A DNA stretch of 64,000 bases from contig NZ_MSJR01000001.1 in assembly GCF_002078605.1 (NCBI RefSeq), positions 310,001 to 374,000 of the forward strand, given 5' to 3'. A program made the translations under genes and the position numbers. Position 1 is the first letter of the stretch; every line of letters begins with the position of its first letter. The DNA is from Salegentibacter sediminis. Lineage in GTDB: Bacteria; Bacteroidota; Bacteroidia; Flavobacteriales; Flavobacteriaceae. Under the pieces are notes generated by a model. That model did not search any database. It was not told the DNA's origin and worked only from the letters and a program-made list of their open reading frames with translations. Shown here piece by piece: positions 1 through 64,000 of the stretch.

Positions 1-1218
1 TGGCTGGCGCTAAATTATTACGAACGTTTTGTCTTTACCAAACTTATCACTGGAAGTTTCAGGATAGGCGTGAGTCAGAAATTAATGACCCGGGCACTTT
101 CCCGGGCTACAGATATCGATGAAGATATTCTGGCTTATAAAATGATGGGTAACTGGAATCCTTCCGAAACGAGCTTTTCAAGTCTTATTTTAGAAGAAAA
201 TGAAGAGGATTATTTATCTAAACCTTATCCGTTCTATCTGGCCTACGCCCTGGAAGGCGATGTGGAAGACCTGGGGGACGTTTCTCAATGGAGTGCCGAG
301 CATAAATGGGATGGTATTCGCTCCCAGGTGATTGTTCGCAACGATGAATTATTCGTTTGGAGCCGGGGGGAAGAACTCGTAACCGATAAATACCCCGAAT
401 TTCAGGAGTTTGTAGGCACTATTCCTAATGGGACCGTATTAGATGCCGAGATTCTTTCTTATCCCAATGGGCAAATAGGAACTTTTAATGATCTTCAAAC
501 CCGAATTGGAAGGAAAAACATCAGTAAAAATCTGCTAAAAAAGAACCCGGTTATTCTTAAGGCATACGATATTTTGGAGTGGAAGGGAAAAGACATCAGG
601 AATCATCCTTTTGCTGAAAGAAGAAAAATTCTCGAATTGCTTTATGCTGAGGTCTCTTCTGAAGATTTCCCACTGCATTTATCTGAGAAAATTTCGTTTC
701 AATCCTGGGCGGAAGTGGCAGAAGAAAGAGAAAGAGCACGGGAAGAAAAATCGGAAGGCTTAATGTTGAAACGTCTTGATTCTCCTTACTTGGTGGGAAG
801 AAAAAAAGGCGATTGGTGGAAATGGAAGGTCGACCCCCTTACGGTTGATGCGGTGCTTACCTATGCGATGCGTGGCCACGGAAGAAGGAGCAACCTCTTC
901 ACCGATTATACTTTCGGATTATGGGATGAAGAGAAAAAAGAGCTGGTAACCTTTGCTAAAGCATACTCCGGCCTCACCGATGCAGAATTCAGAAAACTGG
1001 ATAACTGGATTAAAAAAAACACTCTGGAACGTTTTGGCCCTGTGCGAAGTGTAACTCCCCACCACGTTTTTGAGATCGCTTTTGAAGGGATAGCCGAATC
1101 TAAACGGCATAAAAGCGGAGTAGCAACCCGTTTTCCCAGGATGGTACGCTGGCGAACCGATAAGAATATCCACGAGGCAAATACGCTGGAAGAGTTGAAG
1201 GCATTGATACCTAAATAA
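1..1218 (+). CDS. ATP-dependent DNA ligase, 5' end outside window
   Basis: Seals nicks with ATP through an enzyme-AMP intermediate. The reading frame is open from base 1 (W-L-A-L-N-Y-Y-E...), so the gene begins upstream; the GTG at 70 lies inside the conserved alpha-helical N-terminal region and is not the real start. The nucleotidyltransferase motif I K-W-D-G-I-R is at 304-321, with the AMP-accepting lysine at 304-306. Motif IV-like E-G-L-M-L-K and motif V-like W-W-K-W-K follow, then an OB-fold C-terminal half. It is 23 bp ahead of a large DExH helicase, the arrangement of the ligase-associated DNA damage response (LADDR) group, in which a metallo-beta-lactamase-fold exonuclease usually lies just upstream of the ligase. 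Family assignment is firm; the role in repair comes from the family and the neighbour. Confidence 0.93.
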   Translation, partial: WLALNYYERFVFTKLITGSFRIGVSQKLMTRALSRATDIDEDILAYKMMGNWNPSETSFSSLILEENEEDYLSKPYPFYLAYALEGDVEDLGDVSQWSAEHKWDGIRSQVIVRNDELFVWSRGEELVTDKYPEFQEFVGTIPNGTVLDAEILSYPNGQIGTFNDLQTRIGRKNISKNLLKKNPVILKAYDILEWKGKDIRNHPFAERRKILELLYAEVSSEDFPLHLSEKISFQSWAEVAEERERAREEKSEGLMLKRLDSPYLVGRKKGDWWKWKVDPLTVDAVLTYAMRGHGRRSNLFTDYTFGLWDEEKKELVTFAKAYSGLTDAEFRKLDNWIKKNTLERFGPVRSVTPHHVFEIAFEGIAESKRHKSGVATRFPRMVRWRTDKNIHEANTLEELKALIPK

Positions 1219-1241
1219 ACCATCCAATCTTTAAAACCAGT

Positions 1242-3728
1242 ATGGTCCTTTCAGAAATGAACAAAAACCAACTTATAAAATTAGCCGAAACCTGGTTTGA
1301 ACAACAGGACTGGAAGCCTTTTGCCTTTCAGAAACAAACCTGGGCGGCTTTTTTGCAGGGAAAAAATGGCCTGTTGAATGCCCCCACGGGTAGTGGAAAA
1401 ACTTATGCGCTCTGGATCCCCATTGTTTTGGATTACATAAAAAATAACCCAGACTATAAAACTCAGCATAAAAAAGGACTAAAGGCGATCTGGATCACAC
1501 CTCTTCGGGCGCTTTCGGTAGAAATTGAACAGGCGGCGAGCCGGTTTGCCGATGAATTGGGTAGCGGATTAACAGTTGGAATCCGCACCGGCGATACCTC
1601 TCAAAAAGAAAGAGCAGCTCAAAAAAGAGCTATGCCAGATCTTTTAATCACTACTCCTGAAAGCTTGCAGCTTTTGCTTTCTTCAAAGAATTACGATAAG
1701 ACATTTAAAAATCTCAATGCCGTGGTTGTAGACGAATGGCATGAATTGCTGGGTACCAAACGCGGAGTGCAGATGGAGCTGGCTCTATCGAGATTGAAAA
1801 GCCTTTCTGAAAAGCTGAGAATCTGGGGAATTTCGGCTACGATTGGAAATCTCGAGCAGGCGCGGGAAGTTCTTTTAGGTCCCGACTCCGAAGCTTTCCA
1901 GAATTCGGTTTTGGTTAGAGCTAATCTTAAAAAGAAAATAAAGGTTCATTCGATTATTCCTGAGAAAATGGAAAGGTTTCCCTGGCGAGGGCATCTTGGC
2001 TTGCATTTAATAGATGAGGTGGTCCCGATTATAAAAAAATCGAGGACTACACTGCTTTTTACTAACACCCGCTCCCAGTGTGAATTATGGTTTCAAAAGC
2101 TCATTCATAAATACCCTGAATTTGCCGGGGAATTGGCGATGCATCATGGAAGCATCAATAAAGAAACCCGTCTATGGGTGGAACAGGCTATACGCAATGA
2201 AAGTTTAAAAGCCGTAGTGGCCACTTCCAGCCTGGACCTGGGAGTTGATTTTGCCCCGGTGGAGACCATAATACAGATAGGAGGACCCAAAGGGGTAGCC
2301 AGATTTTTACAACGCGCCGGGCGTAGTGGGCACAAACCCGGGCAGGAGAGTGTAATTTATTTTTTGCCCACCCACGCTATTGAACTCATTGAAGCTTCAG
2401 CACTGCAGAAAGCCGTAAAAACTATGGCTGTAGAAGACAGGATTCCCTACCTGCTTAGTTTTGATGTGTTAGTGCAGTATCTAACCACCCTGGCGGTTTC
2501 TAACGGGTTTTTTCCGAAGGAAATATGGCCGGAGGTGAAATCTACTTTTTGTTTCCAGGGAATTACAGAAGAGGAATGGCGCTGGGTCTTGAATTTTATC
2601 ACGAAAGGAAGTCAGTGCCTGCAGGCATACGATGAATATAAAAAAGTAGAAATAGAAGAAGATGGCCGGTTTAAGGTGAATAATCGTGCCACTGCGATGA
2701 GACATCGTTTGCAAATAGGGACTATTGTGAGCGATGCGGTTTTAAGTGTAAAATACCTGAAAGGCGGTTATTTAGGTACCATTGAAGAATGGTTTATCTC
2801 TAAACTTAATCCCGGCGACGTCTTTACCTTCGCCGGGCGAAATCTCGAGTTGATACGAATTAAAAATATGCAGGTGCTGGTAAAGACCTCGAAACAAAAA
2901 ACCTCCAAAGTTCCGAGCTGGGCAGGGGGAAGAATGACCTTTTCGGCGCAGATGAGTGAGCTACTGAGGGAAGAGATGTATACCGCGGCTGAATCGGTGA
3001 GCTCCGGTAAGAAAAAATCGGCAGAATTGCAGGCCATGCAACCTATTTTAAAAAGACAGCAAAAAGAATCTATTATTCCCGGCAAGGATGAATTTCTAAT
3101 CGAAACTTTTAAAACCCGGGAAGGCTATCACGCGATATTTTACCCTTTTGAAGGAAGATTCGTGCACGAGGCACTGGGAAGTTTAATGGCATATCGAATT
3201 AGCTTACTCATGCCTGTAACTTTTTCGATCGCCTTTAACGATTATGGTTTTGAATTGCTTTCAGATCAGGAAATCGATATGCAGCAGGTTTTGGATAACG
3301 AGCTGTTTTCTTCAGCGTTTCTAATGGACGATTTATACAAAAGTTTGAATGCCACTGAAATGGCCCGAAGGAAATTCAGGGATATTGCGGTGATTGCGGG
3401 AATGGTCTTTACCGGATATCCGAATAAATTGATAAAAAGCAAACATCTTCAGAGCAATTCGCAATTGCTTTTTGGCGTGTTCAGAGATTATGAAGAAGAT
3501 AATTTACTTTATCAACAGGCCTTTAGGGAAACCTTCGAGCATCAATTAGAGGAAGGCCGGTTGAGATTGGCGATGGAGCGAATAGCCTCCCAGGATATCG
3601 TATGGAAAAACTGCGAAAAACCCACCCCCTTTTCCTTTCCTATTATTACCGACAGGCTTCGGGAGAAATTGTCTTCAGAAAAGCTGGAAGACAGAATACG
3701 CCGGATGCTGGAGCAGCTCGAGAAATGA
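1242..3728 (+). CDS. Ligase-associated DEXH-box DNA helicase (Lhr-like)
   Basis: Superfamily 2 helicase of the Lhr-like type paired with ATP-dependent ligases; expected to unwind or translocate on DNA during repair. Visible motifs in the 828-residue product: Walker A P-T-G-S-G-K-T with Lys53, DExH box D-E-W-H at 164-167, motif III S-A-T, and motif VI Q-R-A-G-R-S-G-H from residue 357. A long C-terminal part (about 400-828) matches the extra domains of this family. An alternative start ATG at 1257 gives M-N-K-N-Q-L and may be the true one. It probably shares a transcript with the ligase. The 3' end abuts a convergent gene by one base, so the PdeM-type phosphoesterase that often completes the LADDR set is not directly downstream. 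Confidence 0.92.
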   Translation: MVLSEMNKNQLIKLAETWFEQQDWKPFAFQKQTWAAFLQGKNGLLNAPTGSGKTYALWIPIVLDYIKNNPDYKTQHKKGLKAIWITPLRALSVEIEQAASRFADELGSGLTVGIRTGDTSQKERAAQKRAMPDLLITTPESLQLLLSSKNYDKTFKNLNAVVVDEWHELLGTKRGVQMELALSRLKSLSEKLRIWGISATIGNLEQAREVLLGPDSEAFQNSVLVRANLKKKIKVHSIIPEKMERFPWRGHLGLHLIDEVVPIIKKSRTTLLFTNTRSQCELWFQKLIHKYPEFAGELAMHHGSINKETRLWVEQAIRNESLKAVVATSSLDLGVDFAPVETIIQIGGPKGVARFLQRAGRSGHKPGQESVIYFLPTHAIELIEASALQKAVKTMAVEDRIPYLLSFDVLVQYLTTLAVSNGFFPKEIWPEVKSTFCFQGITEEEWRWVLNFITKGSQCLQAYDEYKKVEIEEDGRFKVNNRATAMRHRLQIGTIVSDAVLSVKYLKGGYLGTIEEWFISKLNPGDVFTFAGRNLELIRIKNMQVLVKTSKQKTSKVPSWAGGRMTFSAQMSELLREEMYTAAESVSSGKKKSAELQAMQPILKRQQKESIIPGKDEFLIETFKTREGYHAIFYPFEGRFVHEALGSLMAYRISLLMPVTFSIAFNDYGFELLSDQEIDMQQVLDNELFSSAFLMDDLYKSLNATEMARRKFRDIAVIAGMVFTGYPNKLIKSKHLQSNSQLLFGVFRDYEEDNLLYQQAFRETFEHQLEEGRLRLAMERIASQDIVWKNCEKPTPFSFPIITDRLREKLSSEKLEDRIRRMLEQLEK

Positions 3729-3729
3729 T

Positions 3730-4236
3730 TTAATAGTTCTTCAGTTTCCTGTTTACATAATTTCTAACCAGCTCGGTGGTCACTCCAAAAAGTACGTGAG
3801 CAAATAACTCATTTGCCTGGGTTTTAAGCGGGATATCCTTTGGATTTTCTTCCAGGCCTATCAGTGGCAATGAGGTTTCATGAGTGGTAAACCAGGTGGT
3901 GCTACCAAGTATAACCCCATCAGTAATTTTAAGATGATCTTTGTCCTTTTTTCCGTAGCCATAAGCGGCTCCTACGCTTGCACCAATAGGGAAATTCACC
4001 AGCTGCTCGGCCAATGCTTCGTTTTGCACGCTTATAGGGCCGCCTGTAATCCTGGTAGAAAGATCATCTAAAACTTTGATCTGTGCTGAGCGTTGCTCCA
4101 CTTTTCTTACCGGCAAGTAGCGTTCTACTATACTTTTAACCGCGGTTCCGGCGAGACCCCCCAGAAACCCCGAAATTAGTGCTCTTTGTGTATCAGGGGT
4201 GTAAGTATCTTTGTTTAAAAAGGCAGTTAGTTTCAT
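3730..4236 (-). CDS. Glycine-rich membrane-associated protein, YagU/DUF1440-like
   Basis: 168-residue protein of unknown function. Two glycine/alanine-rich hydrophobic stretches (about residues 22-38, S-G-F-L-G-G-L-A-G-T-A, and 84-94, G-A-S-V-G-A-A-Y-G-Y-G) and a hydrophobic segment near 105-120 suggest short membrane helices. The pattern of a glycine-rich first helix and conserved H-E in the third segment resembles the YagU/DUF1440 group, but I recognise it only loosely. It is a single gene on the minus strand, converging on the helicase and divergent from the omega-amidase. No terminator is visible at its 3' end. Confidence 0.6.
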   Translation of the reverse strand: MKLTAFLNKDTYTPDTQRALISGFLGGLAGTAVKSIVERYLPVRKVEQRSAQIKVLDDLSTRITGGPISVQNEALAEQLVNFPIGASVGAAYGYGKKDKDHLKITDGVILGSTTWFTTHETSLPLIGLEENPKDIPLKTQANELFAHVLFGVTTELVRNYVNRKLKNY

Positions 4237-4339
4237 GTCGTGTAAATTTTATTAGTTAAAGCTATTTAATAGCCCTTTTTTCTGCAATTGTTTAACATGT
4301 AATTGGGATGAGTTGTTTAAAATTTAATAATTTTAAGCT

Positions 4340-5119
4340 ATGAGTAAATCACTAAATACAGCTTTGTTACAGGTAGACCTCACATGGGAAGACCCACAGG
4401 CTAACCGCAGTTTGTTTTCAAAAGAAATTAAAGCACTTTCAGATGAGGTAGACCTTATTATTTTGCCTGAAATGTTTACCACCGGTTTCAGCATGAATGC
4501 TGAAAAGTTAGCGGAAAGAAATGATGGTCTCAGTTTTAATTGGATGCGGGAGATGGCTGCACTTAAAAATGCTGCAGTAACCGGGAGCCTTATTATTACT
4601 GAAAACGGAAACTATTATAACCGTCTGTTCTTTGTCTTTCCCGACGGGAATTTTAAAATCTATGATAAGCGCCACACCTTCACCTTGGCCAAAGAAGATG
4701 AAACCTATACCGGCGGAAAAGAGAGGTTAATTGTGGAATATAAAGGATGGAAAATTTGTCCGCTTATTTGTTACGATCTCCGTTTTCCCATCTGGGCAAG
4801 AAATACTGAAGATTACGATCTTCTAATTTATGTTGCTAATTGGCCCGATAAGAGAGTGGCAGCCTGGGATGCGTTATTGAAAGCCAGAGCGATTGAAAAT
4901 ATGAGTTACTGCATCGGCATTAACCGAACCGGTACCGATGGTGGTGGCCATTTTTATTCAGGACATAGCGCGGCTTACGATTGTTTAGGAAAAAACTTAA
5001 CGGGAGAGAACAGGGAATTGCCCTTTGTCGAGGAGGTTAGTCTGGATAAGAACCACCTGGAAAAAACCAGAAAGCAGTTAAAATTTCTTCAGGATAGAGA
5101 TGAATTTACTCTAAAATAA
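4340..5119 (+). CDS. Carbon-nitrogen hydrolase, omega-amidase YafV type
   Basis: Nitrilase-superfamily enzyme predicted to hydrolyse the omega-amide of alpha-ketoglutaramate or ketosuccinamate, clearing by-products of glutamine transamination in the cytoplasm. The Glu-Lys-Cys triad is visible: E44 in L-P-E-M-F-T-T-G-F, K110 in Y-D-K-R-H-T-F and C144 in L-I-C-Y-D-L-R-F-P. The 259-residue length is usual for the family. The G-H-S-A nearby (about residues 214-217) also matches YafV. It is monocistronic with a divergent neighbour, and its last 14 bp overlap the 3' end of the convergent lipoprotein gene. There is no signal peptide. Confidence 0.9.
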   Translation: MSKSLNTALLQVDLTWEDPQANRSLFSKEIKALSDEVDLIILPEMFTTGFSMNAEKLAERNDGLSFNWMREMAALKNAAVTGSLIITENGNYYNRLFFVFPDGNFKIYDKRHTFTLAKEDETYTGGKERLIVEYKGWKICPLICYDLRFPIWARNTEDYDLLIYVANWPDKRVAAWDALLKARAIENMSYCIGINRTGTDGGGHFYSGHSAAYDCLGKNLTGENRELPFVEEVSLDKNHLEKTRKQLKFLQDRDEFTLK

Positions 5120-6719
5120 AACTTTCGTTTAAATCCCAGTTAGAGCGAACCTCCAGGGTGTCACTATGATAAATAATCCTTTCTGCCTGGCGTTTCTCCA
5201 GGTAATTGCCGGTATCCCATTGCTGGTTGCCGTTATCATCTATAATTACGCGCACCAGGTATTTTGCCGGTTTCAGGAATCTGAAATTAAAATTTGTTTC
5301 GCTTTCTGAAAATCTTTCGGCTTGTACTTCCCCTTCCAGGTTGGTTAATTGAGCAATTATAGGGAAGTTGTTTACATTTTGAAGCCTTAGCATCACGCTG
5401 CCATATTCAGAATATGGTTTTGTAGTAATTTGCTGGTTGATGGTGTCGTTGGTCTTTCCGAAGAGATCGGTTAGGGCCCCGGGTAATGCCCGTATCTGGT
5501 ATTTGTTGTTCTCTTCTTTCTCAAATTGAAGTTGAAGTTCATTTTTAATGAGTAAAAGTTCTGCAGAAAAATTTACTTCAGCCGAATCTTTATCGAGAAT
5601 TCTTATCAGGTCTGCATTGCTTCCGACAAGGGGGGTATTGGCTCGAAATTTAAAGCTTTGGTTGAATTCGATATTTCCACTTGGTTCAGTGGTTACTTTA
5701 AGGGTGTCGCGTTCAAGTTCAGAAATCTTGGTAAAGAGCGTATCTCTCTTTTCAGGGCTCACTATTTCAAAAGAAAGGCTGTCTGATTCCGGTTTTTGGT
5801 TATACCAGTAATAAAGCGTATCGGTTTTGGGGTCTTTTATAATTCTAGAACGAAAGCCTTCAGGTTTTGCATTTAAAAGAGTAATCTCAAGACTATCCAA
5901 ATCTGTAACTCCTTCATAGCCAAAAAGGATCTGGTTTCCTTTTAATAATTTGGGCCTTTGCACACTAAATTCCAGTTCTTCTTTAAAAAGCGTAATATGA
6001 TAGCTGGTATCTGTTGGAAGGCTAATTGATTCTTCAATAAAGCCTATTTTTTCTGATTTAGGATTGAATTTATAATTAGCATTTTTATCCTGAATCGCGA
6101 TCATTTTGTAAGTTCCTGCCTTAAGATTTTCGAGTTCAAAAGTGAAAACGCTATCCTTAGAATAGGTTACATATCTCGGGTTTTCTTTGTAGACGATAGA
6201 ATCGGAATATGTAGAGTCCAGTTCATATAAAAAGATTGAAACCGGTGCTGTAAGCTCTTTTAGGGAAGCATCATCCACAGTGCCCTGCACCGAAAGCGAA
6301 TCGAGATAATCTCCGGTAGAAAAAACATATTTAAAATAATCTAATTCATTGCCTTCATTATTATCTACTATACTTTTTCCGAAGTTGATGGTATAGGTGG
6401 TATTTTCCTGCAGGGTATCAAAGATCTCGATCCTGATATCTTTTCTTGCGCTTCCCAAAGGAAGAATGGTAGGCTTGGGATCCATAGGAGGCGAGATGAT
6501 AATCTGCTCCTGGGGTTTGTTTAGTTTGATGTATTCGTTAAAATAGATGCGTATCTCATCACCCTTAAAGTTAGTGCTGAAATTTTCTGGGCTGGCCCTC
6601 AAAAATTTTGGGGGTTCCTCATCTTCGGGGCCTCCCTGTGGCATTCCTTTTTTTGCACATTGAACCATTCCCAGGGCCAGGACAATTACAAACAGAAAAT
6701 TAGGAATTCGTTTAAGCAT
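5106..6719 (-). CDS. Ig-like domain lipoprotein (Big_5/SbsA-like)
   Basis: 537-residue predicted lipoprotein. The N-terminus has a charged start, a hydrophobic segment and lipobox G-M-V-Q-C (Cys21), followed by A-K-K-G-M-P-Q-G-G-P, so it should be lipid-anchored in the envelope. An SbsA-like Ig domain (about 38-130: P-P-K-F-L-R-A-S-P-E-N through the T-T-Y-T-I-N-F motif) leads into further beta-rich regions and a C-terminal G-N-Q-Q-W-D-T-G-N-Y motif, typical of a conserved flavobacterial family. Function is unknown; the fold suggests a structural or assembly role at the outer membrane. It lies 57 bp downstream of the comF-like gene, with which it is probably cotranscribed. Confidence 0.88.
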   Translation of the reverse strand: MLKRIPNFLFVIVLALGMVQCAKKGMPQGGPEDEEPPKFLRASPENFSTNFKGDEIRIYFNEYIKLNKPQEQIIISPPMDPKPTILPLGSARKDIRIEIFDTLQENTTYTINFGKSIVDNNEGNELDYFKYVFSTGDYLDSLSVQGTVDDASLKELTAPVSIFLYELDSTYSDSIVYKENPRYVTYSKDSVFTFELENLKAGTYKMIAIQDKNANYKFNPKSEKIGFIEESISLPTDTSYHITLFKEELEFSVQRPKLLKGNQILFGYEGVTDLDSLEITLLNAKPEGFRSRIIKDPKTDTLYYWYNQKPESDSLSFEIVSPEKRDTLFTKISELERDTLKVTTEPSGNIEFNQSFKFRANTPLVGSNADLIRILDKDSAEVNFSAELLLIKNELQLQFEKEENNKYQIRALPGALTDLFGKTNDTINQQITTKPYSEYGSVMLRLQNVNNFPIIAQLTNLEGEVQAERFSESETNFNFRFLKPAKYLVRVIIDDNGNQQWDTGNYLEKRQAERIIYHSDTLEVRSNWDLNESFILE

Positions 6720-6776
6720 ACTTTTGCGATGAATCTTTAGACAAAGAAACGATTATTTTGGGTTTTGTGGCAAACA

Positions 6777-7457
6777 TCAATCGGTAATTGCCATACTTGC
6801 CAGGCTTATCTTTACTCCATTTATCTTTTGAAGCTTTAACACGCAAGCCTCCATAGTAGCGCCGGTTGTGATTAAATCGTCTACAAGCAGAAGGTGTTTT
6901 TTCTCAAGTTTTTCGGGATTTTCTATCATAAAAGTTTCGTCAATATTTCCCCAGCGGCTTAATCGTTTTTTCAGGGTTTGGGTAGTAGTGGCCGATTTTT
7001 TCACAAGAACGTCATCCACGTATAGGGCATCCAGGCTATTTGCGATCTCCTTCCCAAAACCCTCAACCTGATTAAAACCGCGGGATCTTAATTTTTTCCG
7101 GTGCAGCGGTACCGGTACCACCGCATCGATTTGGGTGTAAGCAGGAATTTTTGCCAGTTCCTCCCCAAGCCATTGTCCCAGGAAACTTCCTATTTCCCGA
7201 TTGCCTCGATATTTAAGATTATGAATTAGTTGCTGAACCAGCCCCTTTTTTTTAAAATACAAGAGGGAAGTAGCATTTTCGATACTAAGTCTTCCTGAAA
7301 ATACTTTTTTTGTAGCGTTCTCGTTATCAAGGTGGAAGTTAGTGAGTGGAAGCTCGTGAAGACAAGAAGTACATATAATAGTTTCGTGAGCAACTAATTC
7401 CGTTTCGCAAGCATTGCAAATTTTCGGGTAGAATAAATTAAGTAAATCGTGAAACAT
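6777..7457 (-). CDS. ComF family phosphoribosyltransferase-like protein
   Basis: ComF-type protein, associated in other bacteria with DNA uptake during transformation. An N-terminal zinc ribbon is visible (C14-x2-C17 and C29-x2-C32), followed by a type I phosphoribosyltransferase domain with the PRPP-loop motif L-L-V-D-D-L-I-T-T-G-A-T near residue 190. The motif R-G-F-N-Q near residue 125 is a ComF hallmark. The 226-residue length is normal. It is divergent from the coiled-coil membrane protein at 7519 (61 bp between starts) and leads into the Ig-like lipoprotein. Whether this organism is transformable cannot be read from here. Confidence 0.92.
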   Translation of the reverse strand: MFHDLLNLFYPKICNACETELVAHETIICTSCLHELPLTNFHLDNENATKKVFSGRLSIENATSLLYFKKKGLVQQLIHNLKYRGNREIGSFLGQWLGEELAKIPAYTQIDAVVPVPLHRKKLRSRGFNQVEGFGKEIANSLDALYVDDVLVKKSATTTQTLKKRLSRWGNIDETFMIENPEKLEKKHLLLVDDLITTGATMEACVLKLQKINGVKISLASMAITD

Positions 7458-7518
7458 TTGTTAACATCTTGTCGGTTCCCTTACTAAACTCATAAATTTA
7501 CAAACTAAATTCTATTAT

Positions 7519-8403
7519 ATGATGACTGAAAAGAAGAACAATACAGCCTTGAAGGTCTTAACCGGTATTCTGGCAATCGCCCTTTTAGTTTTGGGCATCT
7601 ATACCGTTAAATTTTACAATGAAGAGAAAGAAAATAAGGCAATTCTCCAAAAGGAAAAAGCCGTAATTGAAGATGAACTTAATGACCTTATCATTAAATA
7701 TGACGAGGCGATCGAAGAAAATGAAGTGCTGGATCAGGATCTTGTGAACGCACGCGATAGGATAGAGCGTCTCCTGGATTCGGTTAAAGATTACGATGCT
7801 ACTTACGCCATGAATACCCGTCTGCAAAGGGAGATTTCAAACCTCAAAATTGAGCGGGAACGTTTATTCAGGGTCGTGGATAGTTTAAGCGCCCAAAATC
7901 AGAGAATGGCAACAACGCTTGATAGTACTAACGTGGTCCTCCAGGAAAGAACCCGAATTTCAGATTCTCTTCAGAGTACCAATCAGAATCTTTCCAATAA
8001 AGTAGACCGAGCTTCACAACTTAAAATTACCAGTCTCTCAGGAGAAGGAGTAATTGTGAGAAACAGCGGAAAGCTGGTAGAAAACGACCGCACCCGAAGG
8101 ATAGACCAGATAAGGACCTGTTTTACCATTACGGCAAATGATCTTGCCGGCCCGGGAGAAAGAAATATGTATGTTCAGGTTTATAATCCCGAAAACGAAT
8201 TGGTAGGCGACGAAATTGTGGTAAATCACGAGGGCGGTCCAATGGTGTATAGTGCGGCCTCTAAGGTGTACTATGAAAACAACGAGCTGGATGTTTGTAT
8301 TTTAGCCAACACCCAGGAAGATAAATTGCTGGAAGGAAATTATAAGGTGTATGTCTATGCTGAAGACGTGTTGCTGGGAACAGGATCATTTAGCCTTAGA
8401 TAA
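7519..8403 (+). CDS. Membrane-anchored coiled-coil protein with C-terminal beta domain
   Basis: 294-residue protein of unknown function. A single N-terminal transmembrane helix (about 11-30, L-K-V-L-T-G-I-L-A-I-A-L-L-V-L-G-I) precedes a long Glu/Asp/Arg-rich coiled coil (about 33-170) and a C-terminal beta-rich domain (about 175-294) ending L-L-G-T-G-S-F-S-L-R. This topology places the coiled coil and beta domain outside the inner membrane. A second ATG follows the first directly (M-M-T-E-K-K), and either could be used. The gene is followed 18 bp after the stop by a hairpin terminator that also carries the glyS promoter. No catalytic motif is recognised; a scaffold role in the envelope is only a guess. 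Confidence 0.8.
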   Translation: MMTEKKNNTALKVLTGILAIALLVLGIYTVKFYNEEKENKAILQKEKAVIEDELNDLIIKYDEAIEENEVLDQDLVNARDRIERLLDSVKDYDATYAMNTRLQREISNLKIERERLFRVVDSLSAQNQRMATTLDSTNVVLQERTRISDSLQSTNQNLSNKVDRASQLKITSLSGEGVIVRNSGKLVENDRTRRIDQIRTCFTITANDLAGPGERNMYVQVYNPENELVGDEIVVNHEGGPMVYSAASKVYYENNELDVCILANTQEDKLLEGNYKVYVYAEDVLLGTGSFSLR

Positions 8404-8420
8404 TTAAAAATTTAAATTTC

Positions 8421-8459
8421 AAAGGCCGCCTTGACTAATATCGGGGCGGTTTTTTTATT
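8421..8459 (+). terminator. Rho-independent terminator after 8403, overlapping glyS promoter
   Basis: Inverted repeat C-C-G-C-C (8426-8430) / G-G-C-G-G (8445-8449), extended outward by G-U and A-U pairs to aaagg/ttttt, followed by a run of T to 8456. It ends the coiled-coil protein transcript 18 bp past the stop codon. Confidence 0.8.
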
Positions 8460-8463
8460 TTTG
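8431..8463 (+). promoter_or_regulatory. glyS promoter (TTG-N22-TATTTTTG)
   Basis: Bacteroidota-type promoter: TTG at 8431-8433 (in the loop of the preceding terminator) and a perfect TAnnTTTG -7 box, TATTTTTG, at 8456-8463 (in its T tract), spacing 22. The expected start of transcription lies at or just after the glyS ATG at 8468, so the mRNA would be leaderless or nearly so. Confidence 0.65.
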
Positions 8464-8467
8464 CGCT

Positions 8468-10003
8468 ATGGCAAAACAAGAAGATTTATTTAAAAATGTA
8501 ATATCCCATGCTAAAGAGTATGGGTATATTTTTGCGTCGAGTGAAATTTATGACGGATTAAGCGCCGTTTACGACTATGGTCAGAACGGGGCCGAATTAA
8601 AAAAGAACATCAAAGATTACTGGTGGAAAAGCATGGTGCAACTGCACCAGAACATTGTTGGTCTTGATGCCGCAATACTAATGCATCCTACCACCTGGAA
8701 GGCTTCAGGCCACGTAGATGCTTTTAATGATCCGTTAATTGATAATAAAGATTCTAAAAAACGTTACCGCGCCGATGTGTTGGTGGAGGATTATGCCGAA
8801 AAGATCCATCAAAAGGCGGAGAAGGAAATTGCCAAAGCACGAAAGCGTTTTGGAGATGCCTTTAATGAAGAGGAATTTGTGACTACCAATCCACGGGTTA
8901 TTCGTTACCGCAAGGAACAAAAGGAGATTCTTGAGCGGCTTGCAAAGTCGTTAACCGAAGAAGATCTGGACGATGTAAAAGCTCTTATTGAGGAATTGGG
9001 AATAGCCTGCCCTGAAAGTGGTTCAAAGAACTGGACCAATGTCAAGCAATTCAACCTTATGTTTGGCACAAAGTTAGGCGCTTCGGCCGATACTGCTTCA
9101 GATTTATACCTGCGTCCCGAGACAGCCCAGGGAATCTTCGTAAATTTTTCTAACGTTCAGAAAACCGGAAGGATGAAAATTCCTTTTGGAATAGCACAAA
9201 TTGGAAAGGCTTTCAGAAATGAGATTGTAGCCAGGCAGTTTATCTTCCGTCAGCGGGAGTTCGAACAGATGGAAATGCAATTTTTTGTGCGGCCCGGCGA
9301 AGAGCTGAAATGGTTTGAACATTGGAAAGAAACCCGTCAGAAATGGCACGATTCCCTTAACCTGGGGAAAGAAAACTACCGTTTTCACGACCACGAGAAA
9401 ATGGCGCATTACGCCAATGCCGCTACAGATATTGAATTCAATTTCCCTTTTGGATTCAAGGAACTGGAAGGAATTCATTCCCGTACAGATTTCGATTTGA
9501 AAGCACACGAAGAGCATTCAGGAAAGAAGCTGCGGTTTTATGATCCTGAGCTTAAAGAGAATTATGTTCCTTACGTGATTGAGACCTCTATTGGTTTAGA
9601 CCGGATGTTCCTGGCAGTATTTTCGTCGTCTCTAAAAGAAGAGGAGCTTGAGGATGGAAGCAGTAGAACGGTTTTAAAGTTGCCTGCCGTGCTGGCTCCT
9701 ACCAAGGCTGCCGTTCTTCCACTGGTTAAAAAAGATGGGTTGCCGGAACTGGCTCAGGAAATAATTGAAGAATTGAAATGGGATCTCCAGGTACAATATG
9801 ACGAAAAAGATGCCATTGGTCGAAGGTATCGCCGCCAGGATGCCGTGGGAACGCCATTTTGCATTACCGTAGATCATGATTCTCTGGAGGATAGAACCGT
9901 AACGCTGCGCTACAGGGATACTATGGAACAAAAACGTGTGAAAATTTCAGAATTGGCATCTCTTATTAAAGAGGAAGTCGACTTTAAAAAATGGTTGAGA
10001 TAA
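8468..10003 (+). CDS. glyS: Glycyl-tRNA synthetase (single-chain, class II)
   Basis: Charges tRNA-Gly in the cytoplasm. The 511-residue protein is the alpha2 (eukaryote/archaea-like) type rather than the alpha2beta2 type. Class II motifs are visible: motif 2 F-R-N-E-I near residue 255 with F-R-Q-R-E-F-E-Q-M-E after it, and motif 3 G-L-D-R near 378. The conserved L-R-P-E-T-A-Q-G near 220 and a C-terminal anticodon-binding domain (about 405-511; P-A-V-L-A-P-T-K-A at its start) complete the enzyme. It starts at the ATG at 8468, five bases after a -7 promoter box, and is followed by its own strong terminator, so it is monocistronic. No T-box leader is present. Confidence 0.97.
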   Translation: MAKQEDLFKNVISHAKEYGYIFASSEIYDGLSAVYDYGQNGAELKKNIKDYWWKSMVQLHQNIVGLDAAILMHPTTWKASGHVDAFNDPLIDNKDSKKRYRADVLVEDYAEKIHQKAEKEIAKARKRFGDAFNEEEFVTTNPRVIRYRKEQKEILERLAKSLTEEDLDDVKALIEELGIACPESGSKNWTNVKQFNLMFGTKLGASADTASDLYLRPETAQGIFVNFSNVQKTGRMKIPFGIAQIGKAFRNEIVARQFIFRQREFEQMEMQFFVRPGEELKWFEHWKETRQKWHDSLNLGKENYRFHDHEKMAHYANAATDIEFNFPFGFKELEGIHSRTDFDLKAHEEHSGKKLRFYDPELKENYVPYVIETSIGLDRMFLAVFSSSLKEEELEDGSSRTVLKLPAVLAPTKAAVLPLVKKDGLPELAQEIIEELKWDLQVQYDEKDAIGRRYRRQDAVGTPFCITVDHDSLEDRTVTLRYRDTMEQKRVKISELASLIKEEVDFKKWLR

Positions 10004-10030
10004 GTTTCGTTTAATTCAGCTAAATCTTAA

Positions 10031-10074
10031 AAAAGAGGCATTTAATAGTTTATTAGGTGCCTCTTTTGTTTCTA
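10031..10074 (+). terminator. Terminator after glyS
   Basis: Perfect 10-bp inverted repeat 10031-10040 / 10058-10067 (aaaagaggca / tgcctctttt) with a 17-nt loop and T-rich 3' flank, 28 bp after the glyS stop. Confidence 0.85.
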
Positions 10075-10123
10075 TTATCCTGATAATGATTATTTTTAAA
10101 GAATATATCCAGAATTGCTGTAG

Positions 10124-13096
10124 ATGAAAAAAATACTATTACTAATTGCGTTGTTTTTTGTTTTTCAACTTCCTGGCCTGGCACAGGATAGGGTGGTGGC
10201 TGGGCCTGGGTATATCGATTCGGCTCAGGCGGTGCCATCTGCAGCATTTTCAAAAACCAGGTTTATTTCCCCTACCACAGAGTACAAATTCTTTAATCCC
10301 AGAAATCGGGGAATTAATAAAATAGTACCGGGGAAAGGGCTGCCCAGAGGGGAAGACCCCACAAGGCAGCGTACAATGGGGGATGTAAAACTTTCCGGTG
10401 AAAAAAAACTGAATTTTGAGGCTGTGAGTACCCGGGCAACCCCTTCTGATCCTACTGGAGTGGCAGGTCCCAATCATTATGTTAACGCCTGGAATGCAGC
10501 TTTTTCTATTTTCGATAAAAATGGAAACCAATTAACACCCCCTGCCGATCTTGCCAGTTTTGGGGGTGAATTTGCCAATGAAAGAGGGGGAGACCCCATA
10601 GTGGTTTACGATGAGAATGCCGATCGTTATCTTATTAGCCAAATGGATACGCTTCCGGGAAGTTTTTTAATAGCTGTTTCTCAAGGCCCAGATCCTGTGA
10701 ATTCTGGGTGGTATACCTACCGATTTCCAACAAATGGGATGTTTCCCGATTATCCAAAAATGTCTGTTTGGTCTGATGGTTATTATTTCACCACCAATAA
10801 AGACAATACTACTGCCGAGCAAAGTGAAGTTATCTACGTAATGGAGCGGGATAAGATGTTAAGGGGAGCACCTGCAAAGGTTATTGGGTTTCCGCTTCCC
10901 GGAATTAAAACCAGTCGGTTTTATAGTCCGGCAGGTTTCAATGTGAATGGGAAGGAATTACCTCCCCCGGGGAATTCGCCTATAGTCTATATGCAGGATG
11001 ATTCCTGGGAAGGGGTCAATGAAGATCTTTTAAAATTATGGTTGGTGAACGTTGACTGGGATCAGCCGGAGAATTCTACAATTTCTGAATCTCAAGAACT
11101 CGGGGCAGGAGAAGGAGTCTCTCCTTTTCATTCTACTTTTGATGGGGGCTCGTTTAAAAATTTAGCTCAGCCTTTTGATGCTCCTGATATAGACGCCCTG
11201 CAGGCCACAATGATGTACGCTACCCAATACCGCCGATTTGGTACTCACAACTCTGTTGTGATGAACTTTGTGGTAGATATCGAGCCCAGTGCAGCCGAAC
11301 ATGCTGCGGTGCGGTGGTATGAGCTTCGCCAGCGCGAGGATGGAGCTCCATGGCAGGTTTACCAGGAAGGTACTTATGCTCCTGATAAAAGTGATAGGTT
11401 CGGCGGCAGTATCGCTATTGATGCTGAAGGGAATATAGGTTTAGGCTATACAGTGCTGGATGACAGCCCGGAGCGACCAATTCCGCCTTCGCTTCGCTTT
11501 ACCGGTAGATTTGAGGGAGATCCCAGAGGAGTGATGACTGTGGAAGAAGAAAGTATTATAGAAGGCATTAGTCCCAATCCCAGTTTTCGTTATGGAGATT
11601 ATTCTCATATGAGTGTAGATGCCGCGGATGGCTTAACCTTCTGGTATATAGGCGAAGTTTTTGAAGGAGATCAACGCATTAACCAGGTTGGAACCTTTAG
11701 AATTGCGCCGGAATATAATAATGACCTTGCCATAACAAAATTGGTAGCCCCAGTAGAGTCTACCCTTGGAGAAAATGAGGAAATAACTATCAGAATCAGG
11801 AATCTGGGAAGGAATTCCCAATCAGATTTTGAGGTAAGTTATAGTGTTAATGGAGGAGAAACAGTTACCGAAACCATTAGGGAGACCCTGGGAAGTACTG
11901 AGATGTTAGAGTATACATTTAGTGAAACCGTAGATCTTTCTGAAGCGGGAGCAGCCTACGAAATTAGCGTTAGTATTAATCTTGCCTCTGATGAGAATGA
12001 GAATAATAATGGTCTTACCGAGACTATCCTGCATCTTCCACCCAATGACATAGGCATTAGTTCAATAGACGCCCCTGAGACAGGAGAATTTTTAGGTGCA
12101 ACAGAGGAAGTGGTGGTTACCATAGAAAATTTTGGAGGAATGCCCCAGGAGGATTTCCAGGTGAGTTATCAGCTTGGAAATAATTTTAGTGTTGTTGAGA
12201 ATTTCCCGGGAGTGCTTGAGGTTGGCCAGGATGAGGTTTATACTTTTTCTCAAACCTTAGATCTTTCAAAATCGGGATGGTATAAAATTGAAGCCAGCAC
12301 CCTACTGGAAACCGATACAAAACCTGAGAATGATTCAATAGTAGAAACTGTAGTGAGTATGGATTGTATTCCGCAGGGAAGTGATTGTAGCTTCGGTGAC
12401 GGGATATGGTCTTTTGAGCTTGGTGATTTATTGAATGAAAATATCCCCTGCGGAAATGGATATGCCGATTTCACCGATCAAACCACCACTCTGGACCGCT
12501 CGGAAAGCACTCATATAGTTTCTGTGCAAACCTCTTTTGTAGCTCAGGAAAGGGAGCAGTTCTCTATGTGGATAGATTTTAATGACAATGCGGTTTTTGA
12601 AGATTCGGAAAGGGTGATTACTTCCCAGGCTCTAACCCGTTATAAAGCCTGGGAAAGCTTTGAATTTGATCTTCCCGAAGATGCTCCGCTAGGGCAACAT
12701 CTATTAAGGATCAGGGCTGGGGATACAGATCCACAATGGAGTGGTGACTTAAACTCCCCCTGTTCAGTAATGCAATATGGGACAACTCACGATTATACAG
12801 TTACCATTACCGACAGCACCCTCGATATTGAAGATTTGCTTCTCTCAGAAGCTGAATTGATTATTCTTTCACAGGATCAGCAACAATTTAAGGCTATACT
12901 GGAGACCACCTATGACCAGCCCTTACGAATAAGTGTGTATAATATACTTGGACAACAGATGATTGAAAACCAAGTGATGAGTAATGGAGGTGCCTATGTG
13001 TACGAATTTGATATGAGCTATGCAGCACGAGGGGTCTATCTTGTGCGGGTAGGTACCCGGAAAGTTGGAAAAGTAAAACGTATCATCGTGAAGTAG
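10124..13096 (+). CDS. Large secreted protein with CARDB-like and GEVED-like domains and T9SS sorting signal
   Basis: 990-residue exported protein. Signal peptide at 1-21 (M-K-K-I-L-L-L-I-A-L... ending G-L-A-Q). Residues about 100-530 form a beta-rich region with propeller-like repeats. Two CARDB-like beta-sandwich domains follow (about 535-640 and 645-745, starting N-N-D-L-A-I and P-N-D-I-G-I). A GEVED-type domain (about 775-890) contains the calcium-site-like D-F-N-D-N-A-V-F-E-D. The last 75 residues are a type A type IX secretion sorting domain (V-Y-N-I-L-G-Q, then G-V-Y-L-V-R-V and basic I-I-V-K end). It is predicted to be secreted or surface-attached through T9SS. No catalytic domain is recognised. 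It stands alone, 120 bp after glyS. Confidence 0.85.
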   Translation: MKKILLLIALFFVFQLPGLAQDRVVAGPGYIDSAQAVPSAAFSKTRFISPTTEYKFFNPRNRGINKIVPGKGLPRGEDPTRQRTMGDVKLSGEKKLNFEAVSTRATPSDPTGVAGPNHYVNAWNAAFSIFDKNGNQLTPPADLASFGGEFANERGGDPIVVYDENADRYLISQMDTLPGSFLIAVSQGPDPVNSGWYTYRFPTNGMFPDYPKMSVWSDGYYFTTNKDNTTAEQSEVIYVMERDKMLRGAPAKVIGFPLPGIKTSRFYSPAGFNVNGKELPPPGNSPIVYMQDDSWEGVNEDLLKLWLVNVDWDQPENSTISESQELGAGEGVSPFHSTFDGGSFKNLAQPFDAPDIDALQATMMYATQYRRFGTHNSVVMNFVVDIEPSAAEHAAVRWYELRQREDGAPWQVYQEGTYAPDKSDRFGGSIAIDAEGNIGLGYTVLDDSPERPIPPSLRFTGRFEGDPRGVMTVEEESIIEGISPNPSFRYGDYSHMSVDAADGLTFWYIGEVFEGDQRINQVGTFRIAPEYNNDLAITKLVAPVESTLGENEEITIRIRNLGRNSQSDFEVSYSVNGGETVTETIRETLGSTEMLEYTFSETVDLSEAGAAYEISVSINLASDENENNNGLTETILHLPPNDIGISSIDAPETGEFLGATEEVVVTIENFGGMPQEDFQVSYQLGNNFSVVENFPGVLEVGQDEVYTFSQTLDLSKSGWYKIEASTLLETDTKPENDSIVETVVSMDCIPQGSDCSFGDGIWSFELGDLLNENIPCGNGYADFTDQTTTLDRSESTHIVSVQTSFVAQEREQFSMWIDFNDNAVFEDSERVITSQALTRYKAWESFEFDLPEDAPLGQHLLRIRAGDTDPQWSGDLNSPCSVMQYGTTHDYTVTITDSTLDIEDLLLSEAELIILSQDQQQFKAILETTYDQPLRISVYNILGQQMIENQVMSNGGAYVYEFDMSYAARGVYLVRVGTRKVGKVKRIIVK

Positions 13097-13157
13097 AAAA
13101 TATTCGCCTTTATAAATTTTTCAAATAACAATATTTCTTTTAATTAAAATCCTGGGC

Positions 13158-13187
13158 TTGCGGTTTTTCCCGGAAGCCTTATTTTTG
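13158..13187 (+). promoter_or_regulatory. xth promoter (TTG-N19-TATTTTTG)
   Basis: TTG at 13158-13160 and a perfect TAnnTTTG box at 13180-13187 with 19-nt spacing, 15 bp before the xth ATG. One of the clearest Bacteroidota promoters in the window; it predicts a very short leader. Confidence 0.7.
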
Positions 13188-13202
13188 AACAAAACAGATT
13201 AA

Positions 13203-13964
13203 ATGAAAATCATTTCCTATAACGTAAACGGAATAAGAGCAGCAATAAGAAAAGGATTTTTAGATTGGGTACAACAAGTTAACCCAGATGTGGTTTGCCT
13301 TCAGGAAATAAAGGCCCAGCCCGAACAACTCAACCTTGAGGATTTTGAAGAAGCAGGATATCCTTATCATTATTGGTATCCAGCACAAAAAAAAGGTTAC
13401 AGTGGGGTGGCTATCTTAAGCAAAACCAAGCCTGAGAACGTCGAATTTGGTACCGGGATAGATTACATGGATTTTGAAGGTCGAAATATCCGCGTAGATT
13501 TTGAGGAATTCTCGGTGATGAGCCTTTATTTACCTTCCGGTACAAATATCAATCGCCTGGAGCATAAGCTTCAGTATATGGACGATTTCCAGCGTTATAT
13601 CGATGAACTCAAATTAGAGGTTCCCAATCTTGTGATTTGCGGGGATTATAATATTTGCCACCAACCAATCGATATTCATGACCCGGTACGCCTAAAGAAT
13701 GTTTCCGGTTTTCTTCCTGTAGAGCGGGAGTGGCTTGATAATTTTATGAAAAGTGGCTTCATTGATTCTTTCCGGTATTTTAATGAGGAAGCCGATCAGT
13801 ATTCCTGGTGGAGCTACCGTGCCAATGCCCGAGCTAATAACAAAGGTTGGCGAATTGATTATAATTTAGTGGCAGAGCCACTGCAAGATAAATTAAAACG
13901 AGCCGTTATATTACCAGAAGCTTATCACAGCGACCATTGCCCGGTATTGCTGGAGCTGGAATAA
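13203..13964 (+). CDS. xth: Exodeoxyribonuclease III
   Basis: AP endonuclease and 3'-5' exonuclease of base excision repair. The 253-residue product carries the endonuclease/exonuclease/phosphatase motifs in order: start K-I-I-S-Y-N-V-N-G-I-R, metal-binding Glu in L-Q-E-I-K (about 34-38), the G-D-Y-N-I motif near 148, and the terminal S-D-H-C-P-V catalytic His near 245. Length and start are typical. A promoter lies immediately upstream. The OmpA-type lipoprotein gene begins 17 bp after its stop and could be cotranscribed. Confidence 0.95.
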   Translation: MKIISYNVNGIRAAIRKGFLDWVQQVNPDVVCLQEIKAQPEQLNLEDFEEAGYPYHYWYPAQKKGYSGVAILSKTKPENVEFGTGIDYMDFEGRNIRVDFEEFSVMSLYLPSGTNINRLEHKLQYMDDFQRYIDELKLEVPNLVICGDYNICHQPIDIHDPVRLKNVSGFLPVEREWLDNFMKSGFIDSFRYFNEEADQYSWWSYRANARANNKGWRIDYNLVAEPLQDKLKRAVILPEAYHSDHCPVLLELE

Positions 13965-13981
13965 AACCCAAATACTTTACT

Positions 13982-14932
13982 ATGAAAAAAATTGCCCTAA
14001 TGGCGCTGGTTGTAGTTTTTAGCCTTACCTCCTGCGTATCCTCAAAAGTATATAATGACCTTGAAAGCAAACACGCCGACCTTAAACGGGAAAACCGAGA
14101 CCTTAAGAGCGAACTTGAAAAATACAAAAATCTCGATGAAGACTTTTCAGCATTAAAAATGGATTATGCTGAAGCCATTGCAGAAAGGGACCGTCTAAAA
14201 GAAGAACTAGCGAGTATTAGAAGAAACTATGAAACCCTGAAAGATTCTTATGATGCTCTGGAGGAGAACAGCTCAGCTGCCATTGCTGATAATTCCCGGC
14301 AGAATCGTCAACTCCTGGCCGAGTTGGAAGAAAAGGAAAATGCGCTCGCCCAGGAACAATCACATTTGGCCAGACTACAACGTGATTTAGATTCCAGGTC
14401 GAGAAGAATAGATGAGCTAGAGAGCCTCATTGCAGCAAAAGATGCTAAGATGAATGCGCTAAAAGAGGCGATTTCGAAAGCACTAACCAATTTTGAGGGA
14501 AAAGGCTTGAGTGTAGAACAACGCGATGGGAAAGTTTATGTTTCCATGGAAAATAAATTGCTTTTCAGCTCTGGAAGCTGGGCCGTTAATGCCGAAGGAA
14601 GACAGGCTGTACAACAATTAGGGCAGGTGCTGGCGCAAAATCCAGATATCGCAGTTCTAATTGAAGGCCATACCGATGACGTGCCATATGGTGGAAGTGG
14701 AGCTTTAAAAGATAACTGGGATCTTTCTACAAAAAGAGCGACCTCTATAGTTCAAATCCTGCGGGAAAACAATAATATTGATCCTCAAAATTTAACTGCT
14801 GCCGGTCGGGGGGAATACGCTCCAATCACAACCAATGAAACAGCTGAGGGCAGATCCAGGAACAGAAGAATTGAAGTAATTCTTACTCCAAAACTTGATG
14901 AGGTAACTAAATTGCTAAACGAAGAAGACTAA
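13982..14932 (+). CDS. OmpA family lipoprotein with coiled coil
   Basis: Predicted outer-membrane lipoprotein that binds peptidoglycan. I place the start at 13982 (M-K-K-I-A-L-M...), because it gives a proper signal peptide with lipobox S-L-T-S-C at Cys18; the upstream ATG at 13937 lies inside xth. A coiled coil covers about residues 25-160, rich in Glu, Lys and Arg. The C-terminal OmpA domain (about 190-305) has the peptidoglycan-binding signature E-G-H-T-D-D-V, N-W-D-L-S-T-K-R-A and G-R-G-E-Y-A-P, ending R-N-R-R-I-E-V. The total is 316 residues. It links the outer membrane to the cell wall in the same way as Pal-like proteins. Confidence 0.93.
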   Translation: MKKIALMALVVVFSLTSCVSSKVYNDLESKHADLKRENRDLKSELEKYKNLDEDFSALKMDYAEAIAERDRLKEELASIRRNYETLKDSYDALEENSSAAIADNSRQNRQLLAELEEKENALAQEQSHLARLQRDLDSRSRRIDELESLIAAKDAKMNALKEAISKALTNFEGKGLSVEQRDGKVYVSMENKLLFSSGSWAVNAEGRQAVQQLGQVLAQNPDIAVLIEGHTDDVPYGGSGALKDNWDLSTKRATSIVQILRENNNIDPQNLTAAGRGEYAPITTNETAEGRSRNRRIEVILTPKLDEVTKLLNEED

Positions 14933-14957
14933 AAGATTTTCCTTAGGAAATTAAAAT

Positions 14958-15992
14958 ATGAAATATACCAACCTACCGAATACCGATTTAAAAGTTAGTA
15001 AAATATGCCTGGGTACGATGACCTGGGGAGAACAGAATACAGAAACCGAAGGTCACGAACAAATCGATCTTGCCCTGGAAAAAGGAGTTAATTTCCTTGA
15101 TACAGCCGAAATGTATTCTGTGCCTGCCCGTCCCGAAACCCAGGGAAGAACAGAAGAAATTATTGGGACCTGGCTTAATAAAACCAAACGTAGGGATGAG
15201 ATCGTACTGGCATCAAAAATTGTGGGCCCGGGAGAATATGTGGCTCATATCCGGGAGAAGCTGGATTATTCTAAAGATACCCTCGAGGATGCTCTCGATA
15301 AGAGTTTAAAACGCCTCCAAACCGATGTAATCGATATTTATCAGCTTCATTGGCCCGAGCGGCAAACGAACTTTTTTGGGAAAAGAGGATTTTCGGTTTC
15401 AGAGGGTGAAGAATGGGAGGAAAATTTTGAGGAAGTATTATCTAATCTTCAGGATTTCGTGAAAAAAGGAAAGATAAAATACATTGGCCTATCCAATGAA
15501 ACTCCCTATGGATTAATGCGTTTCCTTGAGGAAAGCAAAAAGGATCTTCCCAGAGTGCTCACGGTTCAAAATCCATATAATCTTCTAAACCGAAAGGATG
15601 AAATTGGATTAACCGAGGTGCTGCATAGGGAAAATGTAGGGTACTTGCCCTATTCCCCGCTTGGGATGGGCGTTTTAACCGGAAAACATTTGGATGGAAT
15701 TCAGAAAAATACCAGGCTGGATTTATTTCCGCAGTATAAAAGATATTCGAATGAGCAGACGGTGAAAGCGACCCGGGCATACTCCGAAATAGCTAAAAAA
15801 CACGGACTCAGTTTCGCACAAATGTCACTGGCCTTTATCAATCAGCAGCCATTTGTGACCAGTAATATTATTGGTGCCACCAATTTGAAGCAGCTTACTG
15901 AAAATATCGAGAGTATAGATTTGGAGCTTTCCCCTGAGTTAATTGAAGAGATAAATGCGGTTCACGAAAGCATTCCTAATCCCGCTCCTTAG
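14958..15992 (+). CDS. Aldo/keto reductase (Tas-like)
   Basis: NADPH-dependent oxidoreductase of the aldo/keto reductase superfamily, closest in look to E. coli Tas. The 344-residue sequence has the catalytic tetrad in context: Asp in F-L-D-T-A (about 48), Tyr in E-M-Y, Lys in L-A-S-K-I and His in Q-L-H-W-P-E. The motif L-S-N-E-T-P-Y-G and the C-terminal cofactor motif I-I-G-A-T-N (about 316-321) agree. Substrate is unknown. It begins 25 bp after the OmpA gene, and its stop overlaps the stop of the convergent M23 peptidase by 4 bp. Confidence 0.92.
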   Translation: MKYTNLPNTDLKVSKICLGTMTWGEQNTETEGHEQIDLALEKGVNFLDTAEMYSVPARPETQGRTEEIIGTWLNKTKRRDEIVLASKIVGPGEYVAHIREKLDYSKDTLEDALDKSLKRLQTDVIDIYQLHWPERQTNFFGKRGFSVSEGEEWEENFEEVLSNLQDFVKKGKIKYIGLSNETPYGLMRFLEESKKDLPRVLTVQNPYNLLNRKDEIGLTEVLHRENVGYLPYSPLGMGVLTGKHLDGIQKNTRLDLFPQYKRYSNEQTVKATRAYSEIAKKHGLSFAQMSLAFINQQPFVTSNIIGATNLKQLTENIESIDLELSPELIEEINAVHESIPNPAP

Positions 15993-17131
15993 ATAGGAGC
16001 AACAAGACTTTGGTGAATGTAAGAGGCTTTATTTTCAAATGTTCTAACGTGATACCAGTCTTTGGCTTTTCCGAGGAAATTTAAGGTGTCATTTGAGTTT
16101 AAGGTTTTCAGAACTTTGGAGTTCCTGGTATCCGGGCGGTTTCTTAGGTTGGCTTTTGTTGAGGTAATTAGTAATTTCTCTGGATAATTGTTTTCCGAAG
16201 CATTATTAATTTCCAGCTCCGGGGTTTGAAAAACAAAACCCAATGGATCTATCGCGCCCCGATAACTTTTGTAAATCCCAAAATGTAGATGCGGCGGGGT
16301 GGTACGGGCGTTTCCGGTATTTCCCACATAGCCTAGGGTGTCGCCTGTTTTTACTTTTCCTGAAACAGGATGAATGCTGTCTAAATGTGCGTAATACAAA
16401 GATTGTTTCCTTTTATTATCGCGCAACCAAACCTGTTTGCCCCCCAGGCCTTTTTCCCCTGTGAAGGTGATGCGGCCATCGGTTGCCGCAACAACGGGAG
16501 TCCCTCGTTTGGCAAAAATGTCTATGCCTTCATGGCTTCTTGCGCCTCCATCCCTAACTGCACCCCAATAACTTTGAATTGAGTTGTTTTTACCTGCCAG
16601 GACCGGAAAGACATAAGCGGGTTTTTTTTCTATTCTGAAAGTGAAGGCTGTATTTGCTTCAATTTCAGGTTGGACGATAAGTTTGTATGTTCCGGCTGTT
16701 TCAGGTTCAAAGCTGAATTCTTTTTTCTGAAAATCAGCAGTTTCAATCTTCTTAAAATTCGGGATAGAATCTCCCATTTTCTGGTACAATTCGATAAACA
16801 CCAAATTTTTCACTGAATCGGTTTCCGCAGTAAAATTCAGGATCTCTCCCGGCTGAAGTTCAATTTCATAGGAATAGATCTGGAAACCACGAGGCTTGAA
16901 ATTACCGGTTTCAGCATAAGGAAGTTCAATATTCACACTGTCCTGAAGGGCCAGATCAACCTGGGATTTCCAAAGGTTGAATAATTCATCTGAGATATCA
17001 AAGTCACGCTGGTATTTCTCCTTAGCGGTGGGGTTTGTTATAAAATCGGAAGCCTTGTTGATCTGGGAACAGGCGGTGATTAGTAAAACCAAATTGATTA
17101 AAAGTACTTTTATCTGAAGCGTTTTTCTCAT
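15989..17131 (-). CDS. M23 peptidase lipoprotein with SH3 domain
   Basis: Predicted envelope peptidoglycan hydrolase. I choose the start at 17131 (M-R-K-T-L-Q...), which gives a signal peptide and lipobox L-I-T-A-C; the longer frame to 17191 would run into radA. After about 150 residues of beta-rich sequence comes a LytM/M23 domain with zinc ligands H-E-G-I-D (first His and Asp) and P-P-H-L-H-F (HxH), plus Y-Y-A-H-L-D. The last 60 residues (L-R-N-R-P... to S-L-V-A-P-I) resemble a bacterial SH3 domain that would bind cell wall. All metal ligands are present, so it should be active. It is the last gene of a six-gene minus-strand run. Confidence 0.92.
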   Translation of the reverse strand: MRKTLQIKVLLINLVLLITACSQINKASDFITNPTAKEKYQRDFDISDELFNLWKSQVDLALQDSVNIELPYAETGNFKPRGFQIYSYEIELQPGEILNFTAETDSVKNLVFIELYQKMGDSIPNFKKIETADFQKKEFSFEPETAGTYKLIVQPEIEANTAFTFRIEKKPAYVFPVLAGKNNSIQSYWGAVRDGGARSHEGIDIFAKRGTPVVAATDGRITFTGEKGLGGKQVWLRDNKRKQSLYYAHLDSIHPVSGKVKTGDTLGYVGNTGNARTTPPHLHFGIYKSYRGAIDPLGFVFQTPELEINNASENNYPEKLLITSTKANLRNRPDTRNSKVLKTLNSNDTLNFLGKAKDWYHVRTFENKASYIHQSLVAPI

Positions 17132-17165
17132 AGACGCCCATTTAAAAGCAGGAATTATGCCATTA

Positions 17166-18530
17166 TTAGCCAAAGAGATGGCTAACCACATCTTCGATTT
17201 TAGCGGATTTTATGACCTCTATGGTAAAATTGTTTTTCGGTATCTTACTTTGTTTAGCGATCATAATCTTTGCGAATCCGAGTTTTTCGGCTTCCAGGAT
17301 ACGTTGCTCCACTTTGGTTACCGGTCTTATTTCTCCGGCAAGGCCAACTTCTGCGGCAAAGCAAATGTCTTTTTCTACCGCGATATCTTCATTTGAAGAC
17401 AAGATAGCGGCAACCACAGCCAGATCAATAGCAGGATCGTCTACGCTTATTCCCCCGGTGACATTCAGGAAAACATCTTTTGCTCCCAGGCGGAATCCCG
17501 CTCGTTTTTCCAGCACGGCAAGCAGCATATTCAATCTTTTCACATTATAACCCGTTGCAGAGCGTTGTGGAGTACCATAAACGGCGGTACTCACCAAAGC
17601 CTGAATCTCGATCATCAACGGGCGCATTCCTTCCAGGGTTGCTGCAATGGCAGTTCCGCTGAGGTCTTCGTCGTTTTTGGAAATGAGAATTTCAGAAGGA
17701 TTAGTGACTTCCCGTAAACCGCTGCCCTGCATCTCGTATATTCCCAGTTCGTGTGTAGAGCCAAAGCGATTTTTATGAGCACGGAGAATTCGGTAGACGT
17801 GATTTCTATCCCCTTCAAACTGAAGTACGGTGTCTACCATATGCTCCAAAACCTTTGGCCCGGCGATACTGCCTTCTTTGGTAATATGGCCGATTAAAAT
17901 TACCGGAGTATCGGTTTCCTTGGCGAATTTTATCAGTTCGGCGGTACATTCTCTTATCTGGGAAATACTACCGGGCGAGCTTTCTATGTAATCGCTGTGA
18001 AGGGTTTGTATGGAATCAATAATAAGCACCTGGGGCCCTACACTTTCAATATGCCGAAAGATATTCTGAGTCTTGGTTTCAGTTAGAATATAACAATTTG
18101 CCGGATTAGGATTAATGCGTTCAGCCCGCATTTTTATTTGCTGCTGACTTTCTTCGCCCGAAACATACAACACCTTATAATTAAGCTGAAGCGAAATTTG
18201 AAGCAAAAGGGTACTTTTGCCAATACCCGGTTCTCCACCGAGTAGGGTAAGAGAACCGGGCACAAGGCCGCCTCCCAAAACCCTGTCCAGCTCATTGTTT
18301 GAGGTTTTCCAGCGGTTTTCGGGAGCGGTCTCGATCTCGGCAATTTTGAGTGGCCGGTTTGCTCTTTTAGATTCTTTTGAAGCGGGTGTTTTCCAGTCTT
18401 TAGGATCTGGTTTCTGCACCAGTTCTTCAACTATAGTATTCCACTCTCCGCAGGCGGAACATTTCCCCTGCCATTTTGAATATTGGCTGCCACAATTCTG
18501 GCAATAAAAAGTAGTCTTTACCTTGGCCAT
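17166..18530 (-). CDS. radA: DNA repair protein RadA
   Basis: RecA-like ATPase that promotes branch migration in recombination. The 454-residue protein has an N-terminal zinc ribbon (C10-x2-C13, C24-x2-C27), the Walker A loop G-E-P-G-I-G-K-S-T near residue 95, the RadA-specific K-N-R-F-G motif (about 250), and a C-terminal Lon-like domain (about 285-454; G-G-I-S-V-D-D-P-A-I-D). Size and order are standard. It sits 34 bp before the M23 gene and 21 bp after the esterase-like gene in the same run. Confidence 0.97.
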   Translation of the reverse strand: MAKVKTTFYCQNCGSQYSKWQGKCSACGEWNTIVEELVQKPDPKDWKTPASKESKRANRPLKIAEIETAPENRWKTSNNELDRVLGGGLVPGSLTLLGGEPGIGKSTLLLQISLQLNYKVLYVSGEESQQQIKMRAERINPNPANCYILTETKTQNIFRHIESVGPQVLIIDSIQTLHSDYIESSPGSISQIRECTAELIKFAKETDTPVILIGHITKEGSIAGPKVLEHMVDTVLQFEGDRNHVYRILRAHKNRFGSTHELGIYEMQGSGLREVTNPSEILISKNDEDLSGTAIAATLEGMRPLMIEIQALVSTAVYGTPQRSATGYNVKRLNMLLAVLEKRAGFRLGAKDVFLNVTGGISVDDPAIDLAVVAAILSSNEDIAVEKDICFAAEVGLAGEIRPVTKVEQRILEAEKLGFAKIMIAKQSKIPKNNFTIEVIKSAKIEDVVSHLFG

Positions 18531-18551
18531 TTAAGCTTCTGAATTTTTATG

Positions 18552-19700
18552 CTAATAACCGAAATCTTTTTTAATCGCATCGGCTTTGGCTAGCATAAAA
18601 TCGGTGTCCAGGAAGGCAATTTTTTCCTGTCCATAGGCTTTTTGATAAGTTTTCATCGCCTTTCTGGGATTTCCGGTTTCCTCTTCATAGCGCGCCTCAA
18701 AATAGGTAGCCAACATGGTTCCGGGATAATGATTCTCTGCAAGTTTGCTTAGTTCACGATAATCATCCCAGCGGCGGGTTTTTTCTATAGCCTTGTATAT
18801 AGCCATAAAATCATTCAGCCGTATTTGTTTCTCTACGTGAAAAAGCTCATTTATGCTTTCGTATTTCTCCGTTAAATACTGAACCGGAGATATAGAAGTT
18901 TGTAATAGAATCTCGTTATATTCTTTTACAGAAATCGGACTGTAAACCTGGAACATACTAGCCAAAGCTGAGGGGATAGCTTTTCCTACCAAAGTATAAT
19001 GTGTGGTGTTCTCAAAATTGTCGAAATGGTATTCCACCATTTTGTTGTCTAAAGTTTTTAACTGTTTATCGAAAGAAAGTATTTTTTCTTTGAGTTGAGC
19101 GATATCGTCACTTCCGGTAGCCAGGTAGTACCATTTTTTTGTTTCAGACTTAGCCAGGGAATTGCTGATTCTTTCGGTCATTTGAGGAGCCAGGTCTGGA
19201 CTAAGGTTTATATAACCGTCAAAAAGAGGGTCGGGTTTGAAGAGGTAGTAATTAATAAAGTTAGAAGTGAAATCGTGGCCTACGATAACTCTAAAATCGG
19301 TGGTGCGATATTTACCGTCTAAATGTTGCAAAAGTTCCATTCCCAGGAACTCGAAAAAAGCCGCGCCATCTCCCGAGGGTAAAAAATTTCGCTCGTCGTA
19401 AGCGGCGTCATATTCCCGGCTGCCATCCTGGTTGATTCCTACCACGATCATTTCGGGAGCATCTTCCCAGTAGGAGTAAAAATCAACATTTCCGGCAACA
19501 GGTTCAAAGAGGTAATCGCCGTCCAAAACGATCATTACCGGATAGGATTTTTCAGTATTTGCCTCATAATCCCGTGGTAACTGGATTTTTAATTGTCTTT
19601 CTTCCCCGAGTTTCTCCGAGTTAATTGTTTCATAAAGTGTTTGTGAAAATGTGAATATTGGAGCAATAAATGTTACAAATAAGAGTAATTTTTTCATCAT
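18552..19700 (-). CDS. Esterase-like alpha/beta-hydrolase with altered nucleophile
   Basis: 382-residue exported protein (signal peptide M-M-K-K-L-L-L-F... ending T-F-S-Q) of the esterase D/enterochelin-esterase-like fold: V-M-I-V-L-D-G-D-Y near residue 55 and a core strand followed by V-G-H. At the nucleophile elbow the usual G-H-S-x-G reads G-H-D-F-T, so the Ser is Asp143. A later T-H-Y-T-L could hold the catalytic His. The C-terminal 110 residues look alpha-helical and TPR-like. It may be a non-hydrolytic binding protein, or may use other chemistry. Both neighbours (LPG_synthase_TM and radA) are unrelated in function. Confidence 0.85.
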   Translation of the reverse strand: MMKKLLLFVTFIAPIFTFSQTLYETINSEKLGEERQLKIQLPRDYEANTEKSYPVMIVLDGDYLFEPVAGNVDFYSYWEDAPEMIVVGINQDGSREYDAAYDERNFLPSGDGAAFFEFLGMELLQHLDGKYRTTDFRVIVGHDFTSNFINYYLFKPDPLFDGYINLSPDLAPQMTERISNSLAKSETKKWYYLATGSDDIAQLKEKILSFDKQLKTLDNKMVEYHFDNFENTTHYTLVGKAIPSALASMFQVYSPISVKEYNEILLQTSISPVQYLTEKYESINELFHVEKQIRLNDFMAIYKAIEKTRRWDDYRELSKLAENHYPGTMLATYFEARYEEETGNPRKAMKTYQKAYGQEKIAFLDTDFMLAKADAIKKDFGY

Positions 19701-19733
19701 AGGTGTTAATTTGGTTATATAACCCCAAGATAA

Positions 19734-20702
19734 TCAATTATTCTTACGGTTAAAAAGAGGAAGTATAATGAAGGAGAGGGCTCCCAGTACCAGTACTAGC
19801 AGGGTTTGTGTGCCCCAGGTAAGCCAGCCAAAGGCTTCGCCCGATTGCTTGCTTATTCCAAAAAGCACCAGAATTGCGCCAATGGCTACCGGATATACCC
19901 CAATTCCGCCATTGGTGGCTGAAATCGCCAGCGACCCCACGACAAAAGCGGCTAACATCATACCTAATTCGGGTGGCACCATTTCGGGAACAGAGAAGCT
20001 TATCACGTAGAACATTAGGATATACATAAGCCAAATGAAAAGGGTGTGAAAAAGGAAAGCCCATTTTTGTTTCATTCTAAAAATGCTCCGCATTCCTTCA
20101 ATTAAACCCTGGGCCATCTTCCTGATTTTTATCAGAAAAGGTAGATTAGAGCGTTTAATCAGCCAGATGAACCCTATCCCTGCAAGGAGTAGCACAAATA
20201 ATATTGCGATAGTAACAAGCGGGTTGATCTGATTGGCTTTAAAATAGGTGAGCAGGTGTTCGGTTTGAAGGATAAGCGTGAAACCCATAATTGCGAGCAT
20301 AATTACTATATCGGCAATCCTTTCGGAAATAATAGTGCCGAAGGCTTTTTCAAAAGGTACTTTTTCATAGCTGGAAAGAGTTGCGGCTCTAAGAACTTCC
20401 CCGGACCGGGGGATACCAAAATTAGCCAGATAACCTGCCATAACGGCCATAAAAGAATTTGCGAACCGGGGTTTGTACCCCATTGGCTCGAGCATATATT
20501 GCCACCTGTATGCACGGGACATATGTGACAAGGTCCCAAAAACCAGGGAAAGAATTAGCCAAAACGGGTTGGCATTTACAATGTTGTCTAAAAGCTCCCG
20601 GCGCTCCTGAGGGGTTGCGCTTTGCAGAGAATACCAAATGAAAATAAACCCGAGTAGAAGGGGGAGAATGATCTTTAGTATTTTGGAGGTTTTTTTGTTC
20701 AA
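19734..20702 (-). CDS. Lysylphosphatidylglycerol synthase TM domain family (UPF0104-like) membrane protein
   Basis: 322-residue integral membrane protein with about eight predicted helices (for example I-L-K-I-I-L-P-L-L-L-G-F-I-F at the N-terminus and L-L-V-L-V-L-G-A-L-S-F-I at the end). The conserved S-H-M-S-R-A-Y-R-W and R-S-G-E-V-L-R-A motifs identify the LPG_synthase_TM (PF03706) family, a flippase-like domain. The aminoacyl-transferase half of MprF is absent, so it cannot aminoacylate lipids by itself. Substrate is unknown. It follows panD by 6 bp. Confidence 0.9.
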   Translation of the reverse strand: MNKKTSKILKIILPLLLGFIFIWYSLQSATPQERRELLDNIVNANPFWLILSLVFGTLSHMSRAYRWQYMLEPMGYKPRFANSFMAVMAGYLANFGIPRSGEVLRAATLSSYEKVPFEKAFGTIISERIADIVIMLAIMGFTLILQTEHLLTYFKANQINPLVTIAILFVLLLAGIGFIWLIKRSNLPFLIKIRKMAQGLIEGMRSIFRMKQKWAFLFHTLFIWLMYILMFYVISFSVPEMVPPELGMMLAAFVVGSLAISATNGGIGVYPVAIGAILVLFGISKQSGEAFGWLTWGTQTLLVLVLGALSFIILPLFNRKNN

Positions 20703-20708
20703 AAAAAA

Positions 20709-21059
20709 TTAACTCAAAAGGTTATTTTCTTCGTTAGGAAATACCAATGAGGGTTTGAATGATTTTGCTTCTTCAAATTCCATTATGGCGTAGGCAATAA
20801 GTATAAGCACATCGCCTTTGGCTACTTTCCTTGCAGCTGCGCCATTTAGGGTTATTTCTCCGGAATTTCTGGGTCCGGGGATAACGTAGGTCTCAAGCCG
20901 TTCGCCATTATTATTATTAACGATCTGGACTTTTTCCCCTTCTATGATATTGGCTGCATCCATAAGGTCTTCGTCTATAGTTATGCTACCAATATAATTA
21001 AGGTCTGCACCCGTTACCTTTACGCGATGAATTTTAGATTTTACGACGTGTACCTGCAT
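20709..21059 (-). CDS. panD: Aspartate 1-decarboxylase
   Basis: Makes beta-alanine from aspartate for pantothenate and coenzyme A. It is a pyruvoyl enzyme that cleaves itself between Gly24 and Ser25; both residues are in place in N-Y-I-G-S-I-T-I-D. Other conserved parts are K-I-H-R-V-K-V-T near the start and N-G-A-A-A-R (about residue 74). The length of 116 is normal. It starts 6 bp after panC ends, so the two are coordinately expressed. Confidence 0.97.
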
Positions 21060-21065
21060 TTTTAA

Positions 21066-21914
21066 TTAATTTAGGGCCATATTGTCAATTAAGCGAACTT
21101 CCCCGGCATAGGCCGCGATAAAAGCACGATATTCCTGGCCTTTTCTTTTTCGGTTTATTTTTTTTAGGGTTGAGGCATCAGCTATTTCGAAGTATTCCAG
21201 CTTTAGAAAGGGATGACTTTCGAACTGAGCATATACCCAATCGGTGATGTAGTTAACACTTTTTGTGCCAAATAAGTCCCTGGATTTCAGTAGGGTTTGA
21301 TGAATAAAGGAAGCACTCTCCCTTTCTTCGGGTTCCAGAAGTTCGTTTCTTGAACTACGGGCCAATCCGTTAGGTTCTCTAAGGATAGGGCAGCCAATTA
21401 CTTCCACCGGGAGTTTCTCGTCTTTTGTTAATTTACGTATGATCTGTAATTGCTGAAAATCTTTCTGGCCAAAGAAGGCTTTAGAAGGCTTTACTATTTC
21501 AAATAGCAATTTTACTACAGTGCCAACTCCGTCAAAATGTCCTGCGCGGTATTTTCCTTCCATGACCTTGCCCAGCCCACCAAAATCGAATTCTTCTGAA
21601 ATAATATTTTCACCATAGAGCTCTTGGGCGGTAGGGGCAAAAACCCATAAATTCGGGTTCAGGGTTTTTAATAATTCAATATCTTTCTGCAAACCTCGGG
21701 GATACTTTTCAAGATCCTGGGGGTTATTGAATTGCGTGGGATTAACGAAGATGCTCACCACCACCTGGTCGCAGATTTTTTCGGCGTTTTGCACCAAAGA
21801 TAGATGTCCATCATGTAGCGCGCCCATAGTAGGCACTAATCCCAGTGTTTTTCCTTGAGATTTAAGCTCGCGCACTGCCGTTTGAAGGGCCTCTTTTTCC
21901 TTAAAAATCTGCAT
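21066..21914 (-). CDS. panC: Pantothenate synthetase
   Basis: Condenses pantoate and beta-alanine with ATP to pantothenate. The 282-residue protein shows the class I-type nucleotide motif P-T-M-G-A-L-H-D-G-H (about 29-38), F-V-N-P-T-Q-F-N (about 56-63), F-G-Q-K-D-F-Q-Q (about 147-154) and S-S-R-N (about 184-187), all standard active-site segments. It is the first gene of the minus-strand run panC-panD-20702-19700-radA-M23, with a promoter box 24 bp upstream. Confidence 0.97.
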   Translation of the reverse strand: MQIFKEKEALQTAVRELKSQGKTLGLVPTMGALHDGHLSLVQNAEKICDQVVVSIFVNPTQFNNPQDLEKYPRGLQKDIELLKTLNPNLWVFAPTAQELYGENIISEEFDFGGLGKVMEGKYRAGHFDGVGTVVKLLFEIVKPSKAFFGQKDFQQLQIIRKLTKDEKLPVEVIGCPILREPNGLARSSRNELLEPEERESASFIHQTLLKSRDLFGTKSVNYITDWVYAQFESHPFLKLEYFEIADASTLKKINRKRKGQEYRAFIAAYAGEVRLIDNMALN

Positions 21915-21937
21915 ATTATTAAAAAATTAACAGCGTG

Positions 21938-21945
21938 CAAACTTA
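21938..21945 (-). promoter_or_regulatory. -7 box for panC operon
   Basis: On the minus strand TAAGTTTG fits TAnnTTTG, 24 bp upstream of the panC start. A -33 TTG is not clear; TATG at 19-nt spacing is the nearest match. It faces the box for the divergent GT5-like gene. Confidence 0.5.
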
Positions 21946-21976
21946 ATATATTAAGGGCAATCTGCATAAAATTTTG

Positions 21977-21984
21977 TAATTTTG
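21977..21984 (+). promoter_or_regulatory. -7 box for GT5-like gene
   Basis: TAATTTTG matches TAnnTTTG, 41 bp before the ATG at 22025. The -33 element is weak. Together with the minus-strand box it makes a compact divergent promoter region between panC and this gene. Confidence 0.5.
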
Positions 21985-22024
21985 CGTGTTTTTTATTCGC
22001 AACTGCAATTAAAGCAATGAATTT

Positions 22025-22837
22025 ATGAAAGATAAGAGGATATTGTACGTCTCGTCTGAAGTTATACCTTACCTACCTGAAACCGAAATATCATCCACGT
22101 CTTTTGAAGCCGCAAAAATGGTAAACAACCTTGGGGGCCAAATTAGAATATTTATGCCCAGGTTTGGTAATATTAATGAACGTCGCCACCAGTTACACGA
22201 AGTGATTCGCCTCTCTGGGATGAATTTGGTGATCAACGATCTTGATATGCCATTAATCATAAAAGTGGCCTCGATACCTAAAGAAAGGATGCAGGTTTAT
22301 TTTATTGATAATGAAGATTATTTCAAACGTAAGGCTACCCTTACCGATGAGGATGGAAACCTCTTCGAAGATAATGACGAACGCGCCATCTTTTTTGCAA
22401 AAGGCGTGATTGAAACCGTGAAAAAATTGAACTGGTCGCCAGATATCATTCACGTTCACGGGTGGCTTGCCTCCTTATTGCCTCTTTATCTAAGACGTTA
22501 TTATGGAAATGAACCTTTGTTTAGCGATGCAAAAATTGTGACTTCGGTGTACAATCAAAGTTTCGATGGGACGTTAAGTGAAGATATGCAGGAAAAGGTA
22601 CTGTTTGATGGAATGGAGAACCAGGACGTGAAACACCTGAAAAATCCAAACTATGTTAACCTGATGAAAACCGCCGCCGATAATTCTGATGCTCTTATCC
22701 AGGGCAGTGAAGAAATCCCGGCTGAGTTGTCTGATTATATGACTAAACTTAAAAAACCAATACTTCCTTATAAAAACCGGGAAGAATTCGCCCAGGCTTA
22801 TCAGGATTTTTACACCGAAAAAGTTTTACCCCAATAG
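22025..22837 (+). CDS. Half-length glycogen/starch synthase-like protein (GT5 N-terminal domain)
   Basis: 270-residue protein matching only the N-terminal Rossmann domain of GT5 glycogen synthases (S-S-E-V-I-P at 10-15, I-F-M-P-R-F-G near 50, D-I-I-H-V-H-G-W near 140). The C-terminal domain, with the nucleotide-sugar-binding residues, is absent, and the K-x-G-G motif after the S-E-V segment is replaced (Y-L-P-E-T-E-I-S). It is therefore unlikely to polymerise glucose. The stop is clean and the frame intact, so it is a real short form and not a fresh truncation. It is divergent from panC and 12 bp upstream of the DUF4270 gene. Confidence 0.85.
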   Translation: MKDKRILYVSSEVIPYLPETEISSTSFEAAKMVNNLGGQIRIFMPRFGNINERRHQLHEVIRLSGMNLVINDLDMPLIIKVASIPKERMQVYFIDNEDYFKRKATLTDEDGNLFEDNDERAIFFAKGVIETVKKLNWSPDIIHVHGWLASLLPLYLRRYYGNEPLFSDAKIVTSVYNQSFDGTLSEDMQEKVLFDGMENQDVKHLKNPNYVNLMKTAADNSDALIQGSEEIPAELSDYMTKLKKPILPYKNREEFAQAYQDFYTEKVLPQ

Positions 22838-22849
22838 AAATAATACCGA

Positions 22850-24412
22850 ATGAATTTTAAGAGATTGACAGGCAAAATTGCAGCGCTTCTGGCTGTAAGC
22901 TTTGTTTTAGTAGCATGTGATGATGAGTTTAGTACTGTAGGAGGAGAAATAATCGAAAACCCTGCCGATGTAGAACTGCGGGAGCTGGAAGTGAAAACTT
23001 ACAGCAAAAAAATAAATTCGGTACAAACCAATAACCTTACCGATTATTTGCTTGGAGTATATAACGACCCTGTTTATGGAGAAACCCAGGCAAGTATTTT
23101 TTCCCAACTTTCACTCACTACCACCAATCCTGATTTTGGAGATAATACCAAACTGGACAGTGTAGTACTTACTATTCCATTTTATAGTACCGAGGGTGAT
23201 AGTGACGAAGCTGGGAACATCGAATATAGCCTTGATTCTATCTTCGGCGAAGGAAGCTTTAAGCTATCGGTGCAGGAATCGCGTTATTTTTTAGCCGATT
23301 TCGATCCTGATGCCGATTTTCAGAGCCGTCAGAAATATTATTCAGATCAACAGGATCTTGTGGAACAAAACCTTGTAGGGGATGTGTTATATGAAAATGA
23401 TAATTTTCGTCCTTCTCCAGAGGCAATCGTAAATTATGGTTATGATGATGTTGGAGAGGCCGACACTACTACAACGGGACCTGGTTTAAGAATAAAACTT
23501 CCTGTAAATTATTTTCAGCAGAAAATAATAAACAAGGAGGGATCTTCAGAATTGAGTAACAATAACAACTTCAGGGATTATTTCCGCGGTCTTTTTCTTA
23601 AAGCCGAAGCCAATAACGATCCTGGAAGCCTAATGCTTTTTAATCTGGGTGAAGGAGATGTAAGTCTTTATTATACTTTTGAGGAAGAAGAAACCAATGA
23701 GGATGGAGACGCTGAAACCATAAGAAAAGGAGCAAGTTACCAACTAAAGTTTGGTAGTAATGCGGTTAATACTTTTGAAGGTGAATTCCCTGCAGATGTA
23801 CTCGAGACCATAACTTCTGCAGACACTGTAAACGGAGAAGAAAACCTTTTCCTTAAAGGTGGCGAGGGCAGCATGGCGGTAATTGAGCTTTTTGAAGATG
23901 ACACCGTATTGGAAGAATTAAAAGAAAATAATTGGCTTATTAATGAAGTTAATCTTCAGTTTTATGTAGATCAGGACCTTATGGCTGGAGCTCAGGAGCC
24001 CGATAGGTTGTATATTTATGACCTGGAAAATAACAGGGTGCTTGCCGATTATTCCTTTGCTGAGCAATTTATTGGCGATCTTAATCCTGAAGACCTTTCA
24101 GAATCAATGAAAACTTTTTCAACACCCCTGGAACGGGATGAAGATGGAAACGGAATAAAATATAGCCTAAACCTTACTCAACACGTTAGTGAAATTCTCA
24201 ACAACGATGGGGAGAACGTTAAACTTGGTTTAGTGATCACCCAAAATATTAATCAAACTGCCAACTCTGCTGTGAGAGGTGGTGGGGAAGTAACCCGTGT
24301 ACCGGCAATGTCTGTTTTGGCACCCCTGGGAACGGTTCTTTATGGAAATGCGTCCGAAAATGAAGAGAAGCAACCAAAGCTTCGAATTTATTATACGCGA
24401 ACCACAGAATAA
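22850..24412 (+). CDS. DUF4270 lipoprotein
   Basis: 520-residue predicted lipoprotein: hydrophobic signal then lipobox V-L-V-A-C (about Cys23) followed by D-D-E-F-S-T-V-G. The body is acidic and beta-rich and fits DUF4270, a family almost confined to Bacteroidota. Function is unknown; the signal and acidic exposed surface suggest the outer membrane. It lies 12 bp after the GT5-like gene and 35 bp before glmS, an order I recognise as common in this phylum. Confidence 0.88.
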   Translation: MNFKRLTGKIAALLAVSFVLVACDDEFSTVGGEIIENPADVELRELEVKTYSKKINSVQTNNLTDYLLGVYNDPVYGETQASIFSQLSLTTTNPDFGDNTKLDSVVLTIPFYSTEGDSDEAGNIEYSLDSIFGEGSFKLSVQESRYFLADFDPDADFQSRQKYYSDQQDLVEQNLVGDVLYENDNFRPSPEAIVNYGYDDVGEADTTTTGPGLRIKLPVNYFQQKIINKEGSSELSNNNNFRDYFRGLFLKAEANNDPGSLMLFNLGEGDVSLYYTFEEEETNEDGDAETIRKGASYQLKFGSNAVNTFEGEFPADVLETITSADTVNGEENLFLKGGEGSMAVIELFEDDTVLEELKENNWLINEVNLQFYVDQDLMAGAQEPDRLYIYDLENNRVLADYSFAEQFIGDLNPEDLSESMKTFSTPLERDEDGNGIKYSLNLTQHVSEILNNDGENVKLGLVITQNINQTANSAVRGGGEVTRVPAMSVLAPLGTVLYGNASENEEKQPKLRIYYTRTTE

Positions 24413-24447
24413 AAAAACTATTAACTTAACTACCAATAACTTAAAAT

Positions 24448-26295
24448 ATGTGCGGAATTGTAGGTTATATAGGGCATAGGGATGCTTATCCTGTAGTGCT
24501 CAAAGGACTTCAGAGATTGGAATATCGCGGTTACGATAGTGCCGGGATTGCTCTTTATGATGAGACAGAACTTAAACTTTGTAAGACCAAAGGAAAAGTA
24601 GCAGATTTAAAAGAAAAGCTGGAGAGTTCTATTTCAACAAAAGGAAATGTAGGGATAGGGCATACCCGGTGGGCTACTCATGGGGTGCCTAACGATATAA
24701 ATTCCCACCCTCATTATTCTAATTCAGGAAATCTTGTAATAATTCACAACGGGATTATTGAAAATTATGATGCTCTTAAAAAAGAGCTGCAAACCCGTGG
24801 ATTTACCTTTGAGAGTGATACTGATACAGAGGTTCTCGTAAACCTTATTGAAGATGTTTCGGACAAGGAAGGTGTGAAATTGGGTAAGGCCGTTCAAATC
24901 GCCCTTAACCAAACCGTGGGAGCATACGCAATCGCAGTTTTCGATAAGAGAAAGCCAAATGAGATTGTTGTTGCGCGTTTAGGAAGTCCCTTGGCTATAG
25001 GAGTGGGAGAAGATGAGTTTTTTATCGCTTCAGATGCTTCCCCGTTTATTGAATTCACCAACAATGCGATCTACCTGGAAGACGGGGAAATGGCTGTGGT
25101 AAGGCGTGATAAAGGTGTAAAGGTTAGAAAAATTAAAGATGATTCTCTTGTAGATCCTTATGTGCAGGAGCTTCAGCTTAACCTTGAACAAATTGAAAAA
25201 GGGGGGTATGAACACTTTATGCTAAAGGAGATTTATGAGCAGCCCAGCGCCATTAGTGATACTTTTCGTGGAAGAATGCTTGCGGATAAAGGGATTATTA
25301 GAATGGCCGGAGTTGATGACAATATTGAAAGGATCTCCAACGCTAAAAGAATTCTAATCGTAGCCTGTGGAACATCCTGGCATGCCGGGTTGGTTGCAGA
25401 ATATATATTTGAAGACTTGGCGCGTATCCCCGTAGAGGTGGAATATGCTTCTGAGTTTAGATATCGGAACCCGATTATTTCGGAAAATGATGTGGTGATC
25501 GCTATTTCCCAGAGTGGGGAAACCGCCGATACTATGGCGGCAATTAAGCTGGCCAAAGAAAAAGGCGCCTTCGTTTTTGGAGTATGTAATGTGGTGGGAT
25601 CCTCTATTTCGAGGGAGACTCACGCTGGAGCATATACCCACGCGGGACCCGAAATTGGAGTGGCTTCTACCAAAGCCTTTACAACCCAAATTACCGTATT
25701 GACTTTAATGGCTCTTAAGCTTGCAAAACATAAGGGAACGATCTCTAATTCAAGTTTTATGTTGCACTTGCAGGAGATGGAGCGCATTCCAGAAAAGGTG
25801 AAAGCTGCACTGGAATCTAACGAAAATATTAGAGAAATCGCCGATATTTATAAAGACGCGAGAAACTGCCTGTACCTTGGGAGAGGCTTTAACTTCCCGG
25901 TTGCATTGGAAGGAGCTTTAAAATTGAAAGAAATTTCTTACATACACGCAGAAGGTTATCCTGCGGCTGAAATGAAGCACGGTCCTATTGCTTTAATTGA
26001 TGAGCAGATGCCTGTAATAGTTATCGCAACCAAAAAGGGGCACTATGAGAAGGTGGTGAGCAATATTCAGGAGATAAAATCCAGGAAAGGAAAAATCATA
26101 GCTGTGGTCACTCAGGGTGATGAAGAAGTAAGAGATCTTGCAGACCACGTGATCGAAGTACCTGAAACTATGGAGCTTTTAACTCCGTTGTTGACTACCA
26201 TCCCGCTACAATTGTTATCATACCATATTGCGGTGATGCTCGGTAAGAATGTAGACCAACCAAGGAACCTAGCAAAATCGGTGACGGTTGAATAG
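24448..26295 (+). CDS. glmS: Glucosamine-6-phosphate synthase (isomerizing)
   Basis: Makes glucosamine-6-phosphate from fructose-6-phosphate and glutamine, the first committed step to UDP-GlcNAc for peptidoglycan and lipopolysaccharide. The product has 615 residues. The nucleophile Cys2 is at the start (M-C-G-I-V-G-Y-I-G), the glutaminase domain runs to about 220 (with G-H-T-R-W-A-T-H-G), then two SIS sugar-isomerase domains (A-C-G-T-S-W-H-A-G and S-Q-S-G-E-T-A-D-T in the first). The conserved C-terminus ends L-A-K-S-V-T-V-E. No glmS ribozyme is visible upstream. A terminator follows. Confidence 0.98.
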   Translation: MCGIVGYIGHRDAYPVVLKGLQRLEYRGYDSAGIALYDETELKLCKTKGKVADLKEKLESSISTKGNVGIGHTRWATHGVPNDINSHPHYSNSGNLVIIHNGIIENYDALKKELQTRGFTFESDTDTEVLVNLIEDVSDKEGVKLGKAVQIALNQTVGAYAIAVFDKRKPNEIVVARLGSPLAIGVGEDEFFIASDASPFIEFTNNAIYLEDGEMAVVRRDKGVKVRKIKDDSLVDPYVQELQLNLEQIEKGGYEHFMLKEIYEQPSAISDTFRGRMLADKGIIRMAGVDDNIERISNAKRILIVACGTSWHAGLVAEYIFEDLARIPVEVEYASEFRYRNPIISENDVVIAISQSGETADTMAAIKLAKEKGAFVFGVCNVVGSSISRETHAGAYTHAGPEIGVASTKAFTTQITVLTLMALKLAKHKGTISNSSFMLHLQEMERIPEKVKAALESNENIREIADIYKDARNCLYLGRGFNFPVALEGALKLKEISYIHAEGYPAAEMKHGPIALIDEQMPVIVIATKKGHYEKVVSNIQEIKSRKGKIIAVVTQGDEEVRDLADHVIEVPETMELLTPLLTTIPLQLLSYHIAVMLGKNVDQPRNLAKSVTVE

Positions 26296-26316
26296 ATAAT
26301 TTAGAATAAACTTTTT

Positions 26317-26357
26317 TTAAAAGGGCCTTTCAAATTTAATTCTGAAAGGCTTTTTTT
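26317..26357 (+). terminator. Terminator after glmS
   Basis: Stem gcctttca (26325-26332) / tgaaaggc (26343-26350) with a 10-nt loop, then seven T (26351-26357), 22 bp after the glmS stop. Confidence 0.9.
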
Positions 26358-26462
26358 GTGCTCTTATTTCCGGAGAAATTAAGAATAATCTGCTCTGAGC
26401 AGGCTTCGGTTTATAAGACAAAAAGTTATTTGAGCTGGGGTATGATTTTATCAAGAAAAAAC

Positions 26463-26470
26463 TATCTTTG
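26463..26470 (+). promoter_or_regulatory. atpD -7 promoter box
   Basis: TATCTTTG is a full TAnnTTTG match, 96 bp before the atpD ATG. The upstream element at normal spacing is only TATG (26441-26444, 18 nt). It predicts a leader of about 90 nt. Confidence 0.5.
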
Positions 26471-26563
26471 CAGCCTGAAAATAACCTGTTTGGAATTTTG
26501 ATTAATAATAATTTCCCGGCGGTGTTTTTTAGGATTTTTAAATACTAAACATTAAAGAATTAG

Positions 26564-28081
<1,518 letters not shown>

Positions 28082-28087
28082 AAGCCT

Positions 28088-28103
28088 TTCCGCGATTGCG
28101 GAA
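28088..28103 (+). other. Intercistronic hairpin atpD-atpC
   Basis: Perfect 6-bp inverted repeat ttccgc/gcggaa with a 4-nt loop, between the atpD stop and the atpC start. No T run follows, so it is unlikely to terminate; it could affect relative expression or mRNA decay. Confidence 0.45.
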
Positions 28104-28123
28104 GTTCAAAACATTAGATAACT

Positions 28124-28411
28124 ATGCAATTAGAAATCGTAACCCCAGAAGCGGTAGTCCTCCAGGCCGAAGTCGATGCGGTAAAGGTGCCGGGTGCAAA
28201 TGGTGAATTCCAGATGCTTAATGATCACGCGCCTATCGTATCCACATTAACTGAAGGAGAAGTTGAGATTAGTCTTACCACCGTAAACCGGGATTTTTTA
28301 GAAGACCTATCTTCTGATTTTAGAAAGGGAGGCGAAAAAGTTCTTTATTACCCGATAAAGGGTGGGGTTTTAGAAATGAAAGATAACCAAGCCATAATCC
28401 TTGCAGATTAG
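28124..28411 (+). CDS. atpC: F-type ATP synthase subunit epsilon (short form)
   Basis: The epsilon subunit couples the rotor to F1 and restrains ATP hydrolysis. The 95-residue product covers the N-terminal beta-sandwich (Q-L-E-I-V-T-P-E-A-V-V and G-A-N-G-E-F-Q-M-L-N-D-H-A-P) and ends at the sandwich edge with Q-A-I-I-L-A-D. The C-terminal helical hairpin that gives inhibition in E. coli is missing, as in other Bacteroidota. It is followed by a strong terminator. Confidence 0.95.
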   Translation: MQLEIVTPEAVVLQAEVDAVKVPGANGEFQMLNDHAPIVSTLTEGEVEISLTTVNRDFLEDLSSDFRKGGEKVLYYPIKGGVLEMKDNQAIILAD

Positions 28412-28436
28412 GGTTTAGTTTCTGATAAATAAAGAT

Positions 28437-28465
28437 AAGCCGAAGGAAATCCCTTCGGCTTTTTC
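28437..28465 (+). terminator. Terminator after atpC
   Basis: 10-bp stem aagccgaagg (28437-28446) / ccttcggctt (28452-28461), 5-nt loop, T-rich tail. The 240 bp from here to the Mrp operon hold no further gene that I can see, only the mrpA promoter box. Confidence 0.9.
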
Positions 28466-28671
28466 ATTGGAGGGATACCTCAAATCGGTTAAAAAAGCCT
28501 TGTTTAGTTATGCCAGGATTGCTGAAAATCTAGACCTGTTTATTGATAATGAATTTTCAGTAATTTAAGAAAGTAACTGGATTTTTGGTTTTTTAAGATT
28601 ATTTAAATTCAGAACCTTGCAAAACCGCAGTTTATGCCCTGTTTTCCTTATTAAACTTAAATAATATCTGC

Positions 28672-28679
28672 TATATTTG
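28672..28679 (+). promoter_or_regulatory. Mrp operon -7 promoter box
   Basis: TATATTTG, an exact TAnnTTTG, followed by GC, 27 bp before the mrpA ATG. No clear -33 TTG at the normal distance. Confidence 0.5.
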
Positions 28680-28705
28680 CTGAGAACGGAATTTTGTAAA
28701 AAAAT

Positions 28706-31015
28706 ATGCTAACAGCTATACTTTTAGGTTTTTTATTTGCGCTGTTCCTGGTTTTTGCTGGGAAATTTTTTAAAGGTAAACTGGCTGTTGTTTCTTCAAT
28801 AATCCCTTTATCACTATTCATCTATTTCGCTTCATTTATTCCGAGGATTTCTTCAGGAGAGGTGATAAGAAGAACTTACGAATGGGTGCCTTCCTTTGGA
28901 GTAAATCTGGGGTTTAGTTTAGACGGGCTTTCCCTGCTTTTCTCCCTTATGATCACCGGGATTGGGTTTTTGGTGTACGTTTATACCTCAACATATTTAA
29001 AAAATCATCAGTATCTTGATCGTTTTTACGCCTATTTGAGCGTCTTTATGGGGGCTATGTTAGGTCTGGTGCTTTCAGATAACATTATTTCTATGTTTGT
29101 TTTCTGGGAACTTACCAGTATAAGTTCTTTCTTTCTTATTGGGTTTAACAACACCAGTGAGGCTTCCAGAAAATCTGCGCTTACCGCTTTAGGAATCACG
29201 GGATTTGGTGGTTTTTCTTTACTGGCCGGCGCCCTGTTACTCGGTAGTATGGCTGGTACTTACAGCATTACCGAGATGCTCAGCATGAAGGAGGCGCTTG
29301 CGGGACATGAGTTTTATATTCTTGCCGTGATTTTTATTTTCGGCGCTGCTTTCACAAAATCTGCACAATTCCCATTTCATTTCTGGTTACCCGGGGCGAT
29401 GAAGGCTCCAACACCGGTGTCTACTTATTTGCACTCGGCAACTATGGTAAAAGCCGGGGTTTATTTATTAATGCGCTTCACGCCTGTGTTGGGGGATACC
29501 AATTTCTGGAACACCACGCTTATTAGTGTGGGGGCTATAACCATGTTGTATTCAGCAGTTCATACTTTATTTCGTACCGATCTTAAAGGAGTACTTGCCT
29601 ACTCAACCATTTCGGCTCTTGGTATTTTGGTGTTTTTGATAGGCCTTGGAAGTCAGGGAGCTTTTCTGGCTGCTGCAGTATTTATAATAGTACACGCGCT
29701 TTATAAGGCCACTTTATTCCTGGTGACTGGGGTTATAGACCTGCAGTCTGGCACGCGAAATGTAACTGTCCTGGCAGGTTTGCGAAAAGTAATGATGCCA
29801 GTAGCTGTAGCAGGTATTCTCGCCGCCATTTCCAGTGCCGGAATCCCACCAAGTATCGGTTTCCTCGGGAAAGAACTCACTTATGAGGCCAGTACACATT
29901 CCACAGGCCTGGTGATTGTAATCGTTGCGGCTATTGTTTTGACTAAAATTCTACTACTTTATGCCGGATTTGTTGCCGGAATAAAGCCTTTTACAGGGAA
30001 ATTACCCGAAAAATTTTCAGAAGTTAAAATGCCTGGCCCATTGATGTGGGTGCCGCCATTGCTGTTAGCAATCCTGGGAATTGTATTCGGAATATTCCCG
30101 GCCCTTATTGAGTCGTCCCTTGTAAAACCAGTAGTTACGGCATTGAGTAAGGATGCTTCCGATATCCACCTGGCTTTATGGCACGGCTTTAATACTGTCC
30201 TGATATTAAGTATTATTACAATTGTAGTAGGGATCCTGCTTTATTTATTTCTGAAGCCTTCAGAAAAACTTGAAAACCGGATTGGCAAATTAGAACCTGT
30301 TTCTCCTGAAAGCATTCTGAAAAAACTAACTTACTTTTTTGCCGTATTTTCCAAATTCTGGACAAATGTTTTCCAAAATGGATATCTCCGGAACTACGTA
30401 ACTACCATTGTACTTTTTCTGGTGATTCTGGTGGGCTATATCTTTATCGGAAACTCACGTCTTGTAATAGATCACACACAATTATCTCAGATAACTGCCT
30501 ACGAACTTGCCGTTACAATAATTCTTATTGGAGGCGTATTCTATACGGTCTTTACCCGGTCCCGTATTGGAGCGGTGGCGGCGATGGGGGTGGTTGGGCT
30601 CGCAATTTGTTTACTTTTTGTTTTTTACAGCGCTCCCGATCTCGCCATGACCCAGTTCTCTATCGATACCCTCACCGTTATTCTTTTTGTACTGGTACTT
30701 TACAGGTTGCCTAAATACCTCGTGTTATCAGACTATAAGATGAGGATTCGCGATGGAATTCTGTCTCTTACTTTTGGAGGATTAATTAGCCTTTTAGCTT
30801 TACAGGTTTTAGCTGAACCGGTTAATAGTGATATTGGAGATTTTTATGCTAAAAATGCCTATTTAATGGCACATGGAAAGAATGTGGTGAATGTTATCCT
30901 GGTGGACTTTAGGGGGACAGATACCTTGATAGAAATTTCGGTGCTCGCAATTGCAGCGATTGGGGTATATGGCTTGCTGAAATTACGTGTAAAAAGTTCA
31001 GACAGGCCTAACTAA
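28706..31015 (+). CDS. mrpA: Na+/H+ antiporter subunit A (MrpA)
   Basis: Largest subunit of the Mrp monovalent cation/proton antiporter in the inner membrane, related to NuoL of respiratory complex I. The 769 residues hold about 20 hydrophobic helices. The proton-channel core (about 100-420) has F-W-E-L-T-S-I-S-S-F-F-L-I-G-F and F-H-F-W-L-P-G-A-M-K-A-P-T-P-V-S, and the C-terminal extension (about 560-769) includes A-P-D-L-A-M-T-Q-F as in MrpA. Length is full. It is first in a tightly packed seven-gene operon in the order A-G. Confidence 0.96.
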   Translation: MLTAILLGFLFALFLVFAGKFFKGKLAVVSSIIPLSLFIYFASFIPRISSGEVIRRTYEWVPSFGVNLGFSLDGLSLLFSLMITGIGFLVYVYTSTYLKNHQYLDRFYAYLSVFMGAMLGLVLSDNIISMFVFWELTSISSFFLIGFNNTSEASRKSALTALGITGFGGFSLLAGALLLGSMAGTYSITEMLSMKEALAGHEFYILAVIFIFGAAFTKSAQFPFHFWLPGAMKAPTPVSTYLHSATMVKAGVYLLMRFTPVLGDTNFWNTTLISVGAITMLYSAVHTLFRTDLKGVLAYSTISALGILVFLIGLGSQGAFLAAAVFIIVHALYKATLFLVTGVIDLQSGTRNVTVLAGLRKVMMPVAVAGILAAISSAGIPPSIGFLGKELTYEASTHSTGLVIVIVAAIVLTKILLLYAGFVAGIKPFTGKLPEKFSEVKMPGPLMWVPPLLLAILGIVFGIFPALIESSLVKPVVTALSKDASDIHLALWHGFNTVLILSIITIVVGILLYLFLKPSEKLENRIGKLEPVSPESILKKLTYFFAVFSKFWTNVFQNGYLRNYVTTIVLFLVILVGYIFIGNSRLVIDHTQLSQITAYELAVTIILIGGVFYTVFTRSRIGAVAAMGVVGLAICLLFVFYSAPDLAMTQFSIDTLTVILFVLVLYRLPKYLVLSDYKMRIRDGILSLTFGGLISLLALQVLAEPVNSDIGDFYAKNAYLMAHGKNVVNVILVDFRGTDTLIEISVLAIAAIGVYGLLKLRVKSSDRPN

Positions 31016-31026
31016 AAGATATAAAA

Positions 31027-31440
31027 ATGAAGACATTAATATTAAAAACAGCATCTAATTACCTCCTGCCGGTATTGTTGGTGTTTTCCGTATTTATTCT
31101 CCTTCGTGGGCATTATTTGCCTGGCGGTGGTTTTGTTGGAGGTCTTATTGCGGCTATAGCCTTTGTATTGCATGCATTTGCTAACGGGCTTGATAAATCA
31201 AAGGATTTGCTTAAGATACATCCTGGATTTTTGATGCCCGTAGGTTTGGGGCTGGCTTTTATGAGCGGAATTGCCCCGGTGGTAGGCCTGGATGATCCGT
31301 TTATGACTGGCCTGTGGTTCCCTGATCCTTTTCCCGTAATAGGGAATGTTGGGTCTGCCCTCTTTTTTGATATTGGGGTATACCTTGTGGTGGTGGGAGT
31401 CACCTTAACCATAATATTTACAATATCAGAATCGGCTTAA
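31027..31440 (+). CDS. mrpB: Na+/H+ antiporter subunit B (MrpB)
   Basis: 137-residue membrane subunit of the Mrp complex. The signature L-P-G-G-G-F-V-G-G-L near residue 31 is diagnostic, followed by helices at about 38-52, 68-88 and 108-130 (F-F-D-I-G-V-Y-L-V-V-V-G-V). It starts 11 bp after mrpA, and mrpC follows 3 bp after its stop. Confidence 0.95.
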   Translation: MKTLILKTASNYLLPVLLVFSVFILLRGHYLPGGGFVGGLIAAIAFVLHAFANGLDKSKDLLKIHPGFLMPVGLGLAFMSGIAPVVGLDDPFMTGLWFPDPFPVIGNVGSALFFDIGVYLVVVGVTLTIIFTISESA

Positions 31441-31443
31441 TTT

Positions 31444-31797
31444 ATGGAAATACTTTTTGCAATAATAATAGGGGTGCTTTATGCCGCGGGTATTTATATG
31501 ATTCTGCGCCGAAGCCTTGTTAAACTTATTATTGGAATTATTTTGCTGGGTAATGGTGCTAACCTCCTAATCTTTCTTCTTGGAAGAATATCAGAGGGAG
31601 CTCCCCCGATTATTCCCGAAGAATCCAAAGTTTTTCTTGAAGCCTATGCCGACCCTGTTCCACAGGCACTTATATTAACAGCTATCGTAATTAGTTTTGG
31701 ATTACAGTCTTTTGCTATTATCCTTGTAAAAAGAGCGCATAAAGTAGTAAAGACAGACGACCTTGACGAAATGAACGCAACCGACGAAGATTCATGA
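31444..31797 (+). CDS. mrpC: Na+/H+ antiporter subunit C (MrpC)
   Basis: 117-residue NuoK-like subunit with three helices. Motifs [21 protein letters not shown] and [14 protein letters not shown] are conserved in MrpC/NuoK and contribute to the ion path. The acidic C-terminal tail ([12 protein letters not shown]) faces the cytoplasm. Its last 4 bp overlap the start of mrpD, consistent with translational coupling. Confidence 0.95.
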
Positions 31798-33317
31798 CAC
31801 AACAGTTAATTCTATATCCGTTACTGCTGCAACTGCTATTAAGCATTCTTTTAATGTTTTTCTGGTACAGGATTAATGCACAGAGGGTCATTAGTATTTT
31901 AGGAAGTATCCTGCACCTTGGATTAACGATTTTTGTTTTCAGCTTTATCTGGAATAACGGGACACAAACCCTGCAGGCCGGAAGCTGGGAGGCGCCTTTT
32001 GGAATAACTTTTATTGCCGACTCGCTTGCGATTACCCTGGTATTGCTTACCGCAATTGCCGGGCTGGCGGTTTCGATATTTTCATCTTCGGCGATGATTC
32101 CGGACAGATTACGGTTTGGGTATTTTCCAATTTTTCACTTTTTATTGCTCGGCCTCAATGGGGCTTTTCTAACTGGAGACATCTTTAACCTGTACGTTTG
32201 GTTTGAGATTATTATTATAAGTTCCTTTGTTTTAATTACCCTGGGTGGGGAAAAGGCCCAGCTGGAAGGTGCCGTAAAATACTTTACCCTTAATTTCCTG
32301 GCATCAATGATCTTTCTTACTGCCATTGCAGTACTGTATGGTTTGACGGGAAGTTTAAATATGGCCGATCTTGCTATAAAAGTTTCCGAGATTGAAAACC
32401 GTGCTTTAGTGCAGATCACTGCAGTATTATTCCTTATCGGTTTCGGAATAAAAGCAGCGGTTTTTCCGCTTTATTTCTGGTTGCCTGCTTCTTATCATAC
32501 CCCGCCATCAGCAGTTTCAGCAATATTCGGAGGCTTGCTAACCAAAGTGGGGGTGTATGCTCTCATCAGGGTCTTCAGCCTCATTTTTGTCGGGGATGCC
32601 TTCCTGGATGAAATCCTGTTGGTCATAGCGATTTTAACGCTGTTTAGTGGAGGGGTGGGTGCCCTTGTTCAAAACAATATTAAAAAGGTCTTCTCCTACC
32701 TTATAATTTGTCATATAGGCTATATGATTCTTGGTTTGGGAATGTTTACCGAAGTTGCCATTGCGGGTGCAATTTTCTATCTCATTCATGATATTATTGT
32801 TAAAACCAACCTATTCATGGTTAGCGGACTTATTTACAGGATAAAAGGTTCGAGCAGTATGCGGGCTCTGGGCGGTTTTTACAGCAATTACCCAAAATTG
32901 AGCCTTCTAATTTTTATCCCATTGTTCTCGCTTGTAGGTATTCCTCCCCTGTCTGGGTTCTGGCCTAAAATTTCACTGATAACAGCAAGTTTTGATACCC
33001 AAAGTTACTGGGGGTTGGCAGGCATTATTTTTGCCAGTTTTATAACCCTTGTGGTAATTGCTAAACTTTGGGCAGAGGTCTTTTGGAAAAACCCGGGGGA
33101 AATTCCAAAAAGAAAGAAATTTGATTACTTTCATAAAATGGGAAAATACCGAAAACTTGGTTTTGTAGTACCCATAGTTTTTTTAAGTTTTGTTTCCCTG
33201 TACATTGGTTTTGGTGCTGAAAATATCCAGATTCTTTCATCGCGAGTGGCGCAGGAGCTTATGGATAAACAATTATATATTGATGCCGTGTTTAATAATG
33301 CTCAAAATCCCAAATAA
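31794..33317 (+). CDS. mrpD: Na+/H+ antiporter subunit D (MrpD)
   Basis: 507-residue NuoN/NuoM-like antiporter subunit with about 14 helices. The core has [18 protein letters not shown] and [16 protein letters not shown], the proton-translocation helix pattern of this family, and the broken-helix segment near [11 protein letters not shown]. It overlaps mrpC by 4 bp and the start of mrpE by 1 bp. Confidence 0.96.
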
Positions 33318-33796
33318 TGAAAAGCAGGTTCGTCGGAAACTTATTACTTACTTTCATCTGGGTTGCACTAACCGGTGATTTTGCATTTAACAATTATATT
33401 TTCGGTTTTGTGCTTAGCTTTTTCATACTTTGGGTAATAAGCAGGGAAAAGAGAAAATATAATTACTTTACGCTGGTTCCGAAATTGATAGCCTTCGTGT
33501 TTTATTTTTTGATTGAACTGGTAAAAGCAAATTTACAGGTTGCATATGAGGTGAGTACCCCAAATTTAAAAATGAAACCCGGGATCGTTAAAGTACCTCT
33601 GGACATACAATCTGATATTGGAATAACCCTGCTTGCCAATATGATCTCACTTACCCCTGGTACCCTTAGTCTGGATGTTTCTAATGACAAGAAAGTACTT
33701 TTTGTACACGCTATGTACATCACAGATAAGGAAGAGTTTATACAGGGGATTAAAAATGGTTTTGAAAAACGCTTATTGGATATTTTTAAGAAATGA
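33317..33796 (+). CDS. mrpE: Na+/H+ antiporter subunit E (MrpE)
   Basis: 159-residue membrane subunit needed for assembly and activity of Mrp. Two N-terminal hydrophobic segments (about 5-60) are followed by the conserved F-Y-F-L-I-E-L-V-K-A-N-L-Q-V-A stretch and the cytoplasmic domain with L-A-N-M-I-S-L-T-P-G-T-L-S-L-D, the family signature. It overlaps mrpD by one base and mrpF by 4 bp. Confidence 0.94.
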   Translation: MKSRFVGNLLLTFIWVALTGDFAFNNYIFGFVLSFFILWVISREKRKYNYFTLVPKLIAFVFYFLIELVKANLQVAYEVSTPNLKMKPGIVKVPLDIQSDIGITLLANMISLTPGTLSLDVSNDKKVLFVHAMYITDKEEFIQGIKNGFEKRLLDIFKK

Positions 33797-34068
33797 CGTT
33801 AAACGACTATATATATTATGTAATACTGCCTGTTCTGGCTTTTTCTATCCTGTTGATATTTTACAGGTTTTTTAAAGGTCCGAGCATAGTCGATAAGATT
33901 ATAGCCCTTGATCTTTTGATAACTACAGGAATTGGGATTATAGCTGTTTACAGTATTGTTCATGGAAGATCTACCTTTATGGATACAGCGATGATCCTTG
34001 CACTTATTGCGTTTTTAAGTACTGTGGCATTTTCTTACTTCATTGAAAAAAGAAACCGAAAGAAATGA
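33793..34068 (+). CDS. mrpF: Na+/H+ antiporter subunit F (MrpF)
   Basis: 91-residue subunit with three helices. The motif R-F-F-K-G-P-S-I-V-D-K-I-I-A-L-D (about 24-39) is typical of MrpF, with the conserved Asp-rich loop between helices 1 and 2. It ends with a basic cytoplasmic tail (E-K-R-N-R-K-K). Overlaps of 4 bp on both sides show translational coupling. Confidence 0.93.
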   Translation: MTLNDYIYYVILPVLAFSILLIFYRFFKGPSIVDKIIALDLLITTGIGIIAVYSIVHGRSTFMDTAMILALIAFLSTVAFSYFIEKRNRKK

Positions 34069-34484
34069 TTTCAATAATAATAGTCATATTAATAACTTTA
34101 GGAACCTTGTTTATCCTGCTTGCTGCTATTGGCATGGTAAGGATGCCGGATACCTATCTTAGAATTTCGGTAACCACCAAGGCAGCTACTTTGGGGGTTG
34201 GACTCTTGTTGATTTCTTCAGCAATTTATTTTAACGATCTTTCAACAACCTCCAGAGCTCTTGTAATTATACTATTTGTGCTGCTTACTGCACCTGTAAG
34301 TGCGCATTTAGTGGGTAGAGCCTCCTATTTTATGGGAGTGAAACTTTGGGATAAATCGGTAATGGATGATCTTCGGGGAAAATACCAGAAGAAAACTCAC
34401 GTGCTTAAAAGCAAAATCGATAATACTCCCGGAGATAATGTGGTGCATGACAGACCCGATAATGAAAATGAAGTGGAAGATTAA
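34065..34484 (+). CDS. mrpG: Na+/H+ antiporter subunit G (MrpG)
   Basis: 139-residue final subunit. Three helices cover about residues 1-95. The conserved G-M-V-R-M-P-D-T-Y-L-R (about 23-33) and T-K-A-A-T-L-G are standard for MrpG. The extra acidic, hydrophilic C-terminal tail (about 105-139) is longer than in the minimal family. It closes the operon; I see no hairpin terminator in the 140 bp that follow. Confidence 0.94.
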   Translation: MISIIIVILITLGTLFILLAAIGMVRMPDTYLRISVTTKAATLGVGLLLISSAIYFNDLSTTSRALVIILFVLLTAPVSAHLVGRASYFMGVKLWDKSVMDDLRGKYQKKTHVLKSKIDNTPGDNVVHDRPDNENEVED

Positions 34485-34626
34485 CTAAACAATGATTGAT
34501 TAGGTTTCCTTGTTGACTTAGTTTTCGTGGTATTATGCCATAGCAGCAACCTAAAATCCCAAACTATCTAGCCCAAAAGATACCGGGTATTGGAAAACGA
34601 ATGCTGGAATTGAATGAAGAGGAATA

Positions 34627-35499
34627 ATGAAGACACAAAACCAACTGGAATTAACTGAAATCCCAAGGCTGAAAAGAATCTCCAGGAAAGATTTTATAGA
34701 AAAATATGTAAAACCGCAAAAACCGGTAGTGATTGAACATCTTATAGAAGATTGGCCGGCTTATCAAAAATGGAATTTACAGTATATAAAGGAAGTGGCC
34801 GGAGATAAAACAGTGCCTCTTTATGATGACAGGCCTATATCTTCAAAATATAAATTCAACGAGCCTCATTCCAGAATGAAAATGGCAGATTATATAGATC
34901 TGTTAAAGTCAGGACCTACCAATTACCGTATTTTTCTGTATCATTTGCTCAAGGAAGTGCCCTTGCTTCAACAGGATTTTAAATTCCCTCATATTGGGCT
35001 GCGATTTATAAAGAAATTGCCTACTTTATTTTTTGGAGGAGAAAATTCCAAGGTGTTCATGCATTATGATATAGATTTTGCTAATATTCTGCACTTTCAT
35101 TTCGACGGAAAAAAACGCTGTATTTTATTCCCGCCTTCAGAAACAAAATACCTTTATAAAGTGCCTCACGCTCTGATCTCAAGGGAAGATATAGACTTTA
35201 ATAATCCCGATCTTGAAAAATTCCCGGTCCTGGCTAAAGCCAAGGGGTTTGTCGCCGAGCTCAATCACGGGGAGTGCCTTTATATGCCTGAAGGATATTG
35301 GCACCAGATGACCTACCTTACCCCAGGCTTCTCAATGAGCCTAAGGGCTTTGCCGCGAAATGCAACCAATTTTTCCAAAGCAGTTTATAACCTGCTTATT
35401 ATGCGTCACTTTGATAATTATATGAGAAAATGGAAAGGACAGCAATGGATAGACTACAAGAACAAGCTGGCTATAAAACGCACCGAGAGGCATAATTAG
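34627..35499 (+). CDS. Cupin-like JmjC-fold protein (cupin_8), putative Fe(II)/2OG hydroxylase
   Basis: 290-residue soluble protein of the cupin_8/JmjC group. Residues about 8-45 (L-K-R-I-S-R-K-D-F and K-P-V-V-I-E-H-L) are the usual start of these proteins. The iron-binding H-Y-D (HxD) near residue 145 is followed by F-D-G-K-K-R-C-I-L-F-P-P, and the distal His lies in M-P-E-G-Y-W-H-Q-M near residue 228, so all three metal ligands are present. It should be an active dioxygenase-type enzyme; the substrate (protein, such as a ribosomal protein, or small molecule) is unknown. A purine-rich g-a-g-g-a-a lies just before the ATG, a rare Shine-Dalgarno-like site for this genome. Confidence 0.85.
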   Translation: MKTQNQLELTEIPRLKRISRKDFIEKYVKPQKPVVIEHLIEDWPAYQKWNLQYIKEVAGDKTVPLYDDRPISSKYKFNEPHSRMKMADYIDLLKSGPTNYRIFLYHLLKEVPLLQQDFKFPHIGLRFIKKLPTLFFGGENSKVFMHYDIDFANILHFHFDGKKRCILFPPSETKYLYKVPHALISREDIDFNNPDLEKFPVLAKAKGFVAELNHGECLYMPEGYWHQMTYLTPGFSMSLRALPRNATNFSKAVYNLLIMRHFDNYMRKWKGQQWIDYKNKLAIKRTERHN

Positions 35500-35500
35500 C

Positions 35501-35992
35501 CTATTTAATCAATGAATTTACTTTTTCGTATATAAGGTTAGCTTCGTAGCCTTTTAGAAGCAGGAAATCGGCTAATTTTTTCTTTTTCTTAAATGGGTTA
35601 CTTTCATTTAGCGTTTTTTCTTTTTTTATAGCTAAGTCTTCCAAACTTTGTAAATAGGCATCCTCTTCTATTTCGGTTAATGCAAGTTTTACTATGGGAG
35701 AGGAAATTTCCCGGAATTTAAGTTCCTGCTTGATTTTGTTTCTACCCCATTTTTTTATTCTGAATTTACCACGTACGAAACTGCGGGCAAATCGTTCTTC
35801 ATTTAAAAAATCTTCCTGCATCAATTGCATGATGATCTGTTCCTGTGCCGCCGGAATCATATTCATTTCCCTTAATTTTTCTTCAACTTCTTTGTGAGAG
35901 CGATCACGGTAGGCGCAAAACTGCATCAGTTTGATCGTTGCTTCTTTTACGGTATATGATTTATGAGTTTGTCCGGGTTTCATATTAAACAA
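35501..35992 (-). CDS. recX: RecX family regulatory protein
   Basis: 163-residue protein expected to modulate RecA filaments. RecX has three tandem three-helix repeats; here C-A-Y-R-D-R-S-H-K-E-V-E-E-K-L, D-F-L-N-E-E-R-F-A-R-S-F-V-R-G-K and the basic F-R-I-K-K-W-G-R-N-K-I are clear. recA is not adjacent. It is convergent with the JmjC-like gene (stops one base apart) and divergent from the serine hydrolase. Confidence 0.93.
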   Translation of the reverse strand: MFNMKPGQTHKSYTVKEATIKLMQFCAYRDRSHKEVEEKLREMNMIPAAQEQIIMQLMQEDFLNEERFARSFVRGKFRIKKWGRNKIKQELKFREISSPIVKLALTEIEEDAYLQSLEDLAIKKEKTLNESNPFKKKKKLADFLLLKGYEANLIYEKVNSLIK

Positions 35993-36087
35993 AATTAATC
36001 AAAACTAAACTTAATTATTTTTCAGTCTCATTTTTATCATTTCGTAGAATGGTTTATTTTAACAGAATCAATATAAAAACCAGGCAT

Positions 36088-37533
36088 ATGAAAAAATACT
36101 TCTTACTTTCTGTCCTCTTTTTGCTTACAGTTTCTGTCAATGCGCAGAAAAATTACGAAGACGCCATTCAAATCATAGAAGTTTGGTTAGATGCTCAAAA
36201 AGATTATGAAAAGCTCCCTGCAATAATCGCCAGCGTAACCGAAGACCAGGATAAAATCTGGGCGGGGGCTTTTGGCCTGGCAAACCCCGGGAATAATACA
36301 CAAGCCGATGTGTTAACTTTATGCAGTATATGTTCTATTTCCAAGCTTTTCACTTCTGTTGCAGTGATGAAATTGTATGATGAGGGCAAACTGAGATTGG
36401 ATGATAAAATAGAAGATGTGCTACCCTGGTATGATTTAAAACAGCAATTTAAAGATACAGCACCCATCACCATAAGGAGTTTACTTACTCATTCTTCGGG
36501 ATTACCCCGGGAATCTAATTTGCCCTATTGGACAGGTCCCGATTTTGCTTTTCCCGAATCTGAAGAAATAAGAGAAGGACTATCAGAGCAGGAAACCTTA
36601 TACCCATCTTCTACTTATTTTCAGTATAGTAATTTGGGCTTAAGTCTGTTGGGAGAAGTAGTGGCAGAGGTTTCAGGCTTGCCTTATGAAGAATATGTTC
36701 AAATAAACATTCTTGAGCCTCTGGGCCTCGATAACACCTATCCCTTCCTGCCTGAGGATAAATATGGAGACCAACTGGCAGTGGGATATGGGCCTTTGAA
36801 AAGAGATGGTTCAAGGGATAAATTAAAGCTTTTTGATGCAAAGGGAGTTCAGGCTGCGGCAGGATTTTCTTCTACTGTGGGAGATCTGGGGAAATTTGGT
36901 GCCTGGCAATTAAGGTTAAGAGACACTTCAGAAGCTGAAATTTTAAAACCTTCAACATTAAAAACGATGCAGCGGGTGCACTGGACAGACCCAGACTGGG
37001 AGACCACCTGGGGACTGGGGTTTGCTGTGAGTAAAGGTCCCGATGGTACTACCTGGGTTAGTCACGGCGGTAGCTGTCCTGGGTATCGCTCTATCCTGTT
37101 GGTTAATCCTGCTTCCAAGCGAACTTACGCGGTTTTGATTAATGCCAATGGAACAAATCCTGGAAAATACGCAACCGGCATCCACGCAATTTTAAACAAG
37201 ATTAAAACGGAAACGGAGGAAGAGAAAGATGAGACTAAAAAGGAATCTGGAGATGAGCTTAAACTTGATGATTATGTAGGTTATTATGACAGTAGCCCCT
37301 GGACGAGTGAGGTATATATTGGGGCCTGGGGAGAAAAACTGGTAATGATGCGACTACCTACCTCTTCACCCACAGAGGCAATGAGTTTTTATAAACATAT
37401 TGAAGGTGATACCTTTAGGAGAATAAGAGATGATGAGGAATTAGGCGAAACTCTGGAGTTCGAGAGAGCAGAAACCGGAGAAATCACCAGGTATAAATCC
37501 CATGGAAATTATTCAAAGAAACTTGAACGCTAA
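36088..37533 (+). CDS. Serine hydrolase, beta-lactamase/DD-peptidase family
   Basis: Exported class C beta-lactamase-like (PF00144) hydrolase. The start at 36088 gives a clean signal peptide (M-K-K-Y-F-L-L-S... ending V-N-A-Q); the in-frame ATG at 36049 would add 13 residues ahead of it. Catalytic S83-x-x-K86 in S-I-S-K, the Tyr motif Y-S-N near 190, and H-G-G near residue 330 are present. A C-terminal beta domain of about 100 residues follows an acidic linker (E-T-E-E-E-K-D-E-T-K-K). It may be a peptidase or esterase rather than an antibiotic-resistance enzyme. A bidirectional terminator follows. Confidence 0.9.
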   Translation: MKKYFLLSVLFLLTVSVNAQKNYEDAIQIIEVWLDAQKDYEKLPAIIASVTEDQDKIWAGAFGLANPGNNTQADVLTLCSICSISKLFTSVAVMKLYDEGKLRLDDKIEDVLPWYDLKQQFKDTAPITIRSLLTHSSGLPRESNLPYWTGPDFAFPESEEIREGLSEQETLYPSSTYFQYSNLGLSLLGEVVAEVSGLPYEEYVQINILEPLGLDNTYPFLPEDKYGDQLAVGYGPLKRDGSRDKLKLFDAKGVQAAAGFSSTVGDLGKFGAWQLRLRDTSEAEILKPSTLKTMQRVHWTDPDWETTWGLGFAVSKGPDGTTWVSHGGSCPGYRSILLVNPASKRTYAVLINANGTNPGKYATGIHAILNKIKTETEEEKDETKKESGDELKLDDYVGYYDSSPWTSEVYIGAWGEKLVMMRLPTSSPTEAMSFYKHIEGDTFRRIRDDEELGETLEFERAETGEITRYKSHGNYSKKLER

Positions 37534-37564
37534 ATAAAAAGTGTTTTAGCTGATTTATGGCATA

Positions 37565-37602
37565 AAAAAAACGCCTTTCGAATTAACGAAAGGCGTTTTT
37601 TT
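37565..37602. terminator. Bidirectional terminator between serine hydrolase and RNase G
   Basis: 16-bp near-perfect stem (37565-37580 / 37587-37602), with core acgcctttcg / cgaaaggcgt and A and T runs on either side, so it can stop transcripts from both convergent genes. The 3' end of the RNase G gene lies inside the T run. Confidence 0.92.
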
Positions 37603-39142
37603 AAACTGTGATCTCTTTCCCTTCTTTATCGTGAAAGTGATACTCCATGTACGTGTAAGCGTCTCTTGGTAAAATTTTAACCCAACGCTTATGGTCTAAA
37701 AACCATTGCGAACGGGGTGATGGAAAGCCTTTGGTTAAAAAGGCTGCAATAAATGGGTGCGCACTCAAAGTGATCTTTTTGTGATCTTTCTTAATGAGTT
37801 TTTCCAGGTCGGTTTTTATTTTGTTTATTAAAAGTATAGGTGCCTCAATTTCACCACTCCCATTGGGGTTAGTCTCCCGGGTTTTAATATTCATTTCCGG
37901 CCGTACGCGTTGTCTTGTAATTTGTATCAATCCGAATTTACTAGGCGGCAAAATCTTGTGTTTTGCGCGGTCGTCGCTCATCTCATTTTTAAGGTGGTCG
38001 TAGAGGGCCTTGCGATTTTCGGCTTTGCCCATATCGATAAAGTCTACCACTATTATGCCTCCCATATCGCGAAGTCGCAACTGGCGGGCTATTTCGGTGG
38101 CGCTTATCATATTCACCTCTAATGCGGTATCTTCCTGGTTTTTAGATTTGTTAGAACGGTTTCCGCTATTCACGTCTATAACGTGCATTGCTTCGGTGTG
38201 TTCTATCACCAGGTAGGCGCCTTTGCTCATAGAGACGGTGCGCCCGAACGTAGTTTTTATTTGTCTTTCGATACCGTATTTTTCAAAGATTGGAACATTC
38301 GACTGATATAATTTTACAATTGATTCTTTACTTGGGGCAATCTCGCCCACATAATCTTTAATTTGTGTATAAAGCGTTTCATCATCAACGATAATAGAAG
38401 TAAAAGTGTCGTTGAAGATATCCCGAAGCAGGGAAGAGGCTCTGTTGAGTTCTCCCAGTACTTTTGAAGGGTGAGGTGCTTTATGCAGTTTTTTGCACAT
38501 TCCTGTCCAGCGACCAACTAAATTCTGAAGATCTTTGTCCAGTTCTGCTACTTTTTTGCCTTCGGCTACAGTTCTAACAATAACCCCGAATCCTTTGGGT
38601 TTAATGCTTTTTACCAGTCTTTTTAGGCGGTCTTTTTCTTCTTTGCTTTCGATCTTTTGTGAAACCGAAACCCGATTAGAAAAAGGAACCAGCACTATAT
38701 AGCGGCCAGGGATGGAAAGCTCAGAGCTTATCCTGGGGCCTTTGGTAGAAATAGGTTCTTTTACAACCTGAACCAGTACCGATTGATTTGACTTAAGAAC
38801 ATCGGTGATTTGTCCGTTCTTGTCAATATCCTTTTCAAAAGTAAAATTCTTAAGCGAATAATCTTTTAATTTACCTGTGCTTACACGTTTGATGAACTTA
38901 AGCTGGGAAGAGATTTGAGGCCCGAGATCGTGATAGTGCAAAAAACCATCCTTTTCATAACCAACATTTACAAATGCAGCATTTAACCCGGGTACAGCTT
39001 TTCTAATTTTGGCGAGAAAAATGTCGCCAACATTAAATTTGTTGCTGTCTTCTTCCTTGTTGAGTTCAATAAGTTTTCCATCTTTTAGTAAGGCAAAATC
39101 TACAGCAGAGGATTCGGACCTGATAATTAATTCTTTGTCCAC
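37601..39142 (-). CDS. rng: Ribonuclease E/G
   Basis: 513-residue endoribonuclease for rRNA maturation and mRNA decay. The start is GTG (V/M-D-K-E-L-I-I-R), which matches the usual N-terminus of the family. An S1-like domain is at about 35-125 (G-D-I-F-L-A-K-I-R-K, G-L-N-A-A-F-V-N-V-G), the RNase G core follows, and the catalytic Asp residues lie in V-I-D-V-N-S-G and V-V-D-F-I-D-M. The C-terminal scaffold of RNase E is absent, so it is the G type. It is the third gene after HU and the small basic protein on the minus strand. Confidence 0.95.
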   Translation of the reverse strand: MDKELIIRSESSAVDFALLKDGKLIELNKEEDSNKFNVGDIFLAKIRKAVPGLNAAFVNVGYEKDGFLHYHDLGPQISSQLKFIKRVSTGKLKDYSLKNFTFEKDIDKNGQITDVLKSNQSVLVQVVKEPISTKGPRISSELSIPGRYIVLVPFSNRVSVSQKIESKEEKDRLKRLVKSIKPKGFGVIVRTVAEGKKVAELDKDLQNLVGRWTGMCKKLHKAPHPSKVLGELNRASSLLRDIFNDTFTSIIVDDETLYTQIKDYVGEIAPSKESIVKLYQSNVPIFEKYGIERQIKTTFGRTVSMSKGAYLVIEHTEAMHVIDVNSGNRSNKSKNQEDTALEVNMISATEIARQLRLRDMGGIIVVDFIDMGKAENRKALYDHLKNEMSDDRAKHKILPPSKFGLIQITRQRVRPEMNIKTRETNPNGSGEIEAPILLINKIKTDLEKLIKKDHKKITLSAHPFIAAFLTKGFPSPRSQWFLDHKRWVKILPRDAYTYMEYHFHDKEGKEITV

Positions 39143-39157
39143 TCTTTTAGATTTTTG

Positions 39158-39174
39158 TCCCGAAATAATCGGGA
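39158..39174. repeat. Short inverted repeat upstream of rng
   Basis: tcccga / tcggga with a 5-nt loop, 16 bp upstream of the rng start codon. A second small palindrome (cccgcc atg ggcggg) lies near 39225-39240. Both are short and of unknown role; they could shape the rng leader. Confidence 0.35.
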
Positions 39175-39295
39175 TGGATTAAACATTATTTTCTCACAGG
39201 GTTTTTATTCCTGAAGAAACCTTAACCCCCGCCATGGGCGGGAAATAGGATTTCGATTTCAATGAACTTTTTAAACAAAAAAAGTAGTATGAAAA

Positions 39296-39385
39296 CTACT
39301 TTTTCTTATGGCGGTTAGCTCTTCTTCTTTTTTTACGCTTGTGCGTAGCTACCTTATGTCTTTTTCTTTTTTTACCACTTGGCAT
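39296..39385 (-). CDS. 29-residue very basic protein, putative ribosome-associated
   Basis: A complete 30-codon frame: ATG at 39385-39383, TAG at 39298-39296. The product starts M-P-S-G-K-K-R-K-R-H-K and ends R-H-K-K-K; about two thirds of residues are Lys, Arg or His, with V-A-T-H in the middle. Such a composition fits a small rRNA-binding protein. Short proteins of this type are annotated next to HU in flavobacteria. It could be the bL38 protein reported in the Flavobacterium johnsoniae ribosome structure, but I cannot confirm that from sequence. It lies between HU and rng on the same strand, 53 bp after HU. Confidence 0.7.
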   Translation of the reverse strand: MPSGKKRKRHKVATHKRKKRRRANRHKKK

Positions 39386-39438
39386 AGTGTACGGTTTTAA
39401 TTAATAACTTATTTTCTTTTGCCTGCTGTTGCGGGCGT

Positions 39439-39729
39439 TTACTTTACTTCAACATTAGACTTAACGCCTTCAACAAATATTTTAGCCGGTTTAAAAGCCG
39501 GAATGTTGTGAGCTGGAATCTTGATGGTTGTATTCTTAGAAATGTTTCTTCCGGTTTTTTCGGCTCTTGTTTTAACAACAAAGCTTCCAAATCCTCTCAA
39601 GTATACGTTGTCTCCACTCTCAAGTGAAGTTTTAACCTCGTCCATGAAGGTCTCAATAGTAGCCTGAACATCACCTTTTTCCATTCCTAGTTTTTCTGAA
39701 ATGTTTGCTACGATATCTGCTTTCGTCAT
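39439..39729 (-). CDS. HU family DNA-binding protein
   Basis: 96-residue nucleoid protein. Sequence features are M-T-K-A-D-I-V, the dimer helices (about 3-37), V-Y-L-R-G-F-G-S-F, the basic arm around R-A-E-K-T-G-R-N and the conserved I-P-A-H-N-I-P-A-F-K-P. The C-terminus extends slightly past the canonical end (K-S-N-V-E-V-K). It has its own promoter and probably leads the transcript through the small basic gene toward rng. It bends DNA and helps compact the chromosome. Confidence 0.96.
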   Translation of the reverse strand: MTKADIVANISEKLGMEKGDVQATIETFMDEVKTSLESGDNVYLRGFGSFVVKTRAEKTGRNISKNTTIKIPAHNIPAFKPAKIFVEGVKSNVEVK

Positions 39730-39779
39730 TTTCGTGCTATTTAATATTATAAATTGGGGTTTCTAATTTTTCAAGGGCG

Positions 39780-39811
39780 CAAATATAAGAATTAAATCTC
39801 CAATATTTCAA
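39780..39811 (-). promoter_or_regulatory. HU promoter (TTG-N21-TATATTTG)
   Basis: Minus-strand TATATTTG at 39787-39780 (exact TAnnTTTG, followed by GC) and TTG at 39811-39809, spacing 21 nt. It lies about 50 bp upstream of the HU start. Confidence 0.65.
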
Positions 39812-39872
39812 GCCTAATTCATTAAATAATAACGGAATAAACTTTTAATATTGCAACCCGATAATAATTTCT

Positions 39873-40922
39873 ATGGATTTTTCTAAAATACTGATTAATT
39901 GGTATTTAAATAATAAACGGGATTTACCCTGGCGAGGATCTGCAGATCCCTACCGTATCTGGTTGAGTGAAATAATGTTACAGCAAACACGGGTAGAACA
40001 GGGGTTACCTTATTATTTACGCTTTATCGAGGCTTTTCCCAGGGTTTTAGATCTGGCTGAAGCTTCCCAGGAAAAAGTACTGAAACTCTGGCAGGGATTA
40101 GGGTACTATTCCCGCGCCCGTAATTTGCACGAAACGGCTAAATATGTTGCTTTTGAACTCAATGGTATTTTTCCCGATAACTATAAGGAACTCAAAAAAC
40201 TTAAAGGAGTTGGTGATTACACGGCAAGTGCAATTGCTTCTATTTGTTATAATGAAGCCGTGCCAGTGGTTGATGGAAATGTTTACCGGGTGCTTTCCCG
40301 ATATTTCGATATTAAAACCCCAATAAATTCAACTGCAGGAATTAAGGAATTTAAATTGCTGGCCGGCGAATTGCTGGACAGGGAAAACCCTTCCCTTTTC
40401 AATCAGGGGCTTATGGAGTTTGGAGCATTACAATGTAAACCCAGAAATCCGCTGTGTGAAACCTGTCCTTTTAATAATGGTTGTTTAGCCTTAAAGAAGA
40501 ATAAAATTGGAGAGTTGCCGGTTAAGCTTAAGAAGTTGAAAGTGAAGAAACGCTATTTCAATTATCTTGTTTTTTCTTCTGAAGATAACGAAACTCTGCT
40601 TCAGCGGCGCAAGGGGAAGGGAATTTGGGAAGGGCTTTATGAATTTCCGCTCATCGAGACCCGGGATCCGGCAAGTCCTGAAAATTTTATTTCCGAAGAA
40701 AAAATTGAGAAGAAAACCGGTGTTGCAGCGGGTAATGTGGTTTTATATAATGAAAAACCGGTTGTACACAAGCTTTCCCATCAGCATATTCATACACATT
40801 TCTGGATGGTTCACTCTCAGGATTTAGGGAGCGAAGGTATTCCAATAGGAAAAGTGAAGAATTATCCTGTGCCTGTTCTAATTCAGAATTTCCTTGAGGA
40901 ATCGGGCTTTGAGGATTATTAA
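39873..40922 (+). CDS. mutY: A/G-specific adenine glycosylase
   Basis: Removes adenine mispaired with 8-oxoguanine. The 349-residue protein shows catalytic Glu33 in S-E-I-M-L-Q-Q-T, the helix-hairpin-helix L-K-G-V-G-D-Y-T-A-S (about 109-118), Asp134 in V-V-D-G-N-V, and the iron-sulfur cysteines C-x6-C-x2-C-x5-C in C-K-P-R-N-P-L-C-E-T-C-P-F-N-N-G-C. A C-terminal NUDIX-like domain (about 225-349) recognises 8-oxoG. It leads the mutY-ssb-gldE-gldD order seen across flavobacteria. A near-match -7 box (TAATATTG, 39846-39853) lies upstream. Confidence 0.96.
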   Translation: MDFSKILINWYLNNKRDLPWRGSADPYRIWLSEIMLQQTRVEQGLPYYLRFIEAFPRVLDLAEASQEKVLKLWQGLGYYSRARNLHETAKYVAFELNGIFPDNYKELKKLKGVGDYTASAIASICYNEAVPVVDGNVYRVLSRYFDIKTPINSTAGIKEFKLLAGELLDRENPSLFNQGLMEFGALQCKPRNPLCETCPFNNGCLALKKNKIGELPVKLKKLKVKKRYFNYLVFSSEDNETLLQRRKGKGIWEGLYEFPLIETRDPASPENFISEEKIEKKTGVAAGNVVLYNEKPVVHKLSHQHIHTHFWMVHSQDLGSEGIPIGKVKNYPVPVLIQNFLEESGFEDY

Positions 40923-41041
40923 AAAAGAAGTTTTAAAACTTTTATTTCATTCAATTTTAATCTGCTCAGAATTTTTGAGTATTTTAGAATAATTTTAAAC
41001 TTGGAAGATCCTCTGGAAGAGGTTCAAATAAAACTAAAAAA

Positions 41042-41488
41042 ATGACTGGTACGCTAAACAAAGTGATGCTAATAGGGCACACAGGGGATGATGTGAAAAT
41101 GCATTATTTTGAAGGTGGAAATTCCCTCGGACGTTTTCCGTTGGCCACAAATGAGACCTACACCAATAAAACCACCGGAGAACGGGTAACCAATACCGAG
41201 TGGCATAATATTGTAGTACGGAATAAAGCTGCTGAGATTTGCGAAAAATACCTTAAAAAAGGAGATAAGGTGTATATCGAAGGGCGAATTAAAACCCGTA
41301 AATGGCAGGATGACCAGGGCAATGATAAGTATTCCACAGAGATTCACTGTTCAGAATTCACCTTTTTAACACCCAAGGACCAGGCAGGTGGAAGTGCTCC
41401 GCAGGAAACTCAGGCACAAAAACCACAAAGCCAGCCAAAAAATGATAGCTTTGCACAGGATGAAGATGAAGATGATCTTCCCTTTTAA
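41042..41488 (+). CDS. ssb: Single-stranded DNA-binding protein
   Basis: 148-residue SSB: OB fold at about 1-110 (T-L-N-K-V-M-L-I-G, N-T-E-W-H-N-I-V, V-Y-I-E-G-R-I-K-T-R-K-W), then a Gln/Pro-rich linker and the acidic tip D-E-D-D-L-P-F that binds partner proteins. The gene lies 119 bp after mutY and 21 bp before gldE, with a short hairpin (cctct-gga-agagg, near 41011) in its leader. It protects single-stranded DNA in replication and repair. Confidence 0.96.
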   Translation: MTGTLNKVMLIGHTGDDVKMHYFEGGNSLGRFPLATNETYTNKTTGERVTNTEWHNIVVRNKAAEICEKYLKKGDKVYIEGRIKTRKWQDDQGNDKYSTEIHCSEFTFLTPKDQAGGSAPQETQAQKPQSQPKNDSFAQDEDEDDLPF

Positions 41489-41509
41489 GTTTAACTAAAA
41501 CCAGAGCAT

Positions 41510-42832
41510 TTGGACTCAGAACCTCCCAGTTTAATTCTGTTTTGGGCCACTATAGACTTCACCCAGATAATTAGTTTAATTATCTTATTGCTTTTGCTGC
41601 TTTGTTCTGCCCTTATCTCTGGTGCAGAGGTGGCATTCTTTTCCCTTACCCCGGCTGATGTAATCACCGATGATGGAAAGAGAAGCAAAGCCCAGCAAAT
41701 AGTTGTTAACCTACTGGACAGGCCTAAAAAGTTGCTTGCCACTATTTTGGTGGCCAACAATTTTATAAATATAGCTATCGTATTGCTTTTTGATATGCTT
41801 ACCGATGAACTCTTCGGTAGGATGAGAACCATATTCTGGGGAATTGATTTTAAACTTATCATAGAAGTGGGAGTGGTGACCTTCCTTATTTTACTTTTTG
41901 GGGAAATATTGCCAAAGGTTTATGCCAGTAGAAATAAAGTGCAATTCTCAAATTTTATGGCCCAACCACTTAATTTCCTCGATAGCTTTTTTTCTCCTCT
42001 TAGTATTCCTATGCGATTGGTCACCTTGTTTATTCACGACAAACTCGGGAAACAGCGTTCCTTTTTGAATGTAGACCATCTTTCCCAGGCGCTGGATCTT
42101 ACCAGTGATGAAGATACCACCAAGGAAGAACAAAAAATCCTTAAGGGAATTGTTTCCTTTGGGAATACCGATACCAAACAGGTGATGCGCCCCAGGATGG
42201 ATATTTTTGCACTCAACGAAAATCAGACGTATAAAGAGATTATTCCTGAAATTATCGAAAATGGCTACTCCCGTATTCCTGTGTACAGGGAAAATGTTGA
42301 TAATATCATCGGGATCCTGTATGTAAAGGATCTCCTGCCTTATATTGAAGAAAATAAATTTGAATGGACCAGCTTATTGCGGGAACCTTATTTTGTTCCG
42401 GAGAATAAAAAGCTTGACGATTTACTTAACGATTTTAAGGATAAGAAAAATCACCTGGCCATCGTGGTAGATGAATACGGGGGTACCAGTGGATTGATTT
42501 CCCTGGAAGATATAATTGAAGAGATCGTTGGGGATATTAGTGACGAATTTGATGATGAAGACCTGATCTTCTCAAAATTAGATGAACATAATTTTATTTT
42601 TGAAGGAAAAACCCCGTTAAAGGATTTCTACAAAATCATAAAACTAGAAGATCCGGAAACTTTCGAGGAACAAAAAGGTGAAGCCGAAACCCTTGCCGGC
42701 TTTCTCTTAGAGATATCGGCAGGCTTTCCGAAGAAAAATGATGAGATCTTTTTCCTGAATTATACCTTTACCATAGAAGCGGTAGACGATAAACGAATCA
42801 AGCAAATCAAGCTTAGCATAACGCCTGTATGA
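41510..42832 (+). CDS. gldE: Gliding motility-associated protein GldE
   Basis: 440-residue membrane protein of the CNNM/CorC type. TTG is used as start (41510), which gives the expected N-terminus ahead of the first helix L-I-I-L-L-L-L-L-C-S-A-L-I-S-G-A-E. Four helices in the CNNM domain (about 1-190) are followed by two CBS domains (about 205-330; V-M-R-P-R-M-D and V-D-E-Y-G-G-T-S-G) and a CorC_HlyC C-terminal domain (about 345-435). In Flavobacterium johnsoniae GldE is linked to gliding; its biochemical role is unsettled and could include ion transport. It overlaps gldD by 4 bp. Confidence 0.93.
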   Translation: MDSEPPSLILFWATIDFTQIISLIILLLLLLCSALISGAEVAFFSLTPADVITDDGKRSKAQQIVVNLLDRPKKLLATILVANNFINIAIVLLFDMLTDELFGRMRTIFWGIDFKLIIEVGVVTFLILLFGEILPKVYASRNKVQFSNFMAQPLNFLDSFFSPLSIPMRLVTLFIHDKLGKQRSFLNVDHLSQALDLTSDEDTTKEEQKILKGIVSFGNTDTKQVMRPRMDIFALNENQTYKEIIPEIIENGYSRIPVYRENVDNIIGILYVKDLLPYIEENKFEWTSLLREPYFVPENKKLDDLLNDFKDKKNHLAIVVDEYGGTSGLISLEDIIEEIVGDISDEFDDEDLIFSKLDEHNFIFEGKTPLKDFYKIIKLEDPETFEEQKGEAETLAGFLLEISAGFPKKNDEIFFLNYTFTIEAVDDKRIKQIKLSITPV

Positions 42833-43401
42833 AATTAGCCTCTGCAATAATAATATTAGCGCTCATGTTTTCTTCATGTGGTAATGAAGAAGCCAAACCT
42901 AAACCCAGGGCATTTTTAGCACTGGATTACCCAGAGGCCGTTTACTCTCCCATAGATCTTGATTGTCCCTACAATTTTGAGAAGAACCAAAAAGCGGTTA
43001 TCACTCCCTCAAGAAATAATGTGCCCTGCTGGATTAACCTGGAGTATAAGGATATGAACGGAGTTATTTTTATCACCTATCAGCCGGTTAAGAATAACCT
43101 GGATTCGTTGCTTAAAGATGCTCAAAATCTACCTTTACAACACACTATAAAAGCCGATGTTATTGAAGGCGATATGTATACTAATAAGCTGCACGACACC
43201 TATGGAATGTTTTATGAAGTTAAAGGTGATGCAGCTTCCCAGGCCCAGTTTTATTTAACCGATAGTGTTGAGCATTTTCTTACCGGGTCAGTTTACTTTG
43301 ACCGCCAACCGAATTTTGACTCTATTGTTCCCGCGGCCAATTATCTTAAAAAAGATATGAAGCATTTGATGGAAAGTCTCCGTTGGCAAGAGAAAAAGTA
43401 A
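42829..43401 (+). CDS. gldD: Gliding motility lipoprotein GldD
   Basis: 190-residue lipoprotein: short signal (M-K-L-A-S-A-I-I...) with lipobox M-F-S-S-C (Cys17), then the family start P-K-P-R-A-F-L-A-L-D-Y-P. GldD is needed for gliding and associated T9SS-dependent functions in F. johnsoniae. The 4-bp overlap with gldE supports coupled translation. The middle part (Y-G-M-F-Y-E-V-K-G-D-A-A-S-Q) and the tail V-Y-F-D-R-Q-P-N-F-D match family features. Confidence 0.94.
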   Translation: MKLASAIIILALMFSSCGNEEAKPKPRAFLALDYPEAVYSPIDLDCPYNFEKNQKAVITPSRNNVPCWINLEYKDMNGVIFITYQPVKNNLDSLLKDAQNLPLQHTIKADVIEGDMYTNKLHDTYGMFYEVKGDAASQAQFYLTDSVEHFLTGSVYFDRQPNFDSIVPAANYLKKDMKHLMESLRWQEKK

Positions 43402-43461
43402 TGGTAAAGTTGTTTTGCATAATTTATTATCGATTTTTGCTCCTGAAAAAGCAGAAATTAT

Positions 43462-44367
43462 ATGCCACTACAAAAACTGAAATGGATCTATCTCTTATTG
43501 CTTTCCCTGGTTTGGGGGAGTTCTTTTATCCTCATTAAAAAAGGTCTTATTGGGCTTACGGCCACCGAAGTTGGCTCCTTCAGAATAATTTTTGCAGCGC
43601 TCTTTCTTATCCTGGTAGGATTTAAAAGTCTGCGAAAGCTTTCTTCAAGCCAATGGAAGTGGATTGTAATTTCGGGATTCCTGGGATCATTTTTTCCGGT
43701 ATACCTTTTTTCCTTTGCTGAAACTGAGATAGACAGTGCAATTGCCTCAATCTTAAATGCCACCACTCCAATTTTAACCCTCATTTTTGGCGCTTTCTTT
43801 TTTAGGGAGGTGTTTACCCAAAATAAACTTATTGGGGTAGGGGTCGGCCTGCTTGGTGCGATTGGATTAATACTTAGTGGCGCCAATATAAATCCAGATC
43901 AAAATTATCTGTATTCCCTGTTAGTAATTATGGCTGCCGGTTGTTATGCCATAAATGTGAATATTCTTAAAACAAAAATGAGCGATATTTCCCCGCTGGC
44001 AATTGCGGCCGGGAATTTTACTGTGCTACTGATTCCTGCACTTATAATCCTTGGAGTTTCCGGATTTTTTCAGAAGGAACTATTTACTTCAGAAATTCAA
44101 ATTTCTGTGGCCTATGTGGCCATCTTAGGAATAATCGGGACGGGAATAGCTATGATAATTTTCAATAAGCTCGTGCAGATTTCAGATCCGGTATTTACGA
44201 CTTCTGTAACTTATACAATTCCAGTGGTTGCCCTTGGATGGGGGATTTTGGATGGTGAGATTTTTAGTTTCTGGCAATTGTTTTCAGCCTTGGTAATATT
44301 AGCCGGTGTATTTATAGTAAACCGATCTAAAAAACTGTTCAGTAAATTCAGAAAGCAAGCGATATAA
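43462..44367 (+). CDS. EamA family (DMT) transporter
   Basis: 301-residue inner-membrane protein with ten predicted helices in two EamA repeats (about 8-140 and 152-290). The opening S-L-V-W-G-S-S-F-I-L-I-K-K is typical, and P-I-L-T-L-I-F-G-A and P-V-V-A-L-G-W-G mark the two repeats. Export of a metabolite or amino acid is likely but the substrate is unknown. It follows gldD by 60 bp and faces the M16 gene across a strong hairpin. Confidence 0.9.
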   Translation: MPLQKLKWIYLLLLSLVWGSSFILIKKGLIGLTATEVGSFRIIFAALFLILVGFKSLRKLSSSQWKWIVISGFLGSFFPVYLFSFAETEIDSAIASILNATTPILTLIFGAFFFREVFTQNKLIGVGVGLLGAIGLILSGANINPDQNYLYSLLVIMAAGCYAINVNILKTKMSDISPLAIAAGNFTVLLIPALIILGVSGFFQKELFTSEIQISVAYVAILGIIGTGIAMIIFNKLVQISDPVFTTSVTYTIPVVALGWGILDGEIFSFWQLFSALVILAGVFIVNRSKKLFSKFRKQAI

Positions 44368-44370
44368 AAA

Positions 44371-44400
44371 GAGGAAACCGGCCCTTAAGCCGGTTTCCTC
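44371..44400 (-). terminator. Terminator for M16 peptidase genes
   Basis: Perfect 12-bp stem gaggaaaccggc / gccggtttcctc with 6-nt loop. On the minus strand it is followed by a T-rich run (complement of gatataaaaa), so it terminates the M16 transcript; on the plus strand no T run follows. Confidence 0.85.
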
Positions 44401-44421
44401 ACCCTCTAACATTAATAAAAA

Positions 44422-46485
44422 TTATTCTTCAAAATCTTCCGCTGTTACCCCTTCATTTACAAGGATCTCAGTTACATTAAATTCGAATGTTTGTGGTCCA
44501 GCGGCCTGCGAGATAGAAAAAGGAAATTTCACTCCTTCTACCTCCTGGTAATCGCTATATCCAGTCGGGATACTCATTGTTTGTCCGGCCTGGGATACGG
44601 TTTGAACCGTTTTTATTTTTAACCCGGTTTCAGCATCATAAAAGGCTTTGTTGTTTTCGCCTAAAGCCACTACATATGCGTCTTTTCCCTCTACGTTTTC
44701 AATACCTTCAAGGCTAGCATCACCTACTTCCAGTTCAGGGAACGGATTGGCATCTAATTTAGCCGCTTTGATCTGGTCTTCGTTGTAAGGAATTTTTTGT
44801 CCCTGCGCCACTACAAAGCCTGTTTCTCCATTAAATACCTGCTTGCTCATCACATTTCCGCCAACCGAAACTTCCTGGTTTAATTTACCATCCATAGTTC
44901 TTTTCATACTAAGATTTAGAGCCATTCCCTGTACAGTAGCTTCAGCGATCATTGCCACGCTTTCTACTTCCTCTACAGCCTTACGGCCACCAATGGCTTC
45001 TATATAATCGGCATAAACCTTTTCTACAGTTACTGAAGCATCAACTTCTTTAGCCTTAGGCTTTTCAATTTCTTCTCCAAGTTTGTTGTAGTATTTAACC
45101 GGAAGTGTTTCGCCGTTAAATTCAATCTTTTCAAGATTTTCAGCAATTTCTGAAGCTTTTCCGGCAACTACGATACGCGCTTTATCTAATTTGAAATATT
45201 TTTTAGCAACGCGTTGTACGTCTTCTACAGTAACATCGTTGATTTTCTGCAGGTAGGTCTCATAAAAATCCTCAGGGAGGTCTTCTGTTTCAATATCAAG
45301 TGCATATTGAGCAACTGTGGATGGCTGTTCAAGCGAAAGAACAAAATTGCCTATATATTTATTCTTGGCGTTATTTAATTCTTCTTCGGAAACTTTCTCA
45401 GTGCGAATTCTATGGATTTCATCAAGAAAAGCAACAACCGAGCTGTCGGTTACTTCGTTACGTACCTGGGCTGAAGCGATAAAGGCAGCTGCATATTTAT
45501 CATTCCCTATGGAAGAATATGCGCCATAGGTGTAACCTTTGTCTTCTCTTAAATTCATAAAAAGTCTGGCATCCCCGCCACCACCAAGAATCCGGTTGGC
45601 AATTATGGATGGGAAATAATCGGGATTGCTCTTTTTAAGATCAACACTGTTCACTACGGCAATTTGGCTTTGAACTGCATTTGGCATATCAAGGATATTA
45701 ATCTGCGTTGTTTCAGCATTTCTTACTTCGGGTAGTTCTTCTTTAGGAAGCTTTTTAGCCTCCCAGCTGCTGAATTTTTCTTCTACCAGCTGCTTTGCTT
45801 TTTCAAAATCCACGTCTCCAATAATTGCCAGGTAGGCATTTTCCGGAACGAAATAAGTGTTGTAGTGCGATTTAACTTCCTCAAGGGTAACAGCTTCCAG
45901 GCTTTCTGGTGTACTGAACTCTCCATAAGGATGGTTTTTCCCAAAAGTTAGGGTTCTTCTTAAGCGGCCGGCATTAAAGGCTACATCCTTTTCATTGCTT
46001 TCAAGTTCTTCGATTTCGCGTTGCTGAAGTTTTTCAAATTCTTCCTGGGTAAACTTCGGAGCTAAAGCACCTTCAGCCATTAATCCCAAAACTTTTGGAA
46101 AAAATTTAGAAAGAGTGTTTGCTCTAACGCTTTCGGCGCCAAAATAAAGGTTAGCACCAAGATAATCTACTTCTTCATTAAATTCATCTTTTGGAGTTTT
46201 GGTGGTTCCTGTTCCCAGTAGTCCCCCCGTGAGGGTGGAAACCCCTGCTTTTTCTCCTTCAGAATGAGGCGGATTGTCCAGGAAAAGAATCATATTAACC
46301 CGGGGAAGCTTATGGTTTTCTACAATCATTACTTTAAGGCCATTCTCTAAAGTAAAGGTTTCTGGTTTTTCAAGATTGATCTTTGGAGCAGGACCCGGTT
46401 CGGGTGGAGTACTTCGATCTATTTGTGCAATACTTGTAAATGCCAGAAACAAAAGAGCATTTATGGTAAGAATATATTTTTTCAT
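44422..46485 (-). CDS. M16 peptidase subunit lacking HxxEH, with LolA-like C-terminal domain
   Basis: 687-residue exported protein (signal ending F-T-S-I-A-Q). Residues about 35-460 form the two M16 domains. Where active members have HxxEH this has G-G-L-L-G-T-G-T-T-K-T-P, so the zinc site is missing. The second domain keeps the R/Y substrate pair (D-A-R-L-F-M-N-L-R-E-D-K-G-Y-T-Y-G). Residues about 480-687 are a separate beta-rich domain resembling lipoprotein-sorting (LolA/LppX-like) folds. It probably pairs with the active subunit encoded 19 bp upstream. Confidence 0.88.
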   Translation of the reverse strand: MKKYILTINALLFLAFTSIAQIDRSTPPEPGPAPKINLEKPETFTLENGLKVMIVENHKLPRVNMILFLDNPPHSEGEKAGVSTLTGGLLGTGTTKTPKDEFNEEVDYLGANLYFGAESVRANTLSKFFPKVLGLMAEGALAPKFTQEEFEKLQQREIEELESNEKDVAFNAGRLRRTLTFGKNHPYGEFSTPESLEAVTLEEVKSHYNTYFVPENAYLAIIGDVDFEKAKQLVEEKFSSWEAKKLPKEELPEVRNAETTQINILDMPNAVQSQIAVVNSVDLKKSNPDYFPSIIANRILGGGGDARLFMNLREDKGYTYGAYSSIGNDKYAAAFIASAQVRNEVTDSSVVAFLDEIHRIRTEKVSEEELNNAKNKYIGNFVLSLEQPSTVAQYALDIETEDLPEDFYETYLQKINDVTVEDVQRVAKKYFKLDKARIVVAGKASEIAENLEKIEFNGETLPVKYYNKLGEEIEKPKAKEVDASVTVEKVYADYIEAIGGRKAVEEVESVAMIAEATVQGMALNLSMKRTMDGKLNQEVSVGGNVMSKQVFNGETGFVVAQGQKIPYNEDQIKAAKLDANPFPELEVGDASLEGIENVEGKDAYVVALGENNKAFYDAETGLKIKTVQTVSQAGQTMSIPTGYSDYQEVEGVKFPFSISQAAGPQTFEFNVTEILVNEGVTAEDFEE

Positions 46486-46504
46486 ATTTGTGTCTTTATT
46501 TTAT

Positions 46505-47827
46505 TTATTGAACATCATCCTTTTTAGGAAGGTAATAGATTTCGGCGCGTTGATTTTCTTTTAAATACTCGTTGGCCACTCTCTTTATATCTTCCGGAGT
46601 TATAGATCGGTAGATTTCTATTTGTTCATTTATTAAATCGGTATCTTCATATAATACATTGTAGGTAGCTAATGATTCTGCTATTCCGGAAACACTGCTG
46701 TTTGCGTTTACGAACCGGTTTTCGAATGTATTCTGAAGTTTTTGAAACTCTCTTTCAGAGATTGTTTCATTTTGAAGTTTAACTATCTCCTCGTCAATTT
46801 CCTGTTTTAGGGTTTCTAATTGAGTGTCTCCCAATGGCAAACTCAAAACAGCGTATGCGCCGTAATCTTCAAAAGCAAGGTTTATAGCAGATACCTGTAA
46901 AGCTTGTTTTTGATCGTCTACCAGTTTTTTGTAAAGCCTCGAGGATTTCCCTCCCGAAAGGATGGTGGAAATCATATCAAGAACCTGAGCATCTTTTGCT
47001 GCCATTCCCGGCGTTCTCCATCCTAAGATAAACATAGGTAATTGAATATTAGGATCGTAAAAAGTGTCTTTTACGGTAGTGTTGATTGGCTTTTCTTCTA
47101 CCCGGGTTCTCGAGACTTGATTTCCCGAAGGAACCGGCCCAAAGTAATCTTCGATGAGCTTTTTTGTTTTATCTATTTCTATATCTCCGGCTACTACCAG
47201 GGTGGCATTGTTCGGGGCATAGTATTCATCAAAATACTCATTGAACTCTTCGAGGGTTGCCGCATCCAGGTCTTCCATATAGCCAATGTTTGGGTCTTTA
47301 TAGGGGTGCTGCGAAAAAAGATTTCGTTGGATCACCTGAAGGAGATTTCCATAAGGTCTGTTATCGTAACTTCTTCTTCTTTCTTCTTTCACCACCTCGT
47401 TTTGGGTTTCCACCCCTGTTTCGCCAATCACCGGGTGAAGCATTCTTTCAGATTCAAGCCAAAGGCCGAGTTCGAGTTTATTGGAGGGAAAGGTCTCATA
47501 GTAATAAGTTCTGTCTAGAGAGGTGGTGGCATTAAAAGAGCCTCCATTGGAATTTATTATAGACATAAACTCTCCTTTTTTAATGTTTTTGGTCCCTTCA
47601 AACAAGAGGTGTTCAAAAAAGTGGGCAAAACCTGTTTTGTCATTTTTCAGATCTTTCCCACCCACATGATACATTACAGAGGTTGAAACTACAGGCGCTG
47701 TTTTGTCCTGATGTAATATTACGTGCAATCCGTTGTCCAGGTCGTATTCGGTGAATTCAACCTCCTGGGCAACTCCTGCGGCACTAACCAGTAGAGCACA
47801 GGCAGTAAGCTTAATTTGTTTAAACAT
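46505..47827 (-). CDS. M16 zinc peptidase, active subunit
   Basis: 440-residue exported zinc protease (signal M-F-K-Q-I-K-L-T... ending G-V-A-Q). The inverted zinc motif H69-F-F-E72-H73 in G-F-A-H-F-F-E-H-L-L-F is complete, and a downstream Glu (N-E-V-V-K-E-E-R near 145) can be the third ligand. The second M16 domain follows (about 190-370). It is the first gene of the two-gene operon and with the HxxEH-less partner would form a heterodimeric periplasmic peptidase. A -7 box on the minus strand (TAATTTTG, 47941-47934) lies about 107 bp upstream. Confidence 0.92.
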   Translation of the reverse strand: MFKQIKLTACALLVSAAGVAQEVEFTEYDLDNGLHVILHQDKTAPVVSTSVMYHVGGKDLKNDKTGFAHFFEHLLFEGTKNIKKGEFMSIINSNGGSFNATTSLDRTYYYETFPSNKLELGLWLESERMLHPVIGETGVETQNEVVKEERRRSYDNRPYGNLLQVIQRNLFSQHPYKDPNIGYMEDLDAATLEEFNEYFDEYYAPNNATLVVAGDIEIDKTKKLIEDYFGPVPSGNQVSRTRVEEKPINTTVKDTFYDPNIQLPMFILGWRTPGMAAKDAQVLDMISTILSGGKSSRLYKKLVDDQKQALQVSAINLAFEDYGAYAVLSLPLGDTQLETLKQEIDEEIVKLQNETISEREFQKLQNTFENRFVNANSSVSGIAESLATYNVLYEDTDLINEQIEIYRSITPEDIKRVANEYLKENQRAEIYYLPKKDDVQ

Positions 47828-48008
47828 TTTTAGATGGTTTTTATTAATGTACGTATATAAGTATTAGAAAATACAGATTTGTTACAGAAGTTGAGTATTA
47901 ATTATGAAAACAATTCTTAAACCAGCCATATTTCAAAATTAACAAGGTGTTAAGGGAGAAACCGGTAGTTTTTTAGGAAATTTACTATCATAAAACCAAA
48001 AAAGTACT

Positions 48009-48473
48009 ATGAAAAAATTCAGTATTCCTATAAAACATGGAGTAGCCGTAGCTGCGGGTCTTATTGCTTATTTTTTAATACTTTCATTGTTTGGGGCTCA
48101 TAAATATCCGATTTTCAGCTTGTTTAATGGGGTGATAATGGCTTATGGTATGTGGGAAGCAATTAAGTATTACCGACTTTCGGCGGGAAATAAATTCAAA
48201 TATCAAAAAGGTTTTATGACCGGGCTTTTAACCGGATTCAATGCGACAATTATATTCACAATTTTCTTTGGGATCTACGCCACTGAGATCGATCCGGGGT
48301 TTAAGGATGAATTGGTGGCCATGTGGGTAGACGATTGGTTTATAAGTATTGGGATGCTTCTCTTTACCGTGGCCTTGATGGGTTTTGCTACCAGTATTGT
48401 TTTTACCCTTGCTTTTATGCAGCTTAAAAAGGATTCCTGGAACACCAAAGAAGGAAAAAAACATACATATTAA
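48009..48473 (+). CDS. DUF4199 membrane protein
   Basis: 154-residue integral membrane protein with four predicted helices (about 10-30, 35-52, 73-95, 117-140). The loop E-A-I-K-Y-Y-R-L-S-A-G-N-K-F-K-Y-Q-K-G-F (about 50-69) matches DUF4199, a Bacteroidota family of unknown function. It is a single gene between the M16 pair and rplU. A role cannot be inferred. Confidence 0.82.
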   Translation: MKKFSIPIKHGVAVAAGLIAYFLILSLFGAHKYPIFSLFNGVIMAYGMWEAIKYYRLSAGNKFKYQKGFMTGLLTGFNATIIFTIFFGIYATEIDPGFKDELVAMWVDDWFISIGMLLFTVALMGFATSIVFTLAFMQLKKDSWNTKEGKKHTY

Positions 48474-48487
48474 AAACTTTAGAAGAG

Positions 48488-48518
48488 TTTGTGAATTAAT
48501 TAATTAGAAGTATATTTG
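48488..48518 (+). promoter_or_regulatory. rplU-rpmA promoter (TTTG-N19-TATATTTG)
   Basis: TTTG at 48488-48491, 19-nt spacer, exact TAnnTTTG at 48511-48518. It predicts transcription from about 48525, giving a leader of about 48 nt. Confidence 0.75.
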
Positions 48519-48522
48519 CACC

Positions 48523-48542
48523 CGCTTGCTAAAAAGCAGGCG
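48523..48542 (+). promoter_or_regulatory. rplU leader hairpin
   Basis: 8-bp stem cgcttgct / agcaggcg (one G-U pair), AAAA loop, at the very 5' end of the predicted rplU mRNA. It may be an autoregulatory or stability element; no T run follows, so it is not a terminator. Confidence 0.45.
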
Positions 48543-48572
48543 TTTGTAAAGCATAAATCTAATAAAAACACT

Positions 48573-49064
48573 ATGTACGCAATTGTAGAGATAGCAGGGC
48601 AGCAATTTAAAGTTGCAAAAGACCAGAAGGTGTTTGTAAACCGTTTAGCGGGAGAAGAAGGAGACAGCGTTTCTTTTGACAAGGTTCTTCTTACCGGCGA
48701 TGGTGACAACATTACTCTAGGCGCCCCGGCTATAGAAGGCGCTCTTGTAGGAGCCAAAATTTCCCGTCACCTAAAGGGCGACAAAGTAATTGTTTTCAAA
48801 AAGAAAAGACGTAAAGGTTACAAGAAGAAAAACGGACACCGTCAGGCTTTAACCGAGATCGTAATTGAAAGCATTGATGTAAAAGGTGGAAAGAAAGCTT
48901 CTTCAGCTAAAAAAGAGGAGCCTAAAAAAGAAACCAAAGCCGATAAAAAATCTGAAGATTTAAGCCAGTATACTGTTGCTGAATTGAAAGAGATGGCTAA
49001 AGAAAAAGGACTTGAAGGTTATTCTTCAATGAAGAAAGCTGAATTAATTGAAGCTTTAAGCTAA
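48573..49064 (+). CDS. rplU: 50S ribosomal protein L21 with Rho_N-like C-terminal extension
   Basis: Large-subunit protein binding 23S rRNA. The start at 48573 gives the standard M-Y-A-I-V-E-I-A-G; the upstream ATG lies before the promoter-derived leader hairpin. The canonical L21 part is residues 1-103 (K-V-F-V-N-R-L, K-K-K-R-R-K-G-Y-K-K-K-N-G-H-R-Q). After a Lys/Glu-rich linker (about 108-130) comes Y-T-V-A-E-L-K-E-M-A-K and a second helix ending E-L-I-E-A-L, a SAP/Rho_N-like fold that binds nucleic acid in other proteins. Total length 163, against about 103 usual. rpmA follows by 29 bp. Confidence 0.96.
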   Translation: MYAIVEIAGQQFKVAKDQKVFVNRLAGEEGDSVSFDKVLLTGDGDNITLGAPAIEGALVGAKISRHLKGDKVIVFKKKRRKGYKKKNGHRQALTEIVIESIDVKGGKKASSAKKEEPKKETKADKKSEDLSQYTVAELKEMAKEKGLEGYSSMKKAELIEALS

Positions 49065-49093
49065 TTATTAAACTACTTAAAACCTAAAATAAA

Positions 49094-49354
49094 ATGGCAC
49101 ACAAAAAAGGAGTCGGTAGTTCCAAGAACGGTAGAGAGTCAGAATCGAAACGCTTAGGCGTGAAGATCTTTGGCGGACAAGCTGCTGTAGCCGGAAACAT
49201 CATCGTAAGACAAAGAGGTACTGCGCACAACCCAGGAGAGAATGTGTATGCAGGAAAAGACCATACTTTACACGCCAAAATAGACGGGGTGGTAAAATTC
49301 TCTAAAACAAAGAATAATAAATCATACGTTTCTATTGAACCGTTTGAAGCTTAA
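49094..49354 (+). CDS. rpmA: 50S ribosomal protein L27
   Basis: 86-residue ribosomal protein whose N-terminus reaches toward the peptidyl transferase centre. [14 protein letters not shown] is intact, with no N-terminal cleavage extension as found in Firmicutes. [12 protein letters not shown] and I-I-V-R-Q-R-G-T are standard. It forms an operon with rplU and is closed by a terminator. Confidence 0.98.
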
Positions 49355-49378
49355 TTAGCTTTGCTTTAGAACAATATC

Positions 49379-49410
49379 AAAAGCCTTTTCGGAAACGAAG
49401 AGGCTTTTTT
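49379..49410 (+). terminator. Terminator after rpmA
   Basis: Stem aaaagcct...ttcg / cgaa...aggctttt closed by a GAAA loop, followed by seven T, about 25 bp after the rpmA stop. Confidence 0.92.
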
Positions 49411-49441
49411 TGTATCTTTAAGTGAACCAACCGATTAAGTG

Positions 49442-49810
49442 ATGAAATACATTACAATATACCGTACTAAGGATATCACAGAAGTTTCTGGGATTAAAGA
49501 GATCTTTGTTAGAGAGAGCATAGATTTTAAAATACTCGATACAGAAACCTCACCTGAAGAAGCCGATACAGGCCTTAAGGCTGCAGAGAGCCAGATTCAG
49601 GTTGAAGAAAAGGAGAAGAAAAGAGCCGAAAGTATTCTTACCCAGCACGGCTATTCTGGTGTAGACCAACATTTTGAAAAACCCCATGTAAGTCGTTTGC
49701 CAGATTCCAGGGCAAAACCTATGATTGGAAAATGGACTATTTTTATACTCGTAGCACTGGTGGTACTTATCGCCATCATTTTATTTACCTGGTTTATGAT
49801 TCCTGAATAA
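49442..49810 (+). CDS. Small tail-anchored membrane protein, DUF2007-like
   Basis: 122-residue protein from the ATG at 49442; a GTG directly before it (49439) is in frame and would add one residue. The N-terminal region (about 1-75) has a beta-alpha pattern Y-I-T-I-Y-R-T-K-D-I-T-E, F-V-R-E-S-I-D-F-K-I-L-D and an alpha-helical E-E-K-E-K-K-R-A-E-S, reminiscent of DUF2007 signal-transducing proteins. A single C-terminal helix (about 99-119, I-F-I-L-V-A-L-V-V-L-I-A-I) anchors it in the inner membrane. Function unknown. Confidence 0.7.
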   Translation: MKYITIYRTKDITEVSGIKEIFVRESIDFKILDTETSPEEADTGLKAAESQIQVEEKEKKRAESILTQHGYSGVDQHFEKPHVSRLPDSRAKPMIGKWTIFILVALVVLIAIILFTWFMIPE

Positions 49811-49813
49811 AAA

Positions 49814-49845
49814 AATCCCTTCTGAATTTCACTTCAGAAGGGATT
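49814..49845 (-). terminator. Terminator for ahcY
   Basis: Perfect 13-bp stem (49814-49826 / 49833-49845) with 6-nt loop; on the minus strand a T run follows (complement of ataaaaaa). It is about 42 bp past the ahcY stop. On the plus strand it sits just after the small membrane gene but lacks a T run. Confidence 0.85.
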
Positions 49846-49886
49846 ATGTTGAAATAATTGATTCCCGTCTTCACGGGAATGACACT

Positions 49887-51203
49887 TTAATATCTGTAAT
49901 ACTCCGGCTTAAATGGACCTTCTACCTCCACCCCAATATATTCGGCCTGATCTTGGTTTAGCTCGGTTAATTCTACTCCAATTCTTTCTAAGTGAAGTTT
50001 AGCAACCTTTTCATCCAGATGCTTCGGAAGCATGTAAACTTCATTTTTATACTTGTCGGCGTTTTTCCAAAGCTCGATCTGGGCTAAAGTTTGGTTGGTA
50101 AATGAGTTACTCATCACAAAACTTGGGTGGCCTGTGGCGCAACCAAGATTTACCAGACGACCTTCAGCTAAAAGAATAATGTCTTTTCCGTTAACTGTGT
50201 ATTTATCTACTTGTGGCTTGATCTCATCTTTGGTATCACCGTGATTGTTATTCAACCAGGCAACATCAATTTCGTTGTCGAAGTGGCCAATGTTACAAAC
50301 GATGGTTTTGTCTTTCATCGCTTCAAAATGCTCGCCTCTAACGATGTCTTTATTTCCTGTGGTAGTGATCACGATATCAGCTTTGCCAACTACGGTCTCC
50401 AGTTTTTTCACTTCAAAACCATCCATCGCGGCCTGCAGGGCACATATTGGATCAATTTCGGTAACGGTTACAATAGCTCCGGTGCCTTTAAAAGAAGCTG
50501 CGGTACCTTTTCCCACATCCCCATAACCACACACCACAACGCGTTTCCCGGCCAGCATAACATCGGTAGCGCGACGAATGGCATCTACCGCGCTTTCACG
50601 ACATCCGTATTTGTTATCAAACTTAGATTTGGTCACCGAATCGTTCACGTTTATTGCCGGCATAACCAAAGTGCCGTTTTTCATTCTTTCATAAAGTCTA
50701 TGAACCCCGGTAGTTGTTTCTTCTGAAAGTCCGCGGATGCCTTTGGCAAGCTCGGGATATTTATCAAAAACCATATTGGTAAGATCGCCCCCATCATCAA
50801 GGATCATATTTAAAGGCTCGCGTTCTTCACCGAAAAACAGGGTTTGCTCGATACACCAGTTAAATTCTTCTTCGGTCATTCCCTTCCAGGCATAAACCGG
50901 GATTCCGGCAGCGGCAATTGCTGCAGCAGCCTGGTCCTGGGTAGAGAAAATATTGCAGGAACTCCAGGTAACCTCGGCGCCAAGGGCAACCAGGGTTTCA
51001 ATGAGTACTGCGGTTTGAATTGTCATATGTAAACAACCGGCTATGCGTGCCCCTTTTAAAGGTTGTTCGTCTTTATATTCTTCACGGAGTGCCATTAGTC
51101 CCGGCATTTCGGATTCGGCAAGTTCTATCTCTTTTCTTCCCCAATCGGCAAGGGAAATATCCTTAACTTTATAAGCGGTATAAGGCACTGTTTTAGTCGA
51201 CAT
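49887..51203 (-). CDS. ahcY: Adenosylhomocysteinase
   Basis: Hydrolyses S-adenosylhomocysteine to adenosine and homocysteine with NAD, keeping methylation reactions going. I start at 51203 (M-S-T-K-T-V-P-Y), which lies after a -7 promoter box; the longer frame to 51296 extends upstream of that promoter and overlaps the divergent gene. The 438 residues have the NAD-binding G-Y-G-D-V-G-K-G near 230, H-M-T-I-Q-T-A near 60, and C-terminal K-P-E-Y-Y-R-Y, the family ending. It is monocistronic. Confidence 0.97.
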
Positions 51204-51239
51204 ATTATTATATTTGAATATTAGCAATTTTTTGTCTCG

Positions 51240-51247
51240 CAAAAATA
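51240..51247 (-). promoter_or_regulatory. ahcY -7 promoter box
   Basis: TATTTTTG on the minus strand (exact TAnnTTTG), 36 bp upstream of the ahcY ATG at 51203. The -33 element is not clear. Confidence 0.5.
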
Positions 51248-51268
51248 AGGAATCTATAACAAACCTAC

Positions 51269-51913
51269 ATGCCACTTTACAAAACAATAACAGCAAACCC
51301 TCATACTAAAGTCTTCATTTGGAAGGTGGAAGAAGATTTCAATGAGCTTAGTGAGGGGATACAGCTCACAGAACATTGCCAAAGCAGGGTAGATGGAATG
51401 AAATCTGAAATTCATCGCCGCGGGTTTATGAGTATACGCCATCTGTTGGCTGAAGTTGGGTATGTAGATTCCGACCTTTACTATGATAAACTCGGAAAAC
51501 CCCATCTGAAAGACGGGAAAAATATCTCTATCACCCATTCCTTTAATTTCACCGGTATTATTGTTAGCGATGAAAAAGTTGGGATTGATATTGAAAAACA
51601 ACGAGAAAAAATTCTTAGAATTGCCAATAAATTCACACCTCTTAAGGAGTATCATACCCTGGCGAACGAAGATGCCTTAATTCGTAAACTTACCATTGTA
51701 TGGGGTGCTAAGGAGTCTGTTTATAAAATGTATGCCGAACCCGGTTTGGGCTTTTTGCAACATATCAACGTTACCGATTTCGATTTTGATGATGCCAAAA
51801 CCACCGCAAAAGTTTTATTTAAAGGAAAAAAATCTTTTTATGAAATGGAGTTCCTGGAATTTGAAGGCTTTACCTGTGTTTATGGTTGGGTTACTAAGGC
51901 AATAGAAAACTGA
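51269..51913 (+). CDS. 4'-phosphopantetheinyl transferase superfamily protein
   Basis: 214-residue Sfp-type enzyme that transfers phosphopantetheine from coenzyme A to carrier proteins. The metal-binding V-G-I-D-I-E motif (about 109-114) and W-G-A-K-E-S-V-Y-K (about 146-154) are both present. S-I-T-H-S-F also fits the CoA-binding segment. Its carrier protein is not in the window. The GGGP synthase gene starts 4 bp after its stop, so the two are translated together. Confidence 0.92.
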
Positions 51914-51917
51914 TTTA

Positions 51918-52622
51918 ATGCTGAATTTTTACCGGCATATCGAGACGGCAGTCGCCGAAAACAAAAAACTACTCGCTATTCTTATTGATCCCGATAAATT
52001 TGAGGAAAACGGGACTGAAGCTTTCCTAAAGAGCATTCCCGAAAATACCTCTCACATTTTCGTTGGTGGGAGTACGGTAGAAATTAATAAAACTGAAAAA
52101 ACCGTAAAAGCAATAAAAGACAGCACTCAGTTGCCGGTATTTCTGTTTCCGGGAAATCATAATCAGATTGCAGGAGACGCCGATGCCATCTTATTTCTCA
52201 GTTTAATCTCAGGACGAAATCCTGAATACCTTATAGGGCAGCAGGTGAAATCGGTGGCAAAATTAAGGGAGATCAAACTCGAAATTATTCCAACTGGTTA
52301 TATTTTAATAGACGGGGGCAATGAATCGGCTGTTCAAAGGGTAAGTAACACCGAGCCCATACCACAAAACGAGATACATACTATTGTGAATACTGCACTT
52401 GCCGGTCAGTATTCAGGAAAAAAACTAATTTACCTGGAAGCAGGTAGTGGAGCGAAGATTCCGGTTTCTGAAGAAATAATAGCAGCAGTAAAAAAGGCTA
52501 TAGATATCCCCTTAATTGTGGGAGGTGGTATCTGTACCCCGCTACAGCAGCTGAAAGCCTATGAGGCCGGTGTAGATATGTTGGTTATGGGGACGCATTT
52601 TGAAAAAATGAAAGCAGATTAA
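51918..52622 (+). CDS. Geranylgeranylglyceryl phosphate synthase family protein
   Basis: 234-residue TIM-barrel prenyltransferase predicted to join a polyprenyl diphosphate to glycerol-1-phosphate, the ether-lipid reaction known from archaea; group II members are found in Bacteroidota. I-L-I-D-P-D-K-F (about 22-29) holds the metal Asp, F-V-G-G-S-T-V (about 50-56) is a phosphate loop, Y-L-E-A-G-S-G-A and G-G-G-I-C-T-P (about 196-202) complete the site. The chain length and end product in this organism are unknown. Confidence 0.92.
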   Translation: MLNFYRHIETAVAENKKLLAILIDPDKFEENGTEAFLKSIPENTSHIFVGGSTVEINKTEKTVKAIKDSTQLPVFLFPGNHNQIAGDADAILFLSLISGRNPEYLIGQQVKSVAKLREIKLEIIPTGYILIDGGNESAVQRVSNTEPIPQNEIHTIVNTALAGQYSGKKLIYLEAGSGAKIPVSEEIIAAVKKAIDIPLIVGGGICTPLQQLKAYEAGVDMLVMGTHFEKMKAD

Positions 52623-52657
52623 TTGGTTTCCCTTCGACATTACTAACTTCAAAGCTT

Positions 52658-52665
52658 TAAATTTG
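52658..52665 (+). promoter_or_regulatory. Possible -7 box for YkoF-PnuC genes
   Basis: TAAATTTG (exact TAnnTTTG) 32 bp before the ATG at 52697, without a clear -33 TTG. The preceding 74-bp gap has no terminator and no riboswitch. Confidence 0.4.
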
Positions 52666-52696
52666 GCTTCAATTTGCGACTAAATAAATCAAAAAG

Positions 52697-52957
52697 ATGA
52701 AAATTTCAGTAGAACTTACCCTGACTCCTATTCAGGATAATTTTGAGCCTGCGATCATAAACTTCATTAAAAAAATGAGAGATTCAGGATTAACAGTAAA
52801 AGAAAATCCGTTGAGCACTCAGGTTTATGGGGATTATGATGAGGTGATGGCATTGCTAAATTCAGAAATAAAAAATGCTTTCGAAGCCATTGACCGCGGC
52901 CTGTTGTATATGAAAATTGTAAAATCTGACCGCAGCGATTATGCAGCCGATTTTTGA
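52697..52957 (+). CDS. YkoF/MTH1187-type thiamine-binding protein
   Basis: 86-residue protein with the ferredoxin-like fold expected of the YkoF/MTH1187 group, some of which bind thiamine or its pyrimidine part. Visible pattern: start K-I-S-V-E-L-T-L-T-P-I, helix F-I-K-K-M-R-D-S-G-L-T-V, then N-P-L-S-T-Q-V-Y-G-D-Y-D-E-V. There is no signal peptide, so it acts in the cytoplasm. Its 3' end overlaps pnuC by 17 bp, tying it closely to transport. Confidence 0.82.
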   Translation: MKISVELTLTPIQDNFEPAIINFIKKMRDSGLTVKENPLSTQVYGDYDEVMALLNSEIKNAFEAIDRGLLYMKIVKSDRSDYAADF

Positions 52958-53573
52958 TTTTTTCTTTGACCAGTACTCGGGTTACCCCACACTATTTATT
53001 ATTCTTGAGATCATTGCAGTGATCTTTGGTTTTTTATCGGTATGGTATTCCAAGCAAAATAACATCCTTGTATATCCTACGGGGATTGTAAGCACCCTTA
53101 TTTTCGTTTATTTACTTTGGCAGTGGCAGTTGCTGGGGGATATGATGATTAATGCCTACTATTTCTCAATGAGTATTTACGGTTGGTATATTTGGACTCG
53201 TAAAGTTGATGCAACCCATTTTACCCCAATTACCAATACCACCAAAAAGGAGAACTGGCAAAGCCTTTTTATCTTCCTTGGGACGCTTATTTTTGTATTT
53301 GTGGTTTACGAGTGGTTTGATAAATGGAATAACTGGACCGCTTATGTAGATACCTTAACAACGGCTATTTTCTTTGTGGGAATGTGGCAAATGGCCAAAA
53401 GGAAGATTGAAAACTGGATATTCTGGATTATAGGAGATATCATTTCGGTGCCCTTATATTTTTATAAGGGGCTTACCTTCACGGCAATTCAATATTTTGT
53501 ATTTACAATAATCGCAATATACGGTTACACAGCATGGCAAAAACACTTGCGCAACGACCTACGTCCGTCTTAA
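52941..53573 (+). CDS. pnuC: PnuC family transporter (probable thiamine transporter, PnuT)
   Basis: 210-residue inner-membrane protein with about seven helices. N-terminal F-L-S-V-W-Y-S-K-Q-N-N-I and S-M-S-I-Y-G-W-Y-I-W match PnuC vitamin transporters (nicotinamide riboside, thiamine, riboflavin types). The overlap with the YkoF-like gene and the presence of a TPP-regulated TonB receptor 8 kb away point to thiamine. Facilitated diffusion with metabolic trapping is the usual mechanism, so a kinase partner is expected; the next gene, overlapping by 40 bp, is a candidate. No TPP riboswitch precedes it. Confidence 0.88.
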   Translation: MQPIFDFFFDQYSGYPTLFIILEIIAVIFGFLSVWYSKQNNILVYPTGIVSTLIFVYLLWQWQLLGDMMINAYYFSMSIYGWYIWTRKVDATHFTPITNTTKKENWQSLFIFLGTLIFVFVVYEWFDKWNNWTAYVDTLTTAIFFVGMWQMAKRKIENWIFWIIGDIISVPLYFYKGLTFTAIQYFVFTIIAIYGYTAWQKHLRNDLRPS

Positions 53574-54100
53574 AGGCTGTTTTTTTTGGTCCCGAATCCA
53601 CGGGGAAGACCACCCTGGCTCAAATGCTGGCAGAGCATTTTAACTCCCTTTGGGTAGAGGAATATATGAGGGAATATCTTCAGGAGAAATGGAATTCAGA
53701 GCAAAAAATTTGCGAACCTAAGGATATGTTGCCAATCGCCCGTGGCCAAATACAGCGGGAGAATGAATTGGCAGAAAAGGCCAATAAGATCTTGTTTTGC
53801 GATACAGACCTCCTGGAATTAAAGGTTTATTCTGAAGCTTATTACAATGAATTTTGCGATCCGCAACTTCTTAAACATGCGTTAAACAACCGGTACGATT
53901 TATACTTTTTGATGTATATTGACGTTCCCTGGACTCCCGACGATCTTCGGGATAAGCCCTTTGACCGGGTTGGAATGTTTAAGCGATTTGAAGAAGCTTT
54001 AATCCTCACCGGGAAACCTTATGTGGTTTTAAAAGGTGATTTAAATGAGCGCTTCCAAACTGCAGTTTCAGAAATTAATAAACTTATAAAAAACCAATAG
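53534..54100 (+). CDS. NadR/Ttd14-like P-loop ATPase, putative vitamin kinase
   Basis: 188-residue P-loop protein of the AAA_28/NadR C-terminal type. Walker A is G-P-E-S-T-G-K-T-T with Lys25, followed by W-V-E-E-Y-M-R-E-Y (about 48-56) and C-D-T-D-L-L (about 96-101), the motifs of nicotinamide riboside kinase-like domains. The NadR adenylyltransferase half is absent. Overlap of 40 bp with pnuC suggests translational coupling, and a role in phosphorylating the transported vitamin is a reasonable inference. The 5' choice of M-A-K-T-L-A-Q is the only start that precedes the P-loop closely. Confidence 0.85.
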   Translation: MAKTLAQRPTSVLKAVFFGPESTGKTTLAQMLAEHFNSLWVEEYMREYLQEKWNSEQKICEPKDMLPIARGQIQRENELAEKANKILFCDTDLLELKVYSEAYYNEFCDPQLLKHALNNRYDLYFLMYIDVPWTPDDLRDKPFDRVGMFKRFEEALILTGKPYVVLKGDLNERFQTAVSEINKLIKNQ

Positions 54101-54102
54101 AC

Positions 54103-55656
54103 GTGGGATTTAGCGAGATTGATATTTTACAGATTGAAGAGAAAGGATTAAGTTCAAAAGAAGTAGAACGCCAAATTAAATTATTTGAGAAAGGAAATAT
54201 AAAGGTAGATATTCAGAAGGCTGCGACCCCGGGGAATGGGATCTTTGTTTATTCTGAAAGCGAGAAGAAAGATCTGATCGCTCATTATGAGAACAAGATC
54301 ATTCACCTAAACCCTCTAAAGTTTGTACCTGCCTCGGGAGCTGCTACCAGGATGTTTAAAGCTCTGCATAATTTCACCGATGAATTTGATCCTGAACAGG
54401 AAAGTTTAAGGGCCTACCTGGACCGCAAGGAAGATGCTTCCCTGCAGCGATTTTTTGAAAGTATTGAGAGTTTACCTTTTTATGACCAGGCGCTTAAATT
54501 AACCAGAGAAAAGTACTCCTCTTTTAACGATAAATCAAAGGACCAACAGCAATTGCTTCTCGTTAAGACCATGCTTTATGAAGATGGACTTAATCTTACC
54601 AACCTGCCAAAAGGATTGGTCCCATTTCATAGTTATAAAGACAGAATCGCTACAGCATTTGAAGAACACCTTTATGGGGCTTCAAAATACCTAAATGTAA
54701 ATGGTCTTACAAGACTGCATTTTACTGTTGCCCATGGAGATAAAGATAAATTCGAGAAGGAATTTGAGACTATTAAAGAGCGAGTGGAGAAGGCAACTAA
54801 TACCCAATTTGAGATTAGCTTTTCCTATCAGGATCCTAAAACCGATACCATTGCCGTAGATAATGATAACGAACCTTTCAGAGATGAAGAGGGGCATATC
54901 TTTTTCAGGCCCGGTGGACATGGAGCCCTAATTGAAAACCTTAATAACCAGGATGCCGATCTTATTTTCATTAAGAATATAGATAATGTGGTGGTAGAAG
55001 AGAACCTTGAGGAGGTGCTAGCATATAAAAAAATGTTGGGAGGAAAACTACTTCAGCTTCAGGAGCAAATCTTTAGTTATTTAAGCCAGTTGGACGCTGG
55101 AAATAATTCGGAAACCAAGCTTGATGAGATCGCCCATTTCATCGAAAAAGAGCTTTCCGTAGAGCTTACAACTTCTTTTAATAAATTCACAGGGGAGGAA
55201 AAAACCCAGTACTTGTGTAGAAAGCTGGATAAACCTCTACGCGTTTGTGGGATGGTGATGAATGAAGGAGAGCCCGGCGGTGGTCCATTTTTGGTGAAAG
55301 ATGAAACAGGAGAAGTGACTCTGCAAATTATTGAAGGCGCCCAAATCGATAAGGATAATATGGAGCAACTCAAGATCCTAAATAATTCTACCCACTTCAA
55401 TCCGGTAGATATCGTTTGTGGGATTTATAACTGGAAAAAAGAGAAGTACGATCTCCATCAATATGTGGATGAGCGAATGAGTTTTATCGCTCATAAAACC
55501 AAAGATGGGAAACCATTAAAAGCCCTTGAACGTCCAGGTTTGTGGAATGGAGGGATGGCCTTTTGGAATACTGTTTTTGTAGAAGTTCCGGTATCCACTT
55601 TTAATCCAGTAAAGACAGTGGCAGACTTGCTAAAACCGAATCATCGCACAAAATAG
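54103..55656 (+). CDS. DUF4301 protein, nucleotidyltransferase-like
   Basis: 517-residue cytoplasmic protein with a GTG start 2 bp after the previous gene. DUF4301 has no assigned function. Three segments look like UDP-sugar pyrophosphorylases: P-A-S-G-A-A-T-R-M-F (76-85), R-P-G-G-H-G-A-L (269-276) and K-N-I-D-N-V (291-296), which in that family are the nucleotide loop, the P-G-G-H-G loop and the metal-site N-x-D-N. A further conserved block is C-G-M-V-M-N-E-G-E-P-G-G-G-P (382-395). I infer a GT-A-like nucleotidyltransferase. Its place after a YkoF-PnuC-NadR-like run suggests a nucleotide conjugation step, but it may only share the transcript. Confidence 0.88.
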   Translation: MGFSEIDILQIEEKGLSSKEVERQIKLFEKGNIKVDIQKAATPGNGIFVYSESEKKDLIAHYENKIIHLNPLKFVPASGAATRMFKALHNFTDEFDPEQESLRAYLDRKEDASLQRFFESIESLPFYDQALKLTREKYSSFNDKSKDQQQLLLVKTMLYEDGLNLTNLPKGLVPFHSYKDRIATAFEEHLYGASKYLNVNGLTRLHFTVAHGDKDKFEKEFETIKERVEKATNTQFEISFSYQDPKTDTIAVDNDNEPFRDEEGHIFFRPGGHGALIENLNNQDADLIFIKNIDNVVVEENLEEVLAYKKMLGGKLLQLQEQIFSYLSQLDAGNNSETKLDEIAHFIEKELSVELTTSFNKFTGEEKTQYLCRKLDKPLRVCGMVMNEGEPGGGPFLVKDETGEVTLQIIEGAQIDKDNMEQLKILNNSTHFNPVDIVCGIYNWKKEKYDLHQYVDERMSFIAHKTKDGKPLKALERPGLWNGGMAFWNTVFVEVPVSTFNPVKTVADLLKPNHRTK

Positions 55657-55660
55657 AATA

Positions 55661-56062
55661 GTGGACGAAGAAAGGATAATTCACGAGTTAAAGTTCAAGG
55701 CGGTCAGGAGTTCGGGGGCTGGTGGTCAACATGTTAATAAAACATCATCAAAGGTTGAGCTCCATTTTCCGGTGGAGTTTTCTGAAGCTTTATCAGAAGA
55801 AGAAAAAACCAGGATTCTTAGAAAACTGGCTAACAGGATAACCGGGGCCGGGGAGTTGGTACTTCAGAGTGATACTTCCCGTAGCCAGCATAAAAATAAG
55901 GAGGATGTTATTCTTCGTTTTTTAAACTTGATTAAGGATGCCCTTAGAAAGCGAAAACCACGAAAAAAGACAAAACCTTCTCGTGCAGCCCGGGAAAAAC
56001 GTTTAAAGAAAAAGAAAATCCAGGCAGAGAAAAAGGCAGGAAGAAAAAATCCACTTCAATAA
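55661..56062 (+). CDS. arfB: Peptidyl-tRNA hydrolase ArfB (YaeJ)
   Basis: 133-residue ribosome-rescue release factor that hydrolyses peptidyl-tRNA on stalled ribosomes. The catalytic GGQ motif is at residues 21-23 in S-S-G-A-G-G-Q-H-V-N-K, and the C-terminal tail is long and basic (R-K-R-K-P-R-K-K-T-K-P-S-R), as needed to enter the mRNA channel. Start is GTG, 4 bp after DUF4301. The next 470 bp hold no gene. Confidence 0.95.
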   Translation: MDEERIIHELKFKAVRSSGAGGQHVNKTSSKVELHFPVEFSEALSEEEKTRILRKLANRITGAGELVLQSDTSRSQHKNKEDVILRFLNLIKDALRKRKPRKKTKPSRAAREKRLKKKKIQAEKKAGRKNPLQ

Positions 56063-56534
56063 AACAAGAAGCTGTGGATAATTTCTACACAAATGTGGAA
56101 ATTGATAAGGAATTCCCCAGGTTTTTAAACTTGATTCTTCGGGGGTAAATGTCTAAGAGTTTAGTCCTCAGTTAAGTGCCTATAGGGGCTAATAGTGGTA
56201 CGGTTTTCACTTAATGTATTAAGAGTTTGATAAAAACTTGATTCAAACTAACTAAACACAACAGCGTGGATAACTGTTGTATAATTTAGATTTTCGGAGA
56301 AAAAAGGGGTCTTAGGACCTCTTTTTTATTTGTGTGTGTTCTCAACTGTGGAATTATGGTGGAAATTTCTACATAATGAATTCTTAAATTAAGTGAAATT
56401 CCACATAAAATAATCGGGATTATTAATTATAAATTCAGGAAAATCCTTTATTTTCAAGGGTTTGCGAAGAATTTAACGAAATTGGTATAATTATTCCTGT
56501 AAAGCTTACAACTAAAACTTAAAAATAGATAATC
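56063..56534. other. AT-rich intergenic stretch with DnaA-box-like motifs and an orphan terminator
   Basis: No coding frame is supported here. It contains one exact DnaA box in reverse orientation (tgtggataa, 56073-56081), an 8/9 match (cgtggataa, 56265-56273) and weaker TGTGGA-type copies near 56094, 56347 and 56399. The 8/9 box sits exactly in the loop of a 7-bp inverted repeat acaacag/ctgttgt. A terminator lies at 56300-56329. The segment 56370-56440 is strongly AT-rich. Confidence 0.5.
56300..56329 (+). terminator. Orphan terminator in the arfB-56535 gap
   Basis: 12-bp stem aaaaaaggggtc / gacctctttttt (one G-U pair), TTAG loop, ending in T. It is about 240 bp past arfB, so either arfB has a long 3' untranslated region or an unrecognised short transcript ends here. 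Confidence 0.75.
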
Positions 56535-56870
56535 ATGAAAAAGTTAGGATTAAGCTTACTGGCAGTAACCGCAATGTTTTTTTATTCTGAAAATGTAAAC
56601 GCTCAGGTTGAGGGTGAGGTAGAAGCGGAGGTAGAAACTCATGCTCAGGAACAGTCAGATTTCAAAGAAATTGATGTAGTAGCACTTCCACAACCAGTTA
56701 AGGATGCTGTAATGAGCGATTTTAATGGTGCCGTAACCGAGGAAGCCTGGGTAAAGGAAAAAGACGGAAAAACAATCTATAAACTATCACTTAATGTAGA
56801 GGGTGAGAAAAAGAAAGTTTATGTAGATCAGGATGGTAACTGGATAGATAAAGAAGACAAGGATAAATAA
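56535..56870 (+). CDS. Small secreted PepSY-like protein
   Basis: 111-residue exported protein. Signal peptide M-K-K-L-G-L-S-L-L... ends near N-V-N-A-Q (about residue 24). An acidic Val/Glu-rich segment follows (V-E-G-E-V-E-A-E-V-E), then one PepSY-like unit (about 42-108) with P-Q-P-V-K-D-A-V, W-V-K-E-K-D-G-K-T-I-Y-K-L-S-L and V-Y-V-D-Q-D-G-N-W. The closest group is the putative beta-lactamase-inhibitor-like PepSY (DUF2874) family of Bacteroidota. Function is unknown. Confidence 0.85.
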   Translation: MKKLGLSLLAVTAMFFYSENVNAQVEGEVEAEVETHAQEQSDFKEIDVVALPQPVKDAVMSDFNGAVTEEAWVKEKDGKTIYKLSLNVEGEKKKVYVDQDGNWIDKEDKDK

Positions 56871-57178
56871 ACCAAAACTAATTAGCTAACCAACTTTGAA
56901 TCCGCCATATTTCACCCTATCCTGGAATAAGGCGGTTTTAAAAACATTAGCCGAAGTTTTAGAGACGCCAACTCTTTCGGCAACGGAACAATCAGGATTT
57001 TTTATATCCCCTACGTGGGTTTTGAAATTGAGCAAAACGACTTGCAGAGAATCAGGATTCTTTGATCAACTAACACTTTAAAAGAGTCGTTTAGTAAGGT
57101 GTTGAAAAGATATTCTGGATTTTTCCGTAAAATGGATACCACTTAATAAGCGACAAGTATAATTTTTAGATTTGTCAG

Positions 57179-57211
57179 AAAAAGAGATCAATAAGATTGA
57201 TCTCTTTTTTT
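57179..57211 (+). terminator. Terminator upstream of NtrC-type regulator
   Basis: Perfect 13-bp stem aaaaagagatcaa (57179-57191) / ttgatctcttttt (57197-57209), 5-nt loop, T run. It is 310 bp from the PepSY-like gene, so it may end that transcript or a separate short one. Confidence 0.88.
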
Positions 57212-57247
57212 TATGCTTAATTTTAAAAACTGTGAACCTAAGATTGT

Positions 57248-57255
57248 TAAATTTG
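57248..57255 (+). promoter_or_regulatory. -7 box for NtrC-type regulator
   Basis: TAAATTTG, exact TAnnTTTG followed by GC, 28 bp before the ATG at 57284; no clear -33 element. Confidence 0.5.
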
Positions 57256-57283
57256 CACTATACATTTTAATTCAGCATTATTT

Positions 57284-58630
57284 ATGACTAAAATCCTCAT
57301 AGTAGAAGATGATGTCGCTTTCGGCACGATGCTTAAGACGTTTTTACAAAAAAGAAACTATGAGGTGGGGCTTGCTTTTACGGCTTCAGAAGCATTAAAG
57401 AATATAAATGATAAGGATTTTGATCTGATTCTTACCGATGTTCGACTTCCGGATAAAGATGGTCTCGATATCCTCAAGGAAGTGAAAGCCAAAAACACCA
57501 GGACGCAGGTTATTGTCATGACAAGCTATGCTGAAATCAGCATGGCTGTACAGGCGATGAAGGATGGAGCCTTTGATTATGTTTCTAAACCCTTTAGACC
57601 AGAATCTATTCTTCAAACCATCGAAAACGCATTAAACCATAATGAGGCAAGTGCGGCCGAAACAGTAAGGCCGGCCAAAAAAACTAAAAAAACCACATTA
57701 CAAAAAGATAGTTTTGTAAAAGGTGTAAGCGATGCCTCCCGAAAGCTTAATGACTATATTGAGCTGGTGGCTCCTACAAATATGTCGGTTCTCATTATGG
57801 GGGAAAGCGGTACGGGAAAAGAGCAGGTTGCTAAAAGTATACATTCCCAGAGTAAGAGGAAAGATGCGCCATTTATTGCGGTAGACTGTGGGGCAATTCC
57901 GCGGGAACTTGCATCCAGTGAATTTTTCGGGCACTTAAAAGGATCTTTTACCGGGGCAATAAATGATAAAACCGGGCACTTTGAAGCTGCCAATGGAGGC
58001 ACTTTATTTCTTGACGAGATCGGAAATTTAACCTATGAGCTCCAGGTCCAGTTGCTTCGCGCACTACAGGAGAGAAAGATCAAACCTGTGGGGAGTAACA
58101 ACGAAATTGAAGTTGATATTCGGGTGATCACTGCCACCAACGAAGATCTTGCCCAGGCGGTTAGAGAAGGAGAATTCAGGGAAGACCTTTATCACAGGTT
58201 GAATGAATTTTCTATTAAAGTTCCGGCACTAAAAGACAGGAAAGAAGATCTTATGATCTTTGCAGATTATTTTCTGGATGAAGCAAATATCGAACTTGAA
58301 AAAAATGTGATAGGTTTTAGCGAAGAGGCGATAGAGGCTTTTAAAAATTATAATTGGCCCGGAAATTTGCGGGAATTAAAGAATATGGTAAAGCGTGCTG
58401 TGCTTTTAACCCAGGATGATTTGATCCCGTTAAAAGTTTTGCCTCATGAAATTTCTACGGCCCAAAAAACCGAGACAGAGTATGGTCTCTTCAAAAATAA
58501 AAATGAAGAGCAACTCATCATCGAAGCCCTGGAAAAATCTGGGGGGAATAAAAGTAAAGCTGCAAGGTTACTTTCTATAGACCGTAAAACCCTTTATAAT
58601 AAACTTAAACAATATGGGATTAAACTGTGA
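57284..58630 (+). CDS. Sigma-54-dependent response regulator, NtrC family
   Basis: 448-residue transcription activator. Receiver domain (about 1-120) with acidic pocket E-D-D and phospho-acceptor Asp52 in L-T-D-V-R-L-P. AAA+ domain (about 145-380) with Walker A G-E-S-G-T-G-K-E, the sigma-54 contact loop G-S-F-T-G-A (Ser in place of Ala in the usual GAFTGA), Walker B G-G-T-L-F-L-D-E-I-G and R-E-D-L-Y-H-R-L. The C-terminal Fis-type helix-turn-helix is N-K-S-K-A-A-R-L-L-S-I-D-R-K-T-L-Y-N. The nearby convergent hybrid kinase is a likely partner. Confidence 0.95.
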   Translation: MTKILIVEDDVAFGTMLKTFLQKRNYEVGLAFTASEALKNINDKDFDLILTDVRLPDKDGLDILKEVKAKNTRTQVIVMTSYAEISMAVQAMKDGAFDYVSKPFRPESILQTIENALNHNEASAAETVRPAKKTKKTTLQKDSFVKGVSDASRKLNDYIELVAPTNMSVLIMGESGTGKEQVAKSIHSQSKRKDAPFIAVDCGAIPRELASSEFFGHLKGSFTGAINDKTGHFEAANGGTLFLDEIGNLTYELQVQLLRALQERKIKPVGSNNEIEVDIRVITATNEDLAQAVREGEFREDLYHRLNEFSIKVPALKDRKEDLMIFADYFLDEANIELEKNVIGFSEEAIEAFKNYNWPGNLRELKNMVKRAVLLTQDDLIPLKVLPHEISTAQKTETEYGLFKNKNEEQLIIEALEKSGGNKSKAARLLSIDRKTLYNKLKQYGIKL

Positions 58631-61040
58631 TCTCATTTTTCAAATTATTCAATAGCAAGCGAATATTTTTAATCAGGCTGGTAAACCCAGATTCCTCAAA
58701 ATTATTATAATTTTCAATCTCCCTTAATTTTTCGGCGATTGAATGCGCCTTCATTTGTTTAAACATAGGCAGCATTTTATGTGCAATCGAAGCCAGTTTT
58801 TCCTGGTCTTGTTGTTTAAATGCTTCCTCAAGGTCCTCCAGGTTTTTTTCTGAACTATCCAAAAAGGCGTTTATAATAATGTGCATTGCCTTTTCATCAC
58901 CTCCGGAAAACTGGTAGATCTCTTCAAGATCATATTCGGTTCCGGGTCTTTTGCTTGGTGGGAGATAATTATTAGACGCAACCTCAACCTGGAATATTTC
59001 AGCAATACTATTTAAAAGTTCCTGTGGTTTATAAGGTTTGATAAGGCTTTTTGCAAATCCTGCCTTGGTATAGAAATCGGGTTCCAGGCTTGTTCTTCCG
59101 GAGATGGCAATCACCGGAATATTCTGTATTTTGGAGTCTTCCTTAATTTGTGAGATGAGTTCCAAACCATCCATTCTTGGCATTTGAATATCGGTGAGCA
59201 CCAGATCAAATTTATCAGATTTCAATTTGTTTAAGGCGTCGTAGCCATTAAGACTGCTTTCACAGGTAAGTCCTAATGATTTAACCAGTTCCTGAGTGAG
59301 AGCCAGTTGAGAGGGTTCATCATCTACCACCAAAGCCTTTTTATTTTTAAGCGACACCGGAGGAGGGCTTGGCTCTTTTGGTTTAGCAATAGCCTTTTCC
59401 TGTTTTTTAATTTTAACAACAGGGAGATAGACGATAAATTCACTGCCGTCTCCGGGAGCGCTTATGAGGTCTAATCTTCCTTTAAGTAGAGTAGTTAGAC
59501 TCCTGGTGATGGTAAGGCCAAGACCGGTACCTCCGTATTGTTTTTCAATCTTGCTGTTTTCCTGGGAAAACTCTTCAAAGATCTCCTCCTGTTTTTCCTT
59601 CGGAATTCCAATGCCGGAATCTTTCACCGATATGATGAGGGTATAACTATCCTCAATCTCTTTCCTGAGCCCGACGCTCACTCTCACCTCTCCTTCGTGT
59701 GTGAATTTATAGGCATTGGTCACCAGATTTGCAATGATTTGCTTTATCCTGAAGGGGTCGCTCAGAACCTGGACATCGGCATCAAGCTCTATGTCTATTA
59801 TGATCTCAACATCTTTGTTGATCTCTCCCGGTAAAGAGTTATGTACAGTGTCTTCAATTAATTTTTTAGGATTAAATGGAAGCTTTTCCACCAGCATTTT
59901 TCCCGCCTCTAATTTGGACAGGTCCAGCAAATCATTAACCAGCCTAAGGATAAAATCTGAAGACTTCTTCACATGGGTTAAATAGTGATTCTGTTTATTG
60001 TTTAATTGGGTTTTCCCCATCAGGTCGGTATAACCTATTAAAGTATTCAGGGGTGATCTGAGGTCGTGAGTGATAGCTGCCATAAATTGTTCCCTGCTCT
60101 TTAAAAGGGATTCGGCAAAGGTTTTGGCTTCTTCCAGTTGACTCCGATAACGTTGGCTGCGGCTAACATCCTTTATGATGAGAAATAGAAAAACCAGAAA
60201 AATGATAAAACTCAATGAGCCCGCTGCGATCATTATTATAGAGGTATCTTTCAGCATCTTTTCTGAAGTTTCGGCTCGGTTTAGCGAGGCTTCCCGTTCT
60301 TCCTGTTCTATGGTTGCCAGTACGCTTCGAAGTTGCTGGTTCAGAATTAAATCGTTATCCAACAATTCATTTTCTTTCTGATTGATTTGCTGGCGGAATT
60401 GCTGGTTGGCGGTTTCAAGTTCACTTAACACATTTTTTACCGAACCGATAAGTGAATCGGCAGTTCGGTTGGTTAGCCTTTCTGCATTGTCTTCTTCAGA
60501 AAATTCCAGTAATCGTATTAAAACTCTTCGTTGATGAGGTTCGAGATTGGCAAACCGCTTTTCGTAATTATTGGCATTAAAAGACGGGTCTACCTTACGT
60601 AGTTCTTCGATTACCTGGGTATAATAACTAGTATTTCGGTCCTGTTCTCTTAATTTCAGTAATTCACTAAGGTTGTTGGTTTTTCTTGAAAGCAGGGCAG
60701 AGATACTGTCCAGCTCTGTTTTCATTTGGGTATCGTGATATGATTCTTTTAGCAGGCCAATATTCTCCCGAATGGAGTCTAAATGGTCCTGATATTCCTC
60801 AAGATCACTTTCATCGCCAGTCTGGATGAGGCGCCGACTAATATTCTCGGTTTCATATAACTCTGTAGTGATGTCGCTAACCAGGAAGAGTTTCTCGTTA
60901 TTACTGGTATTGGAATCGGCGAGATTGGTATAAGCCACCACCTGGGTATAGCCGAACCAGACCGAAAGAGCTGCCAGGGCAGCTATTAGGAAATATCCGG
61001 CAACCACTTTAAAGGTTATAGAACGCTTGGTGTTTCGCAT
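58620..61040 (-). CDS. Hybrid sensor histidine kinase with receiver and Hpt domains
   Basis: 806-residue inner-membrane sensor kinase. TM1 at about 9-33, an alpha-helical periplasmic sensor (about 35-265) predicted as coiled coil, TM2 at about 268-292. HisKA with phospho-accepting His325 in A-A-I-T-H-D-L-R-S-P, HATPase (about 430-545; G-T-G-L-G-L-T-I), receiver with Asp617 in L-V-L-T-D-I-Q-M-P, and a C-terminal Hpt domain with His754 in I-A-H-K-M-L-P-M. It can run a full phosphorelay within one protein. The ligand is unknown. Its 3' end overlaps the end of the NtrC-type regulator by 11 bp. Confidence 0.95.
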   Translation of the reverse strand: MRNTKRSITFKVVAGYFLIAALAALSVWFGYTQVVAYTNLADSNTSNNEKLFLVSDITTELYETENISRRLIQTGDESDLEEYQDHLDSIRENIGLLKESYHDTQMKTELDSISALLSRKTNNLSELLKLREQDRNTSYYTQVIEELRKVDPSFNANNYEKRFANLEPHQRRVLIRLLEFSEEDNAERLTNRTADSLIGSVKNVLSELETANQQFRQQINQKENELLDNDLILNQQLRSVLATIEQEEREASLNRAETSEKMLKDTSIIMIAAGSLSFIIFLVFLFLIIKDVSRSQRYRSQLEEAKTFAESLLKSREQFMAAITHDLRSPLNTLIGYTDLMGKTQLNNKQNHYLTHVKKSSDFILRLVNDLLDLSKLEAGKMLVEKLPFNPKKLIEDTVHNSLPGEINKDVEIIIDIELDADVQVLSDPFRIKQIIANLVTNAYKFTHEGEVRVSVGLRKEIEDSYTLIISVKDSGIGIPKEKQEEIFEEFSQENSKIEKQYGGTGLGLTITRSLTTLLKGRLDLISAPGDGSEFIVYLPVVKIKKQEKAIAKPKEPSPPPVSLKNKKALVVDDEPSQLALTQELVKSLGLTCESSLNGYDALNKLKSDKFDLVLTDIQMPRMDGLELISQIKEDSKIQNIPVIAISGRTSLEPDFYTKAGFAKSLIKPYKPQELLNSIAEIFQVEVASNNYLPPSKRPGTEYDLEEIYQFSGGDEKAMHIIINAFLDSSEKNLEDLEEAFKQQDQEKLASIAHKMLPMFKQMKAHSIAEKLREIENYNNFEESGFTSLIKNIRLLLNNLKNEITV

Positions 61041-61113
61041 AACTTAAATTCCGCTAAAATTACACCAATTAAATGAAATGCAATAAAATTATGGGATTTC
61101 CCAAAAAGCTTTA

Positions 61114-61121
61114 TACATTTG
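61114..61121 (+). promoter_or_regulatory. Promoter -7 box for TPP riboswitch and TonB receptor
   Basis: TACATTTG fits TAnnTTTG; TATG at 61090-61093 lies 20 nt upstream in the place of the -33 element. The start of transcription would be about 61128, right at the 5' edge of the riboswitch. Confidence 0.55.
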
Positions 61122-61128
61122 CTGCAAA

Positions 61129-61228
61129 TCTCACAAGGGGTGCCTTTTAAAAGAGGCTGAGATCATACCCAATGAACCTGGGCAGGTAATGCTGCCAAGG
61201 GATGGCGCAAAATGCGCTAAGTATGTAC
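61129..61228 (+). promoter_or_regulatory. TPP riboswitch (THI element)
   Basis: Leader RNA binding thiamine pyrophosphate. The conserved core elements are in order: a-g-g-g-g-t-g near 61136, the pyrimidine-sensing c-t-g-a-g-a at 61157-61162, t-a-c-c-c at 61166-61170, g-a-a-c-c-t-g near 61174-61180, and the pyrophosphate-helix g-g-g-a-t-g-g near 61199-61205. A small hairpin gcgca/tgcgc (61205-61217) follows. It is directly upstream of a terminator and a TonB receptor gene, so TPP should switch off expression of the receptor. Confidence 0.93.
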
Positions 61229-61272
61229 TCCTGAAAATGCCAAAACACCGGTGGGCAATTTCAGGATTTTTT
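61229..61272 (+). terminator. Riboswitch expression-platform terminator
   Basis: Stem tcctgaaa (61229-61236) / tttcagga (61259-61266), with an internal tgcc / ggca pair across one mismatch, then six T. It lies between the TPP aptamer and the gene, as expected for transcriptional control. Confidence 0.9.
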
Positions 61273-61328
61273 ATTTAATAACAACTATAGAATAATCGCC
61301 CCTTTTATTCGTAATAAATATTTTACGA

Positions 61329-63710
61329 ATGAAATCTGTATTATTTTTTGCCGGTCTGTGTTTAATTTCTTTGCAGGCCATTGCTCAAACTCACATTTTA
61401 AAAGGAAAAGTTACCGAAAAGGAGAAGCCCATCGAGGGAGTTTCGGTTTACAGTAAAAAAGCAGGAACTGGAACCCAAACCGATGCCAATGGGAATTACC
61501 GTCTGGAACTCGAGGAAGGATCTTACAACCTGGTCTTTTCTTATGGGAACCAGAAACTTATCCAGGTCGATCTTTTTGAGAATAAAACCCTCAATGTTGA
61601 TCTTGCCGATGCGCAGGAAGTACTTGATGAGGTTTTTCTCTCCTCGCTAAGGGTGAACGCCCAATCACCTATTACTTACAGCAACCTCACGAACGAGGAA
61701 ATTGAAAATCGCAACCTGGGCCAGGATATTCCAATCCTCATGAACTATATGCCAAATGTGGTCTCTACCTCAGATGCCGGAGCAGGCGTTGGTTATACCG
61801 GAATTCGTGTGAGGGGTAGTGATGGAACGAGGGTAAATGTAACGATTAATGGGGTGCCCTATAATGATGCTGAAAGCCAGGGAAGTTTTTGGGTTAACCT
61901 GGGGGATTTTGCTTCCTCAGTTGAAAATATGCAACTTCAGCGAGGGGTGGGAACTTCTACCAACGGTGCCGGTGCCTTTGGTGCCAGCCTGAATATCCTC
62001 ACCGATGGCTACCAGAAAGAAGCTTCTGCAGAACTTGCTAATAGTGTAGGCTCTTATAACACCAGAAAGCATACGCTAAAGTTCAGTACGGGGCTCATAG
62101 ACGAGTATTGGGAATTCGCCGGACGCGTCTCGCAGATAAAGAGCGATGGTTATATTGACCGTGCTGAATCCGATTTGAAATCCTACTTTCTTCAGGGAAC
62201 CTATTTAGATGAAAACACACTTGTAAAAGCCCTTAGCTTTGGGGGAAGTGAACGAACCTATCAGGCCTGGTATGGCATTGATGCTGAAACCCTGGAAAAC
62301 AATCGCACTTTTAATCCTGCAGGGATGTACGAAGATGAAAATGGAGTAACCCGCTATTACGAAGATCAAACCGATAACTATAAGCAGGATCATTATCAGT
62401 TGCTTTGGAACCAGGAATATGATGCCAATTGGTCTTCAAATCTCGCTTTGCACTATACCTACGGAAGAGGATATTACGAGGAATATGAGGAAGGCGCTGA
62501 GCTAAGCGAGTTTGGTTTGGAACCTTTTATGGCAGAAGGAGAGGAGATTACCAATTCTGATCTTGTGGGTACCAAATGGCTGGATAACCATTTTTACGGA
62601 ACAACCTTTGGATTGAATTATCAGAAAAATGATTGGGACATCGTCCTTGGTGGAGGATGGAATAAGTATATAGGAGATCATTTCGGGGAAGTTATCTATA
62701 CTAAGTTTGCCAGTAACAATCGACCAAACGAGCCCTATTACGAGAATACGGCCACCAAAACCGATTTTAATATCTACGGAAAGGCAAACTTTGCTATTAC
62801 TGAAAAATTAGCAGCGTATGCCGATATTCAGTTGAGAACTATTACTTATGAAACTGAAGGCAGGCTTTCTGATGGGAGTGAATTTCCTGTAGATGATAAT
62901 TTGAACTTTTTCAATCCAAAAGCGGGCCTCACATATCAGCTGAATTCCGGGAACCAATTTTATTTTTCTTTTGCCCGGGCACACAGGGAACCCAGTAGAA
63001 ACGATTATGAAAATGGCGACCCTGAACCGGAAGAATTGAATGATTTTGAACTGGGGTGGAGGTACAACTCGCCAAAGCTTCAAATTAATTCTAATTTTTA
63101 TTATATGGATTATCAAAATCAGCTGGTCCTCACTGGTGGCCTGGATGAGGTTGGAGCTTTTATTCGGGAAAACAGTGGAGAAAGTTACCGGTTGGGGCTG
63201 GAAATAGACGCCTCCATAAGAATTTCAGATAAGATAAATCTTAGACCAAATCTGTCTTTAAGCCGAAATCAAAATATCGACTTCGTCTCTACCTGGAACG
63301 GGGAAGTTGTCGATTATGGGAACACAGAGATTTCGTATTCGCCTTCTATTGTTGCTGCAAATATGCTGGGCTATTATCCCTTTGAAGGATTGGAATTAAA
63401 TCTTCTCTCCAAATTTGTTGGAGAACAGTATATGAGCAATATTGAAACTGAAGCTTCCAAACTGGATAGTTATTTTGTAAATGATTTTAATGTACAATAC
63501 AGCTGGAAAGAAGCGCCCTTATTCCAGGAGGTAGTTTTTACCGGGCTCGTGAATAATATTTTTGGGGTGGAGTATGTTTCTAACGGTTACTATTACACCT
63601 ACGATGTGCCTAATCCCGAATTTTCAAGTGGACTTCAAACCTATGACGGCGCAGGGTACTATCCACAGGCAACCACTAACTTTTTAGTTGGGGTCACCTT
63701 AAAATTTTAA
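61329..63710 (+). CDS. TonB-dependent receptor, probable thiamine (TPP-regulated)
   Basis: 793-residue outer-membrane receptor. Signal peptide M-K-S-V-L-F-F-A-G... ending Q-A-I-A-Q. A carboxypeptidase-regulatory-like domain at about 22-100 (G-K-V-T-E-K, T-D-A-N-G-N-Y-R-L) is typical of Bacteroidota receptors. Plug domain at about 115-220 with G-I-R-V-R-G-S-D-G-T, then a 22-strand barrel ending in aromatic F (V-G-V-T-L-K-F). It has no SusD partner. The TPP riboswitch in its leader makes thiamine, its phosphate or a precursor the likely cargo. Confidence 0.93.
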   Translation: MKSVLFFAGLCLISLQAIAQTHILKGKVTEKEKPIEGVSVYSKKAGTGTQTDANGNYRLELEEGSYNLVFSYGNQKLIQVDLFENKTLNVDLADAQEVLDEVFLSSLRVNAQSPITYSNLTNEEIENRNLGQDIPILMNYMPNVVSTSDAGAGVGYTGIRVRGSDGTRVNVTINGVPYNDAESQGSFWVNLGDFASSVENMQLQRGVGTSTNGAGAFGASLNILTDGYQKEASAELANSVGSYNTRKHTLKFSTGLIDEYWEFAGRVSQIKSDGYIDRAESDLKSYFLQGTYLDENTLVKALSFGGSERTYQAWYGIDAETLENNRTFNPAGMYEDENGVTRYYEDQTDNYKQDHYQLLWNQEYDANWSSNLALHYTYGRGYYEEYEEGAELSEFGLEPFMAEGEEITNSDLVGTKWLDNHFYGTTFGLNYQKNDWDIVLGGGWNKYIGDHFGEVIYTKFASNNRPNEPYYENTATKTDFNIYGKANFAITEKLAAYADIQLRTITYETEGRLSDGSEFPVDDNLNFFNPKAGLTYQLNSGNQFYFSFARAHREPSRNDYENGDPEPEELNDFELGWRYNSPKLQINSNFYYMDYQNQLVLTGGLDEVGAFIRENSGESYRLGLEIDASIRISDKINLRPNLSLSRNQNIDFVSTWNGEVVDYGNTEISYSPSIVAANMLGYYPFEGLELNLLSKFVGEQYMSNIETEASKLDSYFVNDFNVQYSWKEAPLFQEVVFTGLVNNIFGVEYVSNGYYYTYDVPNPEFSSGLQTYDGAGYYPQATTNFLVGVTLKF

Positions 63711-63721
63711 ATTAAAAAAAT

Positions 63722-63757
63722 AGGCCTTGCCATCATTCGCCGTTGGCAGGGCTTTTT
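63722..63757. terminator. Bidirectional terminator after TonB receptor
   Basis: About 11-bp stem ggccttgcca...tggcagggct with two wobble pairs, T run on the plus strand and on the minus strand. It closes both the TonB gene and the convergent partial gene; the minus-strand stop codon lies in the T run. Confidence 0.8.
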
Positions 63758-64000
63758 AATTGTAGACCTCAATCACATTTCCGCGTCGCTCTATGCGGTA
63801 AGGTTTTAAAGAATATTGGCCCTCCCCGGCTGTAAGCTCGCCTGTTACGATATTATATTCGTTGCCATCTTCACACGGGCATTTTGCGGTAATGCCGGTA
63901 ACCTGCATGGCCGAACAATTATTTGGCGGATGGTTAGGGTCACTTAATTCAAAGGCGGTATACTGGGAATTATTAATATTGTAAACCACAATGCCCCTAA
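63756..64000 (-). CDS. Rieske-like lipoprotein, partial, with degenerate cluster ligands
   Basis: Only the C-terminal 81 or so residues are in the window; the frame remains open at base 64000 (R-G-I-V-V-Y-N), so the GTG at 63989 is not the true start. The segment D-P-N-H-P-P-N-N-C, then K-C-P-C-E-D-G-N-E-Y and the ending R-I-E-R-R-G-N-V-I-E-V-Y-N match a Rieske-like beta domain frequent in flavobacteria. The canonical cluster motifs C-x-H and C-x2-H are not kept (for example C-P-C-E), so binding of a 2Fe-2S cluster is doubtful. Confidence 0.75.
   Translation of the reverse strand, partial: RGIVVYNINNSQYTAFELSDPNHPPNNCSAMQVTGITAKCPCEDGNEYNIVTGELTAGEGQYSLKPYRIERRGNVIEVYN

Follow-up and report, generated by a model that had tools for sequence, protein, structure and literature searches.

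A candidate thiamine uptake module with a NadR-like kinase in Salegentibacter sediminis and related Flavobacteriaceae

A cluster of four genes in the genome of Salegentibacter sediminis probably constitutes a thiamine uptake system in which the thiamine kinase is not thiamine pyrophosphokinase (TPK) but a NadR-like kinase, termed K here. The cluster lies within a 64-kb stretch of DNA (64,000 nucleotides), the whole of which was analysed and is referred to below as the window. Judging from gene content and context, thiamine would be admitted across the outer membrane by a TonB-dependent receptor, the gene for which is located behind a TPP riboswitch element, and would then pass the inner membrane via a PnuC-family protein, with a small YkoF-like protein binding free thiamine in the cytosol. 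PnuC-type carriers depend on metabolic trapping of their cargo, and K, as a non-orthologous stand-in for TPK, would trap thiamine by converting it to TMP. ThiL, whose gene is present elsewhere in the genome, would subsequently convert TMP to TPP. The fourth protein of the module, DUF4301, appears to be coupled to the thiamine system in Flavobacteriaceae.

Gene layout and conservation of the module

The module and its associated features are arranged in the window as follows.

52697-52957, + strand: YkoF/MTH1187-type single-domain protein, 86 aa, Pfam Thiamine_BP (open frame, Pfam)
52941-53573, + strand: PnuC-family transporter, read as a PnuT-like thiamine transporter (open frame, Pfam)
53534-54100, + strand: NadR-like P-loop kinase (AAA_28) with no NMNAT domain, the proposed thiamine kinase K (open frame, Pfam and NCBIfam)
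54103-55656, + strand: DUF4301, probable nucleotidylyltransferase of UDPGP fold, GTG start (open frame, Pfam, predicted structure)
55661-56062, + strand: ArfB (open frame, NCBIfam)
61126-61219, + strand: candidate TPP riboswitch aptamer (RF00059; covariance model, 49.6 bits against a gathering score of 54.3)
61329-63710, + strand: TonB-dependent receptor, the proposed outer-membrane thiamine receptor, 3' of the riboswitch

Of the four module frames, all on the + strand, the first overlaps the second by 17 bp and the second overlaps the third by 40 bp, while the third and fourth are 2 bp apart. An earlier, sequence-only reading of this DNA had described these four genes as overlapping or 2 bp apart, and the open frames and Pfam matches bear this out, although its gene list omitted arfB, which begins 4 bp after DUF4301 and is frequently the next gene after the module in relatives. 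Genes for a 4'-phosphopantetheinyl transferase and a GGGP-synthase-family protein (Pfam/NCBIfam) lie 5' of the module on the same strand. The first module protein matches Pfam Thiamine_BP (PF01910) with 30.9 bits (E 2.6e-7), above the gathering cut-off of 24.9, and scores 19.3 bits against NCBIfam TIGR00106, far under the 54.7-bit cut-off of that model. The transporter belongs to the PnuC family (Pfam NMN_transporter, 181.5 bits, E 1.8e-53, cut-off 27.3), and is the sole match to this family in its own genome. The kinase (188 aa; Pfam AAA_28, E 6e-44) aligns below cut-off with the NadR model TIGR01526, over positions 159-324 of 325; it possesses the kinase half only and not the NMNAT plus kinase domains of a full NadR, and is the single match to the kinase profile in the genome. 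The DUF4301 frame matches its Pfam family with an E-value of 3.2e-204.

A scan of named genomes returned at least 584 confirmed DUF4301 relatives, the best 80 of which were analysed as loci, and the locus set consequently leans towards Flavobacteriaceae. Conserved adjacency of DUF4301 with pnuC and the kinase, the survey proposed in the sequence-only reading, was evident among these best 80 of at least 584: pnuC lies just upstream of DUF4301 on the same strand at 73 loci, a gene arrangement that is beyond chance, and a separate NadR-like kinase is present at 44 loci and a kinase-DUF4301 fusion at 20. By make-up, 38 of the best 80 loci have kinase, pnuC and ykoF, six have kinase and pnuC, 20 have the fused kinase-DUF4301 with pnuC (ykoF being present at one of these), nine have DUF4301 with pnuC but no kinase, and seven, including one at a contig edge (L162), have no module partner beside DUF4301. 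The fusions occur in a Flavobacterium clade and, separately, in Croceivirga, according to a quick tree of 105 rows with SH-aLRT support only; Pfam located both domains within a single protein for the one protein checked per lineage. Within a phylum sample of 148 genomes, 26 encode DUF4301 and 62 PnuC. By coordinates, DUF4301 is beside pnuC in all 12 DUF4301-bearing Flavobacteriaceae of this sample, and is apart from it in the other 14 of the 26 genomes. The gene set is conserved in Flavobacteriaceae.

Riboswitch linkage and comparison with known thiamine systems

The TPP riboswitch model covers positions 61126-61219 over its full length (E 2.2e-7), with a score that falls short of the gathering value, and a search of the entire genome returned the same place; at gathering level, Rfam gave no match within the 64-kb window. 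The element ends 109 bp before the gene for the TonB-dependent receptor. No riboswitch was found directly before the module, the only match in the window being that which precedes the receptor, 5.5 kb away, and genes for a sigma-54 response regulator and a hybrid histidine kinase separate module from receptor. The linkage recurs in relatives, since a TPP core is present downstream and on the same strand at 69 of the 73 pnuC-linked loci, whereas an upstream core was seen at two of the 73 and an opposite-strand core at three. The downstream core is within 2 kb at 53 loci; at the other 16 it is 5-6.2 kb away, a spacing that the window shares. Of the seven loci without linked pnuC, one (the contig-edge locus) has a core. 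The Rfam model matched 17 of 20 short slices, which were mostly cut at TPP cores already seen or at earlier TPP matches, with only two scoring above the gathering value and three missed (G107, G122 and G099). Among Flavobacteriaceae of the phylum sample, a TPP match lies downstream of the module in 13 of 15 cases within a 20-kb stretch, the exceptions being G107 and G057. In G064, a genome of another family, a TPP riboswitch and then a TonB receptor gene come after the kinase gene, and the 10-kb stretch contains no pnuC. Because both place and core are conserved in relatives, the sub-threshold element at 61126-61219 would be expected to work like a TPP riboswitch.

The closest parallel is found in Bacteroides, where OMthi and pnuT-tnr3 are reported to be regulated by TPP riboswitches, growth at low thiamine is impaired once both transporters are lost, and PnuT is reported as a thiamine carrier in E. 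coli (PMC5613172). Both systems comprise a TPP riboswitch, a TonB-dependent receptor and a PnuC-family transporter gene adjoining that for a thiamine-phosphorylating enzyme, actual or putative. Whereas Bacteroides uses Tnr3, termed "thiamine pyrophosphorylase" in the same source, the genome analysed here has no TPK and the NadR-like kinase occupies that slot. Moreover, the window module adds the YkoF-like protein and DUF4301, and the sole riboswitch found is the one in front of the receptor gene. The module would, then, appear to work like known thiamine uptake systems but with a different kinase. In line with such a role, a Baltic Sea study counts omr1 and pnuC as genes of B1 uptake, and these two predominate in the expression of Bacteroidetes there (PMC12442306). 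Flavobacteriales are reported as B1 takers (PMC8552899), and a further paper, which tabulates ThiL/ThiN and PnuT, assigns ThiK, ThiM and ThiN to B1 salvage (PMC6593275). Searches of the open-licence literature revealed no paper joining these module parts, nothing that pairs PnuC with YkoF, and none on PnuC, thiamin, TonB and a kinase together in Flavobacteria.

Distribution and likely substrate of the kinase

Profile searches of the S. sediminis genome revealed ThiL (317 bits) but neither TPK nor ThiC, and no ThiE-family match above cut-off, the single match below it having an E-value of 9.6e-4. By known routes, therefore, TMP must come from thiamine or from import. Genomes are described as lacking TPK with respect to the TPK family that was searched, ThiK-type kinases and other TPK families lying outside that search. 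Kinases of the phylum sample were counted with a profile (A3) that is free of fused proteins and matches 39 of the 148 genomes. K is assigned to 33 of these, the other six having only a kinase from the NadR side of the K tree, which in three is a full NadR. When all 39 kinase genomes are counted, the 100 genomes that lack ThiC divide into 32 with the kinase only, 62 with TPK only, one with both and five with neither, and all five of the latter possess ThiE; kinase and TPK are thus nearly mutually exclusive in this set. K is present in 21 of the 26 genomes that lack ThiC, TPK and ThiE, as opposed to 12 of the 122 with another route (Fisher p 8.7e-13, shared descent ignored). The remaining five of the 26 comprise three with NadR only and no K (G013, G034 and G131) and two with a NadR-side kinase (G096 and G135). 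Within the class to which S. sediminis belongs (37 genomes), K occurs in all 28 genomes without TPK and in five of the nine with it, and all four genomes without K have TPK (Fisher p 0.0019, again ignoring shared descent). Five Flavobacterium genomes of the phylum sample have both TPK and a K fused to DUF4301.

A comparable pattern was observed in 48 named genomes drawn from the best-80 loci, from which mostly short or MAG contigs had been left out. TPK is encoded by one of 26 genomes with a separate kinase (L153), by all 11 Flavobacterium-clade genomes with the fused kinase and by all eight with pnuC only. The Croceivirga fusion genome has neither TPK nor ThiC, and two near-identical Aquimarina, in which the locus is without ykoF, pnuC and kinase, lack TPK and have ThiC. 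K is found in the module of all 21 named genomes without TPK and ThiC, while the ten without a module K have either TPK (eight) or ThiC (two); the associated Fisher value is 0.0026, with shared descent ignored and K scored at the module only. The presence of TPK beside the fused K in Flavobacterium suggests that K is redundant there, or is doing something else. It is this distribution across genomes, together with the thiamine gene context, that argues for a thiamine-kinase role for K. The sequence-only reading had proposed both thiamine uptake and phosphorylation of the imported vitamin by the NadR-like protein, and the riboswitch linkage and the complementarity of K with TPK lend support to each, at the level of sequence comparison.

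The module could also be conceived of as a rearranged NadR, in which PnuC imports nicotinamide riboside (NR), K converts it to NMN and DUF4301 acts as the adenylyltransferase. Among proteins of solved structure, those closest to the kinase profile are NadR kinase domains, the module kinases share the NadR side of the K tree under midpoint rooting, and a kinase combined with a nucleotidylyltransferase, at times as a K-DUF4301 fusion, resembles the two activities of NadR. PnuC-NadR systems for NR uptake similarly pair a transporter with a homologous P-loop kinase, but K is without an NMNAT domain and sits in a thiamine context. The TPP riboswitch linkage, the Thiamine_BP neighbour, the complementarity with TPK, and the occurrence in two genomes (G049 and G146) of a true NadR next to pnuC alongside a separate K all count against NR salvage, which was rejected as the leading reading on these grounds and is considered unlikely.

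The trees add little in this respect, and do not settle the cargo. The 41 rows of the K tree fall into three groups: the module kinases (14 rows, 98/97), the other K (19 rows) and the NadR-side kinases (eight rows). The tree shows no single K clade, and whether all K would form one hinges on the position of the root, for which it offers no guide. A Gly that is present in all five NadR sequences is Asp in 13 of the 14 module kinases and there are otherwise few diagnostic columns between K and NadR, a difference that is too little to assign a kinase substrate; the available text of a NadR paper (PMC7221760) describes no NR-occupied kinase site onto which such residues could be placed. In the PnuC tree (59 rows), all 15 module PnuCs fall in a 36-row clade (100/99), outside of which are all five NadR-adjacent PnuCs, a further point against NR as cargo. 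The clade also holds five of the six TPK-adjacent PnuCs, the TPK genes of which are convergent, on the opposite strand. The PnuC of G093, the only one with a co-directional TPK neighbour, is outside the clade, as are the PnuCs adjoining K at the riboswitch loci of G072, G080 and G138. Given the convergent TPK genes and these outlying PnuCs, the tree argues only weakly for thiamine as cargo, and use of the TPK-adjacent PnuCs as a thiamine reference was abandoned because five of the six TPK genes are convergent with pnuC.

Import of a thiamine precursor or breakdown product, with HMP or HET being phosphorylated by K, would be accompanied by an identical regulatory context, and precursor salvage is reported for several aquatic groups (PMC12442306). 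However, S. sediminis and 25 other genomes are without ThiC, TPK and above-cut-off ThiE, such that the known enzyme could not join the precursors into TMP in these organisms, and this explanation seems very improbable.

DUF4301 and its relation to the module

An AlphaFold2 model of DUF4301, built from 26 sequences, has a mean pLDDT of 91.4. Foldseek returned 43 PDB matches with E-values up to 0.001, all of which are UDP-glucose or UDP-GlcNAc pyrophosphorylases or close relatives. Alignment with VIA-align to Ugp1p gave a Z-score of 23.9 and an rmsd of 3.4 over 321 residues, with 17% identity over the aligned part. Motifs of the UDPGP family (GHG, N-DN, VE-AQ and F-PVKT-DLL) can be lined up with DUF4301 by profile alignment, albeit weakly (E 0.0075 and 0.64), and the Pfam UDPGP model scores 22.7 bits against a cut-off of 22 with no single stretch passing. 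DUF4301 therefore has the UDPGP fold with the GHG, N-DN and PVKT motifs, the latter as seen in weak alignments, and from fold and motifs together is probably an active nucleotidylyltransferase. It differs from UDPGP enzymes in its low identity to Ugp1p and in being fused to a putative vitamin kinase in two lineages. DUF4301 surfaced in the open-licence literature, as far as its accessible text goes, in a rumen proteome only.

The sequence-only reading had suggested that DUF4301 may act after the kinase, on the nucleotide or phosphate. The phylum survey led to rejection of DUF4301 as a step that the pathway requires: it is apart from pnuC in 14 of the 26 genomes that encode it, it is absent from three kinase-bearing Flavobacteriaceae (G029, G088 and G107), and 11 of the 148 genomes have it together with TPK but no K. 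On this basis DUF4301 is dispensable for TPP. Wide occurrence of DUF4301 without pnuC or kinase, which that reading had taken as grounds for refutation, is largely what was found in the phylum sample, yet the fusions in two lineages and the nine of 80 loci with pnuC but no kinase keep a functional tie to the module plausible.

Whether DUF4301 is a general sugar-nucleotide pyrophosphorylase that is merely located in the operon, which would be compatible with thiamine uptake by the remaining proteins, is evenly balanced. Its UDPGP fold and motifs and its separation from pnuC in those 14 genomes fit such a role, and the 21 DUF4301 loci without linked pnuC have no neighbour that is common across families. 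The linkage to pnuC at 73 of 80 loci, the fusions to K, and the pnuC loci that have DUF4301 without K point the other way. Among the pnuC-unlinked loci, neighbours are shared between close relatives only (for example L078/L079, L082/L087 and L081/L085).

A more speculative role, and one to which little probability is attached, would make K and DUF4301 the thiamine analogue of NadR, with TMP formed by K and either TMP or TPP joined to a nucleotide by DUF4301, yielding adenosine thiamine di- or triphosphate or the uridine counterpart. According to the consulted part of a review (PMC8615392), ThDP adenylyl transferase activity in E. coli resides in a high-molecular-weight complex and disappeared on further purification, and adenosine thiamine diphosphate has yet to be made in vitro. 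If correct, this role would assign a gene to the nucleotidylated thiamines.

DUF4301 gains from this analysis a predicted fold, a probable reaction class and a candidate partner. Thiamine uptake with K in place of TPK, if true, would explain how many Bacteroidota without ThiC and thiamine pyrophosphokinase make TPP, and would guard against the misreading of such operons as nicotinamide-riboside systems.

Kinase arrangement and the binding protein

Among the best 80 of at least 584 DUF4301 relatives, ykoF was present at 38 of the 44 loci with a separate kinase, whereas it was found at only one of the 20 loci with a fused kinase-DUF4301 protein and at none of the nine loci with pnuC only. The small binding protein encoded by ykoF therefore seems to accompany the separate kinase. 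A fused module of the Flavobacterium type was also encountered on L155, a contig labelled as a Klebsiella pneumoniae MAG, which is probably a mislabelled bin.

The stretch between the module and the receptor

Between the module and the TonB-dependent receptor, 57284-61040 of the window encodes a response regulator of the sigma-54 type together with a hybrid histidine kinase.

Among those same best 80 relatives, the riboswitch lies 5-6.2 kb away in 16 of the 69 pnuC-linked loci with a downstream same-strand riboswitch core, and this distance suggests that a similar insert is present in these 16 relatives.

Genomes lacking parts of the system

DUF4301 is retained behind the 4'-phosphopantetheinyl transferase gene at two Aquimarina loci (L144 and L145), from which ykoF, pnuC and the kinase are absent; both genomes have ThiC and lack thiamine pyrophosphokinase (TPK). 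Searches of the 148-genome sample found none of ThiC, TPK, the proposed thiamine kinase K or above-cut-off ThiE in G013, G034 and G131, and ThiL is present in all three.

Other TPP riboswitches

Flavo-1 RNA matches were located a short distance upstream of a TPP riboswitch in two genomes of the same genus (G138 and G080):

L107:224-293, Flavo-1 RNA, 43.1 bits (above its gathering score)
L106:218-373, Flavo-1 RNA, 29.9 bits (below its gathering score)

A search of the S. sediminis genome (G000) returned a second TPP riboswitch:

G000:C1:627266-627353 (L031:15267-15354), minus strand, 65.1 bits

No gene is evident immediately behind this element, which is perhaps the relic of a thiamine operon since lost.
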